57,985 nucleotides of DNA, taken from NCBI GenBank assembly GCA_014859105.1, contig JACUUX010000011.1, forward strand, positions 1-57,985. Reading direction: 5' to 3'. The DNA is from Nitrospirota bacterium. Its GTDB lineage: Bacteria > Nitrospirota > Thermodesulfovibrionia > Thermodesulfovibrionales > SM23-35. Made by a program: the position numbers and the translations under genes. Numbering within the stretch: the stretch's first letter is position 1; each line of letters begins with the position of its first letter. Below are positions 1 to 57,985 of this stretch, piece by piece. The notes under the pieces are model-generated. The model was not told the origin of the DNA. It made no database searches and worked only from the letters and a program-made list of their open reading frames with translations.

Positions 1-374
1 TAAAATATGCAAAGGCAACAAAGACAGATATATATATCATGACCGTGACTCCTTTTATTTCCGGACTCGATCTTGAGATTTCTGCTAAAGAGATGGACAG
101 CCTGACAGAAAAGATGAAGCATCGTGGAGAAGAAGTTCTTAAGGAAGCAAAGAATATTCTCACGGCTGAGGGAGTAACTGTCGGTACAGTCCTTTCTTCT
201 GCCATCTCTGCAGCGGACGAAATAATAGGTTTTGCAGAGAAGGAGAAGATGGATCTTATTATTATAGGCAGTCGCGGTTTTGGAGGTGCAGCTACCAGGT
301 TTTTTATGGGGAGCGTTGCATCGAAGGTTATTGAACATGCTCCATGTTCTGTGTATGTTGTTAAGAAGTCGTAG
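1..374 (+). CDS. Universal stress protein (UspA fold), 5'-truncated by the window edge
   Basis: The frame is open from base 3, upstream of the first ATG at 39, and those codons read like the first strand and helix of a Usp domain, so the gene enters from the left and the ATG at 39 is probably internal. The C-terminal nucleotide-binding loop is visible as GSRG followed ten residues later by GS (residues 77-92 counted from base 39), one residue longer than the usual G-x2-G-x9-G(S/T). The protein ends in a hydrophobic strand (CSVYVV), as is typical. Usp proteins are soluble nucleotide-binding stress proteins; the specific role is unknown. A hairpin terminator follows at 406-431. Confidence 0.9.
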   Translation, partial: KYAKATKTDIYIMTVTPFISGLDLEISAKEMDSLTEKMKHRGEEVLKEAKNILTAEGVTVGTVLSSAISAADEIIGFAEKEKMDLIIIGSRGFGGAATRFFMGSVASKVIEHAPCSVYVVKKS

Positions 375-405
375 GCAAAAAGATAAAATTATAGAAATAT
401 ACAGG

Positions 406-431
406 GGGCCTCTTTAAAAGAGGCCCTTTTT
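406..431 (+). terminator. Intrinsic terminator after the Usp gene
   Basis: A 9-bp perfect stem (GGGCCTCTT / AAGAGGCCC) with a 3-base loop is followed by TTTTT. It sits 32 bases after the stop codon. Confidence 0.9.
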
Positions 432-520
432 GTTGTGATTATGATAAGGTATAATTTAGATTAATTTTTTAAGAATATAATTCATAGCGAACTCTGTTCC
501 AATGGTTGATACTTTAAGCC

Positions 521-649
521 GTCATTCCCGCTTGCCCTGTTAGAAATAAACTTTCTAACAGGGCTTGTCGGGAATCCTTCTGAATCCCCCTTAGTAAAGG
601 GGGTTAGGGGGTTGTTCAAAGAAAGATTCTGGACAAGCCAGAATGACAA
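521..649. repeat. Composite REP-type repeat with nested palindromes
   Basis: The outer element starts GTCATTCCCGCTTG and ends with the matching inverted end GACAAGCCAGAATGAC. Uninterrupted relatives lie at 19561 and 56243. This copy is split by a 29-base palindrome (arms CCCTGTTAGAAA / CTTTCTAACAGGG, 535-563) that is flanked on both sides by CTTG. A second palindrome of the CCCCCTTAGTAAAGGGGG type occupies the loop (586-617). The copy fills most of the gap between the Usp gene and the M50 protease; nothing else is seen there except a -10-like TATAAC at 687-692. Confidence 0.85.
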
Positions 650-699
650 TTAAATATCTTAAAAACTTTTAAGATCTTTGATGATTTATAACATAGCTT

Positions 700-1533
700 A
701 TGAAAAAAATCCCATTTCTGCATTTGTTTCTTTTTATACTTACTCTGCTGTCTACACTCACTGTAGGAGCGATGCAGACAGGTGTGGATATTTTTAAAGA
801 ACCGGGAAAAATCTACAGGGGTTTGCCATTTGCGGTTACCTTAATGACAATTCTCTTGAGCCATGAATTATCGCATTATTTTGCATCAAAAAAACACAGG
901 GTAAAAGCAACACTTCCATATTTTATCCCTGCACCTACAATTATCGGTACATTTGGGGCGTTTATTAAAATGAAATCCCCTATTGTTTCGAGGAAATCAC
1001 TGATAGATATAGGTGCCTCGGGGCCTATCGCTGGTTTTATAGTTTCCGTGATAGCTTCAATTGTTGGTCTTAATCTATCCGAAGTTGTATTAATGACAGA
1101 GAATAAAGGAGTTCTGGGGCTTGGAGATTCGATCCTGTTTTCTTTTCTCTCGAGATTGGTAATAGGTATGCCGCCCTATGATCATGACATTCTTCTAAAT
1201 CCTGTTGCATTTGCAGGATGGATCGGGCTTTTTGTTACCTCTATTAATCTTATACCAGTTGGTCAGCTTGATGGTGGTCATATTGCTTATGCACTTCTGG
1301 GAGAAAAGCATACCTTTCTTTCAATGATGCTTATTCTTGTGTTGGTTTCCCTTGGTCTGTTATTATGGAAGGGATGGGTTATATGGGCTATTCTATTACT
1401 GGTTCTTGGCCTTAGACATCCGCCTGTTATTTACTGGGAAATACCTCTGGATCCAAAAAGAAGATTTATCGGATGGCTTGCTATTTTAATATTACTTATT
1501 ACATTTATACCTGTACCGTTCAAGATTTTATAA
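700..1533 (+). CDS. Site-2-protease-family (M50) membrane zinc metalloprotease
   Basis: This is an intramembrane zinc peptidase of the M50 family. The catalytic HELSH motif is at residues 55-59, and the second metal-binding segment (NLIPVGQLDGGH, residues 183-194, with D191) corresponds to the NPxxPLDGG region of S2P enzymes. About six hydrophobic segments surround these motifs. No PDZ domain is visible, so it is not a full RseP; it resembles the short M50 proteins of unknown substrate. There is no ribosome binding site. A TATAAC -10-like hexamer ends 7 bases before the ATG, which suggests a leaderless transcript, although the -35 is poor. Confidence 0.88.
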   Translation: MKKIPFLHLFLFILTLLSTLTVGAMQTGVDIFKEPGKIYRGLPFAVTLMTILLSHELSHYFASKKHRVKATLPYFIPAPTIIGTFGAFIKMKSPIVSRKSLIDIGASGPIAGFIVSVIASIVGLNLSEVVLMTENKGVLGLGDSILFSFLSRLVIGMPPYDHDILLNPVAFAGWIGLFVTSINLIPVGQLDGGHIAYALLGEKHTFLSMMLILVLVSLGLLLWKGWVIWAILLLVLGLRHPPVIYWEIPLDPKRRFIGWLAILILLITFIPVPFKIL

Positions 1534-1611
1534 AAGTTTATATGAGTAATCAGAAAAAATAATGTTATACTATTTTGATACCAAAATATCTATCGAAAAG
1601 GAGTCTCCGGA

Positions 1612-2055
1612 ATGAAGGTTATATTGAAAGAAGACGTCAAAAAACTGGGTAATATGGGCCAGGTTGTGGATGTCTCAGATGGTTATGCGAGAAATTATTT
1701 AGTACCGAGAGGTCTTGCAGTGGAAGCCAGTACAAAAAATATTAAATCCCTGGAGCACGAGAAAAGGATGATAATTGAAAAGGCAAAGAAGATCAGGAAT
1801 TCTGCACAGGAACTTGCAGACAGAATTTCCCAAATGAATCTTGTTATTAAGGCAAAGGCCGGAGAAGAAGGCAAATTGTTTGGTTCTGTAACAAGTATGG
1901 ACATATCTGAACTCCTTAAAAAAGAAGGCATTGAAGTAGACAAAAAGAAGATTTTCATTGATGAACAGATTAAGAGGCTTGGGACGTATTCTGTAAATAT
2001 AAAATTTCATCCCGGGGTTTCAACACAACTCAATATACAGGTTGTTGAGGAATAA
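1612..2055 (+). CDS. rplI: 50S ribosomal protein bL9
   Basis: Ribosomal protein L9 binds 23S rRNA domain V and reaches across the subunit through a long connecting helix. At 147 residues it has the normal family length. The N-terminal domain (MKVILKEDVKKLGNMGQVV, then the GYARNYLVPRGLA signature) is followed by the helix and a C-terminal rRNA-binding domain. An AAAGGAG ribosome binding site precedes the ATG, and a TATACT -10-like hexamer lies at 1566-1571. dnaB follows, as in many bacteria where rplI and dnaB are neighbours. Here a repeat of about 86 bases has entered the gap. Confidence 0.97.
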   Translation: MKVILKEDVKKLGNMGQVVDVSDGYARNYLVPRGLAVEASTKNIKSLEHEKRMIIEKAKKIRNSAQELADRISQMNLVIKAKAGEEGKLFGSVTSMDISELLKKEGIEVDKKKIFIDEQIKRLGTYSVNIKFHPGVSTQLNIQVVEE

Positions 2056-2113
2056 GATTTATGCTGCAAATCAGTCCAAATAGTCGTATGTTAAACAGTG
2101 TGTCAAAATGTGT

Positions 2114-2199
2114 GTCCATTCCAGCTTGTCTGGAATCTTTCATTCAACGCATCGAATCAGAAGAAGCAGAAAAGAAAGATTCTGGACGAGCCAGAATGA
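2114..2199. repeat. GTCATTC-type palindromic repeat upstream of dnaB
   Basis: The ends GTCCATTCCAGCTTGTC and GGACGAGCCAGAATGAC are imperfect inverted repeats of the same family as 521-649, 19561-19624 and 56243-56304. The repeat is open in the dnaB frame, so it falsely lengthens the dnaB reading frame at its 5' end. Confidence 0.8.
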
Positions 2200-2221
2200 C
2201 AAAAGAAGGTTACCGTTAAAA

Positions 2222-3598
2222 ATGAAAGAAACAGATGTCCACTTGGATAAACTCCCCCCACAAAATTTAGAGGCTGAACAGTCTATTTTAGGTGCAATCC
2301 TGATAGACAACGACTCATTGCCCAAGGCACTTGAGATAATAGACCTCGAAGACTTCTATAAACTGTCACACCGGAAAATATTTAATGCCATGACAGAGCT
2401 TTTTGAAAAGAGCGAACCAATGGACCTGATAACACTGACAGACCAGCTGAGGAAGAAGGACGACCTTGAAAATGTGGGGGGGATATCCTATCTTTCGTCG
2501 TTGGTGAACATGACACCAACAGCGGCGAACATAAGATATCATTCAAAGATAGTCAGGGAAAAAGCACTTTTAAGAGGTCTTTTAAGGGCTTCAAATGAAA
2601 TTACAAGAAAAGTATATGAAGACAATCTCGATGCAGAAGAGCTCGTAGACCATGCAGAAAAGTCAATCTTTGATATTTCGGATAAAAGAACTAAGACCTC
2701 ATTCAGGACGTTGAAGGAAGTAATAAAGGACAGCTTTGAGATGATCGAACATCTTTACGATAAAAAGGACACAATAAGCGGTGTACCTTCAGGTTTCAGG
2801 GACCTCGATGACCTTACTACAGGTTTTCAAAAAGGTGACCTTATAATAGTTGGTGGCAGACCCTCTATGGGGAAGACAGCATTTGTGCTTAATGTCGCTC
2901 AATATGTTGGGCTTGAGTTAAGGGAGCCTGTTGCGATATTCAGTCTTGAGATGTCTAAAGAACAACTTGCATTGAGGATGTTGTGTGCTGAGGCTATGGT
3001 GAATTCGAACAGCATAAGGAAAGGTTTCATAAAAAAAGAGGACTGGCATAAACTAACAAGCGCAGCAAGCAACCTTACAGGGGCGCCGATTTTTATAGAT
3101 GACTCCTCAAGTATCACAGTTCTTGAACTAAGAGCAAAAGCAAGACGTTTAAAAATGGAACATAGCCTTAGCATGGTTATAGTAGATTATCTTCAGTTGA
3201 TGAGAGGGAGGGGGAGTTTCGAAAGGCGTGAGCAGGAAATATCTGATATATCCCGTTCCCTCAAAGCTCTTGCAAAAGAACTCGGTGTTCCAGTTATTGC
3301 TGTAAGCCAGTTGAACAGAAGTGTCGAACAGCGAAGGCCTCCGAAACCTATATTAGCTGATTTGAGAGAATCGGGTGCTATAGAACAGGATGCCGATGTG
3401 ATACTATTCCTTTACAGGGATGAAGTTTATAATAAGGACAACCCGGCTAATAGAGGAAAGGCCGAGGTTGATATTGCTAAGCAGAGAAATGGTCCTGCCG
3501 GCGTCACAGTTCCTATTACATATATTTCCAAATGTACAAGGTTTATGAATATGACAGACAGGGGGGTTGAGGTGATTGAAGAGGAGGAGGCGTTTTGA
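2222..3598 (+). CDS. dnaB: Replicative DNA helicase DnaB
   Basis: Hexameric 5'-3' helicase of the replication fork. With the start at 2222 it has 458 residues, the usual length. The N-terminal domain (PPQNLEAEQSILGAIL) is followed by a RecA-like core with Walker A GGRPSMGKT at residues 211-219 and Walker B ending at D322 in IVDYLQLM, then the C-terminal SQLNRSVEQR and LRESGAIEQDAD motifs. The frame is open back to 2108, but the upstream codons are the translated repeat, and homologous sequence begins at the ATG at 2222. The ribosome binding site (GAAGG, about 13 bases away) is weak. The stop overlaps the TTG start of the next gene. Confidence 0.96.
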   Translation: MKETDVHLDKLPPQNLEAEQSILGAILIDNDSLPKALEIIDLEDFYKLSHRKIFNAMTELFEKSEPMDLITLTDQLRKKDDLENVGGISYLSSLVNMTPTAANIRYHSKIVREKALLRGLLRASNEITRKVYEDNLDAEELVDHAEKSIFDISDKRTKTSFRTLKEVIKDSFEMIEHLYDKKDTISGVPSGFRDLDDLTTGFQKGDLIIVGGRPSMGKTAFVLNVAQYVGLELREPVAIFSLEMSKEQLALRMLCAEAMVNSNSIRKGFIKKEDWHKLTSAASNLTGAPIFIDDSSSITVLELRAKARRLKMEHSLSMVIVDYLQLMRGRGSFERREQEISDISRSLKALAKELGVPVIAVSQLNRSVEQRRPPKPILADLRESGAIEQDADVILFLYRDEVYNKDNPANRGKAEVDIAKQRNGPAGVTVPITYISKCTRFMNMTDRGVEVIEEEEAF

Positions 3599-4398
3599 AA
3601 AGGTCGCCGGCGGTAGCAGGACAATTTTATTATGGTTCTGCATCTAAACTGACTCATCAGGTTGAACAGTATATAGACAGAAATGCAAAGAAGGAAAAGG
3701 TAACAGGCATAGTTTCTCCACATGCAGGTCTTATATATTCAGGACATGTAGCAGGTGCTGTCTATTCTTCAATAGATTTTCCGGAGACATTTGTATTAAT
3801 AGGGCCTAATCATACAGGACTCGGATCAAGCATATCATTAATGACATCCGGTGAATGGGAGATACCCACCGGGATTTTCCAGATAGATGAGAAGATTTCT
3901 TATAAAATCGTTATGAATGTGTCTTTTGTCAGCAAAGACATACAGGCACACATGTTTGAACATTCCCTTGAGGTACAGCTTCCTTTTATTGCATTTTTCT
4001 CCAGAAATATAAAGATTGTACCTGTAATTATCCTCTCGGCTTCTCTGGAAGAATGCAGAATACTCGGAGAAGGTATAGCTAAAGCAATAAAAAGTGTTAA
4101 CTATCCTGTTGTAATAGTGGCAAGCTCTGATATGAGCCATTATGTTCCTGACGGGCTTGCAAGACAGAAAGACGGAAAAGCTATAGACAGAATACTTTCT
4201 CTTGAACCTGAAGGCTTGTATGAACTGGTATTGATGGAGAGGATATCCATGTGTGGTTACCTGCCTGTTGTAACGATGATATTTGCTGCAAAATTTCTTG
4301 GTGCCAAATCTGCAAGGCTTGTAAAGTATGCGACCTCGGCAGAAGTCAGCGGAGATTATGAAAATGTTGTTGGATATGCTGGAATTGTATTGAGATGA
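3595..4398 (+). CDS. AmmeMemoRadiSam system protein B (MEMO1 family)
   Basis: A 267-residue MEMO-family protein, related to class III extradiol dioxygenases and of unknown reaction. The family signature is clear: SPAVAGQFY at the start, PHAGLIYSGHVAG, GPNHTG, EHSLEVQLPF and ASSDMSHY, which supply the conserved histidines. The start is TTG, overlapping the dnaB stop (TTGA), with GAGGAGG 7 bases upstream. In other bacteria the gene accompanies an AMMECR1 protein and a radical SAM protein; neither is next to it here, so the system is split or incomplete in this window. Confidence 0.92.
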   Translation: MKRSPAVAGQFYYGSASKLTHQVEQYIDRNAKKEKVTGIVSPHAGLIYSGHVAGAVYSSIDFPETFVLIGPNHTGLGSSISLMTSGEWEIPTGIFQIDEKISYKIVMNVSFVSKDIQAHMFEHSLEVQLPFIAFFSRNIKIVPVIILSASLEECRILGEGIAKAIKSVNYPVVIVASSDMSHYVPDGLARQKDGKAIDRILSLEPEGLYELVLMERISMCGYLPVVTMIFAAKFLGAKSARLVKYATSAEVSGDYENVVGYAGIVLR

Positions 4399-4430
4399 TG
4401 ATTATTACGTAACAGAAAACAGCAAAAAGG

Positions 4431-4459
4431 TTGACAATAAATTGCACATACATTAGATT
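4431..4459 (+). promoter_or_regulatory. Sigma-70 promoter directly in front of tpiA
   Basis: TTGACA (4431-4436), a 17-base spacer and TAGATT (4454-4459). Transcription would be expected to start near 4466, which is the A of the second ATG of tpiA. Confidence 0.6.
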
Positions 4460-4465
4460 ATGAAA

Positions 4466-5215
4466 ATGCGCAGGCCATTTATAGCTGCAAACTGGAAAAT
4501 GAATAAGACCCTGTCTGAAACAAGGGAATTTATAGCAAACTTTATTCCTGTTGTGAGAGATGTTTCAGACATTGATATTGCCATAGCACCGCCTTTTACG
4601 TTACTTCGGGCGGCAGCAGAAGCATTGAAGGGGACTAATATCTTGCTCTCCGCACAGAACGTTTTTTATGAAGAAAAGGGTGCATACACAGGAGAAATCT
4701 CACCACTCATGGTTTGTGATGCTGGCTGCAAATACGTTATCATCGGCCATTCTGAAAGAAGACAATATTTTAACGAGACAGACCTTATTGTGAATAGAAA
4801 AATAAAGGCTGCAAAAAAGGCAGGACTCGGTGTTATTCTGTGCATAGGTGAGTCTTTAGAAGAAAGGGAGGCAGGAAAGACCTTTGATGTATTGCTTAAA
4901 CAGATAGAGGAAGGGCTCAACGGGGTAGACCTTGAGAATTTAATTATTGCATATGAGCCCATATGGGCTATTGGTACTGGAAAAACAGCAACATCTGAAC
5001 AGGCACAGGAAGCCCACGCTTATATAAGAGAAAGACTCAAAATTCTATATGGCAACAGGGCCGATGAATCCTGTATAATATACGGTGGTAGCGTTACCCC
5101 TGATAACATAGATTCACTTATGGCTTGCAGTGATGTTGATGGGGCACTTGTAGGCGGTGCAAGCCTCAAGGTTGACAGCTTTTGCAGGATAGTTAAATTT
5201 AAAAAGGAAAAATGA
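4466..5215 (+). CDS. tpiA: Triosephosphate isomerase
   Basis: Interconverts dihydroxyacetone phosphate and glyceraldehyde 3-phosphate in the cytoplasm. The catalytic residues are all visible: the lysine of NWKMNKT, the histidine of IIGHSERR and the glutamate of AYEPIWAIGTG, plus the phosphate-gripping GGSV and GALVGGASL segments. Two in-frame ATGs occur, at 4460 and 4466. The second gives the usual TIM N-terminus (MRRPFIAANWKMNKT) and coincides with the predicted transcription start, so I chose it. No ribosome binding site is present. The stop overlaps the secG start. Confidence 0.96.
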   Translation: MRRPFIAANWKMNKTLSETREFIANFIPVVRDVSDIDIAIAPPFTLLRAAAEALKGTNILLSAQNVFYEEKGAYTGEISPLMVCDAGCKYVIIGHSERRQYFNETDLIVNRKIKAAKKAGLGVILCIGESLEEREAGKTFDVLLKQIEEGLNGVDLENLIIAYEPIWAIGTGKTATSEQAQEAHAYIRERLKILYGNRADESCIIYGGSVTPDNIDSLMACSDVDGALVGGASLKVDSFCRIVKFKKEK

Positions 5216-5592
5216 CAACTTTTTTAACGATTATCCATATTTTTGTATGTCTTTTTCTTATCGCTGTAGTTTTGCTTCAGAGCGGTAAAGGGGCACAAAT
5301 TGGTGCAACCTTTGGAGGAGGGTCGAGTCAGACACTTTTCGGAAGCAGGGGTGCTGCGACATTTTTAAGCAAGATGACAACCATTGCTGCAGTTGTTTTT
5401 ATGGTTACTTCCTTAACTTTAGCTGTCATTGCTACTAAAGGGGGTTCTGTCGTTAAAAAGGCTCCGGTTGCAGAAGAAAAGAAGGAAATCCCTTCGCCTT
5501 CGATACCAGGTCCACTTCAGGGAACAGGGACGCAGCCTGCCCAATCGCCACAACAGGCCCCTCAGGTGCCCACACAGTCTCAAACTGAGTAA
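5212..5592 (+). CDS. secG: Preprotein translocase subunit SecG
   Basis: The small subunit of the SecYEG channel in the inner membrane. There are two transmembrane segments (about residues 3-20 and 52-75) with the conserved cytoplasmic loop GGGSSQTLFGSRGAATFLSK between them. A proline- and glutamine-rich C-terminal tail (about residues 90-126) is longer than the core family needs. The ATG overlaps the tpiA stop (ATGA), so the two genes are translationally coupled, an arrangement common to many bacteria. Confidence 0.94.
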   Translation: MTTFLTIIHIFVCLFLIAVVLLQSGKGAQIGATFGGGSSQTLFGSRGAATFLSKMTTIAAVVFMVTSLTLAVIATKGGSVVKKAPVAEEKKEIPSPSIPGPLQGTGTQPAQSPQQAPQVPTQSQTE

Positions 5593-5679
5593 CCGAGACA
5601 TAATGATAAAGCATTTTAAAGTTTACTCCCGGAATACTTTTATCTGAAATGTTAAAAATTGCTTAAGTAGATCGCAATT

Positions 5680-6816
5680 ATGTCTTCTTATTCTAAAATA
5701 ATAAAAAAAAGACGGATAACAGATATGAATGAAGGAATATTTCGGAATCTTATGGAATATATTCCAGAGTCAATACAAGGATATACTACGAGCGGAATAG
5801 TTTTCTACTGGAACAAGGCAAGCGAGCGTATTTATGGTTATACTGCTGAGGAGGCGATAGGGAAAAACCTTGAAGATCTCATTATCCCGGCAGATTTAAA
5901 ACCCCTTTTTAAAGTATGCCTTGAATCAGGGAAAAAGGTTAAGAAATCAGGAGAATTTATGCCTGCAGGAGAGTTGAAGTTATTACATAAGGAAGGACAT
6001 CTTGTCCCTGTATATTCAATACATTCGGCTGTTTATATTGACGGGAAAGAACCGTTGCTTTTCTGCATTGATGTTGATTTATCCGAGCAGAAACGTACGG
6101 AAGAGAGATTGAAGCAAATAAAAGACGAGTTGGAACGTTCAAATCTTGAACTACGACAATTTGCTTACGGAGTTGCACATGACCTTTTAAATCCGTTAAA
6201 TATAATCGCAGGTTGTATACATTTATTTGAGCAGCGTTATAAAGGGAACCTTGATTCTAATTTTGACGATTTACTCGGTTATGCCGTTAATGAGTTTAAA
6301 AGGATAAAGAGTTTTGTTGAAGACTTGTTAGCATATGCGCAGATTGAAATGATGAATAAAGATTTCAAGCCTGCAGATATATCTTCAGCTTTAGAAAAGG
6401 CAGTTTTTAATTTGCAGCATGCCATAGAGGAAAGTGATGCAGTGGTGACAAATGATACACTGCCGGTTATTATGGCAGACGAAATACAAATGGTCAGATT
6501 ATTACAGAATTTTATAAGTAATGCTATCAAGTATCGCACTGAAAAGCCCCCTGAAGTCCATATCTCTGCAGAACGGGGGATAGATGAGTGGATCATTTCC
6601 ATCCGGGATAATGGTATTGGAATAGATACTGGATATTCGGAGCAGATATTTATTATGTTCCAGCGGCTGAACAGGCGTACAATTCATCCCGGCAGCGGTT
6701 TAGGTCTGACAATCTGCAGGAAGATTGTAGAACAACATGGCGGGCGGATCTGGGTTAAGTCAGAACCAGGCAAAGGTTCAATATTTTACTTCGCAATCCC
6801 TGATAGACATCAGTAA
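5680..6816 (+). CDS. PAS-domain sensor histidine kinase (cytoplasmic)
   Basis: A 378-residue kinase with no transmembrane segment. A PAS domain spans about residues 20-140. The HisKA helix follows with the phosphoacceptor H167 in VAHDLLNPLNII, resembling the phytochrome-type HDLxxPL box. Then come the N box (LLQNFISNAIKY), G1 (DNGIGID), F box (IFIMFQRL) and G2 (GSGLGLTICRKI) of the HATPase domain. No response regulator is adjacent, so it is an orphan. An alternative start is the ATG at 5725, just before the PAS domain; neither has a good ribosome binding site. The TAA stop lies at the edge of the hairpin repeat at 6818-6850. Confidence 0.92.
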   Translation: MSSYSKIIKKRRITDMNEGIFRNLMEYIPESIQGYTTSGIVFYWNKASERIYGYTAEEAIGKNLEDLIIPADLKPLFKVCLESGKKVKKSGEFMPAGELKLLHKEGHLVPVYSIHSAVYIDGKEPLLFCIDVDLSEQKRTEERLKQIKDELERSNLELRQFAYGVAHDLLNPLNIIAGCIHLFEQRYKGNLDSNFDDLLGYAVNEFKRIKSFVEDLLAYAQIEMMNKDFKPADISSALEKAVFNLQHAIEESDAVVTNDTLPVIMADEIQMVRLLQNFISNAIKYRTEKPPEVHISAERGIDEWIISIRDNGIGIDTGYSEQIFIMFQRLNRRTIHPGSGLGLTICRKIVEQHGGRIWVKSEPGKGSIFYFAIPDRHQ

Positions 6817-6817
6817 A

Positions 6818-6850
6818 CCCCGTTAGAAAGTTTTTGACTTTCTAACGGGG
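6818..6850. repeat. Perfect hairpin repeat between convergent genes (possible bidirectional terminator)
   Basis: A 13-bp perfect stem (CCCCGTTAGAAAG / CTTTCTAACGGGG) with a 7-base loop. The same arms recur at 49967-50025, and a close variant is nested in the repeat at 521-649. In both CCCC-type copies the arm is preceded by GTAAA. There is no T-run beyond the loop, so termination is only inferred from its position. Confidence 0.75.
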
Positions 6851-6876
6851 TAAAGAGTGGTTTGAATATTAATTTA

Positions 6877-7659
6877 TTAAGGATATTTCAGTTGTAGTCT
6901 CTGTACCGCTGTGGACTTTCCGGTCTTTTCGTCAATTTCTATAACGATACCGGAAAAACAGCCTTCACCTTTAGCTGTTTCGAATCTCATGGGCATATTA
7001 GTCAGAAAACGATGTATGACCTGTTCTTTTTCTATTCCTATTACGGAGTTGTAAGGGCCTGTCATCCCAACATCTGTTATGTAAGCTGTTCCGCCAGGCA
7101 ATATCCTTTCATCAGCAGTCTGCACATGTGTGTGTGTTCCAATTACAGCACTTACCTCTCCGTCCATGAAATACCCAAATGCAATTTTTTCTGAAGTTGC
7201 CTCAGCATGAAAATCAATTATAATTGTTTTTGTGAAATTGCTGAGCTTTTTTACCTCTTCCTTACCTATCCGGAAAGGACAGTCAATGTAGGACATGAAG
7301 ACCCGCCCGGATAAATTAATAACTGCTACTTTTTCACCATTTGAAAAAGTATAAAGAATACTCCCGTAGCCGGGAACTCCTGGTGGATAGTTCAAAGGCC
7401 TGAGTACATAATCCAGCTTTGCAATCTGTGGAATGAATTCCTTCTTGTCCCATACATGATTTCCTGTGGTAATTATATGAACTCCCAGGTTAAAAATCTC
7501 GCTGGCAATCTTGTCAGTTATTCCAAAACCGCCTGCTGCATTTTCTCCATTCGCTATTACAAGGTCTATTTTGTATCTGTCAACAATGGCTGGAAGAAGT
7601 GCCTTTGTTGTGGTTCTCCCGACTTTACCTACTATATCTCCGATAAATAGAACCTTCAT
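6877..7659 (-). CDS. YmdB-family metallophosphoesterase
   Basis: A 260-residue dinuclear-metal phosphodiesterase of the TIGR00282/YmdB family, whose members hydrolyse cyclic nucleotides and influence RNase Y-dependent RNA turnover. Metal ligands are visible: D8 (GDIVGKVGR), E39-N40 (NGENAAGG), N67-H68 (GNHVWDKKE), H151 (DFHAEA) and H176/H178 (GTHTHVQTAD). It lies 80 bases downstream of rny on the same strand. That pairing is found in many bacteria and supports a role in RNA metabolism. Half of a GTCATTC repeat lies in the gap. Confidence 0.93.
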   Translation of the reverse strand: MKVLFIGDIVGKVGRTTTKALLPAIVDRYKIDLVIANGENAAGGFGITDKIASEIFNLGVHIITTGNHVWDKKEFIPQIAKLDYVLRPLNYPPGVPGYGSILYTFSNGEKVAVINLSGRVFMSYIDCPFRIGKEEVKKLSNFTKTIIIDFHAEATSEKIAFGYFMDGEVSAVIGTHTHVQTADERILPGGTAYITDVGMTGPYNSVIGIEKEQVIHRFLTNMPMRFETAKGEGCFSGIVIEIDEKTGKSTAVQRLQLKYP

Positions 7660-7680
7660 TAATGTCTTTACTCTTTATCT

Positions 7681-7711
7681 GTCATTCTGGCTTGTCCAGA
7701 ATCCTTCTTTA
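7681..7711. repeat. Half copy of the GTCATTC palindromic repeat
   Basis: GTCATTCTGGCTTGTCCAGA and a few further bases match the left half of the copy at 56243-56304. The right half is absent. It lies between rny and ymdB. Confidence 0.7.
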
Positions 7712-7739
7712 TGCCGTTCTATCCTACCAGCATAAATGT

Positions 7740-9302
7740 CTACTTTGCATATTCAACGAATCTTGATTCTCTTATAACGGTAACTTTTATCTGTCCAGGA
7801 TATGTCATTTCTGACTCTATTTTCTTTGCAAGCTCCCTTGATAACATTGATGACATTTCATCGCTCATATCATCAGGTTTTACTATTATTCTTATTTCCC
7901 TTCCCGCCTGAATGGCATAGCATTTCTCGACACCTTTGTATGACAGGGCCATCTGTTCAAGGTTTTCAAGCCTCTTAAGATAATTCTCTATACTTTCTTT
8001 TCTTACCCCGGGACGGGCGGCGGAAAGAGCATCCGACGCAGCAACAATAGCGGCCTCGACAGTCGCAGGTTCTCCCTCTCCGTGGTGGACAAGTATCGCA
8101 TTTATAACCTTTTGATTCTCCCCGTATTTTTTTGCTATGTTCGCGCCTATGTCCTGATGAGAGCCTTCTACTTCATGGTCTACGGCCTTTCCTATATCAT
8201 GCAAAATTCCTGCTCTCTTTGCCAGTTTAACGTCCACTTTCAGTTCGCCGGCCATTATACCTGAGAGGTATGCTACTTCCCTTGAATGTTGAAGAACGTT
8301 TTGACCATAAGATGTCCGGTATTTTAATCTTCCAATAAGCTTTATTAGTTCAGGGTGAATGCCTGAGAGACCGAAATCGAAAACGGCCTTTTCTCCCTCC
8401 TCTCTTATATATGCTTCTACTTCTTTTTTTACTTTTTCAACTATTTCTTCAATTCTGGTGGGGTGTATCCTGCCATCCGTTATCAGCCTTTCAAGCGAAA
8501 GTCTCGCAATCTCGCGCCTCACGGGGTCAAAAGTAGATAATGTTACGGTTTCAGGGGTATCATCAACAATAAGGTCAACCCCGGTTGCAGCCTCAAGTGC
8601 TCTTATATTTCTTCCTTCTCTACCTATTATTCTTCCTTTCATTTCATCATTGGGAAGGTTTACAGAAGTGACTGTTGCGTCAGAGACATAATCACTGGCA
8701 TATCTTTGAATAGCAAGGCCTATTATTTCTTTTGCCTTCTTCTCTGCATTTTCTCTTCCCTCATCTTCTATTCGTTTAGCGAGCCTAGCAGCCTCGAATT
8801 TCGATTCTTCTTCTATTTTCTTAAGAAGTTCCACTCGTGCATCTCCTGAACTCAGTCCGGATATCTTCTCAAGCAATTGTGTCTGTTCCTTGATTAGCTT
8901 ACTGTAAGTGCTCTCTTTGTCCTGTATAGACCTTTCTTTTAATGTATAATCTTTTTCCCTTTTAGTGAGTTCCTGTTCCCGCTTTTCAATCTGCTCAAAT
9001 TTTCTTTCGAATACCTCATCTTTCTGCCTTAGCCTTCTATCGAGGTGATTTAGTTCAGAACGTCTTTCTCTTAGCTCTTTTTCAACTTCTGCCTTGGCCT
9101 GATAAACAATGTCTTTTGCCTCTAAATGTGCCTCCTTTTTTATCCTGTCAGCTTCCTTCCGCGTCTCTTCGATTATCTTTTCTTTCTCTTTTTCAATTTC
9201 AATCTTTTTATTTTTGAGTTTCGACCGGGCAACAATGGCGTAAATCAAGCCCGCAATAAGCCCCGTCAGAACAGCTATCAGTAAATATCCTATCTGGTTC
9301 AT
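7740..9302 (-). CDS. rny: Ribonuclease Y
   Basis: A membrane-anchored endoribonuclease that initiates mRNA decay. The 520 residues show the canonical order: an N-terminal transmembrane helix (about 3-24), a long charged coiled coil (about 28-190), a KH domain with [10 protein letters not shown] at 223-232, and an HD domain with H368-D369 in [11 protein letters not shown]. The length matches the family. It is transcribed with ymdB, and a 6S RNA gene lies upstream on the same strand. Confidence 0.97.
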
Positions 9303-9549
9303 CTATGACAAACCCCCTTCCTATATCCTCCCTGTAAGCAGAGGGATTCTATAAACACACAAAAGCTTTTTTAAAGGATGTTGCTTTAAATGACTGGATT
9401 ATGACTTTAAAGCGACTTCTGGAGGTGAGAAATATTTAATTTTGTGAATAATTTTCAATTTGACGTCTATTATATGATTAATTTTAATCTTAATCCTCCG
9501 TAAAAACATTAATGTCATAATTACCAGCTCTGGAAAAAATAAACCCGCC

Positions 9550-9700
9550 CTGCCGTGTAAGGAGAAATTAGATCCGCCTAAAAAATAGGTGGGTACCCTG
9601 AAAGAGTCTTCAGGCTTCCCCGCTCTTTTGATGCGGGGCCTGCACACCAACCCTCTACCCGGGCTCCCAAAAGATCTAATTTGCCGGATCAATATTCTCA
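9550..9700 (-). ncRNA. ssrS: 6S RNA
   Basis: On the minus strand, GGTTGGTGTGCAGGC is followed by a GC-rich hairpin (CCCCGC / GCGGGG) and AAGCCTGAAGAC. This closely matches the segment around the central region of Escherichia coli 6S RNA (GGUUGGUGAGCAUGC ... GAAGCCUUAAAAC). The ends close with a perfect 10-bp stem, AAATTAGATC (9673-9682 on the plus numbering) with GATCTAATTT (9565-9574). The result is the long irregular hairpin that mimics an open promoter and binds the sigma-70 holoenzyme. Outer boundaries are approximate. A 123-codon reading frame across it is a shadow. Nothing else is recognised between 9303 and 9550. Confidence 0.85.
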
Positions 9701-9936
9701 CCTTATCACCAACAGGGCAGGCATATTTATTTAATTTATAGAGCAACCTCCTATTTATCTTTTCATTCATAATTTAGGATAAAATAAAAATATATTTTAT
9801 AGCAAGCGAATTTTATACGGGATTAAACAAATCCTGCATGAAATGAGCATTGGGGAACTTCACAGTTCCAAAATAGAAGAAATAATTTTTTCAATAGGTT
9901 GGATTAATAATTATAAAGTATATGTTAAAGGATTTG

Positions 9937-10596
9937 TTAATTCTTTGGTACAGCTCTTGGAATCAGGTATGTGCAGGAAGGATTTCCATCAGATAAACAT
10001 TCCTCACGATTTACATCCTTACCGAAAAGATCTTTGTACATTTGCAATTCATAACGGCAAGCCTCTTTGAATTCAGACGCTAATTTATAAATAGGGCAAT
10101 TAAATTGTTTTAAACTGTAATGATTATTAGTTTCAGAAAGTTCAACAAAATATCCTTTTAATGAAAGTAAATCCTTGAACTCCACGATCTTATCCTCTAA
10201 GGTCTTCTTATGCGAAAGGGCTTCTTTTATGTCTTTAAGTAGCCTATTTTTACGCCATTTAAATATACTGTCTATCTTATCACGTCCTTCATTTTTCTCG
10301 ATGTCTTTAAAAACATTTATAATAAAATCATCATATGCCTTAGGGAAAAGCTCGTCAGCCTTATCTGTAAGTTTATAGAGAAAAGCCGGTCTCCCTATGC
10401 CCTGCCTTTTTGTCAAATAGTCTATAAGTCCCCTTTTTTCCAGAGACAACAGATGTTGTCTTATTCCCATAGAGGTTATATTTAATTCCCTGCTGAAGTC
10501 ACCGATTGACATAGGGCCTTTTCTTTTAAGAAGCAGGATTATCTTTTCTCTTGTTGGATTTTCATTAAAGACTGACCACATAGGTAAAAATAGCAT
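9937..10596 (-). CDS. SufR-like helix-turn-helix regulator with C-terminal cysteine cluster
   Basis: The 219-residue protein has an N-terminal winged helix-turn-helix (about residues 12-75; SIGDFSRELNITSMGIRQHLLSLEKRGLI split over two helices, then a GRP wing). The C-terminal domain carries four cysteines, C167, C180, C200 and C208, in the pattern seen in SufR-type [Fe-S]-sensing repressors. By analogy it may sense iron-sulfur status; no suf genes are in the window. An in-frame ATG at 10581 is an alternative start, and neither has a ribosome binding site. An imperfect AT-rich dyad (AAAAATATC / GATATATTTTT, 10628-10650) upstream could be its own operator. Confidence 0.82.
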   Translation of the reverse strand: MLFLPMWSVFNENPTREKIILLLKRKGPMSIGDFSRELNITSMGIRQHLLSLEKRGLIDYLTKRQGIGRPAFLYKLTDKADELFPKAYDDFIINVFKDIEKNEGRDKIDSIFKWRKNRLLKDIKEALSHKKTLEDKIVEFKDLLSLKGYFVELSETNNHYSLKQFNCPIYKLASEFKEACRYELQMYKDLFGKDVNREECLSDGNPSCTYLIPRAVPKN

Positions 10597-10649
10597 AAAT
10601 GGGTATTTTTGTAAATAAAATTAAATAAAAATATCTTTTGATATATTTT

Positions 10650-10710
10650 TTATTTTGCAACTTCTATTCTGTCGCGTCCCTTGGTCTTAGCTTGATAACT
10701 ATACCCTGTT
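10650..10710 (-). pseudogene. Remnant of a GGDEF (diguanylate cyclase) C-terminus
   Basis: On the minus strand, the last 18 codons before a TAA at 10650 read YSYQAKTKGRDRIEVAK after a glycine. This is the characteristic end of a GGDEF domain (ALYxAKxxGRNR...). No GGDEF motif or earlier domain sequence is recognisable upstream, so only the tail survives. Confidence 0.6.
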
Positions 10711-10818
10711 GAAAATGAATGGCAAATATAATTTTTAATCAAAAATAGAATCTGTATTTTCGATGAGATATCAAACATACTATTGTTAATATAACTATCG
10801 GTTTGATAAACTCTTTCT

Positions 10819-12342
10819 ATGACAAAAAAATTATACCAGCTGATTATTCCCAGACTCGATGGAGAAGCTGTCAATTCTGAATCCTATAAGAAGAAGATAT
10901 TTGAGCTTGTTGAAAGAGGGATTGGTGGATTTATTCTCTTCGGAGGGAAGAAAGATAATATAAAGAAGTTTATTGACAGTATACAGTCATATTCGGAAAT
11001 ACCACTTTTTATAGCATCTGATATTGAATATGGTGTAGGACAGCAGATAGAGAATTGCACAGTGTTTCCATGCCAGATGGCTGTGTCAGCAGCAATTAAA
11101 AAGAACAGCACAGACGATATTAGCATTCTTGAAAATGCAGTAAAGGCCCTCGCTGATGAGGCAAAGGATATAGGAATAAATATGCCACTCATACCTGTTC
11201 TTGATGTAAACCAGAACCCGGACAACCCGATAATTTGCACAAGGGCATTTTCAGGAAATCCCGAAGACGTGTCGTGGTTTGGTTCCAAATATATAGAAAT
11301 ACTGGAAAGTGCCGGGTTAATAAGTTGTGCCAAGCACTTTCCAGGACATGGTGATACATCCGTTGACTCCCACAAATCACTTCCTGTAATCAAAAAATCT
11401 TATGAGGAATTGATGGAAATTGACATATTGCCATTCAGGGATACTGTGAAAGCAGGCTTTGGCAGCATAATGATAGGACATCTCAGAATTCCTGCGGTTG
11501 ATGATAAACCGGCAACTTTGTCGAGAAAGATAATAACCACTCTTTTAAGGGAAGAGTTGGGATTTGATGGCCTTGTAATTACAGATGCCCTGAATATGAG
11601 CGCTTTGAAAAACTTTAAACATATACCTTCGCGATGCATAAAAGCTGGCGCTGATATTTTACTGCATCCGGTCGACCCTGATATGACGGTAAAAGAATTA
11701 ATAAATGCAATTGAATTAAAAGAAATTTCCGAAGAACAAATAGATGAAACACTGAGCCGTATTTTCGAGGCTAAAGCAAAGATTCGAAAGATTAAGAGGT
11801 TAAAGGTTGATTATAATAGACATAAGGATCTGTCATTAAAAATTACTGATATGTCCATAAGTGTGCTGAAAAAAGCAAAGGGAGTGCTGCCACTTAAGAA
11901 TAAAGAAAAGGTTTGTGTAATTTTTGCAGGTGATAATAGATTGTTTTCCTTTTCTCCTTTCAGAAATCGTTTCAGAAATATTTATACTATTGACCGCCAC
12001 ATTTCCCCCTTACAAAGGGGGGTCAAAGGGGGGTTAACCGAAGATAAAGCAGAAAAACTCGGTAAAATTACAATATTTTGCATATTCACAAGTGTTACTG
12101 CCTGGAGAGGAAGTTCAGGAATTGATCAAAATATAAGGGAAAAAATCAGTGAACTTATTAAAAAAGCAAGGCAATCGGTCGTTATATCTTTTGGCAGTCC
12201 TTATGTTTTACGCCATTTTAAGGCGGCTGACATTCTCATAGCCGCCTATGAGGCAACGGCGCAGGCTCAATCTGCTGTTATAAAGTGTTTAGAGGGATTA
12301 TTAGAATTTAAAGGACGAATTCCTGTTAATGTCAGTTTATGA
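10819..12342 (+). CDS. Glycoside hydrolase family 3, NagZ-type beta-N-acetylhexosaminidase
   Basis: Family 3 enzymes of this type remove N-acetylglucosamine from peptidoglycan fragments during recycling. The TIM barrel carries the KHFPGHGDT...DSH loop (K172-H185), whose histidine is the general acid in NagZ, and the nucleophile D256 in VITDALNM. No signal peptide is seen. A second domain (about 340-507) follows, unlike the single-domain E. coli enzyme. Residues about 394-405 (HISPLQRGVKGG) are encoded by an inserted palindromic repeat that keeps the frame. A TTGTTA-N16-GATAAA promoter ends 8 bases before the ATG, and there is no ribosome binding site. Confidence 0.9.
   Translation: MTKKLYQLIIPRLDGEAVNSESYKKKIFELVERGIGGFILFGGKKDNIKKFIDSIQSYSEIPLFIASDIEYGVGQQIENCTVFPCQMAVSAAIKKNSTDDISILENAVKALADEAKDIGINMPLIPVLDVNQNPDNPIICTRAFSGNPEDVSWFGSKYIEILESAGLISCAKHFPGHGDTSVDSHKSLPVIKKSYEELMEIDILPFRDTVKAGFGSIMIGHLRIPAVDDKPATLSRKIITTLLREELGFDGLVITDALNMSALKNFKHIPSRCIKAGADILLHPVDPDMTVKELINAIELKEISEEQIDETLSRIFEAKAKIRKIKRLKVDYNRHKDLSLKITDMSISVLKKAKGVLPLKNKEKVCVIFAGDNRLFSFSPFRNRFRNIYTIDRHISPLQRGVKGGLTEDKAEKLGKITIFCIFTSVTAWRGSSGIDQNIREKISELIKKARQSVVISFGSPYVLRHFKAADILIAAYEATAQAQSAVIKCLEGLLEFKGRIPVNVSL
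12005..12037. repeat. CCCCCTTACAAAGGGGGG-type repeat inside the NagZ gene
   Basis: This is the same family as the palindromes at 586-617 and 19748-19787. It is inserted in frame in the C-terminal domain coding region. Confidence 0.8.
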
Positions 12343-13259
12343 AATTAGATACAGTTTATTACAGGGGTGAAATTAATAAGCCGGCACTCGTATTCATTCA
12401 TGGTATAGGCATGAATAAGGATATATGGATAAACCCTTCCAATGCCTGCATCCTCGGAGAGAGATTTCCACTAAAGATTCTTTTAAGAAAGCAAATTCAG
12501 GGTGAAGGAGAAGAGTCAACAAAAAAGAATCAACAATGTAATGATCTAAAAACAACTTTCGATGATCTCAGGCAAAAGGGATATAACGTAATAACATGGA
12601 GTCAGAGGAGGCCTTCGGGACCAGTAGATTCTGTTGTTAAAGAGTTAAACGAGATTATAAAAATTACTAAAGAAATGACAGATTCCGGTATTATCCTTAT
12701 CGGACACAGCAGGGGAGGGCTTGTCGGAAGGAAGTATCTCTTGAAAAGAGATAAGGCAATAAAAGCTCTTGTTACAATTTCTTCCCCTCATAAAGGCAGT
12801 TCAATAGCACATATTGCAAAATATTTGTCTCCTCTTGTTTCCATAACAGAACCTTTTGTTCCAAAGGGTGAAAAGGGTACGTTATCTTTTTCAATAAAAA
12901 GGATACTTGAATTCCTTAAAAGCAGGGCACTCAAAGAACTCCTGCCCGATTCAGCATTCTTCAGGAACCTTAAAGATGAACCTTTAGACTGGGTTTATTA
13001 CATCTCTGCTGGTGGAACAAACCCCACACTTTTGCATATTTATCACATTTACATACCTGACATTTTTGAGAAGATAATACCCGAAAAATTTTATCCTGAA
13101 GAGTTCAAGAGAGGGAGAGGTGATGGTCTGGTATCCGCTGAAAGTTCAAAAATTCCCTGGGGTAACGAACATTATAATTTCGATTTAAATCATGCGGAGA
13201 TATTGTTTGATAAAGGCGTGAGGGATGTGCTGGCAGAGGCAGTAGAGAAGATACGATAA
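12339..13259 (+). CDS. Alpha/beta hydrolase (lipase/PGAP1-like)
   Basis: The 306-residue hydrolase has the nucleophile elbow GHSRGG (S124), an oxyanion HGIG motif at residues 21-24 and a candidate catalytic histidine in LNHAEILFD near the C-terminus. The fold resembles triacylglycerol-lipase and PGAP1-type esterases. The substrate cannot be read from sequence, and no signal peptide is present. The ATG overlaps the preceding stop (ATGA), so it is translated with the hexosaminidase. Confidence 0.8.
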   Translation: MKLDTVYYRGEINKPALVFIHGIGMNKDIWINPSNACILGERFPLKILLRKQIQGEGEESTKKNQQCNDLKTTFDDLRQKGYNVITWSQRRPSGPVDSVVKELNEIIKITKEMTDSGIILIGHSRGGLVGRKYLLKRDKAIKALVTISSPHKGSSIAHIAKYLSPLVSITEPFVPKGEKGTLSFSIKRILEFLKSRALKELLPDSAFFRNLKDEPLDWVYYISAGGTNPTLLHIYHIYIPDIFEKIIPEKFYPEEFKRGRGDGLVSAESSKIPWGNEHYNFDLNHAEILFDKGVRDVLAEAVEKIR

Positions 13260-13263
13260 TTTT

Positions 13264-13287
13264 AAGCGGGGTTAGAGAACCCCGCTT
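13264..13287. terminator. Hairpin terminator between convergent genes
   Basis: A 10-bp perfect stem (AAGCGGGGTT / AACCCCGCTT) with an AGAG loop lies between the hydrolase and the btuB-like gene. It can serve either strand, though no long T-run follows. Confidence 0.7.
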
Positions 13288-13310
13288 ATCGATAACCTTC
13301 AAATTTCTCA

Positions 13311-15191
13311 CTAAATACTTATTCTTACTCCTCCGAAAACAGAAAATCCCGGTGTTCCATAACTTCCGATTTCTTCGTAATCCTCGTCAAGCAGATTATC
13401 AATCCTCATAAATAGAGTCATCCATTTTGATGTTCTGTAATTGCCGGCTACGTTAACGATCGAGTATGAAGATAGATTTCTTTTTACCAGACTATCCAAT
13501 CTTTTACTGACAAAAGTATAATTAACAATAGCCGATATATCCTTCTTTGAGAGCTCTGCGGACAGATTGAACTTATCTTTTGGTCTGAAAGGCAAGTTCT
13601 GTCCGGTAGCCTCATCTTTAGTATCGAGACGCATGTAACCTGCTTTGATGGTTACCTCATCTGTCATTTTTAAAATTGTATTTGCCTCGATACCTTTAAC
13701 CTTTGCCCTTGAGATGTTTGCCGCACTAAAGGTAAATGGGTCAGTCTGAATCAGGTTCTTATATCTCTGATCAAAATATGTTAAATATACAGACATATTT
13801 TTGAAAACATCTTTTTCCATGCTGATCTCCCATGATGTACACTCCTCGGGCCTCAGACGCGGGTTTCCATAGAAAGGGAAAAACAATTCGTTAAACTTGG
13901 GTGCTCTGAAACCGGTGGCATAGCTGCTTTTAATCCTTAAAGCGTGCCGCCTGATGTTATATGCTGCACCGATCCTGTAGGTCGTCTTGTTTCCGAAAGT
14001 CTCGTGGTCATCATATCTTAAGCCTGCGTTCAAGAAGACCTGTTCCTGAAGAAACTTCAAAATATTATTTACATAGACTGCTTTATTAATCAGAGACCTG
14101 TCGAAATTGCCTTCATTTTCTCCCTTTTCATTTCTATATTCGGCACCCACTGTGAGCGTGTAAGAGTTGATCAGGTAAAAATTATGTTGCCAGTCGATAG
14201 TTTCCATTTGTGAAATAATGTCGTAGTTATTAAAGATGGTGTCCGGATCCCTTCCTTTCAAAGAGTCTCTGACTATCGAAGCGGTCAATATTTGCTCCCA
14301 AGTATCAGATATAAATAGTTTTCCTTTACCTGAAAGGCTATAGTGATGTAAATGCTGGACATAGTTTATGGCATCTACTGCCTGTTTTTTAAAAAAATCG
14401 AAATCGTCAAATTCGGAACGTCCATAATAATGCCTTCCTGAGAATTCAAGTTCAAATTTCTCGGCTGGTTTAATACCAAATTTTCCTGAAAAATTGGCAT
14501 TTCTATATCCATCCCTTTCGGTGCCGCCTTTTGCAGAGGATATCCCGTCCGTGGAGAAATAGGATGCGGTAGCCCTGTAGTCATATTCTCTGACTCCGCC
14601 GGAAAAAGTCATAGAGGATTTATACGTCCCGAATGAACCGGATTCTAAAGACACATTAGTTTTTGGCTTGCCCGTTCCTTTTTTCGTTATGATATTTATC
14701 ACTCCGGCCATTGCCTCTGAGCCGTACACTGTACTTTGCGGACCTTTTACTAACTCAATTCTTTCTATGTCGTCAACTGTTATACCTGAAAAATCGAATG
14801 AACCGGTATTGGTGCTGTTAACCTTTATTCCGTCTATCAGTATCAGCGTTTGTGAGGAGCCTGCCCCGCGTAAGAGAAGAGTGGCATTGCCTCCGGGACC
14901 TCCATTCTGGACAAGATTCAATTCAGGAATCTTTCTCAGAACATCTGTTATAAAATTAACATTCATCTTCTTGATATAATCATTCTTGATAACGATAACA
15001 TTACTTGTTGTTTCTTCGATTGCTTCTTCCATCTTTGCTGCTGTGACAACAATTTCTTCTAAAGATATGGCCTTTTCTTCTGCAAAAGAGAAAGTGAAAA
15101 GTAAAAAGTGAAAGGTGAAAAGTAATAAAATGCAAATAATTAGTCTTGAAAATTGATGATTGATGACTGATGACTGATGACTTGTTTTCAT
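13311..15191 (-). CDS. btuB: TonB-dependent outer membrane receptor, BtuB-like (vitamin B12)
   Basis: The 626-residue receptor has a signal peptide (cleavage probably after A37), a TonB box (about EEIVVTAAK, 45-53), a plug domain (VLRKIPELNLV, LLLRGAG, LIDGIKVN, IERIELVKGP, YGSEAMAGVINIITKKG) and a beta-barrel to the C-terminus. Cobalamin as the ligand is inferred from the cobalamin riboswitch directly upstream on the same strand. The 5' coding region is unusual: codons for residues about 3-12 and 22-34 are made of heptanucleotide repeats, so part of the signal peptide is repeat-derived. No B12 ABC transporter genes are adjacent. Confidence 0.9.
   Translation of the reverse strand: MKTSHQSSVINHQFSRLIICILLLFTFHFLLFTFSFAEEKAISLEEIVVTAAKMEEAIEETTSNVIVIKNDYIKKMNVNFITDVLRKIPELNLVQNGGPGGNATLLLRGAGSSQTLILIDGIKVNSTNTGSFDFSGITVDDIERIELVKGPQSTVYGSEAMAGVINIITKKGTGKPKTNVSLESGSFGTYKSSMTFSGGVREYDYRATASYFSTDGISSAKGGTERDGYRNANFSGKFGIKPAEKFELEFSGRHYYGRSEFDDFDFFKKQAVDAINYVQHLHHYSLSGKGKLFISDTWEQILTASIVRDSLKGRDPDTIFNNYDIISQMETIDWQHNFYLINSYTLTVGAEYRNEKGENEGNFDRSLINKAVYVNNILKFLQEQVFLNAGLRYDDHETFGNKTTYRIGAAYNIRRHALRIKSSYATGFRAPKFNELFFPFYGNPRLRPEECTSWEISMEKDVFKNMSVYLTYFDQRYKNLIQTDPFTFSAANISRAKVKGIEANTILKMTDEVTIKAGYMRLDTKDEATGQNLPFRPKDKFNLSAELSKKDISAIVNYTFVSKRLDSLVKRNLSSYSIVNVAGNYRTSKWMTLFMRIDNLLDEDYEEIGSYGTPGFSVFGGVRISI
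15094..15128. repeat. Heptanucleotide array encoding part of the BtuB signal peptide
   Basis: Five 7-base units on the plus strand: GTGAAAA, GTAAAAA, GTGAAAG, GTGAAAA, GTAATAA. Read on the minus strand they encode the Phe/Leu/Thr-rich hydrophobic core of the btuB signal peptide. Confidence 0.85.
15152..15183. repeat. Heptanucleotide array at the btuB start codon
   Basis: ATTGATG, ATTGATG, ACTGATG, ACTGATG, ACTT. It encodes residues about 3-12 of the receptor on the minus strand. Confidence 0.85.
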
Positions 15192-15216
15192 TTTTTCCTC
15201 CCTCGAGAAATTTTAA

Positions 15217-15452
15217 GCTGAGTTCTGTATGGTCCGGACAGGTCTTCCGGCTCAGGGCTACCTACTTGCCTGCCTTCCCATCATGGTATTACCCGTGACA
15301 GTGGCTGTTGGCAGTGTCAGTGTTTGTTGGTTTTACTATTAACTGATAACTGTTTACTGATCACTGCTGTTTTGGGCTTTCGTTCCCTTCACGGCTGCGG
15401 GGCAGCGGGAGAATCACTTTACCAGTTCACTCCTCTTCCCTGACATCCAGCC
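15217..15452 (-). promoter_or_regulatory. Cobalamin (AdoCbl) riboswitch
   Basis: On the minus strand the conserved elements appear in order: CAGGGAA, a B12-box-like CGCTGCCCCGCAGCCGTGAA, CGAAAGCCC, then CCACTGTC, GATGGGAAGGC, and AGCCGGAAGACCTG. Short outer pairing (GCTG..TGT with ACA..CAGC) closes the aptamer. It ends about 25 bases before the btuB ATG, where a GAGGGAGGA ribosome binding site lies, so B12 could block translation of the receptor. The aptamer is long (about 236 nt) because a heptanucleotide array sits in a variable peripheral stem. Confidence 0.92.
15335..15369. repeat. Heptanucleotide array inside the riboswitch
   Basis: ACTATTA, ACTGATA, ACTGTTT, ACTGATC, ACTGCTG: five 7-base units starting with ACT, located in the peripheral, non-conserved part of the aptamer. 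Confidence 0.85.
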
Positions 15453-15547
15453 AAATAAATTTCTAAATACTACTGAAATTCATCACCTCCTCTTAATTAA
15501 ATTCGTTATTTTATATCACACATCTTAGTAATTTTCAATAAGCTTAT

Positions 15548-15937
15548 TTACCAGCCAGCAATAAATTTATCTATCAGTTTTCCTTCATATTCCGGAAAAT
15601 CTTCAAAGTTTAGAGGGTTTTTACGGGTGAGATTTAATTTCAAAAGTTTGAAATTTAACTCTCTGATTTTTTTGAGCCTTTCTTTATCATCGTCAATCGT
15701 ATTTATTAAAGAGCATAAATTTACTATTTCGTTCCTCATCTCCAGCTCCGGCGGAATACAGCCTGCATTTTTCAGAAATTTATAGGCCATTCTGAGGTCT
15801 TCGGGAATAAAAGGTTCATCTACAAATTTTATTGGCCTGCCTTTTCCCTCGAGATTATCGAATTCTCCGTTTTCAATGGCCTCTATGATACGCCTTTCAG
15901 CAATTTTATAAAATATATCCATACCTTTAAGATACAC
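15548..15937 (-). CDS. DUF1992 (DnaJ homologue subfamily C member 28-type) protein
   Basis: A 129-residue protein matching the DUF1992 domain: IAERRIIEAIENGEFDNLEGKGRPI near the start (in two pieces), then PEDLRMAYKFLKNAGCIPPE and a charged helical C-terminus. Function is unknown; there is no J domain. The GTG start at 15937 overlaps the end of nadA and has AGGA upstream. The ATG at 15922 is an alternative but has poor spacing to AAAGG. Confidence 0.85.
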   Translation of the reverse strand: MYLKGMDIFYKIAERRIIEAIENGEFDNLEGKGRPIKFVDEPFIPEDLRMAYKFLKNAGCIPPELEMRNEIVNLCSLINTIDDDKERLKKIRELNFKLLKLNLTRKNPLNFEDFPEYEGKLIDKFIAGW

Positions 15938-16913
15938 CGAGCATCCTGTCTAAAGCTTTTTTAGCAGGAACCCTTATATTTTCAGGAACTTTAATAACAT
16001 ATTTATTTTCCTTCAATGCCCTGAAGACACTTTTAAGAGTGGTTTTTTTCATACTGGGACATATCATGTCTTTCCTCAAAGGATAGAATGCCTTGTCAGG
16101 GTTTTCTTTCCTTAATCTATACATCAAGCCCAGTTCAGTTCCTACTATAAATTCCTTTCCCGAAGATGCCTTGGCAAATCTTAACATACCGGAAGTACTT
16201 GTTACATGATCTGCCATTTCAAGCACATCGAGCCTGCATTCCGGATGAGCCATCAAGACTGCCGCTGGATGTTCCCTCCTTGCTTTTTCTACGTCTTCGG
16301 GTTTTACTCTTTCATGAACATGACAGTAGCCATCCCACGCTATAACCTTTTTTTTCGTATTCCTTTGTGCCCATATGGAAAGGTTTCTGTCAGGTACACA
16401 TATTACTTTGTCATCGGATAAAGACTCAACTATTTTAACAATGTTTGCTGATGTACAGCAAATATCACTTTCAGCCTTTACGTCAGCTCTGGTATTTACA
16501 TAAGCAATGACAGGGACGCCCGGATACTGTGCCTTTATATCCCTCAGGGTGAACCTGACAGGGTATATTAAAGGAGGGGGATTATCAAACCCGGGGAATC
16601 TTTTCCTCTCAAGTCTGGGTGTATCGACACGTATCATGTCAGCCATCGGACATCCAGCACCGATTTCAGGTATAATGACCATTTTATCAGGCGACAGAAT
16701 AGAGGCGCTTTCTGCCATGAAGTTGACACCTGCGAATACAATAACATCACAATCTATTGCCGATGCAGTCCTTGAAAGTTCGAGTGAGTCTCCTGTAAAA
16801 TCGGCTATTTCCTGAACCTCATTCCTCTGATAATTATGTGCAAGTATAATTGCACGTCTATTCTGTTTTAATATTAAAATATCTTCCCGAAGAGAAGTGC
16901 CTTCAGAAAGCAT
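15927..16913 (-). CDS. nadA: Quinolinate synthase A
   Basis: Condenses iminoaspartate and dihydroxyacetone phosphate to quinolinate in NAD synthesis. The 328-residue protein has the three cysteines expected to hold the [4Fe-4S] cluster: C88 (AGCPMADM), C226 (HPECRLDV) and C285 (CPSMKKTTL). HNYQR near the N-terminus and CCTSAN are also conserved. The start abuts the stop of the lytic transglycosylase gene, so they are co-transcribed. nadB and nadC are not in the window. Confidence 0.96.
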   Translation of the reverse strand: MLSEGTSLREDILILKQNRRAIILAHNYQRNEVQEIADFTGDSLELSRTASAIDCDVIVFAGVNFMAESASILSPDKMVIIPEIGAGCPMADMIRVDTPRLERKRFPGFDNPPPLIYPVRFTLRDIKAQYPGVPVIAYVNTRADVKAESDICCTSANIVKIVESLSDDKVICVPDRNLSIWAQRNTKKKVIAWDGYCHVHERVKPEDVEKARREHPAAVLMAHPECRLDVLEMADHVTSTSGMLRFAKASSGKEFIVGTELGLMYRLRKENPDKAFYPLRKDMICPSMKKTTLKSVFRALKENKYVIKVPENIRVPAKKALDRMLGVS

Positions 16914-17630
16914 TTAAAACCTGACGGGATTGTTAGTGAAAAGGTAAGAATTTGTGAAGAGGATAGTACCATCTTCCAAGGTTATTTTATAAATCGGTTC
17001 GGGCTTTTTTGTATTTTTCATGGAGCCGCTTCCTGCAGAGGGATAAGTGGTTGTACCATTATACAGAGATAGAACTCTGCTAACATATTGTTTTGTCTCA
17101 GTAATTGGGGGAATATAGCCAAATTTTTCAACAGTATTTGGCCCTGCATTATAAGCAGCAAGTGCGAGGGTCAGATCCCCGTTAAATCGCTCCAGTAAAT
17201 ATCTCAGGTATTTTGTCCCGCCCTCGATATTTTCTTCCGGATCAAATGGGTCATGCACGTTCATTTCAACCGCGGTAGCAGGCATTAATTGCATCAGGCC
17301 CATTGCCCCCTTTCTTGAAACCGCCCTGCAGTTCCAGTTGGATTCTGTCTTTATAACAGCCTTTATAAGAGAAGGATCCAGATGATAGATAGCTGCCTTG
17401 TCATGGATTATGCTGTTATAGTAAGATTTGCTGGCAGAAACGGATTTAGCGGACCTGCTATCGGTAGAAGAATCTTTTGTTTTTTCTTTTATAACCCTGT
17501 TTGCCTTTTTTACAGAGGGGATGTCTGTGTAATAAATAACCCCGCTTTCATCTATGTATTTGTATATATCTGCCTGTGCAATAGTAAAAAAAAACAAGAT
17601 TAAGGGGAGTGCTAAAAAGACCTTACCCAT
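16914..17630 (-). CDS. Lytic transglycosylase with N-terminal DUF4124 domain
   Basis: The 238-residue exported peptidoglycan lyase has a signal peptide (residues 1-20), then a DUF4124 domain (DIYKYIDESGVIYYTDIPS, about 21-40), a linker rich in serine and lysine, and an SLT/Slt70-like domain (about 78-195). The catalytic glutamate is E96 in KTESNW, followed by GAMGLMQLMP and ALAAYNAG. A short C-terminal segment repeats a DUF4124-like strand pattern. It is upstream of nadA in one operon. Confidence 0.92.
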   Translation of the reverse strand: MGKVFLALPLILFFFTIAQADIYKYIDESGVIYYTDIPSVKKANRVIKEKTKDSSTDSRSAKSVSASKSYYNSIIHDKAAIYHLDPSLIKAVIKTESNWNCRAVSRKGAMGLMQLMPATAVEMNVHDPFDPEENIEGGTKYLRYLLERFNGDLTLALAAYNAGPNTVEKFGYIPPITETKQYVSRVLSLYNGTTTYPSAGSGSMKNTKKPEPIYKITLEDGTILFTNSYLFTNNPVRF

Positions 17631-17671
17631 GCTAAAAATCTTAGCATTAAAGGCTCAGTCTGTCAATAACT

Positions 17672-18976
17672 TTAATGAGATTGACATGCCTCCGAAATTC
17701 CTTTTAGAAGCCCTTCAGGTGTAGATTTTATTTTTTTTGCAGGTATTCCGAGTGTCTCCCCCACATTATTTATGGAGATATCATCCAAAAATTTGTCATC
17801 CTCATTTAAGACAACATCGGGTATCAGTATTGTTTCATGACCTTCTATTCTGTCAAATACTGTTTTTATTATATCCCTGCCGGTTAAAAGCCCGGTAACG
17901 GTAATCGAAAAGCCAAAAAATTTGTTCTCAACTGGCACAACATCGAGATAGACATTTTCTTTCTCAGTAAGTTTTTCTGCAAATTTTTTTAGAAATGGAT
18001 AAAACGATACACCGGTAAAAGTAATAAATTTCTTTCTGGAAGATGGATTTTTAGGAAGCTTTAGTTTTTTTGCCAGATTCATGAATAAAGGCACCATCCC
18101 GACACCGTTTTCTATCTGATGCAGCTCTCCGTATTCTTTTAAGGACGGAAATGGATACTCTGCCCTTAAATGGAGCTCATCCGATCCATAAACTATAGGG
18201 TTACCATGCCTTTTAATTAGTCTTTTTTGAAATGTTCGGATGATTTCTATTGCCCTTGCAGCGTCCTGTTTTTCAACAGGCCGTATATTTTGTTTTCTGT
18301 ATACAGTAAGTCCAACAGGTACTACAGCAACGGAGAGAATATATGGATAAAATTTACACAGATTAGAGAGTGTTTTCTGTAATTCTCTGCCATCATTGTA
18401 TTCGGGGCAGAGAACGATCTGAACATTGAATCTTAACTTGTTTTCTGCAAGAAATTTCAGTTCTTTGAGGATGTCAGGGGCTTTCAGATTTCCTATGAGT
18501 TTATTTCTAAGTGTTTTGTTGGTCGAATGTACGGAAATATACAATGGACTCAACCTCTGTTCAATTATACGTTTTCTGTCTTTTTTGTTTAGATTTGTCA
18601 TTGTTATGTAATTGCCGTAAAGAAAGGACAGCCTGTAATCTTCATCTTTTACATAAAGTGATTTTCTGAGACCTTCGGGGAGTTGTTTGATAAAACAGAA
18701 GATGCAGTTATTTTTACAGGTCATGATCCTGAATGGTTTGAAAGCTATTCCGATCTCCTTATTGCTATCCCGTCGTATCTTGACATTGATGACCTTTGCA
18801 TTCCTCCTTAACTCTATATCCAGACTTTCATCTGCACCGTAAAACATGAAATCAATAGGGTCACGTAATTTTCGTGAATTAACGGAGAGCAGTAAGTCAC
18901 CCGGAAGTAAGCCAATTTTTTCTGCCATACTCCCTTTATTAATATTAGCTATCTCTATGCCGTATTCAACCTGCAT
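17672..18976 (-). CDS. DUF512 protein with PDZ and radical SAM-like domains
   Basis: A 434-residue protein with an N-terminal PDZ-like domain (residues about 1-75; GSMAEKIGLLPGDLLLSVN), then a radical SAM-type cysteine cluster C87-x3-C91-x2-C94 (CKNNCIFCF), an elongator-like barrel, and a C-terminal DUF512 domain. The reaction is not known. Its start overlaps the end of pgsA. Proteins of this layout are conserved in many anaerobes. Confidence 0.9.
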   Translation of the reverse strand: MQVEYGIEIANINKGSMAEKIGLLPGDLLLSVNSRKLRDPIDFMFYGADESLDIELRRNAKVINVKIRRDSNKEIGIAFKPFRIMTCKNNCIFCFIKQLPEGLRKSLYVKDEDYRLSFLYGNYITMTNLNKKDRKRIIEQRLSPLYISVHSTNKTLRNKLIGNLKAPDILKELKFLAENKLRFNVQIVLCPEYNDGRELQKTLSNLCKFYPYILSVAVVPVGLTVYRKQNIRPVEKQDAARAIEIIRTFQKRLIKRHGNPIVYGSDELHLRAEYPFPSLKEYGELHQIENGVGMVPLFMNLAKKLKLPKNPSSRKKFITFTGVSFYPFLKKFAEKLTEKENVYLDVVPVENKFFGFSITVTGLLTGRDIIKTVFDRIEGHETILIPDVVLNEDDKFLDDISINNVGETLGIPAKKIKSTPEGLLKGISEACQSH

Positions 18977-19505
18977 GTGCCAACTTTAATCCTTTATAAA
19001 TATAATGAAGTCCGGATAATATGGTAATCCCTGTTGTTATCCATAAAAGGATGCCGGGTAAATCCCGGGATATGCAAAAATTTATATTGATGAGGACATA
19101 GGCAATAAGCAAGCTCTGGATCCATATGGTAATTTTACCGGGAATAGATGGTTCAACCCTGGATATGCCGGCTGTAAGATAAAGGAGAAACCACCCAATA
19201 ATAACAATAACATCTCTGCTTATCACTGTAATTGTGAGCCAACCGGGTATCCACCCATAAGAAGACAGAACAATGAATGATGTAACAAGTAAAAATTTGT
19301 CAGCAAGCGGATCGAGAAATGTCCCTAACTCTGTTTTTTGATCTGTAAGGCGTGCAAAAAGACCATCAAGGATATCTGTAATCGCCGCTATAATAAAAAG
19401 ATAAAGGGAATAGTCATAACGTCTGTATATTATTGTGGTTATAAATATAGGAATAATAACTATCCTTGTTATTGTCAGTGTGTTGGGTATATTCAATACA
19501 GCCAC
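18966..19505 (-). CDS. pgsA: CDP-diacylglycerol--glycerol-3-phosphate 3-phosphatidyltransferase
   Basis: Inner-membrane enzyme making phosphatidylglycerol phosphate. The CDP-alcohol phosphotransferase motif is complete: D44-x2-D47-G48-x2-A51-R52-x8-G61-x3-D65-x3-D69. The 179-residue protein has about five transmembrane helices. The start is GTG with GGGGGAG 7-8 bases upstream. Its end overlaps the DUF512 gene. Confidence 0.94.
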   Translation of the reverse strand: MAVLNIPNTLTITRIVIIPIFITTIIYRRYDYSLYLFIIAAITDILDGLFARLTDQKTELGTFLDPLADKFLLVTSFIVLSSYGWIPGWLTITVISRDVIVIIGWFLLYLTAGISRVEPSIPGKITIWIQSLLIAYVLININFCISRDLPGILLWITTGITILSGLHYIYKGLKLAHAG

Positions 19506-19527
19506 AAAAAAGCTCCCCCCTTAGAAC

Positions 19528-19555
19528 AGTTATAAGTTATACGTTATATTCTTAT
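19528..19555. repeat. Heptanucleotide array upstream of pgsA
   Basis: AGTTATA, AGTTATA, CGTTATA, TTCTTAT. It borders a GTCATTC palindromic repeat. Confidence 0.75.
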
Positions 19556-19560
19556 ATTTT

Positions 19561-19624
19561 GTCATTCCCGCTTGTCGGGAATCCTTCTTTTGCGAGGAAA
19601 GATTCCGGACGAGCTGGAATGACA
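19561..19624. repeat. GTCATTC-type palindromic repeat (complete copy)
   Basis: GTCATTCCCGCTTGTCGGGA at one end and CCGGACGAGCTGGAATGAC at the other form imperfect inverted repeats. It is the uninterrupted form of the composite at 521-649 and lies between pgsA and the TPR gene. Confidence 0.85.
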
Positions 19625-19661
19625 GACCCCATACCTCGTAGCTCTACTACAGGAAGTTCAT

Positions 19662-20825
19662 CTATGGAATATTCAAGGGTAATTCCTGAAACCTTAGTTT
19701 TAGTCCAAGACGATTATAACATGTATTATCTATCTTTCCAGAAAATCCTCCCGGCCACCCTTTACTAAAGGAGGGTGAGGGTGGGGCATCTTTTCTAATA
19801 CAGGATATTAACACTGTAGCATGGCAGTTCTCTACAGAAAAATTATTTTTTTCAGATTCGTTTTCAGCAGATAAAAGATGTTTTGTGGCAGCAGAAATAT
19901 TGCCTTTGAGAAGAGCGATTTCTCCCAGTCCGAGTTTACAGTAAATTATACCTCTTGAATCTTTTGTCTTCTTGAAAAGTCTCATAGCTTCCATCAGATA
20001 ATAACAGGCCTTTCTGTAATCGCCGGTCATTTTATATGCTGTACTGAGACCCCATATTGTATATGCATAGCTTACTTTATCTCCTATTTTTTTATACAGC
20101 GTTGATGCTTTAGAAAAGTTACTGAAAGCATTCGTGTAATCTTTAAGCATCCTGTAAGCATTCCCGATCCCACAAAAAGAGTAAGCTTTACCGAAAGTAT
20201 CTCTTAAAGAAGTAAAGACTTGGTTAGCTTTAAGATAGTAAGTCAGTGAAACCTTAAACAGACCTGCAACCCGTGATGCACCGCCAAGGCCACAGAGACA
20301 GTATCCTGTTCCCTGTGTATCTTTGAGATTTTTATAAATGTTGAGAGATTTTTTGAATATCTCTATTGAGCTTCTTATATCTCCTTTTATTCTTAATGCC
20401 CCCGCCTCTGCCCACAGAGAAAAGGCAAGGCCATGTCTGTCATTATTTTTTAGGTAAATCTTTTTTGATTCACAGATTAATTGTAAAGCTTTCTTCCATT
20501 TACCCTGCGCTCTTAAAGAGAGACCGAGCCCGATTCTTGCGTCAGCAATTTTAATAAAGTCTTTCATTCTCCTGCCTGATTGAATTGCGTCTCTATAACT
20601 TTTTTCAGAAAGACCAAATTTGCCAACCATTCTGTATGTGTCACCAAGAGAAATCGTGCTATGGAATATTCCGTCGATATTTTTCAGTTTCTTGTATCCC
20701 TGAAGGGCTTTTTTGAAAAGGTTGATGGATTGTGCGTAAAAAGATCTTTCTCTCAGTTTTTCAGCCTGGTATAAAATGCTATCTATTTCCGAGATTTTTC
20801 CTGAGTTGTTTGATGATCTTTCCAT
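19662..20825 (-). CDS. Tetratricopeptide repeat protein with repeat-derived C-terminus
   Basis: A 387-residue protein made almost wholly of TPR units of about 40 residues. Recurring pieces such as GLGLSLRAQGKWKKAL, GLGGASRVAGLFKVSL and GIGNAYRMLKDYTNAF cover residues about 15-335. It is likely a protein-interaction scaffold; partners are unknown. The last 45 or so residues (DAPPSPSFSKGWPGG and beyond) are encoded by a palindromic repeat and do not look like TPR, so the original C-terminus was probably replaced. The frame is open to 20861, but the ATG at 20825 overlaps rpe less. Confidence 0.8.
   Translation of the reverse strand: MERSSNNSGKISEIDSILYQAEKLRERSFYAQSINLFKKALQGYKKLKNIDGIFHSTISLGDTYRMVGKFGLSEKSYRDAIQSGRRMKDFIKIADARIGLGLSLRAQGKWKKALQLICESKKIYLKNNDRHGLAFSLWAEAGALRIKGDIRSSIEIFKKSLNIYKNLKDTQGTGYCLCGLGGASRVAGLFKVSLTYYLKANQVFTSLRDTFGKAYSFCGIGNAYRMLKDYTNAFSNFSKASTLYKKIGDKVSYAYTIWGLSTAYKMTGDYRKACYYLMEAMRLFKKTKDSRGIIYCKLGLGEIALLKGNISAATKHLLSAENESEKNNFSVENCHATVLISCIRKDAPPSPSFSKGWPGGFSGKIDNTCYNRLGLKLRFQELPLNIP
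19748..19787. repeat. CCACCCTTTACTAAAGGAGGGTG-type repeat at the 3' end of the TPR gene
   Basis: Palindromic GC-rich repeat of the same family as 586-617 and 12005-12037. It lies within the reading frame of the TPR protein. Confidence 0.75.
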
Positions 20826-21438
20826 AATCTCCTGAATTAAAAAAAGCAGAACCCATAACAAGTATATCTGCTCCAGCTGATACGATTTCTGCTGCGTTTT
20901 CGGGGTTCACACCGCCGTCAATCTCTATAAGAACAGGAAGTGCTTTTTCAGATATAAGTTTTTTTAAAGTTTTTATCTTTTCTAATATCTGGGGAATGAA
21001 CCCCTGTCCTCCAAAGCCTGGATTTACAGACATCAGAAGAGCAAGGTCAATATCATGCAGTATGTATTCAAGACTCCATACAGGTGTTGCCGGGTTAAGA
21101 GAAACGCCGGCTTTTATTCCGCTTTCCTTTATCCACTGTACTGTCCTGTGCAGGTGTACGGTTGCTTCATAATGCACAGTCAGATAATCTGCGCCAGCTT
21201 TTATGAAATCTCTAAGATATTTGTCAGGTTCCTCAATCATCAGATGAACATCTAGCGGCAATCTGGTAATCTTACGAACAGACTCTACTATCGATGGCCC
21301 TATACTGATGTTGGGAACAAAGTGGCCATCCATGATATCGATGTGGATCATATCAGCTCCTGCTGCCTCGGTTGCTTTAACCTCTTCTCCGAGTTTCAGA
21401 AAATCCGCAGACAAAATCGAAGGCGATATTTTAATCAT
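20779..21438 (-). CDS. rpe: Ribulose-phosphate 3-epimerase
   Basis: Interconverts ribulose 5-phosphate and xylulose 5-phosphate. At 219 residues it shows the full set of motifs: SILSADF, HIDIMDGHFVPN, DVHLMIEEPD, the glycine-rich NPGFGGQ and DGGV. The metal-binding aspartates and histidines lie within these. TTGTAA-N18-TATTCT lies just upstream, with the -10 ending 9 bases before the ATG; the nearest AGGAG is 15 bases away, too far for a standard binding site. Confidence 0.95.
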   Translation of the reverse strand: MIKISPSILSADFLKLGEEVKATEAAGADMIHIDIMDGHFVPNISIGPSIVESVRKITRLPLDVHLMIEEPDKYLRDFIKAGADYLTVHYEATVHLHRTVQWIKESGIKAGVSLNPATPVWSLEYILHDIDLALLMSVNPGFGGQGFIPQILEKIKTLKKLISEKALPVLIEIDGGVNPENAAEIVSAGADILVMGSAFFNSGDYGKIIKQLRKNLGNR

Positions 21439-21485
21439 TTAAATTACAGAATACTCCTAATGATAATGAATTTACAATAAAATTT

Positions 21486-22178
21486 TCAGTATAATTTTAA
21501 ACGAATTGTATCTCCGGATTTTATCAGTACCCCGGGTTCAGGTTTTTGTGTTTCCACCATTTCTCCTTCTCCCCGGACTTCCATCTTCAGATTCAATTTC
21601 TTAATAATTTCATGAGCTTTTTCAAAAGACATATCCCTGAAATCAGGGCAGAAGTAATTTTTATCATAATGCCCGAGACTTACAAGAACAGTAAGATAAT
21701 CACTAATCTGTTCATTGGGGCCGGGCCTTTGAGCCATGATTCTGTCCTTATCTATTGTATCTGAATGCACGTGAATAACTTTTGATATTTTCAAGCCCTT
21801 CTGAAGCAGCAATGATTCAGCGTTGAAAAGGGTTTCGTTAACAAGTACCGGGATAGACTTTACCCTCGGACCTTTGCTGATTATTACTTTTATCCCTCTT
21901 TTTTCTTTTACCTTGTTGCCAGGGGGGATATCCTGTCTGATTACATGACCAGGAGAGACTACAGGGTCATAATCTTCACCTTCGATCTTAAGATATAGAC
22001 CCTTGCCTGTAAGGAGTTTGTTCGATTCCAGAAGACTTTTTCCATAAAGGCTGGGTACCTCGACTGTTCTGCTGAAGCTAAGAATTTTGAAAGTAAGATA
22101 TCCAAACAGCAGGCCGAGTAATATAAAAACAAGAACATAGACAGGAAATTTTATCAGATTATTAATTTCTCTGTGCAA
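21486..22178 (-). CDS. PASTA-domain membrane protein
   Basis: The 230-residue protein has an N-terminal transmembrane helix (about residues 13-33) and three PASTA repeats (about 36-100, 101-165 and 166-230). Each shows the conserved proline-glycine turn (VVSPGHVIRQDIPPG, RIMAQRPGPNEQI, VETQKPEPGVLI). PASTA domains bind peptidoglycan or beta-lactams. There is no kinase or transpeptidase domain, so it is a stand-alone form. The TTG start has AGGAGG 5 bases upstream. Confidence 0.9.
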   Translation of the reverse strand: MHREINNLIKFPVYVLVFILLGLLFGYLTFKILSFSRTVEVPSLYGKSLLESNKLLTGKGLYLKIEGEDYDPVVSPGHVIRQDIPPGNKVKEKRGIKVIISKGPRVKSIPVLVNETLFNAESLLLQKGLKISKVIHVHSDTIDKDRIMAQRPGPNEQISDYLTVLVSLGHYDKNYFCPDFRDMSFEKAHEIIKKLNLKMEVRGEGEMVETQKPEPGVLIKSGDTIRLKLY

Positions 22179-22216
22179 GTTTCCTCCTGCTGCGTCAAGT
22201 AATTTAACCTTTACCT

Positions 22217-22741
22217 TTAATGAACGCCAAAAAACTCTATTGCCTTTTTAACCTTCGCTAAATCAACACTGGTGTTCATACATGGTCCGAAAGGCCTGAC
22301 GTTTGCTATACCCAATACGGGAATCGGGTAAGAGTCAGCTATTCCACTGCTCAGGTCATTTTCACATGCAACTGCAACTACCGCGTCAGGTTTTACATCA
22401 TTTATAATTCTCCTTGCGAGAGAGCCGCCTGTTGCAATAAAAAGTGTCAGATGGTTTTCTTCGGCGATTTGTATCAGATCTTTTATCTCGCATTTGCCAC
22501 ATCCTTTACAATTATAAATATTATAAGTGAGTCTGGCATCACAATCTTTTGTCTGAAGGCAGTGAGGTAACAGCAATATTATTTTTTCTGGCTTAAGTTT
22601 CTCTCTGGTAACGAGTTTATTATTAAGGTTAATGATGAACCTCTGAAAACTATCTTTTTTATTTTTGGAAAAAGCCCCGAAGAACATAAGGAGCGGGTAT
22701 AAAATTTTCAGAGTAATTCCCCGCATCCATCTATTGCCCAT
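22217..22741 (-). CDS. DUF116 protein with cysteine cluster
   Basis: The 174-residue DUF116 protein has a short hydrophobic N-terminus and a cysteine-rich segment (CLQTKDC, then NCKGCGKCEI) that could bind a metal or Fe-S cluster. GGSLARRI and VAVACENDLSSGI are conserved blocks. Function is unknown. It overlaps the end of fmt and precedes the PASTA gene. Proteins of this family often adjoin fmt. Confidence 0.88.
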   Translation of the reverse strand: MGNRWMRGITLKILYPLLMFFGAFSKNKKDSFQRFIINLNNKLVTREKLKPEKIILLLPHCLQTKDCDARLTYNIYNCKGCGKCEIKDLIQIAEENHLTLFIATGGSLARRIINDVKPDAVVAVACENDLSSGIADSYPIPVLGIANVRPFGPCMNTSVDLAKVKKAIEFFGVH

Positions 22742-23654
22742 TGAAAGAGTTACCTTCTTTCAATCTTCTTCCATGTAAGAAGGCTTTAGCGGTCATCGGC
22801 CTTTTTCCTTCCGGCTGGAGTTCGTTTATGGATATTAATCCTTCTCCTGTACCGACAATAATGTCATTATCCACATCCTTAATCCTGCCGGCCTTGCCGG
22901 TTCCCTCGATTACCTTTACCCTGGTAATTTTAATCCTTTCTTTTTCTAAATAACAATACGCACATGGCCACGGGTACATCCCGCGGACAAAATTAAAAAT
23001 ATCCCTTGCGGATTTTGACCAGTCGATCCGCCCGTCCTCCTTTTTAAGAGGAGGAGCTAAAATCGTGGCCCCCTCTTGAGGGACTGGTCTGATGGAACCG
23101 TCTTTTATTTTTTTTATAGTCTCTACCAATAAAGATGCACCTAATTCTGAAAGCTTTTGGCCCAGGGTCTCTGCATTATCATCATCTGATATTTCCGCCT
23201 CTTCCTGTAAAAGGATATTACCTGTATCCAGACCTTCATCCATCAGTATTATAGTTATCCCGGTCTTTTTTTCGCCGTTAATTATTGCCCATTGTATTGG
23301 AGCTGCACCCCTGTATTTTGGTAGAAGTGACGCATGTATATTGATACAACCGTAAGGAGGGAGTTCCAGAATATCTTCAGGCAGTATCTTTCCATATGCA
23401 GCAACAATTATGATATCAGGTTTTAACTGAGAAAGTTCATCCAAAAATGTAACGTCCTTTATATTTGAAGGTTGCAGAATCTTGATTTCCTTATCGAGGA
23501 TGAATTCCTTGACCGGAGGGGGAGTGTATAAATGTCCTCTTCCCTTTCTCTTATCCGGCTGTGTGACAACCGCAACAACCTCTTCACCTGATTTAAGCAG
23601 GGCATTTAATGACGGGATGGCAAATGCAGGTGTGCCGAAAAATACTATACGCAT
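22731..23654 (-). CDS. fmt: Methionyl-tRNA formyltransferase
   Basis: Formylates initiator Met-tRNA. The 307-residue protein carries FFGTPAFAIPSL at the N-terminus, the catalytic HASLLPKYRGAAPIQWAI block, GITIILMDEGLDTG, and a C-terminal anticodon-side domain (INELQPEGKRPMTAKAFLHG). It forms a functional pair with def, located immediately upstream on the same strand beyond a repeat-filled gap of about 155 bases. Confidence 0.96.
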   Translation of the reverse strand: MRIVFFGTPAFAIPSLNALLKSGEEVVAVVTQPDKRKGRGHLYTPPPVKEFILDKEIKILQPSNIKDVTFLDELSQLKPDIIIVAAYGKILPEDILELPPYGCINIHASLLPKYRGAAPIQWAIINGEKKTGITIILMDEGLDTGNILLQEEAEISDDDNAETLGQKLSELGASLLVETIKKIKDGSIRPVPQEGATILAPPLKKEDGRIDWSKSARDIFNFVRGMYPWPCAYCYLEKERIKITRVKVIEGTGKAGRIKDVDNDIIVGTGEGLISINELQPEGKRPMTAKAFLHGRRLKEGNSFNGQ

Positions 23655-23727
23655 CTCTTAGAACAAGCCAAATGGTTAAGGTGACGAAGCCCGTTTCGTC
23701 CCATGGCCACGTCATTCGGCTTTTTCA

Positions 23728-23781
23728 CGTTACCGTTATACGTTACCAATACGGGCATCGTAACCGTAACCTTAACCGTAT
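23728..23781. repeat. 6-7-base periodic repeat tract between fmt and def
   Basis: Units such as CGTTACC, GTTATAC, GTTACCA on one arm and CGTAAC, CGTAAC, CTTAAC on the other form an imperfect inverted tract. Confidence 0.65.
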
Positions 23782-23809
23782 TATGCACTTTAGATTCAGA
23801 ATTATGAGT

Positions 23810-24337
23810 TTAGGATTTTTTTGGCTCACCCGTCGCTGTCTTTAAAAACTTTTTGTATCGTCTCTTGAAGAACTCTCTTTTGATAGGACTCATCCTGTCA
23901 ATAAAAAGAATGCCGTCGAGGTGGTCTATTTCATGTTGCATCGCTCTGGCGAGAAGGCCTGTACCTTCAATCTCAAAATCCTTGCCTTCTCTATTAAGAC
24001 CTTTAACATAGACCTTCTCCGACCTCTTTATTGTTGTCATATAACCGGGGATACTGAGGCACCCCTCTTGAGCTTCAATAAAACCCTCTTTTTCCAGGAT
24101 GAGAGGGTTTATCAGAACTATAAGTGATCCCTTTTCTTCTATCGCCATTATATCTATTAGACATAATCTCTTTGAGATGCCTATCTGGTTAGCAGCAAGA
24201 CCTATTCCCCTCGCAAAGTGCATTGTCTCGATCATATCGTCAATTAAACGCTGAGTTTCGGCATCTATATTATCAACAGGTACAGTTTTTTCTTTCAGAA
24301 TTTTATCAGGATATTTTCTTATATCGAGCGAACTCAT
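23810..24337 (-). CDS. def: Peptide deformylase
   Basis: Removes the formyl group from nascent proteins. The motifs GIGLAANQIG, EGCLS (metal-binding cysteine) and QHEIDHLDG (HExxH) are all present. The frame has two ATGs, at 24355 and 24337. The second gives the usual N-terminus (MSSLDIRKYPDKIL) and lies 6 bases after a TATAAT hexamer. The first ATG would lie upstream of that -10, so I chose the second. 175 residues. Confidence 0.95.
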   Translation of the reverse strand: MSSLDIRKYPDKILKEKTVPVDNIDAETQRLIDDMIETMHFARGIGLAANQIGISKRLCLIDIMAIEEKGSLIVLINPLILEKEGFIEAQEGCLSIPGYMTTIKRSEKVYVKGLNREGKDFEIEGTGLLARAMQHEIDHLDGILFIDRMSPIKREFFKRRYKKFLKTATGEPKKS

Positions 24338-24407
24338 ATAAATATTATAAAACATTTAATTTGATAAATTCTCAACCTTAACCGAAATCATGAAATCATG
24401 AATTATT

Positions 24408-24437
24408 TTGAAATCTCACAATAAAATTATGTATTAT
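24408..24437 (+). promoter_or_regulatory. Promoter of the thrS-infC-rpmI-rplT-pheS operon
   Basis: TTGAAA (24408-24413), 18 bases, TATTAT (24432-24437). It would give a leader of about 44 nt before the proposed ATT start of thrS. Confidence 0.5.
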
Positions 24438-24487
24438 AAATCCTGTACGAGTTTTAAATTACCGAATTTCTACGAGGAGGTTTTTGG

Positions 24488-26230
24488 ATTAAGGTTATAG
24501 ATTTTAATTCCAGGGAGGACAGAGAAACATACAGGCATAGTGTATCCCACATAATGGCTCATGCTGTCAAAGAGCTATTCCCCGATGCCAGGCTGGCAAT
24601 AGGTCCCGCAACAGACGAAGGTTTTTATTATGATTTTGATATAGACAGGACATTCACACCGGAAGACCTCTATTTAATAGAAAAAAAGATGTCAGAAATA
24701 ATAAACAGGAATAATCCGTTTGTGTGTAAAGTTATACCGAGAGAAGAAGCGGTCAAGCTATTTCGAGAGAAAGGTGAAACTTATAAAGTGGAGCTCCTCC
24801 ATGAAATAACGGATGAAAATGTGACTCTTTATCAGGAAGGAGATTTCGTAGATTTATGCAGGGGGCCTCATATTGAATCCGCCGGCCAGGTCAAAGCTTT
24901 CAAATTATTGAGTGTTGCAGGTGCATATTGGAGAGGAAACGAAAAAAATAAAATGCTGCAGAGAATTTATGGAACAGCCTTTACAGATGAGAAAGATTTA
25001 AAAAAATATCTTGATTTCCTTGAGGAGGTTAAGAAGAGGGATCACAGGAGGCTTGGTAAGGAACTTGAACTATTCAGCATAGGCGAAGAGATAGGGGCCG
25101 GACTGATTATATGGCATCCAAACGGAGCATTGATAAGAAGGACAATAGAAGAATTCTGGCTTAATGAACACTACAGGGCAGGTTACAAGATTCTCTACAC
25201 TCCGCATATAGCAAAACTTGATTTGTGGAAGAAGAGTGGTCATCTCGATTTCTACAGGGAGAACATGTATTCTCCTATGGAGATTGAAGGTGTGGATTAT
25301 GAGATTAAGCCTATGAACTGTCCTTTTCATATACATGTATACAAAAGCTCTTTAAGGAGCTACAAGGAATTGCCCATAAAATATGCTGAACTCGGAACAG
25401 TTTACAGGTATGAACGGTCTGGTGTTTTACATGGCCTTCTGCGTGTGAGAGGCTTTACGCAGGATGATGCACACATATTCTGCAGGGAAGACCAGATAGA
25501 AGATGAGGTTCTCAATGTCCTTGATTTCACTCTATATGTATTGAAAACTTTCGGGTTTAAACAATATGATACTTATCTTTCAACAAGACCTGAACATTAT
25601 GTTGGAACACCTGAAAGCTGGGAGAGGGCGACCAATGCACTCAAAAATGCTCTTGAGCTAAAGGGGCTTTCTTATGATATTGACCCGGGAGAGGGGGTTT
25701 TCTACGGCCCTAAAATAGACATAAAGGTAAAAGATGTACTCAACAGACCATGGCAATGCAGCACAATTCAGGTTGATTTCAATAACCCTGAAAGGTTTGA
25801 TATAACATACAGAGGAAGCGAAGACAAAGAGCAAAGGCCTATAATGATACACAGGGCACTGATGGGGTCATTAGAAAGGTTTTTCGGGATACTGATAGAG
25901 CATTACGCGGGAGCTTTCCCTGTATGGCTTGCGCCTTTACAGGTCAAAGTTCTTACAATAGCAAAAAGGCATAATGATTATGCAAGAAATTTAACTGAGA
26001 AATTGAAGTCAGAAGAAATAAGGGCAGAGTCAGATCTTGAGAATGAGAAAATCGGTTATAAAATCCGAAATGCTACTGTAATGAAAGTGCCATATTTGGT
26101 TATAATAGGTGACAGGGAAGTATCGGAAGGGAATATAACAGTTAGAAAACGCACAGGTGAGAATATAGGCCCATTTACAATAGACAAATTTATCCGGATA
26201 ATAAAAAAGGAAATAGACAGCAAACAGTAG
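24488..26230 (+). CDS. thrS: Threonyl-tRNA synthetase, TGS-less, with probable ATT start
   Basis: Charges tRNA-Thr. No ATG, GTG or TTG occurs in frame between the stop at 24455 and the ATG at 24554, yet the codons from 24488 encode IDFNSREDRETYRHSVSH. This includes H17 and H21, which with C124 and H128 (CRGPH) form the editing-site histidine/cysteine set. A GAGGAGG box lies 7 bases before the ATT at 24488, so I place the start there (580 residues). The N-terminal TGS domain of E. coli ThrRS is absent. Class II motifs and the zinc-binding cysteine (MNCPFHIH) follow, then a C-terminal anticodon domain. Confidence 0.93.
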   Translation: MKVIDFNSREDRETYRHSVSHIMAHAVKELFPDARLAIGPATDEGFYYDFDIDRTFTPEDLYLIEKKMSEIINRNNPFVCKVIPREEAVKLFREKGETYKVELLHEITDENVTLYQEGDFVDLCRGPHIESAGQVKAFKLLSVAGAYWRGNEKNKMLQRIYGTAFTDEKDLKKYLDFLEEVKKRDHRRLGKELELFSIGEEIGAGLIIWHPNGALIRRTIEEFWLNEHYRAGYKILYTPHIAKLDLWKKSGHLDFYRENMYSPMEIEGVDYEIKPMNCPFHIHVYKSSLRSYKELPIKYAELGTVYRYERSGVLHGLLRVRGFTQDDAHIFCREDQIEDEVLNVLDFTLYVLKTFGFKQYDTYLSTRPEHYVGTPESWERATNALKNALELKGLSYDIDPGEGVFYGPKIDIKVKDVLNRPWQCSTIQVDFNNPERFDITYRGSEDKEQRPIMIHRALMGSLERFFGILIEHYAGAFPVWLAPLQVKVLTIAKRHNDYARNLTEKLKSEEIRAESDLENEKIGYKIRNATVMKVPYLVIIGDREVSEGNITVRKRTGENIGPFTIDKFIRIIKKEIDSKQ

Positions 26231-26282
26231 ATAGTAAACGGATATTTTTTTCTGTGTGCTGTTTGCTATATGCTGTCTATTT
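26211..26282. repeat. Inverted heptanucleotide arrays spanning the thrS stop codon
   Basis: Left arm units AATAGAC, AGCAAAC, AGTAGAT, AGTAAAC; right arm units GTGTGCT, GTTTGCT, ATATGCT, GTCTATT. The outermost 12 bases pair perfectly (AAATAGACAGCA / TGCTGTCTATTT). The structure covers the last thrS codons and ends 8 bases before the infC ribosome binding site. Confidence 0.8.
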
Positions 26283-26301
26283 TAAAGATGGAGGTGAGAG
26301 C

Positions 26302-26796
26302 ATAGCAAAGGATATAAGGGTTAATGAACAAATAAGATCAAAACAGGTCAGACTTATAGATATTAACGGAGAACAGCTCGGGATAATACCGGTAAATGAG
26401 GCCTTAAAGATTGCAAATGAAAAAGGATTCGATCTAGTAGAGGTAGCACCGAATGTCGTACCTCCTGTGTGTAAGATACTCGATTTTGGAAAGTACAGAT
26501 ATCAGTTGAGTAAGAAACAGACCCAGAAAAAGACAATGGGCGTCAAAGAGATTAAGATCAGGCCACAGATAACAGAAAATGATCTCGGGCTGAAGGTGAA
26601 AAATATAAGACGTTTTCTTGATGAAGGCAACAAGGCAAAGATAACGATGTTTTTCAGGGGAAGAGAGGTAATAAGACCGGAAATCGGGATGAAGGTATTC
26701 GGGAAATTGATTGAATTACTTACAGGAAAGTTTAATATAGAACAGGCACCGAAGCTCGAAGGCAATCATATTACGATGATAGTTTCGCCTAAATAA
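26302..26796 (+). CDS. infC: Translation initiation factor IF-3, with probable ATA start
   Basis: IF-3 binds the 30S subunit and checks the start codon. The homologous sequence begins AKDIRVNEQIRSKQVRLID, directly after ATA at 26302, and a GGAGGTG box lies 5 bases upstream. The only in-frame ATG is in the upstream repeat. The resulting 164 residues match the family length. A non-AUG start is expected: E. coli infC uses AUU, which lets IF-3 repress its own translation. rpmI and rplT follow in the usual order. Confidence 0.95.
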   Translation: MAKDIRVNEQIRSKQVRLIDINGEQLGIIPVNEALKIANEKGFDLVEVAPNVVPPVCKILDFGKYRYQLSKKQTQKKTMGVKEIKIRPQITENDLGLKVKNIRRFLDEGNKAKITMFFRGREVIRPEIGMKVFGKLIELLTGKFNIEQAPKLEGNHITMIVSPK

Positions 26797-26814
26797 AAGC
26801 CGGGAGGATGAGAA

Positions 26815-27012
26815 ATGCCGAAAATTAAAACACATAGAGGAGCAGCAAAGAGATTTAAAATTACCGGAACAGGTAAGATTAAGAGAAGAAAAAGTAATAA
26901 GAGCCATCTTCTTACAGGAAAATCTTCCAAAAGGACAAGAAGGCTCAGAAAATCAGCTTTAATTTCTGATAAGGAATATGTTAAGATTAAAAGGCTTTTA
27001 CCATATCTCTAA
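26815..27012 (+). CDS. rpmI: 50S ribosomal protein bL35
   Basis: A 65-residue, very basic ribosomal protein with the conserved start [20 protein letters not shown] and the [16 protein letters not shown] segment. GGGAGGATG-type ribosome binding site. It lies 18 bases after infC. Confidence 0.96.
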
Positions 27013-27055
27013 ATTATTTTCATGACAGGCGTAGCAGTTAAATCGAGGAGGAATA

Positions 27056-27403
27056 ATGCCGAGGGCAAAAGGTGGATATAAGACAAGAAGAAGAAGGAAA
27101 TCTGTGCTCGAAAAGGCCAAGGGCTATTACGGAGCTAAAAGCCGTCTTTACAGGGTTGCCACCGAGGCTGTTGACAAGGCACTGCGATATGCATACAGGG
27201 ATCGCAAAGCAAAAAAACGTGAATTCAGGTCTCTCTGGATTATAAGGATAAATGCTGCTGCCCGTGCCCTTGGATTGACATACAGCGAGTTGATGTCGAG
27301 GCTGAGGAAAGAAAATATTGCATTAAACAGGAAAGCACTTGCTGACATGGCGTATAATGACCCTTCTGCTTTTAATCAGCTTGTTGAAAAAGTAAAAAAT
27401 TGA
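27056..27403 (+). CDS. rplT: 50S ribosomal protein bL20
   Basis: A 115-residue protein beginning [15 protein letters not shown], with the [20 protein letters not shown] block. It is required for early 50S assembly. In E. coli and Bacillus it represses the infC operon by binding its leader; whether that happens here cannot be seen. A GAGGAGG site lies upstream. Confidence 0.97.
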
Positions 27404-27411
27404 AATAAAAA

Positions 27412-28425
27412 GTGGAAGAAATCCTTTCACTAAAAAATTCATTTCTCGAGGACTCCAAATCAGTCAATTCTCTGGCTGACCTTCAACAGCTAAAAGTTAA
27501 GTATCTGGGGAAAAAGGGTCTTGTGACATCAAAACTCAAGACCCTTTCTTCTATCCCTCCTGAACTCAGACCGGCATCCGGAAAGGCTGTAAATGAAGTT
27601 AAAGTTTATATTGAAGAAGAGATAAAGCGTAAAGAATCACTTCTCAAACAGGAAGAACATAAGAGGAGAATCCTCTCAGAAGCTATTGATATAACCCTTC
27701 CCGGAAAATTTACACCTTTTGGCAGAGAGCACCCCATTAATAAGATACTTTCCGAGATAACAGATATATTTGTTTCCATGGGCTTTGCGGTAGAAGAAGG
27801 ACCCGAGGTAGAGCTTGATTATTATAATTTCGAGGCATTGAATATTCCCAAAAACCATCCTGCAAGGGATATGCAGGACACGTTTTACATTTCAGATGAA
27901 GTTGTGTTAAGAACCCATACCTCACCTGTGCAGGTCAGGGTCATGGAAAGGAAAAATCCTCCTTTAAAGGTTATTGCCCCTGGAAAGGTTTACCGGTGCG
28001 ATGCAGATATCTCTCATACACCCATGTTCCATCAGGTAGAGGGTTTCATGGTTGATACGGATATCGCTTTTAGCGACCTTAAAGGTGTGCTTGAATCGTT
28101 TATACACAGCATCGTCGGGATAGAAACACCTATAAGATTCAGGCCGAGCTTTTTCCCCTTTACTGAACCGAGTGCTGAGATAGATATTGGTTGTATATTC
28201 TGTTCAGGAGAAGGCTGTAGAGTATGCAAGACCACGGGATGGCTGGAGATTCTGGGTGCAGGGATGATAAACCCGAAGGTCTTCGAAATGGTAGGCTATG
28301 ATACCGATGTCTATTCAGGATTCGCTTTCGGTATGGGAGTCGAGAGGATAGCAATGCTTAAATACTCGATAGATGATATCAGGATTTTCTTTGAGAATGA
28401 TATGCGTTTTTTAAAGCAGTTCTGA
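27412..28425 (+). CDS. pheS: Phenylalanyl-tRNA synthetase alpha subunit
   Basis: Catalytic subunit of the (alpha-beta)2 enzyme, 337 residues. It has an N-terminal coiled coil (about 1-90) and a class II catalytic core with [34 protein letters not shown] and the C-terminal [16 protein letters not shown] motif 3. The start is GTG at 27412, 8 bases after rplT. Its partner pheT, normally the next gene, lies 9.4 kb downstream. Confidence 0.96.
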
Positions 28426-28508
28426 TTATCGCAACTGTTTTTGGGTTCAATAAATTCTCTTTTCCATGATAATCCTAATAATATTGAAGAACAAAGTTTC
28501 AGGGTAAT

Positions 28509-29027
28509 ATGATTAAGGAAAAAGGAATTGTTGATTTTAGCTTGCCAGGGGAAGAAAAACGCTGGGAGATAGTGAATGATGTGGTTATGGGCGGTATATC
28601 TAAAAGCCAGCTATCAATCACACCAGATAAGACAGCTCTCTTCCGTGGGGAAGTTTCACTTGAAAATTTTGGAGGCTTTGCCTCGGTGCGGACTTATCCT
28701 CAGGACTATCAATTAGAAAGTTACAAGGGCATTTCTATTCGAATCAAGGGCGACGGCAAAAGATACCGGCTTCGTCTAAGAACAGATGATAAGCCTGACG
28801 GCATCGCATATCAGGCACTCTTTAATACTAAATCAGGAAAATGGATTAATGTGAATTTGCCTTTTAAAGACTTTATACCAGTTTATCGCGGACGTATGGT
28901 TTCCGGAGCATCTCCATTGGAGCCCTCTCGTATACAAAGAATCGGCTTTATGATTGCTGATAAGCAGGCAGGACCTTTCAATCTTGAGATCTCATGGATA
29001 AAGGCTTATTCAGAAGAAGATTTATAA
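28509..29027 (+). CDS. CIA30-family protein
   Basis: The 172-residue protein matches the CIA30 (complex I intermediate-associated protein 30) domain: VNDVVMGGISKSQLS near the start, NFGGFASVRT, GISIRIKGDGKRYRLRLR and the carbohydrate-binding-like jelly roll ending NLEISWIKAY. Bacterial members have no proven function. No signal peptide is seen. It is the first gene of the block separating pheS from pheT, and CAGGG precedes the ATG. Confidence 0.85.
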   Translation: MIKEKGIVDFSLPGEEKRWEIVNDVVMGGISKSQLSITPDKTALFRGEVSLENFGGFASVRTYPQDYQLESYKGISIRIKGDGKRYRLRLRTDDKPDGIAYQALFNTKSGKWINVNLPFKDFIPVYRGRMVSGASPLEPSRIQRIGFMIADKQAGPFNLEISWIKAYSEEDL

Positions 29028-29087
29028 TGGATAACAGTTAATAATATCCGGATACAGCATCATAACATTCGTAGTTTTATTTTCCTT

Positions 29088-29864
29088 TTACAAGGTATCT
29101 TTTTCTGAATTTAATATTTTTTTTGAAATTTGCAACCAATGCTTGATGACCTTATTTTCAATTTCGTCGTCTGTAAAGGTATTGCCTTGTTGTAAGTAGA
29201 AAAGTCTGGCTGTATAGAATGCATTAGATAACAAAGCTCCTATGAGTTTTGCCTTTTCTTGCGCGTCCTGTACCTTAGCTTCAATTAAACTACTCTTAAG
29301 AGCGTCTGTTGAAAAAACCTCGGATTTTTCAGATGTATATTTTTCTTGTACAAAGTTGCTCTCGCTTTTTTCTATATCGATTTCTTTAATTTCCATTTCT
29401 GGGGCGAATCTGTCCTTGATGCTAATATAACGAAGCTCTTTCTTGATTCCGTAATATTTTTCAAAAGCATTGAGTAATCTTAATTCTGTAATTACATAAG
29501 GAATGATCTCAAAACCTGTTATAAACCTCAGATCATCGATAACTTTGATATCTTTGGGATTCAGCATAGCTACATAGAGTTTATGCCGCTCAATCTTGAA
29601 TGGGAGAATTTTGTATTTTTCTACGATCTCCTTGCTGATAAGATTAATTACATCCTCAGGAATGGAATTAACCATATCAGGACTTACTGTCGGTAAGTTG
29701 AGAAATTTACCAAGAAACAATGCAAGCTTTGCATCATCAATAAATCGTAACTCGACGAGGTTTGTGTCAATTCTGCCGCCAAATACAACTTGTCTTTCAA
29801 GTGCCTCTTTCAGTTTTTTCTCTGTTATTATGCCTTCTTTTACTAAGGCTTCGCCAAGTTTCAT
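29088..29864 (-). CDS. Stand-alone MshEN (GspE/PilB N-terminal) domain protein
   Basis: The 258-residue protein begins with an MshEN_N/T2SSE_N fold (MKLGEALVKEGIITEKKLKEAL, then RIDTNLVELRFIDDAKLALFLGKFLNLP) followed by the second half (INLISKEIVEKYKILPFK, LYVAMLNPKD). The C-terminal part (about 145-258) is helical and unrecognised. The ATPase domain of PilB/GspE is absent. MshEN domains can bind cyclic di-GMP, so this may be a c-di-GMP effector; that is inference. It is convergent with the CIA30 gene. Confidence 0.75.
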   Translation of the reverse strand: MKLGEALVKEGIITEKKLKEALERQVVFGGRIDTNLVELRFIDDAKLALFLGKFLNLPTVSPDMVNSIPEDVINLISKEIVEKYKILPFKIERHKLYVAMLNPKDIKVIDDLRFITGFEIIPYVITELRLLNAFEKYYGIKKELRYISIKDRFAPEMEIKEIDIEKSESNFVQEKYTSEKSEVFSTDALKSSLIEAKVQDAQEKAKLIGALLSNAFYTARLFYLQQGNTFTDDEIENKVIKHWLQISKKILNSEKDTL

Positions 29865-29939
29865 AATTTTATCTTCTCTAAAGTAAGTATATAAGATTTT
29901 TCTCTATTATAAAACAGATAAATTTTTTCAGTATAAACA

Positions 29940-30087
29940 TTAACCCAAAAAATGCAGTTAGTCCCATAAAGCCTTACAAATACATGAGATGCTGAAATAA
30001 ATTCAGCATGACATTATTATGCATAAAGCCTTGATAATTGTCATTCTGAACTCGATTCGGAATCTCTAACTGCATTTTTTGGGTTAA
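29940..30087. repeat. MITE-like element with 22-bp perfect terminal inverted repeats
   Basis: The left end (TTAACCCAAAAAATGCAG and four more bases, 29940-29961) and the right end (30066-30087) are exact reverse complements. The 148-bp interior holds two other repeat motifs: GAGATGCTGAA..TTCAGCATGAC and GTCATTCTGAACTCG..CGGAATCTC. Single ends of the family recur at 37601, 39923, 56861 and 57909. The rest of the 730-bp gap (29865-30594) shows no convincing gene. Confidence 0.85.
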
Positions 30088-30594
30088 CAAAAGCAAGATG
30101 GATGCCAAAATACAACTTGTTGTTTTTTTTAACTTATAAAATATAAGATTTATATATATCAGGCAATATGACCTTCAGTTGGGAAGGTATTCCAGATGAT
30201 GCATTCATGATTCTTTGGCTTGATAAATCAACGACTAACCCAGTATCAGGACTTGCAAAATATAGAGACGAATTTAATGAAATATGATCGGTTTTCCAGT
30301 GAGCCGTGATGTTACTGACTTCTCTTTGACCTTTCAATAACTTCCTGAAATATTTTCTCAAGATATTTGTAAGATTACAAATGAGAATCGACAATATAAA
30401 TTTGTTGATTTTATACTCCAATATTTGACAAATAAACAGTTTTTTGATTTCATATTATTAAGCCTATGGGTAGCTGTTCAAAATAAGACTTAATAAAATT
30501 AAATCATTATTTAGAAGATAGTTTTCTTTTTACCAGAGACAAATCCTCTTAATGTGTTTATAAAAGGTAGATTTTATAAGCAGGGGCGGCAAAC

Positions 30595-30855
30595 ATGAAT
30601 GAAGAAAAGATCGGGATAGTTAGCAATTACTACAAGAATATAGGGGTAGCAGCAGTAATCTTAGAAGGAACCTTGGCGGTTGGAGATACTATTCACATAA
30701 AAGGTCATAAAACTGATTTTACACAGAAGCTGGAATCTATGCAGATTGAACACAAGAATATAGAGAAGGCAAAAGAAGGCGATGATGTTGGTATCAAGGT
30801 AAATCAAGATATAAGGAAACATGATATTGTCTACAAATTAATGGAACAAGTATAG
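30595..30855 (+). CDS. EF-Tu domain II-like small protein
   Basis: An 86-residue beta-barrel protein resembling domain 2 of translational GTPases. IGIVSNYYKNIGVAAVILEGTLAVGDTIHIKGHKTDFTQ (in pieces), SMQIEHKNIEKAKEGDDVGIKV and DIVYKL follow the EF-Tu/IF-2 domain II pattern. There is no GTPase domain. Function is unknown. It lies 4 bases upstream of the sigma factor gene, so the two are co-transcribed. Confidence 0.85.
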   Translation: MNEEKIGIVSNYYKNIGVAAVILEGTLAVGDTIHIKGHKTDFTQKLESMQIEHKNIEKAKEGDDVGIKVNQDIRKHDIVYKLMEQV

Positions 30856-30859
30856 AGCT

Positions 30860-32281
30860 ATGAGGGAATCGGATATTTTTGACGAGGTTATAGATTTAGG
30901 TAAGAGGCGAGGAATAATTACCTATGACGAGATAAACAATGTCTTTCCTTCAGAATTTGTTTCGCCACAAGAGTTAGAAGACCTTATGGATATCTTTCAA
31001 GATATGGGTGTTAAGGTTGTAGATAGTCAGAGAAATTCAACTAACGGAGAAGAAATTTTAGAAGAAGAGGAACAATGGAAACATGAAAAAGCAGAAGACC
31101 TTGTTACGGCATATTTTCAATCAATGGGAAATATTTCAATACTTACAAAGGATGAAGAAACACAGCTTGCAAAGACAATAGAAGAAGGAGAAGAGATTAT
31201 TGAAGAAATAATTACAGCATTACCTTTATACAAAAAAATCGAAGCAAGTTTGAACGGAAAAGAACAAGAGGATTTAAATAACTCAGAAAAAGCCCTAAAC
31301 ATGAGTTTGAACATACTCGACAACCTTATGATGAAAATAGAGACAGCAGGTAGAAGGATTGCAAGACATGGAACTCTAAAGGATTTAAAAAAATTAATTA
31401 AAGAAAAAAAGAGAAACGGTACCGATCCTATCAAGTTAGATACTCTTGCAAAAGAAGTACAAGCCGAATATAAACAGGTTGAATCAGAAGTTGGAACTAA
31501 AATTGACGAATTAAAAACGAAGTATGCAAGGATTTCCAAAGCAAAACAACTTATTGGTGAGGCAAAGAATGAATTAATAACTCAAAACCTGAGACTGGTA
31601 GTAAATATTGCCAAGAATTATTCGGGGAAAGGTCTTTCCTTGCTTGACCTTATTCAGGAAGGCAATATCGGGCTAATGAAAGCTGTAAATAAGTTTGACT
31701 ATAAAAAGGGATTTAAATTCAGTACCTATGCAACATGGTGGATAAAACAGGCAATAAATAGAGCAGTCGTTGATAAGACAAGAACAATCAGAGTTCCTGT
31801 ACATATGGTGGAATTTTATAACAGGGTTAACAAAGTCTCCAAAAAATTAACACAGCAATTTTGGAGAGAACCAAGCAAAGAAGAAATTGCTCAAGAATTA
31901 GGGGTTTCGCCAGGAAAAGTCGAAACCTTATTCAGGGCAATACAGACTCCGATAGCTCTTCAAAGTCCAATTGGTGATGAGCATTCAACAATTGAAGACT
32001 TTATAGATGATAAGAATGCTTCTTCTCCATACTTTAATGCAGAACAGAACGATATCACAGAGAAGATACTGAAGATTCTGCACACTCTCCATCCAAAAGA
32101 AGAGCTGGTTATAAAGATGAGATTTGGTATTGGGTTTGATAGAGACCATACCCTTGAAGAAGTGGGGAAATATCTTTCCATCACACGAGAAAGAGTTAGA
32201 CAGATAGAAGTGAAAGCCTTAAGAAAACTGAGACATCCAAATAGACTCAAATTATTAAAAGTATTAAATTTTGAAAAGTGA
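30860..32281 (+). CDS. RNA polymerase sigma factor, RpoD/SigA family
   Basis: A 473-residue sigma-70 with region 1.1 (EVIDLGKRRGIITYDEINNV), region 1.2 (AYFQSMGNISILTKDEETQLAKTIEEGEEI), a short non-conserved region, region 2 (NLRLVVNIAKNY, LLDLIQEGNIGLMKAVNKFDY, FSTYATWWIKQAI), region 3 and region 4 (TLEEVGKYLSITRERVRQIE). The housekeeping rpoD commonly sits with dnaG, which is not here, so this could be either the primary factor or a group 2 paralogue. The neighbours EF-Tu-like and TusA-like genes overlap or nearly touch it. Confidence 0.9.
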   Translation: MRESDIFDEVIDLGKRRGIITYDEINNVFPSEFVSPQELEDLMDIFQDMGVKVVDSQRNSTNGEEILEEEEQWKHEKAEDLVTAYFQSMGNISILTKDEETQLAKTIEEGEEIIEEIITALPLYKKIEASLNGKEQEDLNNSEKALNMSLNILDNLMMKIETAGRRIARHGTLKDLKKLIKEKKRNGTDPIKLDTLAKEVQAEYKQVESEVGTKIDELKTKYARISKAKQLIGEAKNELITQNLRLVVNIAKNYSGKGLSLLDLIQEGNIGLMKAVNKFDYKKGFKFSTYATWWIKQAINRAVVDKTRTIRVPVHMVEFYNRVNKVSKKLTQQFWREPSKEEIAQELGVSPGKVETLFRAIQTPIALQSPIGDEHSTIEDFIDDKNASSPYFNAEQNDITEKILKILHTLHPKEELVIKMRFGIGFDRDHTLEEVGKYLSITRERVRQIEVKALRKLRHPNRLKLLKVLNFEK

Positions 32282-32523
32282 AAAAAATTGAAGTCCGCAA
32301 AAAGAATATAAAGATACTGGATACCACAGGGTTACAATGTTCTCAGGCTGTATTAAAAATTGCTGCAAAATCTGCGGACATGAAACCAGGCAACCTCATA
32401 GAGGTAGTTGCTGATTGTCCGACCTTTGAAAAAGATGTCCGCTACTGGTGTAAAAGAGTTCATGGAACGCTTCTCTGGATAAGAATAGAAGAAGATAAAA
32501 AGCGTTGCCAAATGCAGTTTTAA
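32278..32523 (+). CDS. TusA/SirA-like protein
   Basis: An 81-residue protein with the TusA fold signature: ILDTTGLQCSQAVLKIA, PGNLIEVVADCPTFEKDVRYWCKR. The usual CPxP active-site motif is replaced by CSQA, keeping the cysteine but losing both prolines. Sulfur-carrier activity is therefore uncertain. The GTG start overlaps the sigma factor stop (GTGA), so translation is coupled. Confidence 0.82.
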   Translation: MKKIEVRKKNIKILDTTGLQCSQAVLKIAAKSADMKPGNLIEVVADCPTFEKDVRYWCKRVHGTLLWIRIEEDKKRCQMQF

Positions 32524-32617
32524 AAACAATCGTAAAAGTAATCTGAAGCTCGCACTTGCAAATAGTACAAAAATTTAATAGATTTTAATATAGTAAATCA
32601 ATAAGATGGGCAGATAG

Positions 32618-33271
32618 ATGGTTGACTATTATAAAGAATTAGTCAAATTAGGAAATAATGTTTTAGGACTTGGCGCATTAGCCGAGCAAGCGATACAAGA
32701 TTCTGTCAAATCTCTCGTTGAAAGGAAGAGCGACATTGCGAAAAAGGTTATCAAAAGAGATCGGGAGATTAATGATTTAGATGTTGCAATAGACGAAGAC
32801 TGTATAAGACTCTTAGCTCTTGGGCAGCCAAGGGCAAGAGACTTAAGATTCATAGCAACAACTCTAAAGATCACAACAGACCTTGAAAGGATAGGTGACC
32901 TATCAGTTAATATTGCTGAAAGAGCGATAGAGTTGAATAAAGAACCGCAATTAAAACCTTATATAGATATTCCACGTATGGCTGAGATTGCTCAGGAAAT
33001 GGTAAAGGATTCTCTTGATGCCTATGTGAGAGGCTGTACAAGCCTTCCGTATGATGTTATAAAGAAGGATGATGAAATAGACAACCTGATGGAGCAGGTT
33101 TTTAATGAACTCCTTTTCTATATGATACAAGATCAACGTACTGTATCACGAGCAGTCAGGATCAGTTATGTTGCAAAATATCTTGAACGAATTGCTGACC
33201 ATGCAACGAACATTGCGGAGATGGTTATTTACATGTGCAAAGGGAAAATAGTAAGACATAAAGTGAAGTAG
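32618..33271 (+). CDS. phoU: Phosphate-signalling protein PhoU
   Basis: The 217-residue all-helical protein has two three-helix bundles with the conserved metal-binding motifs (IDEDCIRLLALGQPRARDLRFI and VARAVRISYVAKYLERIADHATNIAE-like segments). PhoU links the Pst phosphate transporter to the PhoR kinase. No pst or pho genes are adjacent here; it sits about 95 bases after the TusA-like gene. Confidence 0.92.
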   Translation: MVDYYKELVKLGNNVLGLGALAEQAIQDSVKSLVERKSDIAKKVIKRDREINDLDVAIDEDCIRLLALGQPRARDLRFIATTLKITTDLERIGDLSVNIAERAIELNKEPQLKPYIDIPRMAEIAQEMVKDSLDAYVRGCTSLPYDVIKKDDEIDNLMEQVFNELLFYMIQDQRTVSRAVRISYVAKYLERIADHATNIAEMVIYMCKGKIVRHKVK

Positions 33272-33423
33272 TCACGAATATTGGATATGACCTTCATATG
33301 AGCTTGATTGCTTCCTGAAGTCGTGATTTTCGAATTTATCAAGCAGGATAACATTACAATCGCAAATCAACAATCTGTAATTTTTCTATTGTAGAATATA
33401 GTCAAGCCTGTACTTGAAGAGAT

Positions 33424-33777
33424 ATGGGTAACAAAACAATTCCAAAACCAGGAGCCTTACGAGAAGAACCCATGCTCAGTGTCTGTATGATTGTAAACGG
33501 CAGAGATATTCTTTTTGACACAGGGGCTTCGGACTCATTCTCCAGGAATGCTGTTAAGTTAAGTATCGATCTTGGTAAAATCCAGGCAGCAGTTTTATCA
33601 CACCACCACTGTTATTATGGCGGAGGGTTACGCCGGCTTTTTGAGCTGAATTCGCACGCAAAGGTTTATCTTCGAAAAACACCTGATGGAGATTGTTACT
33701 TTAATGAAGGCACTGAAGCAATCATTACTTCTGGACACACGGATTCTGAAGAAAGCCGTACGGGAGGCAAAATGTGA
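33424..33777 (+). pseudogene. Truncated metallo-beta-lactamase-fold protein
   Basis: The 117-residue fragment has the MBL core start (ILFDTGASDSFSRNAVKL) and the metal loop, but the HxHxDH motif reads SHHHCYYGGG, so the metal aspartate and last histidine are missing. The remaining half of the fold (usually more than 120 further residues) is absent. The gene ends inside the mqnB start (overlap of 4 bases). It is probably a decayed gene, though expression with mqnB is possible. Confidence 0.65.
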
Positions 33778-34493
33778 TCGTAATAACTGCAGCTATGCCT
33801 TTTGAAACATCCTGGATTTCCAGTCAGTTGATCCGCCCACGACATGCTGCCGTAGGTAAATTCACAGCTCTTCAGGGCCGCCTTTGTGCATCAAACGTGC
33901 TCATTTTTCATTTGGGCGCCGGGAAAACGAATGCTGCTCATGGTACAACCTTATTACTGGAAAATTTTTCGCCTACCCTTATTCTCCTCATCGGATGCGG
34001 TGGAGCTTACCGAAGATCAGGGCTGATCCCCGGGGACCTGGCTGTTGCCACTGAGGAAATCTTTGGTGATGAAGGGGTGATTACTCCACAGGGATGGCGA
34101 TCGACAAAATATCTGAAACTCCCTCTCCTCCGCAAGGGAGATCAAATTTACTACAATACATTTCCCATAGATCAGAAAGTTTTGAACAAAGCTCAAGAGA
34201 TTCTGAAGAGGTTCAAACCCGGAACAGGACCTTTTGTTACTGTTTCTGAAGTCACCGGCACCCAGGAAAAAGCGGATGAAATGGAAAACCGTTTCCGGGG
34301 TATTTGTGAAAATATGGAGGGAGCATCTGTGGCCCAATTATGTACCTTCTATGAGACTCCCTTTTTAGAGATTCGTGGTATAAGCAATGTGGTGAAACGG
34401 CGGAATAAAAAAGAATGGGATCTGTCTGCCGCTACGCGGGTCAGCCAGAAGGCAGCCAGGGAAATCATAACTCATTGGCGGGGAGCCCCATGA
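33774..34493 (+). CDS. mqnB: Futalosine hydrolase
   Basis: Cleaves futalosine to dehypoxanthine futalosine in menaquinone synthesis. The 239-residue nucleoside phosphorylase-like fold shows HLGAGKTNAAHGTTLL, LIGCGGAYRRSGLIPGDLAVATEE (in pieces) and the C-terminal NMEGASVAQLCTFYETPFLEIRGISN motif. The GTG start overlaps the preceding fragment and the stop overlaps the mqnD start. Confidence 0.93.
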   Translation: MIVITAAMPFETSWISSQLIRPRHAAVGKFTALQGRLCASNVLIFHLGAGKTNAAHGTTLLLENFSPTLILLIGCGGAYRRSGLIPGDLAVATEEIFGDEGVITPQGWRSTKYLKLPLLRKGDQIYYNTFPIDQKVLNKAQEILKRFKPGTGPFVTVSEVTGTQEKADEMENRFRGICENMEGASVAQLCTFYETPFLEIRGISNVVKRRNKKEWDLSAATRVSQKAAREIITHWRGAP

Positions 34494-35317
34494 CCACTCT
34501 GTCCTTAGGTTATTCTCCGTGTCCGAATGATACTTTTATCTTTTATGCTCTTGTCCACCAAAAGGTCTGCATTGAGGGATTCTCTCTCAGGGAGCGGCTG
34601 GAAGATGTCGAGACCCTGAACCAGCTGGCTTCTCAAGGTCAATTGGATATCACAAAAATATCATTTCATGCCTTTGCTCATCTGCGGGATCAATATACTC
34701 TTCTTCGCTCCGGCGGAGCACTGGGCAAGGGATGCGGTCCTCTTTTAGTTGCCCGACAGGGACATACATCAATTGATTTGCGCCGTCAACGCGTTGCTAT
34801 ACCCGGGGAACTAACGACGGCTTTTCTGTTGCTTCGCCTCTATGACCCCAGTGTCCAAAACATAGTTATAATGCCCTTTCATCAAATTCTCCGGTCTGTT
34901 CAGCAAGGCAGGACGGAGATAGGTCTCATCATCCATGAGAGTCGGTTCACCTATCAGCACTTCGGACTTCAAAAGATACTGGATCTGGGTAATTGGTGGG
35001 AACAGCTCACTGGTTATCCGATTCCCCTGGGGGGCATTATCATGAAACGGCGATTTACGAAGGAACTATCATATCTGATGGAGGATAAAATCCGCCAAAG
35101 TATTCGGTATGCCCAAATGCATTCTGAAGAACCTCAAGCATACATAAGCATGCATGCTCAGGAGATGGAAGAGTCGGTCATTCGTCAGCACATTGATTTA
35201 TATGTAAACGAATATTCGCTGGACATTGGACCTGAGGGAGAGCAGGCTATTCGTTTTCTCTATTCTGAGGCTGAAAAGAAGGGACTCATCCCCTGCTCCC
35301 GTTATGATATCTTTTGA
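34490..35317 (+). CDS. mqnD: 1,4-dihydroxy-6-naphthoate synthase
   Basis: Converts cyclic dehypoxanthine futalosine to 1,4-dihydroxy-6-naphthoate. The 275-residue periplasmic-binding-protein-like fold begins MTTLSLGYSPCPNDTFIF and carries KISFHAFAHL and GKGCGPLLVA. The frame is open to 34415, but the ATG at 34490 overlaps the mqnB stop (ATGA) and gives the family N-terminus. The other mqn genes (A, C, E) are not in the window. Confidence 0.94.
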   Translation: MTTLSLGYSPCPNDTFIFYALVHQKVCIEGFSLRERLEDVETLNQLASQGQLDITKISFHAFAHLRDQYTLLRSGGALGKGCGPLLVARQGHTSIDLRRQRVAIPGELTTAFLLLRLYDPSVQNIVIMPFHQILRSVQQGRTEIGLIIHESRFTYQHFGLQKILDLGNWWEQLTGYPIPLGGIIMKRRFTKELSYLMEDKIRQSIRYAQMHSEEPQAYISMHAQEMEESVIRQHIDLYVNEYSLDIGPEGEQAIRFLYSEAEKKGLIPCSRYDIF

Positions 35318-35490
35318 TTTTTCTGACTCCTCGCGCAATGCAATAAACCATATTTATCTCTGCAATTAAAATTTGTATGACAACCTGGCGTAAATAAATC
35401 GGATAGGCTCGTTCACAATTTTCATGTTTGGTCCTCATTTTTAAAAACCATCAAAACTGTTTCTTTATGGGTGTGTGATCATCAGAACCG

Positions 35491-36342
35491 TTACCTGTCT
35501 TTGACCGTTTGTCTGGGAAAGATTAAATCCAGAAGCAGAAAGAGTCTGAGTATATTTATCCAGGTGTGAGGGGCCCAGTTTATCTCCTGCTTTTTGATTT
35601 TCTCCGGTAGCTTTTCTCCAATCCACCGCAGTCTTATGTCGACTTTATTCAGAATCATATTGACAAGGAGAATCTGCAGAATAACAGCCATGACCCATAA
35701 GATGAGAAATGCTATAAAAATGCTGTAATTTATATTATGTTCTTGAAATATAAATGACTGAATTACATAGAACAGAGCCAAAAAATCCACAAGAGTCATA
35801 ATGATACGAAAGGGAGCATAAAGGGATTTTTTTTCAAAGTGTCCTTCATCAAATAAATCTTTATTCCATTTTTGGATATAGTCACCCCATAACGGGATGT
35901 CGGGTAAATTTAAACTCTCTTTGAGCTCAGTTGACCATCGGTAACGCTGAAAATACGTTTCCAATTCTGCACAAAATTCAGATGCCCTCGCTATTTTTAT
36001 TTCAGCGGCTAAGAGAAAATACATGAAACCACAGGCACAAAATCCTAATCCCAGAAGAATTAGCATGCCAAAAAGAATATATACCTTGAACAAATAAAAA
36101 GTTAAGGCAGATGCACCGATCAGAATAAATAATCCTATTTTCGTGACATCATATTGAAGTTTGAGACTCTCGGTTATTTCTTTTCTTGGATGCTCACATG
36201 CTTTCAAATACAGGGAAAACTCAGTTTCAAAAACTCTACTCTTGCTGGTATCAGTAAAATACTGAGCATATATCTGATTTAACCGCTGCTTAAGCTCGGC
36301 AATCTTGTTTTTTAATTCAAATGTCTGCTCGTTTTCATTCAT
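35491..36342 (-). CDS. Uncharacterised four-helix membrane protein
   Basis: Not recognised. The 283-residue protein begins with a charged, probably coiled-coil stretch (about 1-60), followed by two adjacent transmembrane helices (about 70-115), a soluble loop of about 65 residues and two more (about 180-235), ending in a basic tail. No signal peptide or catalytic motif is seen. It stands alone between mqnD and the tandem Usp gene; 35318-35490 shows nothing recognisable. Confidence 0.7.
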   Translation of the reverse strand: MNENEQTFELKNKIAELKQRLNQIYAQYFTDTSKSRVFETEFSLYLKACEHPRKEITESLKLQYDVTKIGLFILIGASALTFYLFKVYILFGMLILLGLGFCACGFMYFLLAAEIKIARASEFCAELETYFQRYRWSTELKESLNLPDIPLWGDYIQKWNKDLFDEGHFEKKSLYAPFRIIMTLVDFLALFYVIQSFIFQEHNINYSIFIAFLILWVMAVILQILLVNMILNKVDIRLRWIGEKLPEKIKKQEINWAPHTWINILRLFLLLDLIFPRQTVKDR

Positions 36343-36459
36343 ATTATTCTTAATTCTTTTAAGTATTAAAGACTAGCTTTATGATATCATTTTTTATCGG
36401 ATTTTATGAATATTTTTATTGTATTTTTCGCAGAAACAAGTTGTTAAGGGGATGATGAT

Positions 36460-36484
36460 ATTTTGTCCTTCAAAGGGACAATAT
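36460..36484. promoter_or_regulatory. Possible operator dyad upstream of the tandem Usp gene
   Basis: ATTTTGTCC and GGACAATAT are inverted around 7 bases (8 of 9 match). It lies about 175 bases before the Usp start. No matching regulator is known from the window. The remainder of the gap 36343-36658 is AT-rich without a gene. Confidence 0.3.
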
Positions 36485-36658
36485 GCCTTATGTTGATTAG
36501 GGGGAGTTGATTAAAAATCCTTAAGTATCAATATATTGGAAACGGGTATTATTTTTGCAAAATATTTTTAAAAAAGCTAAATTTAGTACAGATAAATCCT
36601 AAGAAAATGTTTTAAAAATTGAATAATCACAGGACAAATTTATTTAAGGAGGTTGGAA

Positions 36659-37582
36659 ATGTTTGAAAGAATATTAACGGCAACAGACATGTTAGATGCC
36701 TGCGATGCGGCAGTAGTTAACGCTCTGGAAATCGCAAAACAGAATAAGGGAAGACTCTTTGTTCTGCATGTGCTGGAACCCACTTATTTCAATGAGTGCG
36801 GACCGGTGGAGAGTATCAGAGACTTCAAAACGGGTGAGGAGACCGTTGCAACTAAAGAATACAAAGAAAAAGTCAAAGAGGAACTGGATAATAAATGCGA
36901 AGGGGCACTGAAACCTTATGGTAACTACCAGATTGACTTAGCCTACGGCAAGCCTAGTATAGAGATACGTAGATGGGCAAGAAAGTTCGGAGCAAATTTG
37001 ATCGTGCTTGGCCCACATGCTGGAAAAATTGAGGAAGAAAAAGAACTGATAGGAATACCCATCGGTAACACTGTAGAGGACGTGATTATGCATACCACTA
37101 CCCCGGTCATGATTGTTGGTCGTTTTCTTCCTAAAGAAAGGTTGAATTTTAAAAAGATAATGGTTTGTATAGATTTTTCCAGGTCATGTAAATATGCCTG
37201 TGAGTTTGCAGCGAAATTAGCCCAGAGATATGGCTCAAAGCTTTTCCTCTTTCATATGATAACCCTACATCCCTCAGGCAAATATACCCAGACAGAGCTG
37301 GAAAAAGAGATCACCACCGCTAAAGAAAAACTTCTGGAATTTTGCAGAGTGCCGGAAGGGATAGATCACGAATATATTATTCGGGAAGCAACACTGCCGC
37401 ATTTAGAAATTTTGAAATACGCAAGCGAAACGGATGTAGATCTGATAGTTATGGGTTCCCACACTAGAGAGAAAGGCGAAAAGTGGTATGTTGGAAGTGC
37501 AGTAGAGATGGTAAGTGCCGAGTGCTTCTGTCCGGTGGCCGTTATTACTCATCCTGATGCATTATTGAAGATGAAGAGCTAA
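36659..37582 (+). CDS. Tandem-domain universal stress protein
   Basis: The 307-residue protein has two Usp domains. The first (about 1-155) has a degenerate ATP loop (LGPHAGK...IGNTVEDVI). The second (about 160-300) keeps GSHTREKGEKWYVGSAVEMV, ending in CPVAVITHP. Tandem Usps resemble UspE-like stress proteins. AAGGAGG lies 6 bases before the ATG at 36659, which I prefer over the TTG two codons upstream that directly abuts the binding site. Confidence 0.92.
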   Translation: MFERILTATDMLDACDAAVVNALEIAKQNKGRLFVLHVLEPTYFNECGPVESIRDFKTGEETVATKEYKEKVKEELDNKCEGALKPYGNYQIDLAYGKPSIEIRRWARKFGANLIVLGPHAGKIEEEKELIGIPIGNTVEDVIMHTTTPVMIVGRFLPKERLNFKKIMVCIDFSRSCKYACEFAAKLAQRYGSKLFLFHMITLHPSGKYTQTELEKEITTAKEKLLEFCRVPEGIDHEYIIREATLPHLEILKYASETDVDLIVMGSHTREKGEKWYVGSAVEMVSAECFCPVAVITHPDALLKMKS

Positions 37583-37600
37583 TCCCGGTCAGCATTAATC

Positions 37601-37624
37601 AAAAAATGCATTTTTCGGGTTAAC
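37601..37624. repeat. Solo end of the TTAACCC repeat family
   Basis: AAAAAATGCATTTTTCGGGT followed by TAAC resembles the ends of the element at 29940-30087. Confidence 0.6.
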
Positions 37625-37819
37625 GGGATTTGCTTCTATCAGTATCACCTGTTGATTATCTCTCCCTGTTTATTCTGATTCTGCATTCTTGTATAACTTC
37701 TTCAGGTATCATTTTTAAAGATAAAATGACCAGAGCAGGTACTATAAATAAAATCATCGAGATGACCGGTTGCAATTTCTTCCTTTAAATCGAAAAGACT
37801 CTATCAGCCATACCCTCCC

Positions 37820-37849
37820 TTGTCAATCGTCATTTCACAAATATATAAT
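37820..37849 (+). promoter_or_regulatory. Promoter directly in front of pheT
   Basis: TTGTCA (37820-37825), 18 bases, consensus TATAAT (37844-37849). The -10 ends 7 bases before the pheT ATG, so transcription should begin at or next to the start codon. Confidence 0.65.
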
Positions 37850-37856
37850 AATCACC

Positions 37857-39908
37857 ATGAGGGTACCATATGAATGGTTGAAAGAATTTGTTGATATATC
37901 TGCTTATCACGAGGAAGTTGCTGACAGGCTAACAATGACCGGCTTTGAGGTTGAGGGGATAGAGTCAATAGATGATGACGTCATCTTCGAAATGAATGTT
38001 ACACCGAACAGACCGGACTGCCTCAGTATATTAGGCGTCGCAAGAGAGGTGTCAGCAGCTTTTAATGTGTCACTGAAAATTCCTTCATATGAGATTAAAG
38101 AGGGTCAACCTTTTTCTGATTATTCAGTCGAAATTTTGAAACCTGAACTCTGCAGGCGTTATGCAGGGAGGCTGATTACAGGCGTAAAAATCTCGGATTC
38201 TCCCGAATGGATTAAAATAAGGCTTTTAAAATGCGGTATCAGGCCGATCAATAATGTTGTTGATATCACGAACTATGTACTTTTAGAATTCGGACATCCT
38301 CTGCATGCATTCGATGCAGACACAATCAAAGGGAAAAAGATAAAGGTTGATATTGCAGGGAGTAACAGCAAAATCGTAACACTTGATGGAGTTGAGAGAC
38401 TATTACATGAGGATGCACTGCTTATCTGGGATAATATCAGGCCGATAGCTGTAGCAGGAGTTATGGGTGGCATTAATACGGAAGTAACAGAAAAGACGAA
38501 ATATATATTCCTTGAAAGTGCATATTTTGATCCGGTTTCTATCAGAAAGACCTCAAAAGTGCTGAACCTTAAAAGTGAGTCTTCTTACAGGTTTGAAAGA
38601 GGTACTGATATAGAATTTATCGAGAAAGCCCTCAACAGGGCAGCACTTCTGATTAAAGAAGTTGCTGGTGGAACCATCCATGAGATAATTGATGCTTATC
38701 CTCTGAAATACAAACCCTGCCAGATTGAAATAAAATATGAGAAGATAAACAAACTTTTAGGAACGGACATTTCAAAATCTAATATGTTAGAAATTCTGAA
38801 GGGACTCGGTATTCATACAGAGGACAGGGGTGAAGTATTTGTTGTCTATCCCCCTCCGCACAGGCTTGATATAAAGAGGTACAATGATGTTGCAGAGGAG
38901 ATTGCAAGGATGTACTGTTATGACAGGATTCCTGTGACAATTCCAAGAAGTCCTCTTTCCTCGGTGCAATTAAATAAAAAAGCTACACATTTAAAAAGTA
39001 TAAAAGAGGCCATGAGGAAGGCGGGCTTTACAGAAGCAATCAATTACAGTTTCATGAGTATGTCGAACCTTGATAAGCTTGGCATACCAGATGCTGACAG
39101 GAGGAGAAAAGTCATAATGTTAAGCAATCCTCTGAGTAAGGAAGAATGTGTGCTGAGGACAACGCTGGTACCGTCTCTGATTGGAAACCTCAAGTACAAC
39201 CTCGACAGAGGAATGAAAGAAATAAGACTATTCGAGGTATCAAGGATCTTTGAGGACATCGGGCAAATGTTACCATCGGAAGAATTAAAGCTCGGTGGCA
39301 TATTTTACAGGGATAGATTTCCGACTTTATGGAAAGAGGATATACAGGAATTTTTCACAACAAAAGGTGCTCTTGAATCAATGCTTGAAGAATTGAAGAT
39401 AAGCGATTACAGATTCTACCCGTCGTCAGAGCCATTTTTACAAAAAGGCAAGGCATCTGATATTTACGTTTCAGACTCTTATACAGGATATATTGGCGTA
39501 TTAGGCCCGGATATGGTCGAAAAACTTGACCTTAAAAAACAAAAAACAGAGGTTGTTCTGTTTGAAATTAACCTTGAAGTTCTTCTAAAATTCGTGCCTT
39601 ATTCAATACAGTATATATCCGTCCCTAAATATCCATATATTGAACGTGATATTGCTATTGTGGTAGATGAGACAACCCCCTCTTTAAAAATCAAAAAGAT
39701 GATAATGTCTTATCCTTCGGAACTGATAGAAGAAGTGTCCGTTTTTGATTATTATAAGGGCGGTAATATACCGGAGGGAAAGAAAAGTCTGGCTTTCAAT
39801 ATTGTTTACCGTTCAAGGGAAAAAACCCTCACTGACGAAGAGGTTGAAGATATTCACAGTGCACTGCTGAATTATGTTATTGAGAAAACAGGCGGCAGTC
39901 TGCGATAA
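37857..39908 (+). CDS. pheT: Phenylalanyl-tRNA synthetase beta subunit, lacking the tRNA-binding OB domain
   Basis: The 683-residue protein starts MRVPYEWLKEFVDIS. After about 45 residues it passes straight to FEMNVTPNRPDCLSILGVARE, without the roughly 110-residue EMAP-type tRNA-binding domain found in E. coli PheT. The B3/B4 editing region, B5 and the C-terminal FDX-ACB anticodon-binding domain (YPYIERDIAIVV) are present. The frame is open to 37770, but the ATG at 37857 gives the family N-terminus. It has its own promoter and no ribosome binding site, and it is separated from pheS by ten or so unrelated genes. Confidence 0.95.
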   Translation: MRVPYEWLKEFVDISAYHEEVADRLTMTGFEVEGIESIDDDVIFEMNVTPNRPDCLSILGVAREVSAAFNVSLKIPSYEIKEGQPFSDYSVEILKPELCRRYAGRLITGVKISDSPEWIKIRLLKCGIRPINNVVDITNYVLLEFGHPLHAFDADTIKGKKIKVDIAGSNSKIVTLDGVERLLHEDALLIWDNIRPIAVAGVMGGINTEVTEKTKYIFLESAYFDPVSIRKTSKVLNLKSESSYRFERGTDIEFIEKALNRAALLIKEVAGGTIHEIIDAYPLKYKPCQIEIKYEKINKLLGTDISKSNMLEILKGLGIHTEDRGEVFVVYPPPHRLDIKRYNDVAEEIARMYCYDRIPVTIPRSPLSSVQLNKKATHLKSIKEAMRKAGFTEAINYSFMSMSNLDKLGIPDADRRRKVIMLSNPLSKEECVLRTTLVPSLIGNLKYNLDRGMKEIRLFEVSRIFEDIGQMLPSEELKLGGIFYRDRFPTLWKEDIQEFFTTKGALESMLEELKISDYRFYPSSEPFLQKGKASDIYVSDSYTGYIGVLGPDMVEKLDLKKQKTEVVLFEINLEVLLKFVPYSIQYISVPKYPYIERDIAIVVDETTPSLKIKKMIMSYPSELIEEVSVFDYYKGGNIPEGKKSLAFNIVYRSREKTLTDEEVEDIHSALLNYVIEKTGGSLR

Positions 39909-39922
39909 TAGATATTTTTCTC

Positions 39923-39944
39923 TTAACCCAAATAATGCAGATAG
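39923..39944. repeat. Solo end of the TTAACCC repeat family
   Basis: TTAACCCAAATAATGCAGAT differs by few bases from the ends of the element at 29940-30087. Confidence 0.6.
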
Positions 39945-39968
39945 ATTTTAAAAACCCTTCTCCGATCT

Positions 39969-40003
39969 GTCATTGCGAACACCCAAGGGTGTGAAGCAAT
40001 GAC
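39969..40003. repeat. GTCATTGC inverted repeat
   Basis: Arms GTCATTGC / GCAATGAC and CACCC / GGGTG form a compact hairpin. It lies between pheT and the Fur-family gene and could act as a terminator, but it lacks a T-run. Confidence 0.55.
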
Positions 40004-40038
40004 ACTTTCTATCGGCAATTTTGGGTCTTAATCCACAC

Positions 40039-40086
40039 TTGACTTTTATTCATGCCTGTGTCTTAATAGAAATGATTTCTATTAAG
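40039..40086 (+). promoter_or_regulatory. Promoter with overlapping Fur-family operator
   Basis: TTGACT (40039-40044), 17 bases, then CTTAAT as the -10. From 40062 to 40086 lies a perfect 25-base palindrome: left arm CTTAATAGAAAT, central G, right arm its exact reverse complement. The 1-base centre and AT-rich arms resemble Fur/Zur/PerR boxes. Overlap with the -10 indicates repression by the regulator encoded 17 bases downstream. Confidence 0.75.
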
Positions 40087-40102
40087 ATTTTAAGGTATAA
40101 AG

Positions 40103-40546
40103 ATGTCAGATGAATTTGCTCCTATTCTCAGGAATTTAAATCTGAAGGCTACCCCAAAAAGATTAGCTATTCTCGAGATTCTTATGAATGAATCGGTCTA
40201 CATGAGTCCCGAGGAATTATGGGAAAAGATGAAAAGGCAATTTAAAAAAATAGGTCTTCCAACAGTGTACAGGAACTTAGAGGAACTTTCTGATAGGAAT
40301 GTAATTTCAAAAGTTAATCATCCGAACCGGCAGCTTTATTATTATTTCTGCCAGAACCAATCTCCCCATCACCATTTCATCTGTCTTTCATGCCGTAAAG
40401 TAGAGGACATTAACTTCTGCGGATTAAATGAGTTAGAGAAAGAGGTGAAAAAGAAAATTAAGGGAAAGCTTCTTTCACATATCATGCAGGTAAATGGACT
40501 TTGCAGACATTGTTTGAATAAAGAGGAAAAAACACATAAAATCTAA
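40103..40546 (+). CDS. Fur-family metalloregulator, probably Zur-like
   Basis: The 147-residue protein has a winged helix (KATPKRLAILEIL, LPTVYRNLEELSDRNVI) and the Fur dimerisation/metal domain HHHFICLSCRKVEDI. Two CxxC pairs (CLSC and CRHC) hold the structural zinc. It is the first gene of an operon with a zinc-type ABC importer, which points to zinc (or manganese) sensing; the sequence alone does not separate Zur from PerR or Mur. An AAGG site precedes the ATG, and a perfect operator covers its promoter. Confidence 0.9.
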   Translation: MSDEFAPILRNLNLKATPKRLAILEILMNESVYMSPEELWEKMKRQFKKIGLPTVYRNLEELSDRNVISKVNHPNRQLYYYFCQNQSPHHHFICLSCRKVEDINFCGLNELEKEVKKKIKGKLLSHIMQVNGLCRHCLNKEEKTHKI

Positions 40547-41501
40547 GGCCTTAACAATAATTGTCCTGTTGCTCGCCCTATCTCTTATTATTATCTCCTG
40601 CAAGAGAAGGGATACAGAACTTATGAAGGGAAAAAAGCTCAAGGTTGTCACAAGCATCTTCCCACTTAAGGAAATTGCTCAGGCGGTGGGGGGCAAGCAG
40701 GCCGAGGTTGAACTCCTCCTGCCCCCCGGGGCTGAGCCCCACACATGGGAGCCTAAGCCAAGCGACATTATAAGACTTTCTACGGCTGATATCTTTATTT
40801 ACATTGGTGCCGGGATGGAACCGTGGATTTACGATATCCTGAAAGGCGTAAGAAACCCCGAACTTATTGTTATGGAGGCAAGCCACGGTCTCACACTCAT
40901 CCGAAGGGAGGAGGCTGAACAGAGAGGTGAGGAGGACTATGAACATGGCCGCAAGCACTTTCATGAAAGTGAATTTGACCCTCATGTATGGCTTGATTTT
41001 GATTATGCCCAGAGAATTGTAGAGAAGATTACCGGCTTCTTTATAGGAAAGAATCCAGACAGTACAGACTATTATCAGGCCAATGCAGAGGCCTATAAGA
41101 AAAAACTTCAGAGTCTTGATAAAAAATACAGGGAGGCCCTTAAGGAATGCCATCATAGAGAGATGATATACGGAGGCCACGCAGCCTTTGCCTACCTGGT
41201 CAGAAGGTATGGCTTGAAGCAAATTTCCTTATACGGGATAAGCCCTGATTCCGAGCCTACCCCTAAAAGGCTTGCCAGAATTATAGAATTTGCGAAAAGA
41301 CACAGGATAAGGGTGATCTACTTTGATGCTTTTGTGAGCGATAAACTCGCCAGAGCGATTGCCAGAGATGTCGGAGCAGAGACATTGGTTCTTAATACTG
41401 GTGCCAATCTGACAAGGGAGCAACTGAAATCGGGGGTAACATTTTTATCCATGATGGAGGAAAACCTGGAGAATCTGAGATATGGCCTTGAATGTCGGTA
41501 A
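40536..41501 (+). CDS. znuA: Zinc/manganese ABC transporter substrate-binding lipoprotein (ZnuA-like)
   Basis: A cluster A-I metal-binding protein. It has GAEPHTWEPKPSDI (first metal histidine), a histidine-rich loop (EHGRKHFHESEFDPHVWLD), GGHAAFAYL and YFDAFVSDKLARAIA. The start is odd. The only standard codon near the N-terminus is TTG at 40569, leaving eight residues before the lipobox cysteine. The frame is open to 40518. Starting at ATA 40536, which has AGAGG about 9 bases upstream, would give a complete lipoprotein signal (basic start, hydrophobic core, LIIISC). I use that start with reserve. Confidence 0.88.
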   Translation: MKSKALTIIVLLLALSLIIISCKRRDTELMKGKKLKVVTSIFPLKEIAQAVGGKQAEVELLLPPGAEPHTWEPKPSDIIRLSTADIFIYIGAGMEPWIYDILKGVRNPELIVMEASHGLTLIRREEAEQRGEEDYEHGRKHFHESEFDPHVWLDFDYAQRIVEKITGFFIGKNPDSTDYYQANAEAYKKKLQSLDKKYREALKECHHREMIYGGHAAFAYLVRRYGLKQISLYGISPDSEPTPKRLARIIEFAKRHRIRVIYFDAFVSDKLARAIARDVGAETLVLNTGANLTREQLKSGVTFLSMMEENLENLRYGLECR

Positions 41502-42246
41502 ACAACCTCTCGTTTCAGTAGAGGAGGTATTTTTTAGCTTTGGGACTGCGCAGGTACTTGTGGATGTGACATTTTCTATTATGCCTGATGATTTCCTTGC
41601 AATCATAGGACCAAACGGTTCCGGCAAGACTACGCTCTTAAAAATTATCCTGGGCATTCTCCGTCCTGTTTCTGGAGTGGTGCGGCTTATGGGAGAAGAT
41701 GTTAAGCACTTCTCCCGATGGGAGAGAATCGGCTATGTACCACAGAAGGCTACCCATATCGATCCTTTTTTCCCTGCCTCGGTTCGAGAAGTAGTAGCCA
41801 TGGGGCTACTCTCAAAGAAGAAATTCCCTCGATTAGTTAAACATCATGATGAGAAGGCTATTGATGAGGCACTCGAAAGGGTGAACATGCGAAAGCTAAA
41901 GAATCGGAGAATCGGGGAACTTTCAGGAGGTCAGCAACAGAGGGTTTTCATTGCAAGGGCGATCGTCAATAATCCTGATATCCTTTTTCTTGATGAACCC
42001 ACGGCCGGGGTGGATGCTGAAGGGCAGTCGCAGTTTTATGATACATTGGATAAGCTAAACAGAATGCATGGAATCACCGTCGTGCTTATTACCCATGACA
42101 TCGGTATTATTACAAGACATGCTAGAAAGGTAGCCTGCCTCAACCAGCGTCTGGTTTTTCATGGCACTCACGAGGATTTTTGCAGCTCGGCCATAGTACA
42201 GGAAATACTTCGCGGAGACTATCATTTAGTATGTCATCGCCATTAG
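41482..42246 (+). CDS. znuC: Zinc/manganese ABC transporter ATP-binding protein
   Basis: A 254-residue ABC ATPase: Walker A GPNGSGKTT, signature LSGGQQQRV, Walker B DILFLDEPTAGVD and the switch histidine in LITHD. VPQKATHIDPFFPASV is typical of metal-type (cluster 9) ATPases. It overlaps the end of the binding-protein gene by 20 bases and precedes the permease gene, making a complete importer. Confidence 0.94.
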   Translation: MALNVGKQPLVSVEEVFFSFGTAQVLVDVTFSIMPDDFLAIIGPNGSGKTTLLKIILGILRPVSGVVRLMGEDVKHFSRWERIGYVPQKATHIDPFFPASVREVVAMGLLSKKKFPRLVKHHDEKAIDEALERVNMRKLKNRRIGELSGGQQQRVFIARAIVNNPDILFLDEPTAGVDAEGQSQFYDTLDKLNRMHGITVVLITHDIGIITRHARKVACLNQRLVFHGTHEDFCSSAIVQEILRGDYHLVCHRH

Positions 42247-42249
42247 GAT

Positions 42250-43089
42250 ATGGAATCTATGTTAGCATATGGCTTCATGCAGAGGGCCATACTGGCCGGG
42301 CTCTTTATTGGCCTCGCCTGTGCTGTCTTAGGTATCTTCCTGATTCTAAGACGAGATGCCATGATCGGACATGGGCTGGCCCATGTCACCTTTGGAGCGG
42401 TAGCACTCGGTCTTTTCCTGAAAGTATCGCCATTACTTGCGGCCTTGGCAGTTGCTGTACTCTGCGCTTTTGGTGTCGTGAAACTCAGAAAAAAGGCAGG
42501 TCTTTATGGTGATACCGCTATTGGCATATTCAGCAGCTTCGGAATGGCAACAGGGGTTGTCCTGGCCAGTCTTGCTGGAAGCTTTAATGTAGATCTTCTG
42601 AGTTACCTATTTGGTAACATCCTTGCCATTGAGATGGCGGAGGTCCTGCTTGCAATTATTTTAGCCATGGTGGTTCTTTTTGTCATTGTTCTCTTTTACC
42701 AGGAATTACTTTACATCACCTTTGACCCGGAATCTGCTAAAACCGCCGGCATCCATGTAACCCGCCTGGATAGTGTAATAGCTATACTTACAGCGGTAAC
42801 TGTAGTCTTAGGAATGAAGGTGGTAGGTTTGCTCTTAGTTGCAGCCTTACTGGTAATTCCTTCTGCCGCTGGACTGCAGGTTTCAGGGAGTTTCAGGCAG
42901 GCTGTGTGGCTCTCATCCACAATAGCCACATGTTCCATCATGACCGGGCTTTTTGTGGCATTTTACTGGGATTTGCCAGCCTCAGGGACGATTGTACTTT
43001 CATCTTTAGTAATATTTGTTATATTCTTTAGCGTTAGGGTAATGAGAAGAAGGAAAACATCGATTTTAAAAGGCTTTAATAATCAGTAG
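42250..43089 (+). CDS. znuB: Zinc/manganese ABC transporter permease
   Basis: The 279-residue permease has about eight transmembrane helices and the family motifs IGHGLAHVTFGAVALGLF near the start and VGLLLVAALLVIPSAAGLQ toward the end. It is the last gene of the fur-znuACB operon; a strong hairpin terminator lies 127 bases downstream. Confidence 0.94.
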   Translation: MESMLAYGFMQRAILAGLFIGLACAVLGIFLILRRDAMIGHGLAHVTFGAVALGLFLKVSPLLAALAVAVLCAFGVVKLRKKAGLYGDTAIGIFSSFGMATGVVLASLAGSFNVDLLSYLFGNILAIEMAEVLLAIILAMVVLFVIVLFYQELLYITFDPESAKTAGIHVTRLDSVIAILTAVTVVLGMKVVGLLLVAALLVIPSAAGLQVSGSFRQAVWLSSTIATCSIMTGLFVAFYWDLPASGTIVLSSLVIFVIFFSVRVMRRRKTSILKGFNNQ

Positions 43090-43215
43090 ACTATGTGTAA
43101 AGTATAAAGAAAAAACTATCTTTCATTTGAGCACAATCCTCTAAGAGGTTGGCGCCATTCAGTCATTAGCGAAAACCTTGACATTCATTTTGTCGTTGTG
43201 ATAGTCTGAAATCAG

Positions 43216-43276
43216 AAAAAAGGCCACGAAGGCTTGAATACGGCCAGCAGGCTGGAAAGCTTTCGCGGCCTTTTTT
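43216..43276. terminator. Bidirectional intrinsic terminator after znuB
   Basis: A long hairpin: AAAAAAGGCC (43216-43225) pairs with GGCCTTTTTT (43267-43276), and with one interruption the stem continues inward to about 20 pairs. A-run and T-run flank it on opposite sides, so it could stop transcripts from either direction. Confidence 0.85.
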
Positions 43277-43303
43277 ATTTGTTGCGGAAAGGGGGTTTTT
43301 ACA

Positions 43304-43482
43304 TTTTAACTCTTTTAATTCATAAATTTTGCAGATATTGGCAGATACAGTATTTTCGCTCATTCTCGACCTCAATAAATCGAGGTCTCCGAGGTAAATT
43401 CTTTCTTCGAAAGAATTTAAACCCACTTAAATACTGTATCTGCCAATTATTTTATGAATAATTTTATGAAATCTGGGTTAAG
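43304..43482. mobile_element. MITE-like element, copy 1 (inverted relative to copy 2)
   Basis: A core of 111 bp (43337-43447) is bounded by perfect 18-bp inverted repeats ATTGGCAGATACAGTATT / AATACTGTATCTGCCAAT. The interior has two further palindromes (CGACCTC..CGAGGTC and AAATTCTTTC..GAAAGAATTT). The reverse complement matches 53127-53290 along its length, including outer flanks that end TTAACCCAGAT. There is no reading frame, so it would need a transposase in trans. Confidence 0.85.
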
Positions 43483-43511
43483 TCAAATTTTTTAAAAAAG
43501 GAGAATTTCAC

Positions 43512-44630
43512 ATGAATTTTAAAAGTTTTTTATCACTGAAATTGTTTGCTTTCATGCTGCTTGTGACACCGGCTTTAGCCCCAGCATATGATGTAAGTGA
43601 AAAACTTTCGGTGGAAGGAACTTTGACAGGTGTTTTTCAATACGGTGATTTCGATATTGAAGGCGTGAAAAATGCCGGCAGGGGGACCGGAGTTTTAGAT
43701 CTTGGAATTAACTTTCATCCTACAGATATAGATGAGTTTCAAATAACAATCAGTTATGCAGCAGGAAACGGGTTGAATTATTTAGAGCCATTTTCTCTTG
43801 TGCCCTATGCAGATGACCTCGAGGATGATTTAAAGGATATAAATGGGAGAAACAGAGATTATCTGCTTGAAGCCTGGTATAAACACACATTTAAGTTTTC
43901 CAATGAAGGTTCACTTGTTATAACAGGAGGCATAATAGATGCCACAGCATATATAGATGACAATAAATTTGCAAACTGCGAATGCGATCAGTTCATGAAT
44001 GAGGTATTTGTCAATCACAGAAACGTAAACTTACCCTCCTATGACCTCGGTGGTGTCATAGAATTCGATATATCTGACATCTCCATCAGGGGCCTGGTAA
44101 TGAACACAAAATATGAGTCCGATAAAGATACTTTCAAAAACTATAATTATTATGCCCTGCAGATTGGTTATGCTGTTGATACCAGGCTGGGCAAGGGTAA
44201 TTACAGAGTTTATGGTTTTATGACAAATAAAAAGTTTCAATGCTGGGACGGAGAGGATGAGGATAGTCTTAAAGGTTTTGGAATCTCTGCAGATCAGGAA
44301 CTTGGCAAAATAATCGGTGTTTTTGCAAGGGCCGGATGGCAGAATGACAAGGCGATTATAGACCACGACAAACTTTATTCTGCAGGCGTCAATATAAATG
44401 GTCAGCTATGGGGAAGACAGGATGATGAAATAGGTGTTGCCTTTGCATATCTTGACGGTGCCTGTGAGGGAGACATCGATAATACAAGTGCTGTTGAGGC
44501 TTATGTCAAATTTAGACTTTCCGAGTACAACGATATAACTTTTGATATTCAACACGTTAAAGATAAAATGATGCTGACTAAAGACAGGAGTGGTTTTATT
44601 TATGGAGTCAGGGCTATTGCCTATTTTTAA
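43512..44630 (+). CDS. OprB-like outer membrane porin
   Basis: The 372-residue beta-barrel protein has a signal peptide (about residues 1-25, ending ALAPA), alternating amphipathic strands throughout and a C-terminal aromatic residue (YGVRAIAYF) recognised by the BAM complex. The strand pattern and the internal GGIIDATAYID motif resemble carbohydrate-selective OprB porins. Lying directly upstream of the cobalt/nickel genes, it may serve metal entry; that is inference. GGAG precedes the ATG by about 9 bases. The MITE ends 30 bases before the gene. Confidence 0.8.
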   Translation: MNFKSFLSLKLFAFMLLVTPALAPAYDVSEKLSVEGTLTGVFQYGDFDIEGVKNAGRGTGVLDLGINFHPTDIDEFQITISYAAGNGLNYLEPFSLVPYADDLEDDLKDINGRNRDYLLEAWYKHTFKFSNEGSLVITGGIIDATAYIDDNKFANCECDQFMNEVFVNHRNVNLPSYDLGGVIEFDISDISIRGLVMNTKYESDKDTFKNYNYYALQIGYAVDTRLGKGNYRVYGFMTNKKFQCWDGEDEDSLKGFGISADQELGKIIGVFARAGWQNDKAIIDHDKLYSAGVNINGQLWGRQDDEIGVAFAYLDGACEGDIDNTSAVEAYVKFRLSEYNDITFDIQHVKDKMMLTKDRSGFIYGVRAIAYF

Positions 44631-44653
44631 AGATGATATCTGGAAATATAGAA

Positions 44654-44671
44654 CTTAAATTGAGCGATTCT
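44654..44671. repeat. Solo end of the AAATTGAGCGATTC element
   Basis: CTTAAATTGAGCGATTCT matches the left terminal repeat of the element at 50050-50185. It lies immediately before the truncated DUF4198 gene. Confidence 0.7.
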
Positions 44672-44672
44672 T

Positions 44673-45161
44673 TTGACAAATCAAGGACAGCCGGGAGACC
44701 ATGTCTTCTTTGTTGAACCTGAACCATACTGGGAACCTGCGGAAGAATGTTTCATTATTCATTATACAAAGGTAATAGTAAATGCCTTCGGTCTCGAGGA
44801 GGGGTGGGATTCTGAACTCGGTCTAAAAACTGAAATAGTGCCACTTACAAGGCCTTACGGTCTATGGACAGGCAATGTATTCCGGGGAGTTGTTAAAGTC
44901 GACGGCAGGCCGGTTCCATTTGCAGAGGTGGAAGTCGAATACTATAATCAGGACGGAAAGGTGAAAGCACCTGCAGATCCCTATATTACACAGGTTATAA
45001 AAGCTGATGAAAAAGGGGTGTTTACATATGCAATGCCCAGAGCAGGATGGTGGGGGTTTGCGGCATTAAGTACCGCAGATTATAAATTGAAGCACGAGGG
45101 CAAGGAGTATCCTGTAGAAATCGGTGCGGTTCTCTGGGTCAGAACGAGGGATATGAAATAA
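44673..45161 (+). CDS. DUF4198 (NikK-like) protein, 5'-truncated
   Basis: The 162-residue product matches the C-terminal part of DUF4198 proteins that accompany nickel/cobalt ECF importers: [59 protein letters not shown] and AGWWGFAAL. Members normally start with a signal peptide and about 80-100 more residues. Here the frame is closed by a TGA at 44661, inside a repeat end, and there is no ribosome binding site. The TTG at 44673 is only the first possible start. It is probably a gene that lost its export signal, or a pseudogene. Confidence 0.75.
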
Positions 45162-45163
45162 TC

Positions 45164-45769
45164 ATGCATATATCAGAAGGTGTTCTGTCGGCACCTGTCC
45201 TTGTAACAGGTGCAGTGCTTTCAGCAGCAGGGGTATTCATAGGGTTGAAAAAAATGGATTATGAAAAAATACCCGAAGTTGCTGTTCTTACATCAGCTTT
45301 CTTCGTTGCCTCCCTTATACATGTACCCATAGGACCTTCAAGTACACACCTCGTCCTGAACGGCCTTCTTGGGATACTCTTAGGATGGATGGTTTTCCCC
45401 TCAATAATTGTTGCACTTTCCTTGCAGGCACTCCTTTTTCAATTCGGCGGATTTACTTCTTTAGGGGTAAATACTTTTATTATGGCAGCACCGGCCCTGA
45501 TAGCTTACTATATTTTCGCTTTCCCTGTAAGAAAGACGAATCATTTTTTATGCGCACTTGCAGGGTTTGGTGCCGGTGTGACAGGGATAGGGTTCGGGGC
45601 TTTATTCGCTGCAGCAGCACTTATCGGTACGGGAGAAGCTTTTCTTAATATAGCAAAGGTAATAGTTGTTGTGCATCTTCCCGTTATGTTAATAGAGGGC
45701 ATAATAACATCTTTTTGCGTCATTTTCTTGAAAAAGGTGAAACCAGAAATTCTGGAGGTGAATAGATGA
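45164..45769 (+). CDS. cbiM: Cobalt/nickel ECF transporter substrate-binding membrane protein
   Basis: The 201-residue CbiM/NikM protein has the N-terminal MHISEG, whose amino group and His2 coordinate the metal after Met removal, and the HVPIGPSSTHLVLNG segment with the further histidines. About six or seven transmembrane helices are visible. Whether cobalt or nickel is carried cannot be decided from sequence. It starts 2 bases after the DUF4198 gene. GGAG sites are not obvious, suggesting coupling. Confidence 0.93.
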   Translation: MHISEGVLSAPVLVTGAVLSAAGVFIGLKKMDYEKIPEVAVLTSAFFVASLIHVPIGPSSTHLVLNGLLGILLGWMVFPSIIVALSLQALLFQFGGFTSLGVNTFIMAAPALIAYYIFAFPVRKTNHFLCALAGFGAGVTGIGFGALFAAAALIGTGEAFLNIAKVIVVVHLPVMLIEGIITSFCVIFLKKVKPEILEVNR

Positions 45770-45774
45770 ATCAA

Positions 45775-45886
45775 GGATTCAGGATTCAATATACAGGATG
45801 AAGAAAGAGAAATATCGTGCATCATGCATCTTATATCTTGTAGCGTATTTACTGTTTACTGTTTACTCCTTTATACGTGAACTCCA
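45775..45886. repeat. Sixteen-unit degenerate heptanucleotide array
   Basis: Consecutive 7-base units from GGATTCA, GGATTCA, ATATACA, GGATGAA through GTGCATC, ATGCATC, TTATATC to GTATTTA, CTGTTTA, CTGTTTA, CTCCTTT. A 33-codon frame (45798-45899) with a hydrophobic centre can be read across it but is made of these units. It occupies the place of a small transporter subunit (CbiN or NikL). Confidence 0.85.
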
Positions 45887-45923
45887 ATCAAAAAAATAAT
45901 TGACAACTATAGGAGCCTGATTC

Positions 45924-46676
45924 GTGCACCTTGAAGAATTTGCTGAAGGCAATTCCTTTTTTCACAGACTCGACCCCCGGGTTAAGTTTATAACCATAAT
46001 CCCTTATATATTTGTTATTGCTTTCATGAAAGGCTTGAACGGTCCGGTATTATCATTAATTATTTCTCTTGTAATGATAGCATTTACAGGCATCAGTATA
46101 AAAAAACTTTTGAGCAGACTGGTTGTTGTAAATGCCTTTGTACTATTACTATGGATCTTTCTTCCCTTCAGCTATTCAGGAACTGAAGTCTTTCAGATAG
46201 GTCATTTGAAAGCCACACGCGAAGGTTTTCTTCAGGTACTTTCCATCACGTTAAAAACCAATGCCATAGTGATTGCCACAATAGCTATTCTTGGCACATC
46301 AGAGGTCTTTTCCCTTGCCCATGCACTTGTCCACCTCAAGGTGCCTGATAAGCTTGTATATCTGTTTTTCTTTTTTTACAGATATATAAGTGTTTTACAT
46401 GAGGAATATATAAGACTAAAAAGAACAATGACTATCAGGGCATTTAAGGCAAGGACGAGTATTCACACATATAAGACCTATGCGTATCTTATAGGGATGC
46501 TTATTGTCAGGAGTTATGACCGCTCACAGCGGATTTACAAGGCAATGCTGTGCAGAGGGTTTAAAGGTAAATTTCCCATAATAAGCCATTTCCACCTTAC
46601 GATAGCAGATTTATGTTTTGGCTTTCTGATGACCCTGATAACAGTTTTAATAGCAATCATCTCAAAAAACGGGTAG
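45924..46676 (+). CDS. cbiQ: Cobalt/nickel ECF transporter T component
   Basis: The 250-residue transmembrane coupling protein has HRLDPRVKFI near the start, about five to six helices, and the two cytoplasmic coupling motifs (RAFKARTS and RGFKGKF, the family's ARG-type sequences) that contact the ATPase. The GTG start has AGGAG 8 bases upstream. Confidence 0.93.
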   Translation: MHLEEFAEGNSFFHRLDPRVKFITIIPYIFVIAFMKGLNGPVLSLIISLVMIAFTGISIKKLLSRLVVVNAFVLLLWIFLPFSYSGTEVFQIGHLKATREGFLQVLSITLKTNAIVIATIAILGTSEVFSLAHALVHLKVPDKLVYLFFFFYRYISVLHEEYIRLKRTMTIRAFKARTSIHTYKTYAYLIGMLIVRSYDRSQRIYKAMLCRGFKGKFPIISHFHLTIADLCFGFLMTLITVLIAIISKNG

Positions 46677-46685
46677 TCAAAAAAG

Positions 46686-47330
46686 TTGATAAACATAAAA
46701 AATATGAGTTTTGGTTACGCAAATGGAAGGAAGATATTTAATAATTTAAATTTTTCTATGGAAAAAGGAGACAGGATAGGACTTATAGGTCCTAACGGTG
46801 CCGGGAAGACCACCCTTCTGCATTTGATCATGGGGCTTTTAAAGCCGGATTCGGGAGAAATTGAAATATTCGGAAAGGTCAGAAAGGAAGACCGTGACTT
46901 CACAGAAGTAAGGCAGAGAATAGGGCTACTGTTTCAGGATTCGGATGACCAGCTTTTCTGTCCTACAGTTGAAGAGGATATTGCCTTTGGGCCTCTGAAT
47001 CTCGGCAAAACTCATGAAGATGCAAGAATTATTGTAAGAGAGACTTGTGAGAAACTGGGACTGAATGGATATGAAAAAAAGATTACTAACCGGCTTTCAG
47101 AAGGGGAAAAAAGACTTGTCGCACTTGCCACTGTAGTGGCGATGCACCCTGAATGTTATCTGCTTGATGAGCCTGCAACTGGACTCGATGAAAAAACCAC
47201 ACAGAGACTTTTAAATTATCTCAGAGAAAATACACATACATATATCATTATCACTCATGACTTAGGTTTTTTAAAAAATGTAGCAGAGAAAATGTACGTG
47301 CTGAGTGATAGTTTTATAAAAGAACTCTGA
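46686..47330 (+). CDS. cbiO: Cobalt/nickel ECF transporter ATPase
   Basis: The 214-residue ABC ATPase has Walker A GPNGAGKTT, a Q-loop LLFQDSDDQLFCPTVEEDIAFGP typical of ECF ATPases, Walker B CYLLDEPATGLD and the switch histidine ITHD. The signature reads LSEGEKRLVA rather than LSGGQ, a variant common among CbiO proteins. It is shorter than the usual 250-280 residues because the C-terminal extension is absent. The start is TTG at 46686; the ATG at 46704 would cut into the first strand. Confidence 0.93.
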   Translation: MINIKNMSFGYANGRKIFNNLNFSMEKGDRIGLIGPNGAGKTTLLHLIMGLLKPDSGEIEIFGKVRKEDRDFTEVRQRIGLLFQDSDDQLFCPTVEEDIAFGPLNLGKTHEDARIIVRETCEKLGLNGYEKKITNRLSEGEKRLVALATVVAMHPECYLLDEPATGLDEKTTQRLLNYLRENTHTYIIITHDLGFLKNVAEKMYVLSDSFIKEL

Positions 47331-47377
47331 GCAGAAATCATCATCTGTATCAATTAAACTATAAGAATGAATAAAAG

Positions 47378-47989
47378 TCAAAAAGGAAGCTCAAGAGTCA
47401 TTACCCTGAAAAAACTTTTTCTGTGAATCGGACATGGGCCGTAGAGACGTAACATCTCCAGATGTTCTCTGGTGGAATAACCCTTATGTTTGTCAAAATT
47501 ATAATCAGGATAATGGAGGTGATAATCTAGCATGATCCTATCCCTTACAACCTTGGCAATTATTGATGCAGCAGCAACTGAAGCACTTTTACTTTCTCCT
47601 TTAACCGGTGAGAGTTGTTTTATGGGAACCGCAGGAAGGCATAGAGCATCAATGATAAGGATGTCTGGAGGGTTGGAAAGGTTTGCTACAGCGAGTTGCA
47701 TCGCTATTTTTGTAGCCCTGAGGATATTTAACCTGTCAATATCTTCAGGCCCGACAATGCCTATTCCGATATCCAAAGAGGAAGGCTGAATCTGATTGTA
47801 TAAATTTTCTCTTTCTTTCGCGGAAACTTTTTTCGAGTCTTTGAGCCCGGAAATTTTAACACCTTTTTTCAATACAACTGCCGCTGCAACAACAGGACCT
47901 GCAAGGGGACCTCTTCCTGCCTCATCAATACCCGCAATCCTTGAAAAACCTTTTTCCCTGAGATCTTCATCGTATTGATAGATATCCAT
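47378..47989 (-). CDS. rnhB: Ribonuclease HII
   Basis: Removes ribonucleotides from DNA. The 203-residue protein has the catalytic D-E pair in GIDEAGRGPLAGPVVAAAV, the aspartate in ILIIDAL and KVVRDRIMLDYH followed by YSTREHLEML. It is the last gene of the rpsP-khpA-trmD-rplS-rnhB operon and convergent with cbiO. Confidence 0.95.
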   Translation of the reverse strand: MDIYQYDEDLREKGFSRIAGIDEAGRGPLAGPVVAAAVVLKKGVKISGLKDSKKVSAKERENLYNQIQPSSLDIGIGIVGPEDIDRLNILRATKIAMQLAVANLSNPPDILIIDALCLPAVPIKQLSPVKGESKSASVAAASIIAKVVRDRIMLDYHLHYPDYNFDKHKGYSTREHLEMLRLYGPCPIHRKSFFRVMTLELPF

Positions 47990-48020
47990 TGTGATACCAT
48001 AAAAATATTACTGCGAACTT

Positions 48021-48383
48021 TCAGACTTTTTTTTCTAACGGTACTCTTTCTTTCTCCTTGATCTTTGCAGCCTTACCTTTTTTACCTCTCAGATAATATA
48101 ACTTGGCTCTCCTAACTTTTCCCTTTTTCAGAACTTCTATTTTATCGACGGCAGGAGAATAGAGAGGGAAAATTCTTTCCACACCAACACCAAATGATAT
48201 CTTCCTCACGGTAAACGTTTCTCTTGTATTGCTTCCGCGCCTTGAAATTACAACACCGTCAAAAGGCTGGATCCTTTCCTTATCAGCTTCGACTACCTTT
48301 ACTAATACCCTTACAGTATCACCCACATTAAAATTTTCCATATCTCTTTTAAAACCTTCTTCAACAGCTCTTATCAGGTTCAT
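48021..48383 (-). CDS. rplS: 50S ribosomal protein bL19
   Basis: The 120-residue protein sits at the 30S-50S interface. [29 protein letters not shown] (in pieces), [15 protein letters not shown] and the basic [16 protein letters not shown] tail are the family signature. The start overlaps the trmD stop (ATGA). Confidence 0.97.
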
Positions 48384-49117
48384 TGTGATTCCTCCCTTAT
48401 TTCGTCGATTAATTTGCAGTCTTCATCAGTCAGTCTGATTTTTTTAAGCAACTCAGGCCTTCTTTTTAATGTCCGGCGAATCGCTTCTTTTCTTCTCCAT
48501 CGCTGTATTTCCTTATGATTTCCGGAGATCAACATCTCCGGTACTGCCATATCCCTGAATACGGAAGGCCTTGTATAATGGGGAAAATCAAGTATCCCCC
48601 ATGAAAAAGATTCAATCTCTGCAGAATGTTCATCGCCGAGTACATCCGGTATTAGTCTTGTAACAGCGTCTATTATAACCAAAGCCGGCAATTCTCCGCC
48701 AGTAAGGACATAGTCTCCTATCGATACTTCATCGTCTGCCAGACCTATTTTTACACGTTCGTCGATAGCTTCATACCTGCCACACAAGAAAAATATCCGT
48801 CTTTTTTCTCTGGATAGTTCCGCCGCTATTTCCTGGTCAAATTTCTTTCCCGCCGGACTTAGCATGAGAATCCTTCTTTCTGTTCTGTCAGGACAGATAG
48901 TTTCAACAGCGTCAAAAAAAGGTTCCGGTTTCATCACCATACCGGAACCTCCTCCGTATGGATAATCATCAACTGTTCTATGCCTGTCTTTTGTATAATC
49001 ACGCAAATTATGGACTTTTATTTTTATAAGTTCCTTCTGTAATGCCCTTTTAATTATACCTTCATTTAAATATGCATAAAAAATTCCGGGAAATATTGTA
49101 ATTATGTCGAAAATCAT
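48380..49117 (-). CDS. trmD: tRNA (guanine-37-N1)-methyltransferase
   Basis: The 245-residue SPOUT methyltransferase has [29 protein letters not shown] and the trefoil-knot SAM site [19 protein letters not shown]. It lies between khpA and rplS as in most bacteria, but rimM, usually just upstream, is missing. Confidence 0.97.
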
Positions 49118-49283
49118 TTTTGGTTTTATTGTCTGAACCTGTTCAGCCGGTCAGACAGCCTTCAATAATCTACACCCCCCACAGGGACGAGTGTATTTCC
49201 ATAACTGGGACTGTAATATAATGAACAGCGCCGAAGCAGAGCTTCGAGGAATTCTTTTTAGAGTTAATTTAAATTGACAGTTT

Positions 49284-49332
49284 AAAAGATAAAGGGTAAA
49301 AGGAAGATTACATGCCTCCTGCCTTCTACCCA
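49284..49332. repeat. Heptanucleotide-like tract where rimM would be expected
   Basis: Units AAAAGAT, AAAGGGT, AAAAGGA, AGATTAC, ATGCCTC, CTGCCTT, CTACCCA with weak inverted symmetry (GGGTAAAAGGAAG / CTTCTACCC). The 293-bp gap 49118-49410 holds no RimM-like frame. Confidence 0.6.
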
Positions 49333-49410
49333 TCGTGTTATTATTTACAATTCACATAGAGATGTAAAAATTGATTAATTAGTACATCCCGTTAAGGAGC
49401 ACAATAATAA

Positions 49411-49644
49411 TTATTCGAGTATTTCAAGTACACAGCGTTTGCCTATTTTTGTACCTGAAGCACTGAGTATTGTCCTCATTGCCCGTGCAGTTTTGCCCTG
49501 TTTCCCTATAACTTTTCCGAGATCACTCGGTGCTACCCTGAGTTCAAAAACAGTGGTTTTTTCGCCGTCAACCTCTGAAACAACAACCTCTTCAGGCCTG
49601 TCTACCAGAGCCTTAGCCATCTTTTCTACTAACTCTTTCATCAT
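49411..49644 (-). CDS. khpA: KH-domain RNA-binding protein KhpA
   Basis: The 77-residue single KH domain has the [21 protein letters not shown]-binding loop. In other bacteria KhpA works with KhpB/Jag on small RNAs and cell-wall regulation. It lies 29 bases after rpsP and precedes the rimM-less gap. Confidence 0.94.
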
Positions 49645-49673
49645 ATTCCACCTCCATACGAGTTTTGGGCTAT

Positions 49674-49910
49674 CTATAAGCCAGCCCTTTGCATAAGCTT
49701 TTTAACTATATCAGTAGGTTGTGCTCCTTTCTGCAACCAGATTTTTGCCTTATCCAGATTGAGCTTTATCTCGGAAGGATCTTTCAAGGGATCATATGTT
49801 CCGAGAATCTCTATAAAGGTTCCGCCCCTTCTTGTCCTGGAATCAGCTACTACTATTCTGTAAAAAGGTCGCTTATGTGCTCCCAATCTTGTAAGCCTTA
49901 TTTTGACCAA
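49674..49910 (-). CDS. rpsP: 30S ribosomal protein bS16
   Basis: The 78-residue protein begins [20 protein letters not shown] and contains [18 protein letters not shown]. It is the first gene of the operon, with AAGGAGG upstream of the ATG. Confidence 0.97.
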
Positions 49911-49966
49911 TACATCACCTCCTTAAAGAGTCTACAATTTTAATATATCTCCGAATATAAAGTAAA

Positions 49967-50025
49967 CCCCGTTAGAAAGTCTTCGACTTTCCAGCGGGAA
50001 GCTCACACGGGGCTTTCTAACGGGG
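49967..50025. repeat. CCCCGTTAGAAAG repeat, extended copy
   Basis: Outer arms CCCCGTTAGAAAG (49967-49979) and CTTTCTAACGGGG (50013-50025) are identical to those at 6818-6850. A second partial arm (GACTTTCCAGCGGG) lies inside, as if a copy had been partly duplicated. Confidence 0.8.
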
Positions 50026-50049
50026 CAAATAGTACGAATTGCTTTTATT

Positions 50050-50185
50050 TAAATTGAGCGATTCTTCTTTAAAAATATCCGTTCTGACAGGCGAGACGCC
50101 TGTCCTACTGAAATTAACCTATCACCTAACCCGTAGGACAGACGTCCCGGCTGTCCTGAATTTAAATAAAGAATCGCCCAATTTA
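50050..50185. mobile_element. MITE-like element with AAATTGAGCGATTCTT ends
   Basis: The 17-bp terminal inverted repeats (50050-50066 and 50169-50185) match at 16 positions. The 136-bp interior contains a GACAGGCG..CGCCTGTC palindrome and a second GTAGGACAG motif. One solo end occurs at 44654-44671. There is no reading frame. Confidence 0.75.
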
Positions 50186-50207
50186 GCTTTCATTTAGTTC
50201 AGTCTGT

Positions 50208-50237
50208 TTGATTTTTCGATATATTTTTCGTTATTAT
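50208..50237 (+). promoter_or_regulatory. Promoter directly in front of argD
   Basis: TTGATT (50208-50213), 18 bases, TATTAT (50232-50237). The -10 ends 9 bases before the argD ATG. Confidence 0.5.
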
Positions 50238-50246
50238 CACTCACAA

Positions 50247-51446
50247 ATGGAAAGCAGAAAGTTTTTTGAAGAATCAAGCCGCTATATAATGAATACATAC
50301 AACAGATATTCTGTCGTACTGAGAAAAGGGCGGGGGATGAAGGTATGGAGTCCGGATGGAAAAGAATACCTCGATTTTGTTGGAGGGATAGCAGTAAATA
50401 TTCTTGGACATTGTCATCCACGCGTTGTTGTTGCCATACAGAAACAGGCACAGAGACTCATACACGTATCAAACTACTATCATATTGACCCTCAGATAAA
50501 GCTCGCTAAACTGCTTGTAGAACACTCCTTTGCAGATAAGGTATTTTTCTGCAATTCCGGTACAGAAGCAAATGAAGCGGCGATCAAGCTTGCGAGGAAA
50601 TATTCAAAAGAACATATAGGCCCGAAATGTTTTGAGATAATAACTGCTAAAAATTCTTTTCACGGAAGAACACTTGCAGCACTTACTGCAACCGGACAGG
50701 AAAAGTTTCATAGGGGTTTTGAGCCCCTTGTGCCCGGCTTTAAACATGTTCCATTCAATGATATAAAATCAATGAACAGGGCAATAACTGAAAATACATG
50801 TGCTGTTTTATTGGAACCGATACAGGGAGAAGGAGGAGTCAGGCTGCCGGATCAGGATTATCTTAAAGAGATAAGGGCTCTCTGTAATGAAAACAATCTC
50901 CTCCTGATTCTGGATGAAGTTCAAACAGGCATGGGCAGGACCGGGAAACTATTTGCATATGAACATTATGATGTTATTCCCGATATTATGACACTCGCTA
51001 AAGGTCTTGGCAACGGCGTGCCAATAGGTGCAATGCTTGCAACAGATAAGGTTGCTTCTGCGTTTCAACCAGGCAATCACGCTTCTACTTTTGGTGGGAA
51101 TCCGCTTGTATGTGCTGCTGCAGTAGCAACCATTGAAACTCTTCTTGAAGACGGATTTATTCTGGATCAATGTAACAGAATGAGCAAATACTTTATGAAA
51201 GAACTCGAAAAGCTGAAAGAAAAATTTCCGAGGCTCATTAAAGAATTGAGAGGCAAGGGACTCATGTTAGCAATGGAAATAACAACAGATGGCGACTCAG
51301 TTGTGAAGGCCTGTATCGAAAAGGGATTACTGATAAACTGCACCGCAGGGAATGTCTTGCGGTTCATACCGCCTTTGATTGTACGGCGTAAGGATATAGA
51401 CCAGCTTGTTAATGTACTTGAAGGAATTTTTTCAAAGCTGGACTAA
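50247..51446 (+). CDS. argD: Acetylornithine/ornithine aminotransferase
   Basis: A PLP-dependent class III aminotransferase of arginine synthesis, 399 residues. It has YLDFVGGIAVNILGHCHP, FCNSGTEANEAAIKLAR, SFHGRTLAALTATGQ, LDEVQTGMGRTGKLFA and the PLP lysine in LAKGLGNGVPIGAML. The frame is open to 50208, but the ATG at 50247 fits the family length and a promoter ends just before it. No ribosome binding site. argF follows after 45 bases. Confidence 0.95.
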   Translation: MESRKFFEESSRYIMNTYNRYSVVLRKGRGMKVWSPDGKEYLDFVGGIAVNILGHCHPRVVVAIQKQAQRLIHVSNYYHIDPQIKLAKLLVEHSFADKVFFCNSGTEANEAAIKLARKYSKEHIGPKCFEIITAKNSFHGRTLAALTATGQEKFHRGFEPLVPGFKHVPFNDIKSMNRAITENTCAVLLEPIQGEGGVRLPDQDYLKEIRALCNENNLLLILDEVQTGMGRTGKLFAYEHYDVIPDIMTLAKGLGNGVPIGAMLATDKVASAFQPGNHASTFGGNPLVCAAAVATIETLLEDGFILDQCNRMSKYFMKELEKLKEKFPRLIKELRGKGLMLAMEITTDGDSVVKACIEKGLLINCTAGNVLRFIPPLIVRRKDIDQLVNVLEGIFSKLD

Positions 51447-51483
51447 CAGGTAATTTTACAAATCAAGGATAAGGAGACAATAG

Positions 51484-51495
51484 ATGGCTTTATGA
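51484..51495 (+). CDS. Three-codon leader ORF (MAL-stop) overlapping the argF start
   Basis: ATG GCT TTA TGA starts 6 bases after AAGGAGA, and its stop overlaps the argF ATG (ATGA). The ribosome binding site is placed for this minimal frame rather than for argF, which suggests reinitiation at argF. No peptide function is implied. Confidence 0.4.
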   Translation: MAL

Positions 51496-52406
51496 ATACT
51501 ACGAAGAGAGATTTTTTGACGGTATGGGATTTATCTTCTGAAGAAATAGACAGCCTTTTAAAAAGAGCTATAGAACTTAAATCAGGCAAGGATGCAAATA
51601 AGTGTCCTTTGATCGGAAGGAGCATCGGTCTTTTGTTTGAAAAGGCATCTACAAGGACCCGTGTATCATTCGAGGTTGGCATTTATCAACTCGGTGCACA
51701 GTCAATATACATGAATCCAAAGGAGATACAGATAGGAAGAGGTGAGACTATTCATGACACAGCAAAAGTACTGTCCAGATATCTCAATGCAATTGTTATC
51801 AGGACATTCAGCCACCATACACTTTTAGAATTTGCACATTATTCTTCAATCCCTGTAATCAATGGCCTGAGTGATCTTCATCACCCCTGCCAGGCACTTG
51901 CCGATTTGATGACGATTCTCGAAAAAAAAGGGCCGCTTAACGGCACTCGTCTTGCTTATATAGGTGATGGCAATAATGTTGCAAATTCACTTATAGAAGC
52001 AGCAGCAAGGACGGGAATACACATGACAATTGGTTGTCCGAAGGGTTATGAGCCAGACCCTGACGTCTTGGAAAAGGCAACTTCGGTGTCGAAAAATGAG
52101 ATTGTTGTTATGAAAGAAGCGAAGGATGCAGTCTTCAAAGCTGATGTTGTGTACACAGATGTGTGGGTAAGCATGGGACAGGAAAAGGAAGCGGCAAAGA
52201 AAAAAATGAAGTTCAGTCGTTACCAGATTAACAGTAAACTCCTTTCGTATGCAGACAGGGATGCAATTGTGTTGCATTGCCTCCCTGCTCACAGAGGAGA
52301 AGAGATAACAGACGAAGTTATCGACGGACCTCAAAGTGCTGTTTTTGATCAGGCAGAAAACAGGATGCATATACAGAAGGCGCTTTTAGAGTTTCTTTTA
52401 AAGTAA
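51492..52406 (+). CDS. argF: Ornithine carbamoyltransferase
   Basis: Makes citrulline from ornithine and carbamoyl phosphate. The 304-residue protein has FEKASTRTRVSFEVG (carbamoyl phosphate site), HHPCQALADLMT and the ornithine-binding HCLPAHRGEEI. It follows argD; argG or argH do not follow within the window. Its ATG lies about 14 bases from the ribosome binding site, which better serves the short frame overlapping it. Confidence 0.96.
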   Translation: MNTTKRDFLTVWDLSSEEIDSLLKRAIELKSGKDANKCPLIGRSIGLLFEKASTRTRVSFEVGIYQLGAQSIYMNPKEIQIGRGETIHDTAKVLSRYLNAIVIRTFSHHTLLEFAHYSSIPVINGLSDLHHPCQALADLMTILEKKGPLNGTRLAYIGDGNNVANSLIEAAARTGIHMTIGCPKGYEPDPDVLEKATSVSKNEIVVMKEAKDAVFKADVVYTDVWVSMGQEKEAAKKKMKFSRYQINSKLLSYADRDAIVLHCLPAHRGEEITDEVIDGPQSAVFDQAENRMHIQKALLEFLLK

Positions 52407-52412
52407 TGTTTA

Positions 52413-53132
52413 ATGCCGAAATTTAGTAAAATTATTACCCTCACTGTTTTTGGCATAGCAATGGGCTTTCTCGAAGCTGCTGTAGTTGTGTATTTAAGAG
52501 AGATGTATTATCCTGAAGGATTTACATTCCCTCTAAAACAGATGGCGATTGAATATCTTACTGTAGAATATCTCAGGGAGATTTCTACAATTGTCATGCT
52601 TATATCAGTTGGTGTAATCGCCGGTAAAAATTTCTATGAAAGGCTCTCGTATTTTCTTTTCTCTTTTGGTATCTGGGATATTTTTTATTACGTCTGGCTT
52701 AAATTTCTTTTAAACTGGCCTCCGTCATTACTGACATGGGATATTTTGTTTCTTATTCCTGTGATTTGGGTAGGACCTGTTCTGGCTCCTGTTATTTGCG
52801 CTGCAACAATGATATTGATTGCGGGATGTATTCTGCATTTTCAAAAGAAAGGGTACCATGTAAAAATAAAAATATCTGAATGGCTGTTATTGTTATCGGG
52901 TGCTTTCATTATTTTTACTACTTTTGTATGGGACTATACAGAGATAATAATTAAGGGAGGCTATATATCGAGATTATCTTCACTGGCGACAGATCCTGAT
53001 TTTCAAAACACAATTGCAGGTTATGTCCCGACATCTTACAAATGGCCTATCTTCTTTATCGGAGAATTTTTGATATTTATTTTCTTAGTTGTCTTTTGTA
53101 AGCGTACGAAGACCTTTTTCTTATCCGTTTAA
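52413..53132 (+). CDS. Uncharacterised polytopic membrane protein
   Basis: Not recognised as a named family. The 239 residues form about six transmembrane helices (around 8-28, 60-75, 80-100, 107-135, 155-175 and 212-232) with several conserved-looking acidic and aromatic residues (GFLEAAVVVYLREMYYPEGF, GIWDIFYYVWLK). It starts 6 bases after argF and may be co-transcribed, but no link with arginine synthesis is evident. Confidence 0.75.
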   Translation: MPKFSKIITLTVFGIAMGFLEAAVVVYLREMYYPEGFTFPLKQMAIEYLTVEYLREISTIVMLISVGVIAGKNFYERLSYFLFSFGIWDIFYYVWLKFLLNWPPSLLTWDILFLIPVIWVGPVLAPVICAATMILIAGCILHFQKKGYHVKIKISEWLLLLSGAFIIFTTFVWDYTEIIIKGGYISRLSSLATDPDFQNTIAGYVPTSYKWPIFFIGEFLIFIFLVVFCKRTKTFFLSV

Positions 53133-53290
53133 CCCAGATTAAAAAATTATTGGCAGATATAGTATTCAAGCGGGTTTAAATTCTTTCGAAGAAAGAATTT
53201 ACCTCGAGACCTCGATTTACCGAGGTCGAGAATGAGCGAAAATACTGTATCTGCCAATATATGAAAAATTTATAAATTAAAAAGGTTAAA
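53127..53290. mobile_element. MITE-like element, copy 2
   Basis: A core of 110 bp (53149-53258) with ends ATTGGCAGATATAGTATT and AATACTGTATCTGCCAAT, differing by one base. It is the reverse complement of copy 1 at 43304-43482 over its whole length, including outer flanks TTTAACCCAGAT and GGTTAAA. It begins at the stop codon of the preceding membrane protein. Confidence 0.85.
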
Positions 53291-53323
53291 AAATTAGAAT
53301 ATCGTTGTAAAAATACCTCCAGC

Positions 53324-56002
53324 TTACTCTGCCATTTTCTTTAGAATCTGCTCCATTTTTCTTAATTGTTCACCGTATCCGGCCCAGTCTCCCTGTCTCT
53401 GCCGTTCATTAAGCTGCTCGTAAGTCCGCAAAGCCTCTCTTGCAAGTTCATCAAGAGAAGCTCTAACAGCTTCTGATACATCTTCTATGACAGATGGAGT
53501 AATTCTTCCACCGAAAAGCCTTTGAAGGCCAAGTTCAAGATTTTGCTCCATGACCACATTTTTTTCATAGGTGAGAATAACCCTTCTCAATTCAGGCAAT
53601 CCACCCTTGTCTTCAGCAGCGAGATACAGAGGTTGAACGTACAACAGGGAACTTTCTATGGGAATTACAAGAAGGCTTCCCCGTATCACCTGTGATCCGC
53701 GTTGCCCCCAGAGCGTCAGCTGCTGGGATATATATGAATCCTGGTCAATGCGGGCATCAATCTGTCTCGGTCCGAATACGAGTCTGTCCCTCGGGAATGT
53801 ATAAACAATAAGTTTCCCATAATTAGGCATGTCGCACCTTCCTGCAAGCCAGGCTGCCAGATTATCCCGCTTAGAGGGTGTGTAAGGCAGAAGCAGGATA
53901 TACTCTTCTTTTTTCTCTTCAGGCAGTCTCATTATAGTGTAATAAGGTTCTATCGTCTTATCCCCGTGAGAGGGTATTTCCCATAAATCCTCTTTATTGT
54001 AAAAAATTTTCGGGTCGACCATATGGTAGGTAGAAAACATCGTTGCCTGCGACCGAAGATATCCCTTGGGGTATCTCACATGCTTCATCAGGTCTTCGCT
54101 CATTTCCGAAAGCGGAACAAAAAGACCCGGGAAAATATTACTGTATACTTTTATTATCACGTCTTCCGGGTCACTGATATAGAAATACATCGAGCCATTA
54201 TATGCATCAACCACGACCTTTACGGAATTCCTCATATAATTAATATTTTTGTTTAAAGGTTTTGAATAAGGAACTTTATTTGATACCGTATATGCGTCTA
54301 TAAACCAGAATAATCTGCCGTCATCGGAGACAACAATGTAAGGATCTGGATCATACAGAAGAAACGGGGCGATCTTACGTGCACGCTCTATTATGTTTCT
54401 GTTATACAGGATTCTGCTTTCAGAAGTTATGTCAGACGAAAGAAGAATTTTTTCTGTCCTGAAATTCATTGCAAAAATTACTTTCCTGAATAATGACGAC
54501 AATTTTACGCCCCCATCACCTTCGTATGAGGTGTAAACATTTTTATCGGATGTCGGGTAATCGAACTCCAGCACCTTTGTCTTTACAATTACGTAGTCGC
54601 TGGAGAGTTCTCCAAAATATATCTCCGGTCTTGTTACTTCTAAATCGGCAGATGAGACCGGGGGTATATCCTTGATGATAAATTCAGGCAATCCTTCCCT
54701 CGATATCCTGCTGACCGGTCCCATTGAAATGCCGAATCCATGTGTAAACACTAATTTCTCGTTAATCCAGGATCTGCTGGGCAGGTCCTCATAAGATAGT
54801 TCTCTCGGAGACAGCATTACCTGCATGTATTCTCCATTGATAAAATACCGGTCGTTGTCAACATCCTGAAAGCGGTAATATGTCCTGATCTGCTGAAGCT
54901 GGCTGTATGTCCTGAGCAGGGGAGTGTCATCCCAGAGTCTTATATTCTTTATCGTTGCATTATTTCTTTCGATATCCTTCATTGTCAGATTGTACGAAGC
55001 ATCAAATGGTCTTACTTCTATTCTGTCGAGATCATATCCGTGTCTTGTAAAGGAAATGTGGTGTTTTATGAACGGTTGCTCAAGTGCAAGTTCATTCGGG
55101 GCTACCTTGAGATTCTGGAGCAGGGCAGGGTATATCAAAAGGCCTAGAGCATATGCGAGTGCTGTAAAACCTAAAGGAAAGAATGCAATTTTCCATGACC
55201 CTCTTAAAATACCTGTGATAAAAAGAATACCGGACAGGAGCGTAAGGACAATGAGTAAACGTATGGCGAAAAGTCTCGCGTGAATGTCCGTATATCCTGC
55301 ACCAAAGATTACTCCATGGGAAGAAAAAAGCAGATTAAACTGATCGAGATAAAAACCAAATGATGTATTAAAGATGAACAATCCTGCGAGAATTCCGACA
55401 TGCATCTTTACCTTTTTATCGATGTAGATATTCCTCTCCTGTAAATTTATTCCTCCCCTCAGAAAATAATTGAACAAGACAATGAATATCGCCGTGACAA
55501 TCACGAGGCTCGCGAAATCTTTCATATATCCTAACAGAGGTAGTTGAAAAAGATAGAAACTGATATCTTTTCCAAAGATGGGATCGCCGATACCGGTGTT
55601 CATACGGTTTTGAAAAACCAGAACTTCTTTCCATAGAGCGCTTCCCCATATGCCTGCGAAAAAACTTGCTATTATTCCAATGATTACAGTGAGGGGCTTT
55701 ACCCATTTGCCGAGCATCTCAATATTAAAGGAGATCCTCGTTTGCCCCTCAAAGAGAAGGTCGACGGGAGGAAAACTTGCTTTATTCGCAAAGGTAATAT
55801 TTACCAATAGAAAAACGAGGGCAAGAAGACCTGATATCATCCCAAGAATTAACTTCGTGGAGAAAATTTTTTTAAAAACACTTTCGTAATTCAATTCATT
55901 GAAGAAAAGCCAGTCGGTATACAAACTGACTGTTGTACTAATTGTGACTATAAAAAGAATTGCTAAAACTGTAAAAAAAATTAAAGACTGTTTCCTTTTC
56001 AT
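53324..56002 (-). CDS. UPF0182 family large membrane protein
   Basis: The 892-residue protein matches UPF0182 (COG1615). About seven transmembrane helices lie in the first 300 residues (TM1 directly after the MKRKQ start), followed by a large extracytoplasmic region of about 570 residues. That region has conserved stretches such as ALEQPFIKHHISFTRHGYDL, DLPSRSWINEKLVFTHGFGISMG (in pieces), MYFYISDPEDVIIKVYSNIFPG and QLTLWGQRGSQVIRGSLLVIPI. Function is unknown. The frame extends to 56044, but the ATG at 56002 has GGAGGG just upstream and starts at the first helix. Confidence 0.93.
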   Translation of the reverse strand: MKRKQSLIFFTVLAILFIVTISTTVSLYTDWLFFNELNYESVFKKIFSTKLILGMISGLLALVFLLVNITFANKASFPPVDLLFEGQTRISFNIEMLGKWVKPLTVIIGIIASFFAGIWGSALWKEVLVFQNRMNTGIGDPIFGKDISFYLFQLPLLGYMKDFASLVIVTAIFIVLFNYFLRGGINLQERNIYIDKKVKMHVGILAGLFIFNTSFGFYLDQFNLLFSSHGVIFGAGYTDIHARLFAIRLLIVLTLLSGILFITGILRGSWKIAFFPLGFTALAYALGLLIYPALLQNLKVAPNELALEQPFIKHHISFTRHGYDLDRIEVRPFDASYNLTMKDIERNNATIKNIRLWDDTPLLRTYSQLQQIRTYYRFQDVDNDRYFINGEYMQVMLSPRELSYEDLPSRSWINEKLVFTHGFGISMGPVSRISREGLPEFIIKDIPPVSSADLEVTRPEIYFGELSSDYVIVKTKVLEFDYPTSDKNVYTSYEGDGGVKLSSLFRKVIFAMNFRTEKILLSSDITSESRILYNRNIIERARKIAPFLLYDPDPYIVVSDDGRLFWFIDAYTVSNKVPYSKPLNKNINYMRNSVKVVVDAYNGSMYFYISDPEDVIIKVYSNIFPGLFVPLSEMSEDLMKHVRYPKGYLRSQATMFSTYHMVDPKIFYNKEDLWEIPSHGDKTIEPYYTIMRLPEEKKEEYILLLPYTPSKRDNLAAWLAGRCDMPNYGKLIVYTFPRDRLVFGPRQIDARIDQDSYISQQLTLWGQRGSQVIRGSLLVIPIESSLLYVQPLYLAAEDKGGLPELRRVILTYEKNVVMEQNLELGLQRLFGGRITPSVIEDVSEAVRASLDELAREALRTYEQLNERQRQGDWAGYGEQLRKMEQILKKMAE

Positions 56003-56242
56003 CAGCCCTCCATTTCTGTTTTTAAAGGATGTGAATAGATTCACTTTCTATTTGAAAATTTCTGGTTTAAAAATTTTCGAAGTTAATAATTTTCTTATTT
56101 CTTAAATTATATCTTAATCATAATTAAACTTGCCAGAATTTTTCATTAATCTATTTTTTAAAAAAAATCGTGAATTATTTTTTCTTCTATTTTTAAATTA
56201 CTAAGGAGTTCATAAGTATAACCACATTCACATGTCAATTTT

Positions 56243-56304
56243 GTCATTCTGGCTTGTCCAGAATCCTTCTTTTCTCAGAAAGATTCCCGACAAGCGGGAA
56301 TGAC
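56243..56304. repeat. GTCATTC-type palindromic repeat (complete copy)
   Basis: GTCATTCTGGCTTGTCCAGA and GGGAATGAC at the other end; arms are compensated variants of the copy at 19561-19624. It lies in the 555-bp gap between the UPF0182 gene and the lysine-rich peptide. Confidence 0.85.
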
Positions 56305-56456
56305 AGATGTGGCTTTACTTATGGTCTTATTAGTAAGTCTGCATAAACCTCACATAATCAAGGTTTTACAGGCGTTGTATGATTTAAAGAATTGATAATC
56401 AAATTTTAAAGCAGTATTTTTGAGGAATTTTATGCTTCTTTAATTTAAAGTAATTA

Positions 56457-56485
56457 TTGACAAGCAGTAATTTATTTTATATAAC
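56457..56485 (+). promoter_or_regulatory. Strong sigma-70 promoter of the lysine-rich peptide
   Basis: Consensus TTGACA (56457-56462), 17 bases, TATAAC (56480-56485). It would start a transcript near 56492, about 66 bases before the small ORF. Confidence 0.8.
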
Positions 56486-56557
56486 TTATATAACTTTTAA
56501 TTTTAATATTAAAGAATCTATTTATCATTATTCGGAGCTAAGAAAGGAGGTGAAGGG

Positions 56558-56644
56558 ATGCCCGTAAAGAAAAAAGCGGCGACTAAGAAAAAAGCAGCAA
56601 AGAAAACGACTTCAAAAAAGAAGACCGCAAAAAAGAAGAAATAA
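56558..56644 (+). CDS. 28-residue lysine-rich, histone H1-like peptide
   Basis: The frame starts MPVKKKAATKKKAAKK and contains only Lys, Ala, Thr, Ser, plus the initial Met-Pro-Val. An AAGGAGGTG binding site lies 6-7 bases before the ATG. A near-consensus promoter lies upstream and an intrinsic terminator downstream, so it is a complete single-gene unit. The composition resembles the C-terminal tails of bacterial histone H1-like and AlgP proteins; DNA or RNA binding by charge is inferred. It is far shorter than known histone-like proteins. Confidence 0.7.
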   Translation: MPVKKKAATKKKAAKKTTSKKKTAKKKK

Positions 56645-56675
56645 GTTTTTTTGACCACTGGCGCATATATTTTAT

Positions 56676-56707
56676 GGCTGGAGATGAATTCTCCAGCCTT
56701 CTTTTTG
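56676..56707 (+). terminator. Intrinsic terminator after the lysine-rich peptide
   Basis: GGCTGGAG / CTCCAGCC, an 8-bp perfect stem with a 7-base loop, followed by TTCTTTTT. It lies 32 bases after the stop. Confidence 0.85.
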
Positions 56708-56860
56708 CGGTCTTCTAAACTATCAAACTCTATTCTGAAAAAAATTTCAAGCCAATTTTTAAAGTATTTGAAAAATAAAGAAATATCTAAGTTGATGTCG
56801 TGACACCTGAAGTTAAATAAATTTTTGTCCGCCACTGCGGATTCGCCGGGGCGAAAGCTA

Positions 56861-56882
56861 TAGCTGTATTTTCCGGGTTAAC
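56861..56882. repeat. Solo end of the TTAACCC repeat family
   Basis: TGTATTTTCCGGGTTAAC resembles the right end of 29940-30087. The rest of 56708-57075 is AT-rich with no recognised gene. Confidence 0.5.
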
Positions 56883-57075
56883 ACTGTATCTTTGATATTA
56901 CTGCAAATAAAAAATATGAATGTATATCCATACAAATTGTCTTCATTTCTAAAATAAATATTCTTTAAAATCATTAGTTTTGAATTTATTATTCACAGGC
57001 ATAACTTTTGTATAAAATTTTAAATTCTGAAAAATCTTTCTATTCAGAATAATAATCCATTTGGAGGAAATATCT

Positions 57076-57870
57076 ATGAGAATGTTTATTTTAGGAATTG
57101 TGGCAGTATTTTTTATCCTGGGGTGCGGGGGACAGATTAAGGAGTTACAGATGCGTGATACAAATGAACAGACGAAGAAAGTTGTATTCCCGAAGGGGAC
57201 CGTGTTGGGTGGAGCTTCCAAAGATCAGGCGAGTGTGCTGGCCCAGATCTTCGTTGAATCACATAACAATGCCATGAAGGAGACCGATGAGATAAAGAAA
57301 TCAACTCAAACGCTGGAAGGTTCTACAAAGAGAATAGAAGTATCAACTCAGAAAATAGAAGGGTCGACCCAGAAGATACTGGAATCAAGCCAGATGAATT
57401 TTGAAACAGCACAGAAGACACTTATGACCATCGAGCATCTTTCGAGGAGTCAGGGAACAGGCGAAATCACACTCTTTTATCCGGTAGCGTCCTTTCAGAT
57501 TAAAAAAGGAAGCCTTGAGTATCAAAGACTGGTGAATTTCATCGATTTCCTGTCTCAGAGAAGCAATGGAAGGAAAATATTGTTCATCTCTATCGGAAGT
57601 GCCTCAGCCTTTGGAGACATGAATTTCAATAGAAGACTGGCCGAGAAACGTTCTGATGCACCAATGGAAATTATCGACAAATATCTTGTAAATATTCCCC
57701 ACGAATTTTATAAGGTTTACGGGGTAGGGGATGTGTACAGCCCCAAAAATGTGAGCATGAAAGAACATCATAAATATCAGAGCACACGGATAATAGCATT
57801 TTATGAAACAGACCAGATTCCTATTTTGCCAGAACCTGTTGAAGATAAAGAGAGGTTTTTCCAGAAATAG
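57076..57870 (+). CDS. Lipoprotein with coiled-coil repeats and OmpA-like C-terminal domain
   Basis: The 264-residue lipoprotein has a signal ending in the lipobox ILGC, a linker, and a heptad-like segment built from repeats of STQ-x-IEGSTQKI type (about residues 80-125), probably a coiled coil. The C-terminal domain has the OmpA/MotB-like core (LFYPVASFQIKKGSLEYQRL, ISIGSASAFGDMNFNRRLAEKRSDA), which may contact peptidoglycan. GGAGG lies 9 bases before the ATG at 57076; the frame's earlier start lies before this site. No partner genes are visible before the window ends. Confidence 0.82.
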   Translation: MRMFILGIVAVFFILGCGGQIKELQMRDTNEQTKKVVFPKGTVLGGASKDQASVLAQIFVESHNNAMKETDEIKKSTQTLEGSTKRIEVSTQKIEGSTQKILESSQMNFETAQKTLMTIEHLSRSQGTGEITLFYPVASFQIKKGSLEYQRLVNFIDFLSQRSNGRKILFISIGSASAFGDMNFNRRLAEKRSDAPMEIIDKYLVNIPHEFYKVYGVGDVYSPKNVSMKEHHKYQSTRIIAFYETDQIPILPEPVEDKERFFQK

Positions 57871-57908
57871 GAACTCCAATACACTGCCCTGATAAAATTA
57901 AGGCTTCA

Positions 57909-57930
57909 TTAACCCGAAAAGTGCAATTGG
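57909..57930. repeat. Solo end of the TTAACCC repeat family
   Basis: TTAACCCGAAAAGTGCAATT matches the consensus left end with few changes. Confidence 0.55.
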
Positions 57931-57985
57931 GCAGCAATTCTCGGTGAACCATAAGATGTCGAATAAATAAGCTTTTTAAGGATAT

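Follow-up and report, generated by a model that had tools for sequence, protein, structure and literature searches.

The window, by which we mean the whole stretch of 57,985 nucleotides analysed here, is contig C45 of the 3.16 Mb draft genome of a Nitrospirota bacterium in the order Thermodesulfovibrionales. Its focal site, a spacer of 154 nt between cbiM and cbiQ, holds two tandem arrays of degenerate heptanucleotides—the left one (45774–45808, + strand) begins directly after the cbiM stop codon and consists of AGGATTC-type units, AG-type on the + strand, and the right one (45814–45867, − strand; lag-7 segment score 21) is CT-type on the + strand (CTTGTAT/ACTGTTT type) and reads AGTAAAC, AAGATAT, and ATGATGC on the − strand. 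Both were recovered as lag-7 segments, and identity across the focal array is 63% at lag 7 versus 20–31% at lags 5, 6, 8, and 9. An earlier note, made from the sequence alone, had described a single 16-unit array in strict register; the array is real, but it is made up of these two converging sub-arrays. A 33-codon ORF (45798–45899, + strand) translates as MKKEKYRASCILYLVAYLLFTVYSFIRELQSKK, its hydrophobic stretch being encoded by the right sub-array. The neighbouring CbiQ is closest to that of Thermodesulfovibrionales bacterium Yes46-09 (77% identity), followed by many Nitrospirota. Many relatives carry a gene for a secreted protein at the focal position, absent here, which by its position and motif is probably NikL-like. 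Where relatives have an array, it starts after the cbiM stop codon and encodes the beginning of this protein (for example, VKRFKIQDSRFKIQNSKFKITPVIIVLILYLASSSASA-HKVSIYAYAEDG in L058), and in relatives without one the signal peptide is short, as in MKRFYFLLVVIFCLLPTFSYA (L187). The focal array and its 33-codon ORF may be a remnant of this gene, the ORF possibly of its signal peptide. The predicted fold of the array is no better than that of shuffled sequences (z = −0.7).

The array with the highest score in the window encodes protein, a point that the earlier note did not make. It lies in a TonB-dependent receptor gene (13311–15191, − strand; Pfam PF00593 and PF07715), where an array with the gene-strand unit AGTCATC (15146–15182, − strand) encodes the start of the predicted signal peptide and a second, with the gene-strand unit TTTTCAC (15091–15128, − strand), encodes its hydrophobic core. 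The two arrays converge, and the pair (15091–15182) specifies a predicted signal peptide that reads GGGAGGAAAAAAATG, then MKTSHQSSVINHQFSRLIICILLLFTFHFLLFTFSFA, then EEKA. In at least eight further ORFs of this genome that look secreted or lipoprotein-like, CT-type units likewise supply the hydrophobic core, and we infer from these translations that the array-encoded N-termini act as signal peptides. Upstream of the receptor gene lies a cobalamin riboswitch (15220–15465, − strand; RF00174) with a 62-nt insert that contains an array of AGTNANN units (15332–15366, − strand; lag-7 score 14), at which the predicted fold shows an extra stem (z = −2.1).

A short array of three AGTTATA/CGTTATA units (19528–19548, + strand; score 12) stands upstream of a CDP-alcohol phosphatidyltransferase gene. 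Arrays had been claimed at 15094, 15152, 15335, and 19528, and lag-7 segments of score 33, 14, and 12 lie there. At two further claimed loci, 26212/26254 and 49284, the layout is AG-type on the left and CT-type on the right, but the segments score only 7–10 and are individually non-significant: one pair lies between the end of thrS and the start of infC (26204–26274; AGTAGAT/AGTAAAC on the left and CTGTTTG/CTGTCTA on the right; scores 8 and 10), and the other lies in the spacer beside trmD (49283–49330; scores 8 and 7). The mixed 6/7-base tract placed at 23728 is instead a GTAACC tract of period 6 with no heptamer array (23759–23780). The window also encodes a 6S RNA (9538–9726, − strand; RF00013, 98 bits), and near its end (57316–57418) lies a tandem repeat of period 21, equal to three heptamers, yet without a period-7 signal.

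Period, unit sequence, and distribution

The earlier note had staked its proposal on a genome-wide excess at lag 7 over neighbouring lags, and such an excess was found. Across 1,162,433 bases of this genome (lag statistics cover 1.16 of the 3.16 Mb, and pattern searches cover whole genomes), 39 lag-7 segments scored at least 18, compared with 0–3 at lags 3–6, 8, 10, 11, and 13. Among about 40 members of the same order, 609 kb around five genes yielded 101 lag-7 segments at a cut-off of at least 14, versus 0–9 at lags 4–6 and 8–13. The best lag-7 segments in the window score 33 (15091–15182), 23 (45774–45867), 14 (15332–15366), and 12 (19528–19548); at other lags from 2 to 13 the top segments score 10–14, and in 60 dinucleotide-preserving shuffles of the window the best lag-7 score averaged 9.3, with a maximum of 14. 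Shuffles and neighbouring lags together rule out a chance origin of the arrays, and confirm the seven-base array phenomenon in this genome as real.

The period is constant without a constant sequence, as had been proposed: the 64 arrays of this genome yield 43 distinct consensus units, each unit being uniform inside one array and different from locus to locus, with slightly more sharing among nearby arrays than distant ones (p = 0.01). The commonest units are AAACAGT, AAAATTT, ACAGGAT, AAAGAGC, and AATGACT. We considered a universal AGT anchor and rejected it—AGT/ACT is enriched 1.5–1.9 fold in arrays, with TGA and GAG enriched to a similar degree—and because the anchor is not obligatory, pattern counts built on it catch only part of the arrays.

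We searched the whole genomes of 41 order members for AGTN4AGTN4AGTN4AGT, for which chance expectation, given 12 fixed bases, should be well under one match per genome. The 2,211 matches were spread very unevenly, from 0 to 354 per genome: 354 in G006, 340 in G032, 324 in G029, 217 in G011, 184 in G004, and 30 in the genome of the window, with zero matches in the whole genomes of G020, G022, G034, and G039. G032 and G020 belong to a single family. Most sampled family mates of the present genome have arrays, and loci of Desulfobacterota and Atribacterota have similar ones; the earlier view that arrays are odd for such a genome is not supported. The period-8 version of the pattern gave 71 matches over all genomes other than G026, whereas G026 alone had 127, against a single match for the heptamer version; period 7 is thus not universal, since this relative uses 8. 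The octamers of G026 (AGTGAGTT, AGTATGCA, and AGTGCGAC) form converging pairs in a genome where heptamer arrays are almost absent, and they resemble a dispersed element because near-identical sequence recurs at many loci with near-constant pair spacing. Its genus mate G038 has neither octamer nor heptamer arrays. One mixture of units, AGTCGTT with AGTGAAT, was seen in G029 and at L071:896–912 and L084:3824–3840 (Atribacterota and another bacterium), that is, in distant phyla, and could reflect horizontal spread of arrays.

Searches for carriage by phages or plasmids were limited tests: one exact 20-mer had no match in viral contigs, and one array had no match in plasmids. The presence of reverse transcriptase showed no association with array count among relatives. 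Ku is missing without exception from the 11 array-rich genomes and present only in array-poor order members (nine genomes; Mann–Whitney p = 0.012, Fisher p = 0.08, values that ignore phylogeny), a restriction that may reflect phylogeny or real antagonism.

Polarity, protein-coding arrays, and change between sister species

Arrays had been said to occur as inverted pairs, and this proved correct in a stricter form that the earlier note had missed. Among close pairs at loci of this genome and its relatives, 24 of the 27 that could be classified converge, with top-strand AG-type units in the left array and CT-type units in the right; three run in the same direction, none diverge, and ten were left unclassified. 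An independent listing from whole-genome pattern matches gave 19 converging pairs and no diverging ones. Diverging pairs exist in Atribacterota (L073 and L077), so the polarity rule is perhaps not universal. Left and right units are more similar within a locus (4.25 of 7 positions) than between loci (3.52 of 7), a comparison in which base composition is only partly controlled. We rejected the idea that the arms form perfect hairpins, because complementarity is poor in many of them and the predicted fold of the focal array is like that of shuffles.

The claim that arrays occupy coding and regulatory DNA alike is also supported, by in-frame enzyme loops as well as by the signal peptides and riboswitch described above. 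With ORFs called mechanically, many arrays turned out to be read in frame within conserved proteins, and Pfam confirmed the hosts HypF, ribonucleotide reductase (NrdJ), LeuRS, HisF, D-Ala ligase (Ddl), MetRS, ferrochelatase, QueC, LpxK, and a GspD-like secretin. The arrays are degenerate and the host genes remain open, which bears on a comparison with phase-variable contingency loci, whose near-perfect repeats shift the reading frame as they change length. In HisF, the array stretch spans residues 136–162, where a solved HisF has about two residues. The HypF loop measures 33–45 nt in most relatives without an array, compared with 81–87 nt in G011 and in the genome studied here; in G004 and others it holds a CCCCCC...GGGGGG palindrome. 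The loops of MetRS and Ddl are longer with an array, and the LeuRS stretch is of nearly equal length with or without one. Another repeat, a palindrome (CCCCCCTTTGCTAAAGGGGGG and variants) translated in frame as PPSPPFAKGGQGG or PSPPLLKGGKGG, shares protein loops with the heptamer arrays and takes their place in sister species; it was found at L138 (HypF), L021 (LeuRS), and L177 (QueC) of this genome and at L210, L215, L273, L287, and L333 of relatives.

Comparisons between sister species, at about 87–94% identity, revealed several modes of change. G001 and G019 have kept several arrays in common, on which ground we rejected rapid turnover everywhere; in G004/G016 and G001/G015 every unit has changed with length and register kept; and in G008/G017 an array has been swapped for another element. 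Among sister species at 91–94% identity we found no clean empty sites. At the start of an LptE-like lipoprotein gene in the G008/G017 pair (L340:6545–6605 vs L344), in units that are otherwise different, eight substitutions, mostly A/G, are spaced by 14, 7, 7, 7, 6, 7, and 7 bases, a single case. At four sites, judged by eye, the outermost array unit equals native codons of homologues without arrays—AGTCATC in HypF, AAGATTC (the KRF codons) in the NikL-like gene, CGTGAAG in LeuRS, and TCTGAA in MetRS—which, at the level of sequence comparison, suggests local, self-seeded duplication.

Origin of the arrays

The reading we prefer, though we rate it a little short of an even chance, is that the arrays are local tandem duplications in seven-base steps, self-seeded and copied inward from both sides. 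Duplication would start from a heptamer already present where extra sequence can be tolerated (a spacer, a protein loop, signal-peptide codons, or a peripheral RNA stem): at a replication gap or break, a 3′ end would realign out of register and be extended by copying, which would repeat the heptamer. As there would be no separate template, the unit would vary by site and the step would stay constant; as copying would proceed inward from either side, two converging arrays would result, AG-type on the left and CT-type on the right. Hairpin-templated copying may account for partial complementarity of the arms. Arrays would then survive where length and coding permit, and some would be co-opted as signal peptides, loops, or RNA stems. 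A copying process had been proposed as the likely cause in the earlier interpretation, a part of it that our results support. In its favour are the lag-7 excess here and in relatives, units that are alike within an array but not between loci, the convergent polarity, the match of outermost units to native codons, the slight sharing of units among nearby arrays, and the change of all units between sister species at constant length and register. The data show the period, the polarity, the uneven distribution, the in-frame positions, and the replacement of arrays between sister species, whereas self-seeding, copying from 3′ ends, and the machinery are proposed from them. The conservation of several arrays between sister species, which indicates that the process is not always active, counts against local copying, as do the recurrence of the AGTGAAT/AGTCGTT mixture in G029 and Atribacterota, which points to the dispersal of ready-made arrays, the dispersed look of the G026 octamers, and the failure of plain slippage to account for either the preference for 7 or the polarity. 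We tried fusion of two extended ends by non-homologous end joining and discarded it; with Ku missing from every array-rich genome, such joining is not required.

The alternative that fares next best, and that we think possible though not probable, is a mobile palindromic element (MITE- or RPE-like), pasted in as finished units with heptamer-periodic arms, tolerated in loops and spacers, and drifting afterwards. It would explain why the HypF, MetRS, and Ddl loops carry either arrays or the CCCCCC...GGGGGG element depending on the relative, why whole arrays are swapped between sister species, why the octamer pairs of G026 share one sequence at near-constant spacing, and why the G029 unit mixture stands at many loci. 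However, units differ from locus to locus in most genomes, one conserved sequence at many loci being true only of the G026 octamers and not of the heptamers in the present genome. Units that equal local native codons and a LeuRS stretch whose length is nearly the same with or without an array are also unlike insertion, and a common end sequence was looked for and not found.

Ordinary polymerase slippage, in which the stretch of DNA gripped by the polymerase would favour 7 and selection would produce the polarity and gene locations, appears unlikely to us. It is true that heptamers outnumber other long simple repeats in many bacteria (PMC4679880, PMC4692102), and indels in 7-nt steps have been reported between Cyanothece strains. 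Yet polymerases are conserved, and members of one order nevertheless carry anything from 0 to 354 arrays, with a period of 8 in G026; degenerate units should block slippage, and slippage alone does not predict convergent pairs; in its plain form it explains neither the preference for 7 nor the polarity. Equally improbable, in our estimation, is the bolder form of inward copying, in which a dedicated DNA-synthesis activity extends 3′-end heptamers in fixed steps (7, or 8 in at least one relative), inward from both sides, and so makes new peptide segments, signal peptides, and RNA stems without a separate template. Least probable is that the converging arms are functional RNA or DNA sites, acting on gene expression as hairpins or when bound by a regulator: the greater arm similarity within loci, the near-complementary LeuRS arms of G004, the riboswitch stem, and the annotation of similar Geobacter repeats as regulator sites favour it, against the shuffle-like fold of the focal array, the many coding arrays in unrelated genes, the divergence of units between sister species at several sites, and the many order-mates with few or zero arrays.

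For local inward copying and its alternatives, the order offers array counts from 0 to 354 and a switch of period from 7 to 8, which makes the question of why seven testable; the polarity rule narrows down the possible mechanisms, and homologous sites can be compared between genomes that have an array there and genomes that do not. A heptamer array runs through all three reading frames, and a unit free of stops therefore yields an open heptad peptide in any frame, a possible route to new coding sequence, and several secreted proteins seem to use heptad peptides as signal sequences. For annotators, such enzyme inserts derive from genomic repeats and are not domains.

Comparison with known heptamer systems

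In-frame tolerance within conserved proteins recalls the Rickettsia palindromic elements, short repeats that are likewise accepted in frame. Those elements differ in having one conserved sequence in common, and they are not known to have a 7-bp internal period. The short tandemly repeated repetitive (STRR) sequences of heterocystous cyanobacteria are degenerate heptamer repeats, to which the earlier note had likened the arrays. The likeness is one of analogy, and the period-7 excess places our arrays within the broad kind of heptanucleotide arrays (STRR and long simple repeats), but 43 distinct units among 64 arrays do not fit membership of STRR in the strict sense, with few fixed units per genome. 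The P6b stem of the Nostoc trnL intron, a peripheral stem with degenerate heptanucleotides (PMC3488679, PMC4476775), resembles our cobalamin riboswitch in that inverted degenerate heptamer arms lengthen a peripheral RNA stem. These STRR and intron heptamers fall into few unit classes, one of which is replaced by another, belong to a different phylum, and are not described in those two papers in enzymes or signal peptides.

The overrepresentation of seven-base repeats in bacteria has been on record since 2007 and still lacks an explanation; Mrazek and colleagues offered the polymerase footprint as a guess (according to PMC4679880 and PMC4692102). The GGGAATC and GGGGA(T/C)T arrays of Xanthomonas and Nostoc (Rehm et al. 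2015, PMC4692102) are, like ours, spread over the genome in convergent pairs and variable in sequence and length among related species; Xanthomonas has 70–75 convergent GGGAATC pairs per genome, few of them between divergent genes. Those genomes each use one G-rich, quadruplex-capable unit that is about 90% intergenic, whereas ours uses dozens, mostly without G-tracts (the commonest lack the run of at least three G per unit), and many stand in frame in conserved enzymes. The TAACTGA repeats of marine Beggiatoaceae, Cyanobacteria, and Bacteroidetes (MacGregor 2015, PMC4679880) share with our arrays direct heptamer repetition, patchy occurrence among relatives, and a partial location within ORFs, and they show 7-nt indels. 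They have one fixed unit, in forward orientation just 5′ of start codons, inverted pairs are almost absent in the Beggiatoaceae genome, and those in ORFs affect mostly hypothetical proteins or protein ends; our units are locus-specific, arranged in converging pairs, and often intragenic. Geobacter metallireducens has tandem hepta- and octanucleotide elements, intragenic and intergenic and often in opposite-strand pairs (PMC2700814), and so, like the Thermodesulfovibrionales, combines both periods in one bacterial group. Each class there has a conserved consensus and dozens of copies, which makes these elements dispersed families like the G026 octamers and unlike our heptamers with their locus-specific units. 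Measured against the literature we searched, the new features here are units that differ by locus yet obey one polarity rule, arrays used in frame in essential enzymes and in signal peptides, and a period that switches within one order.
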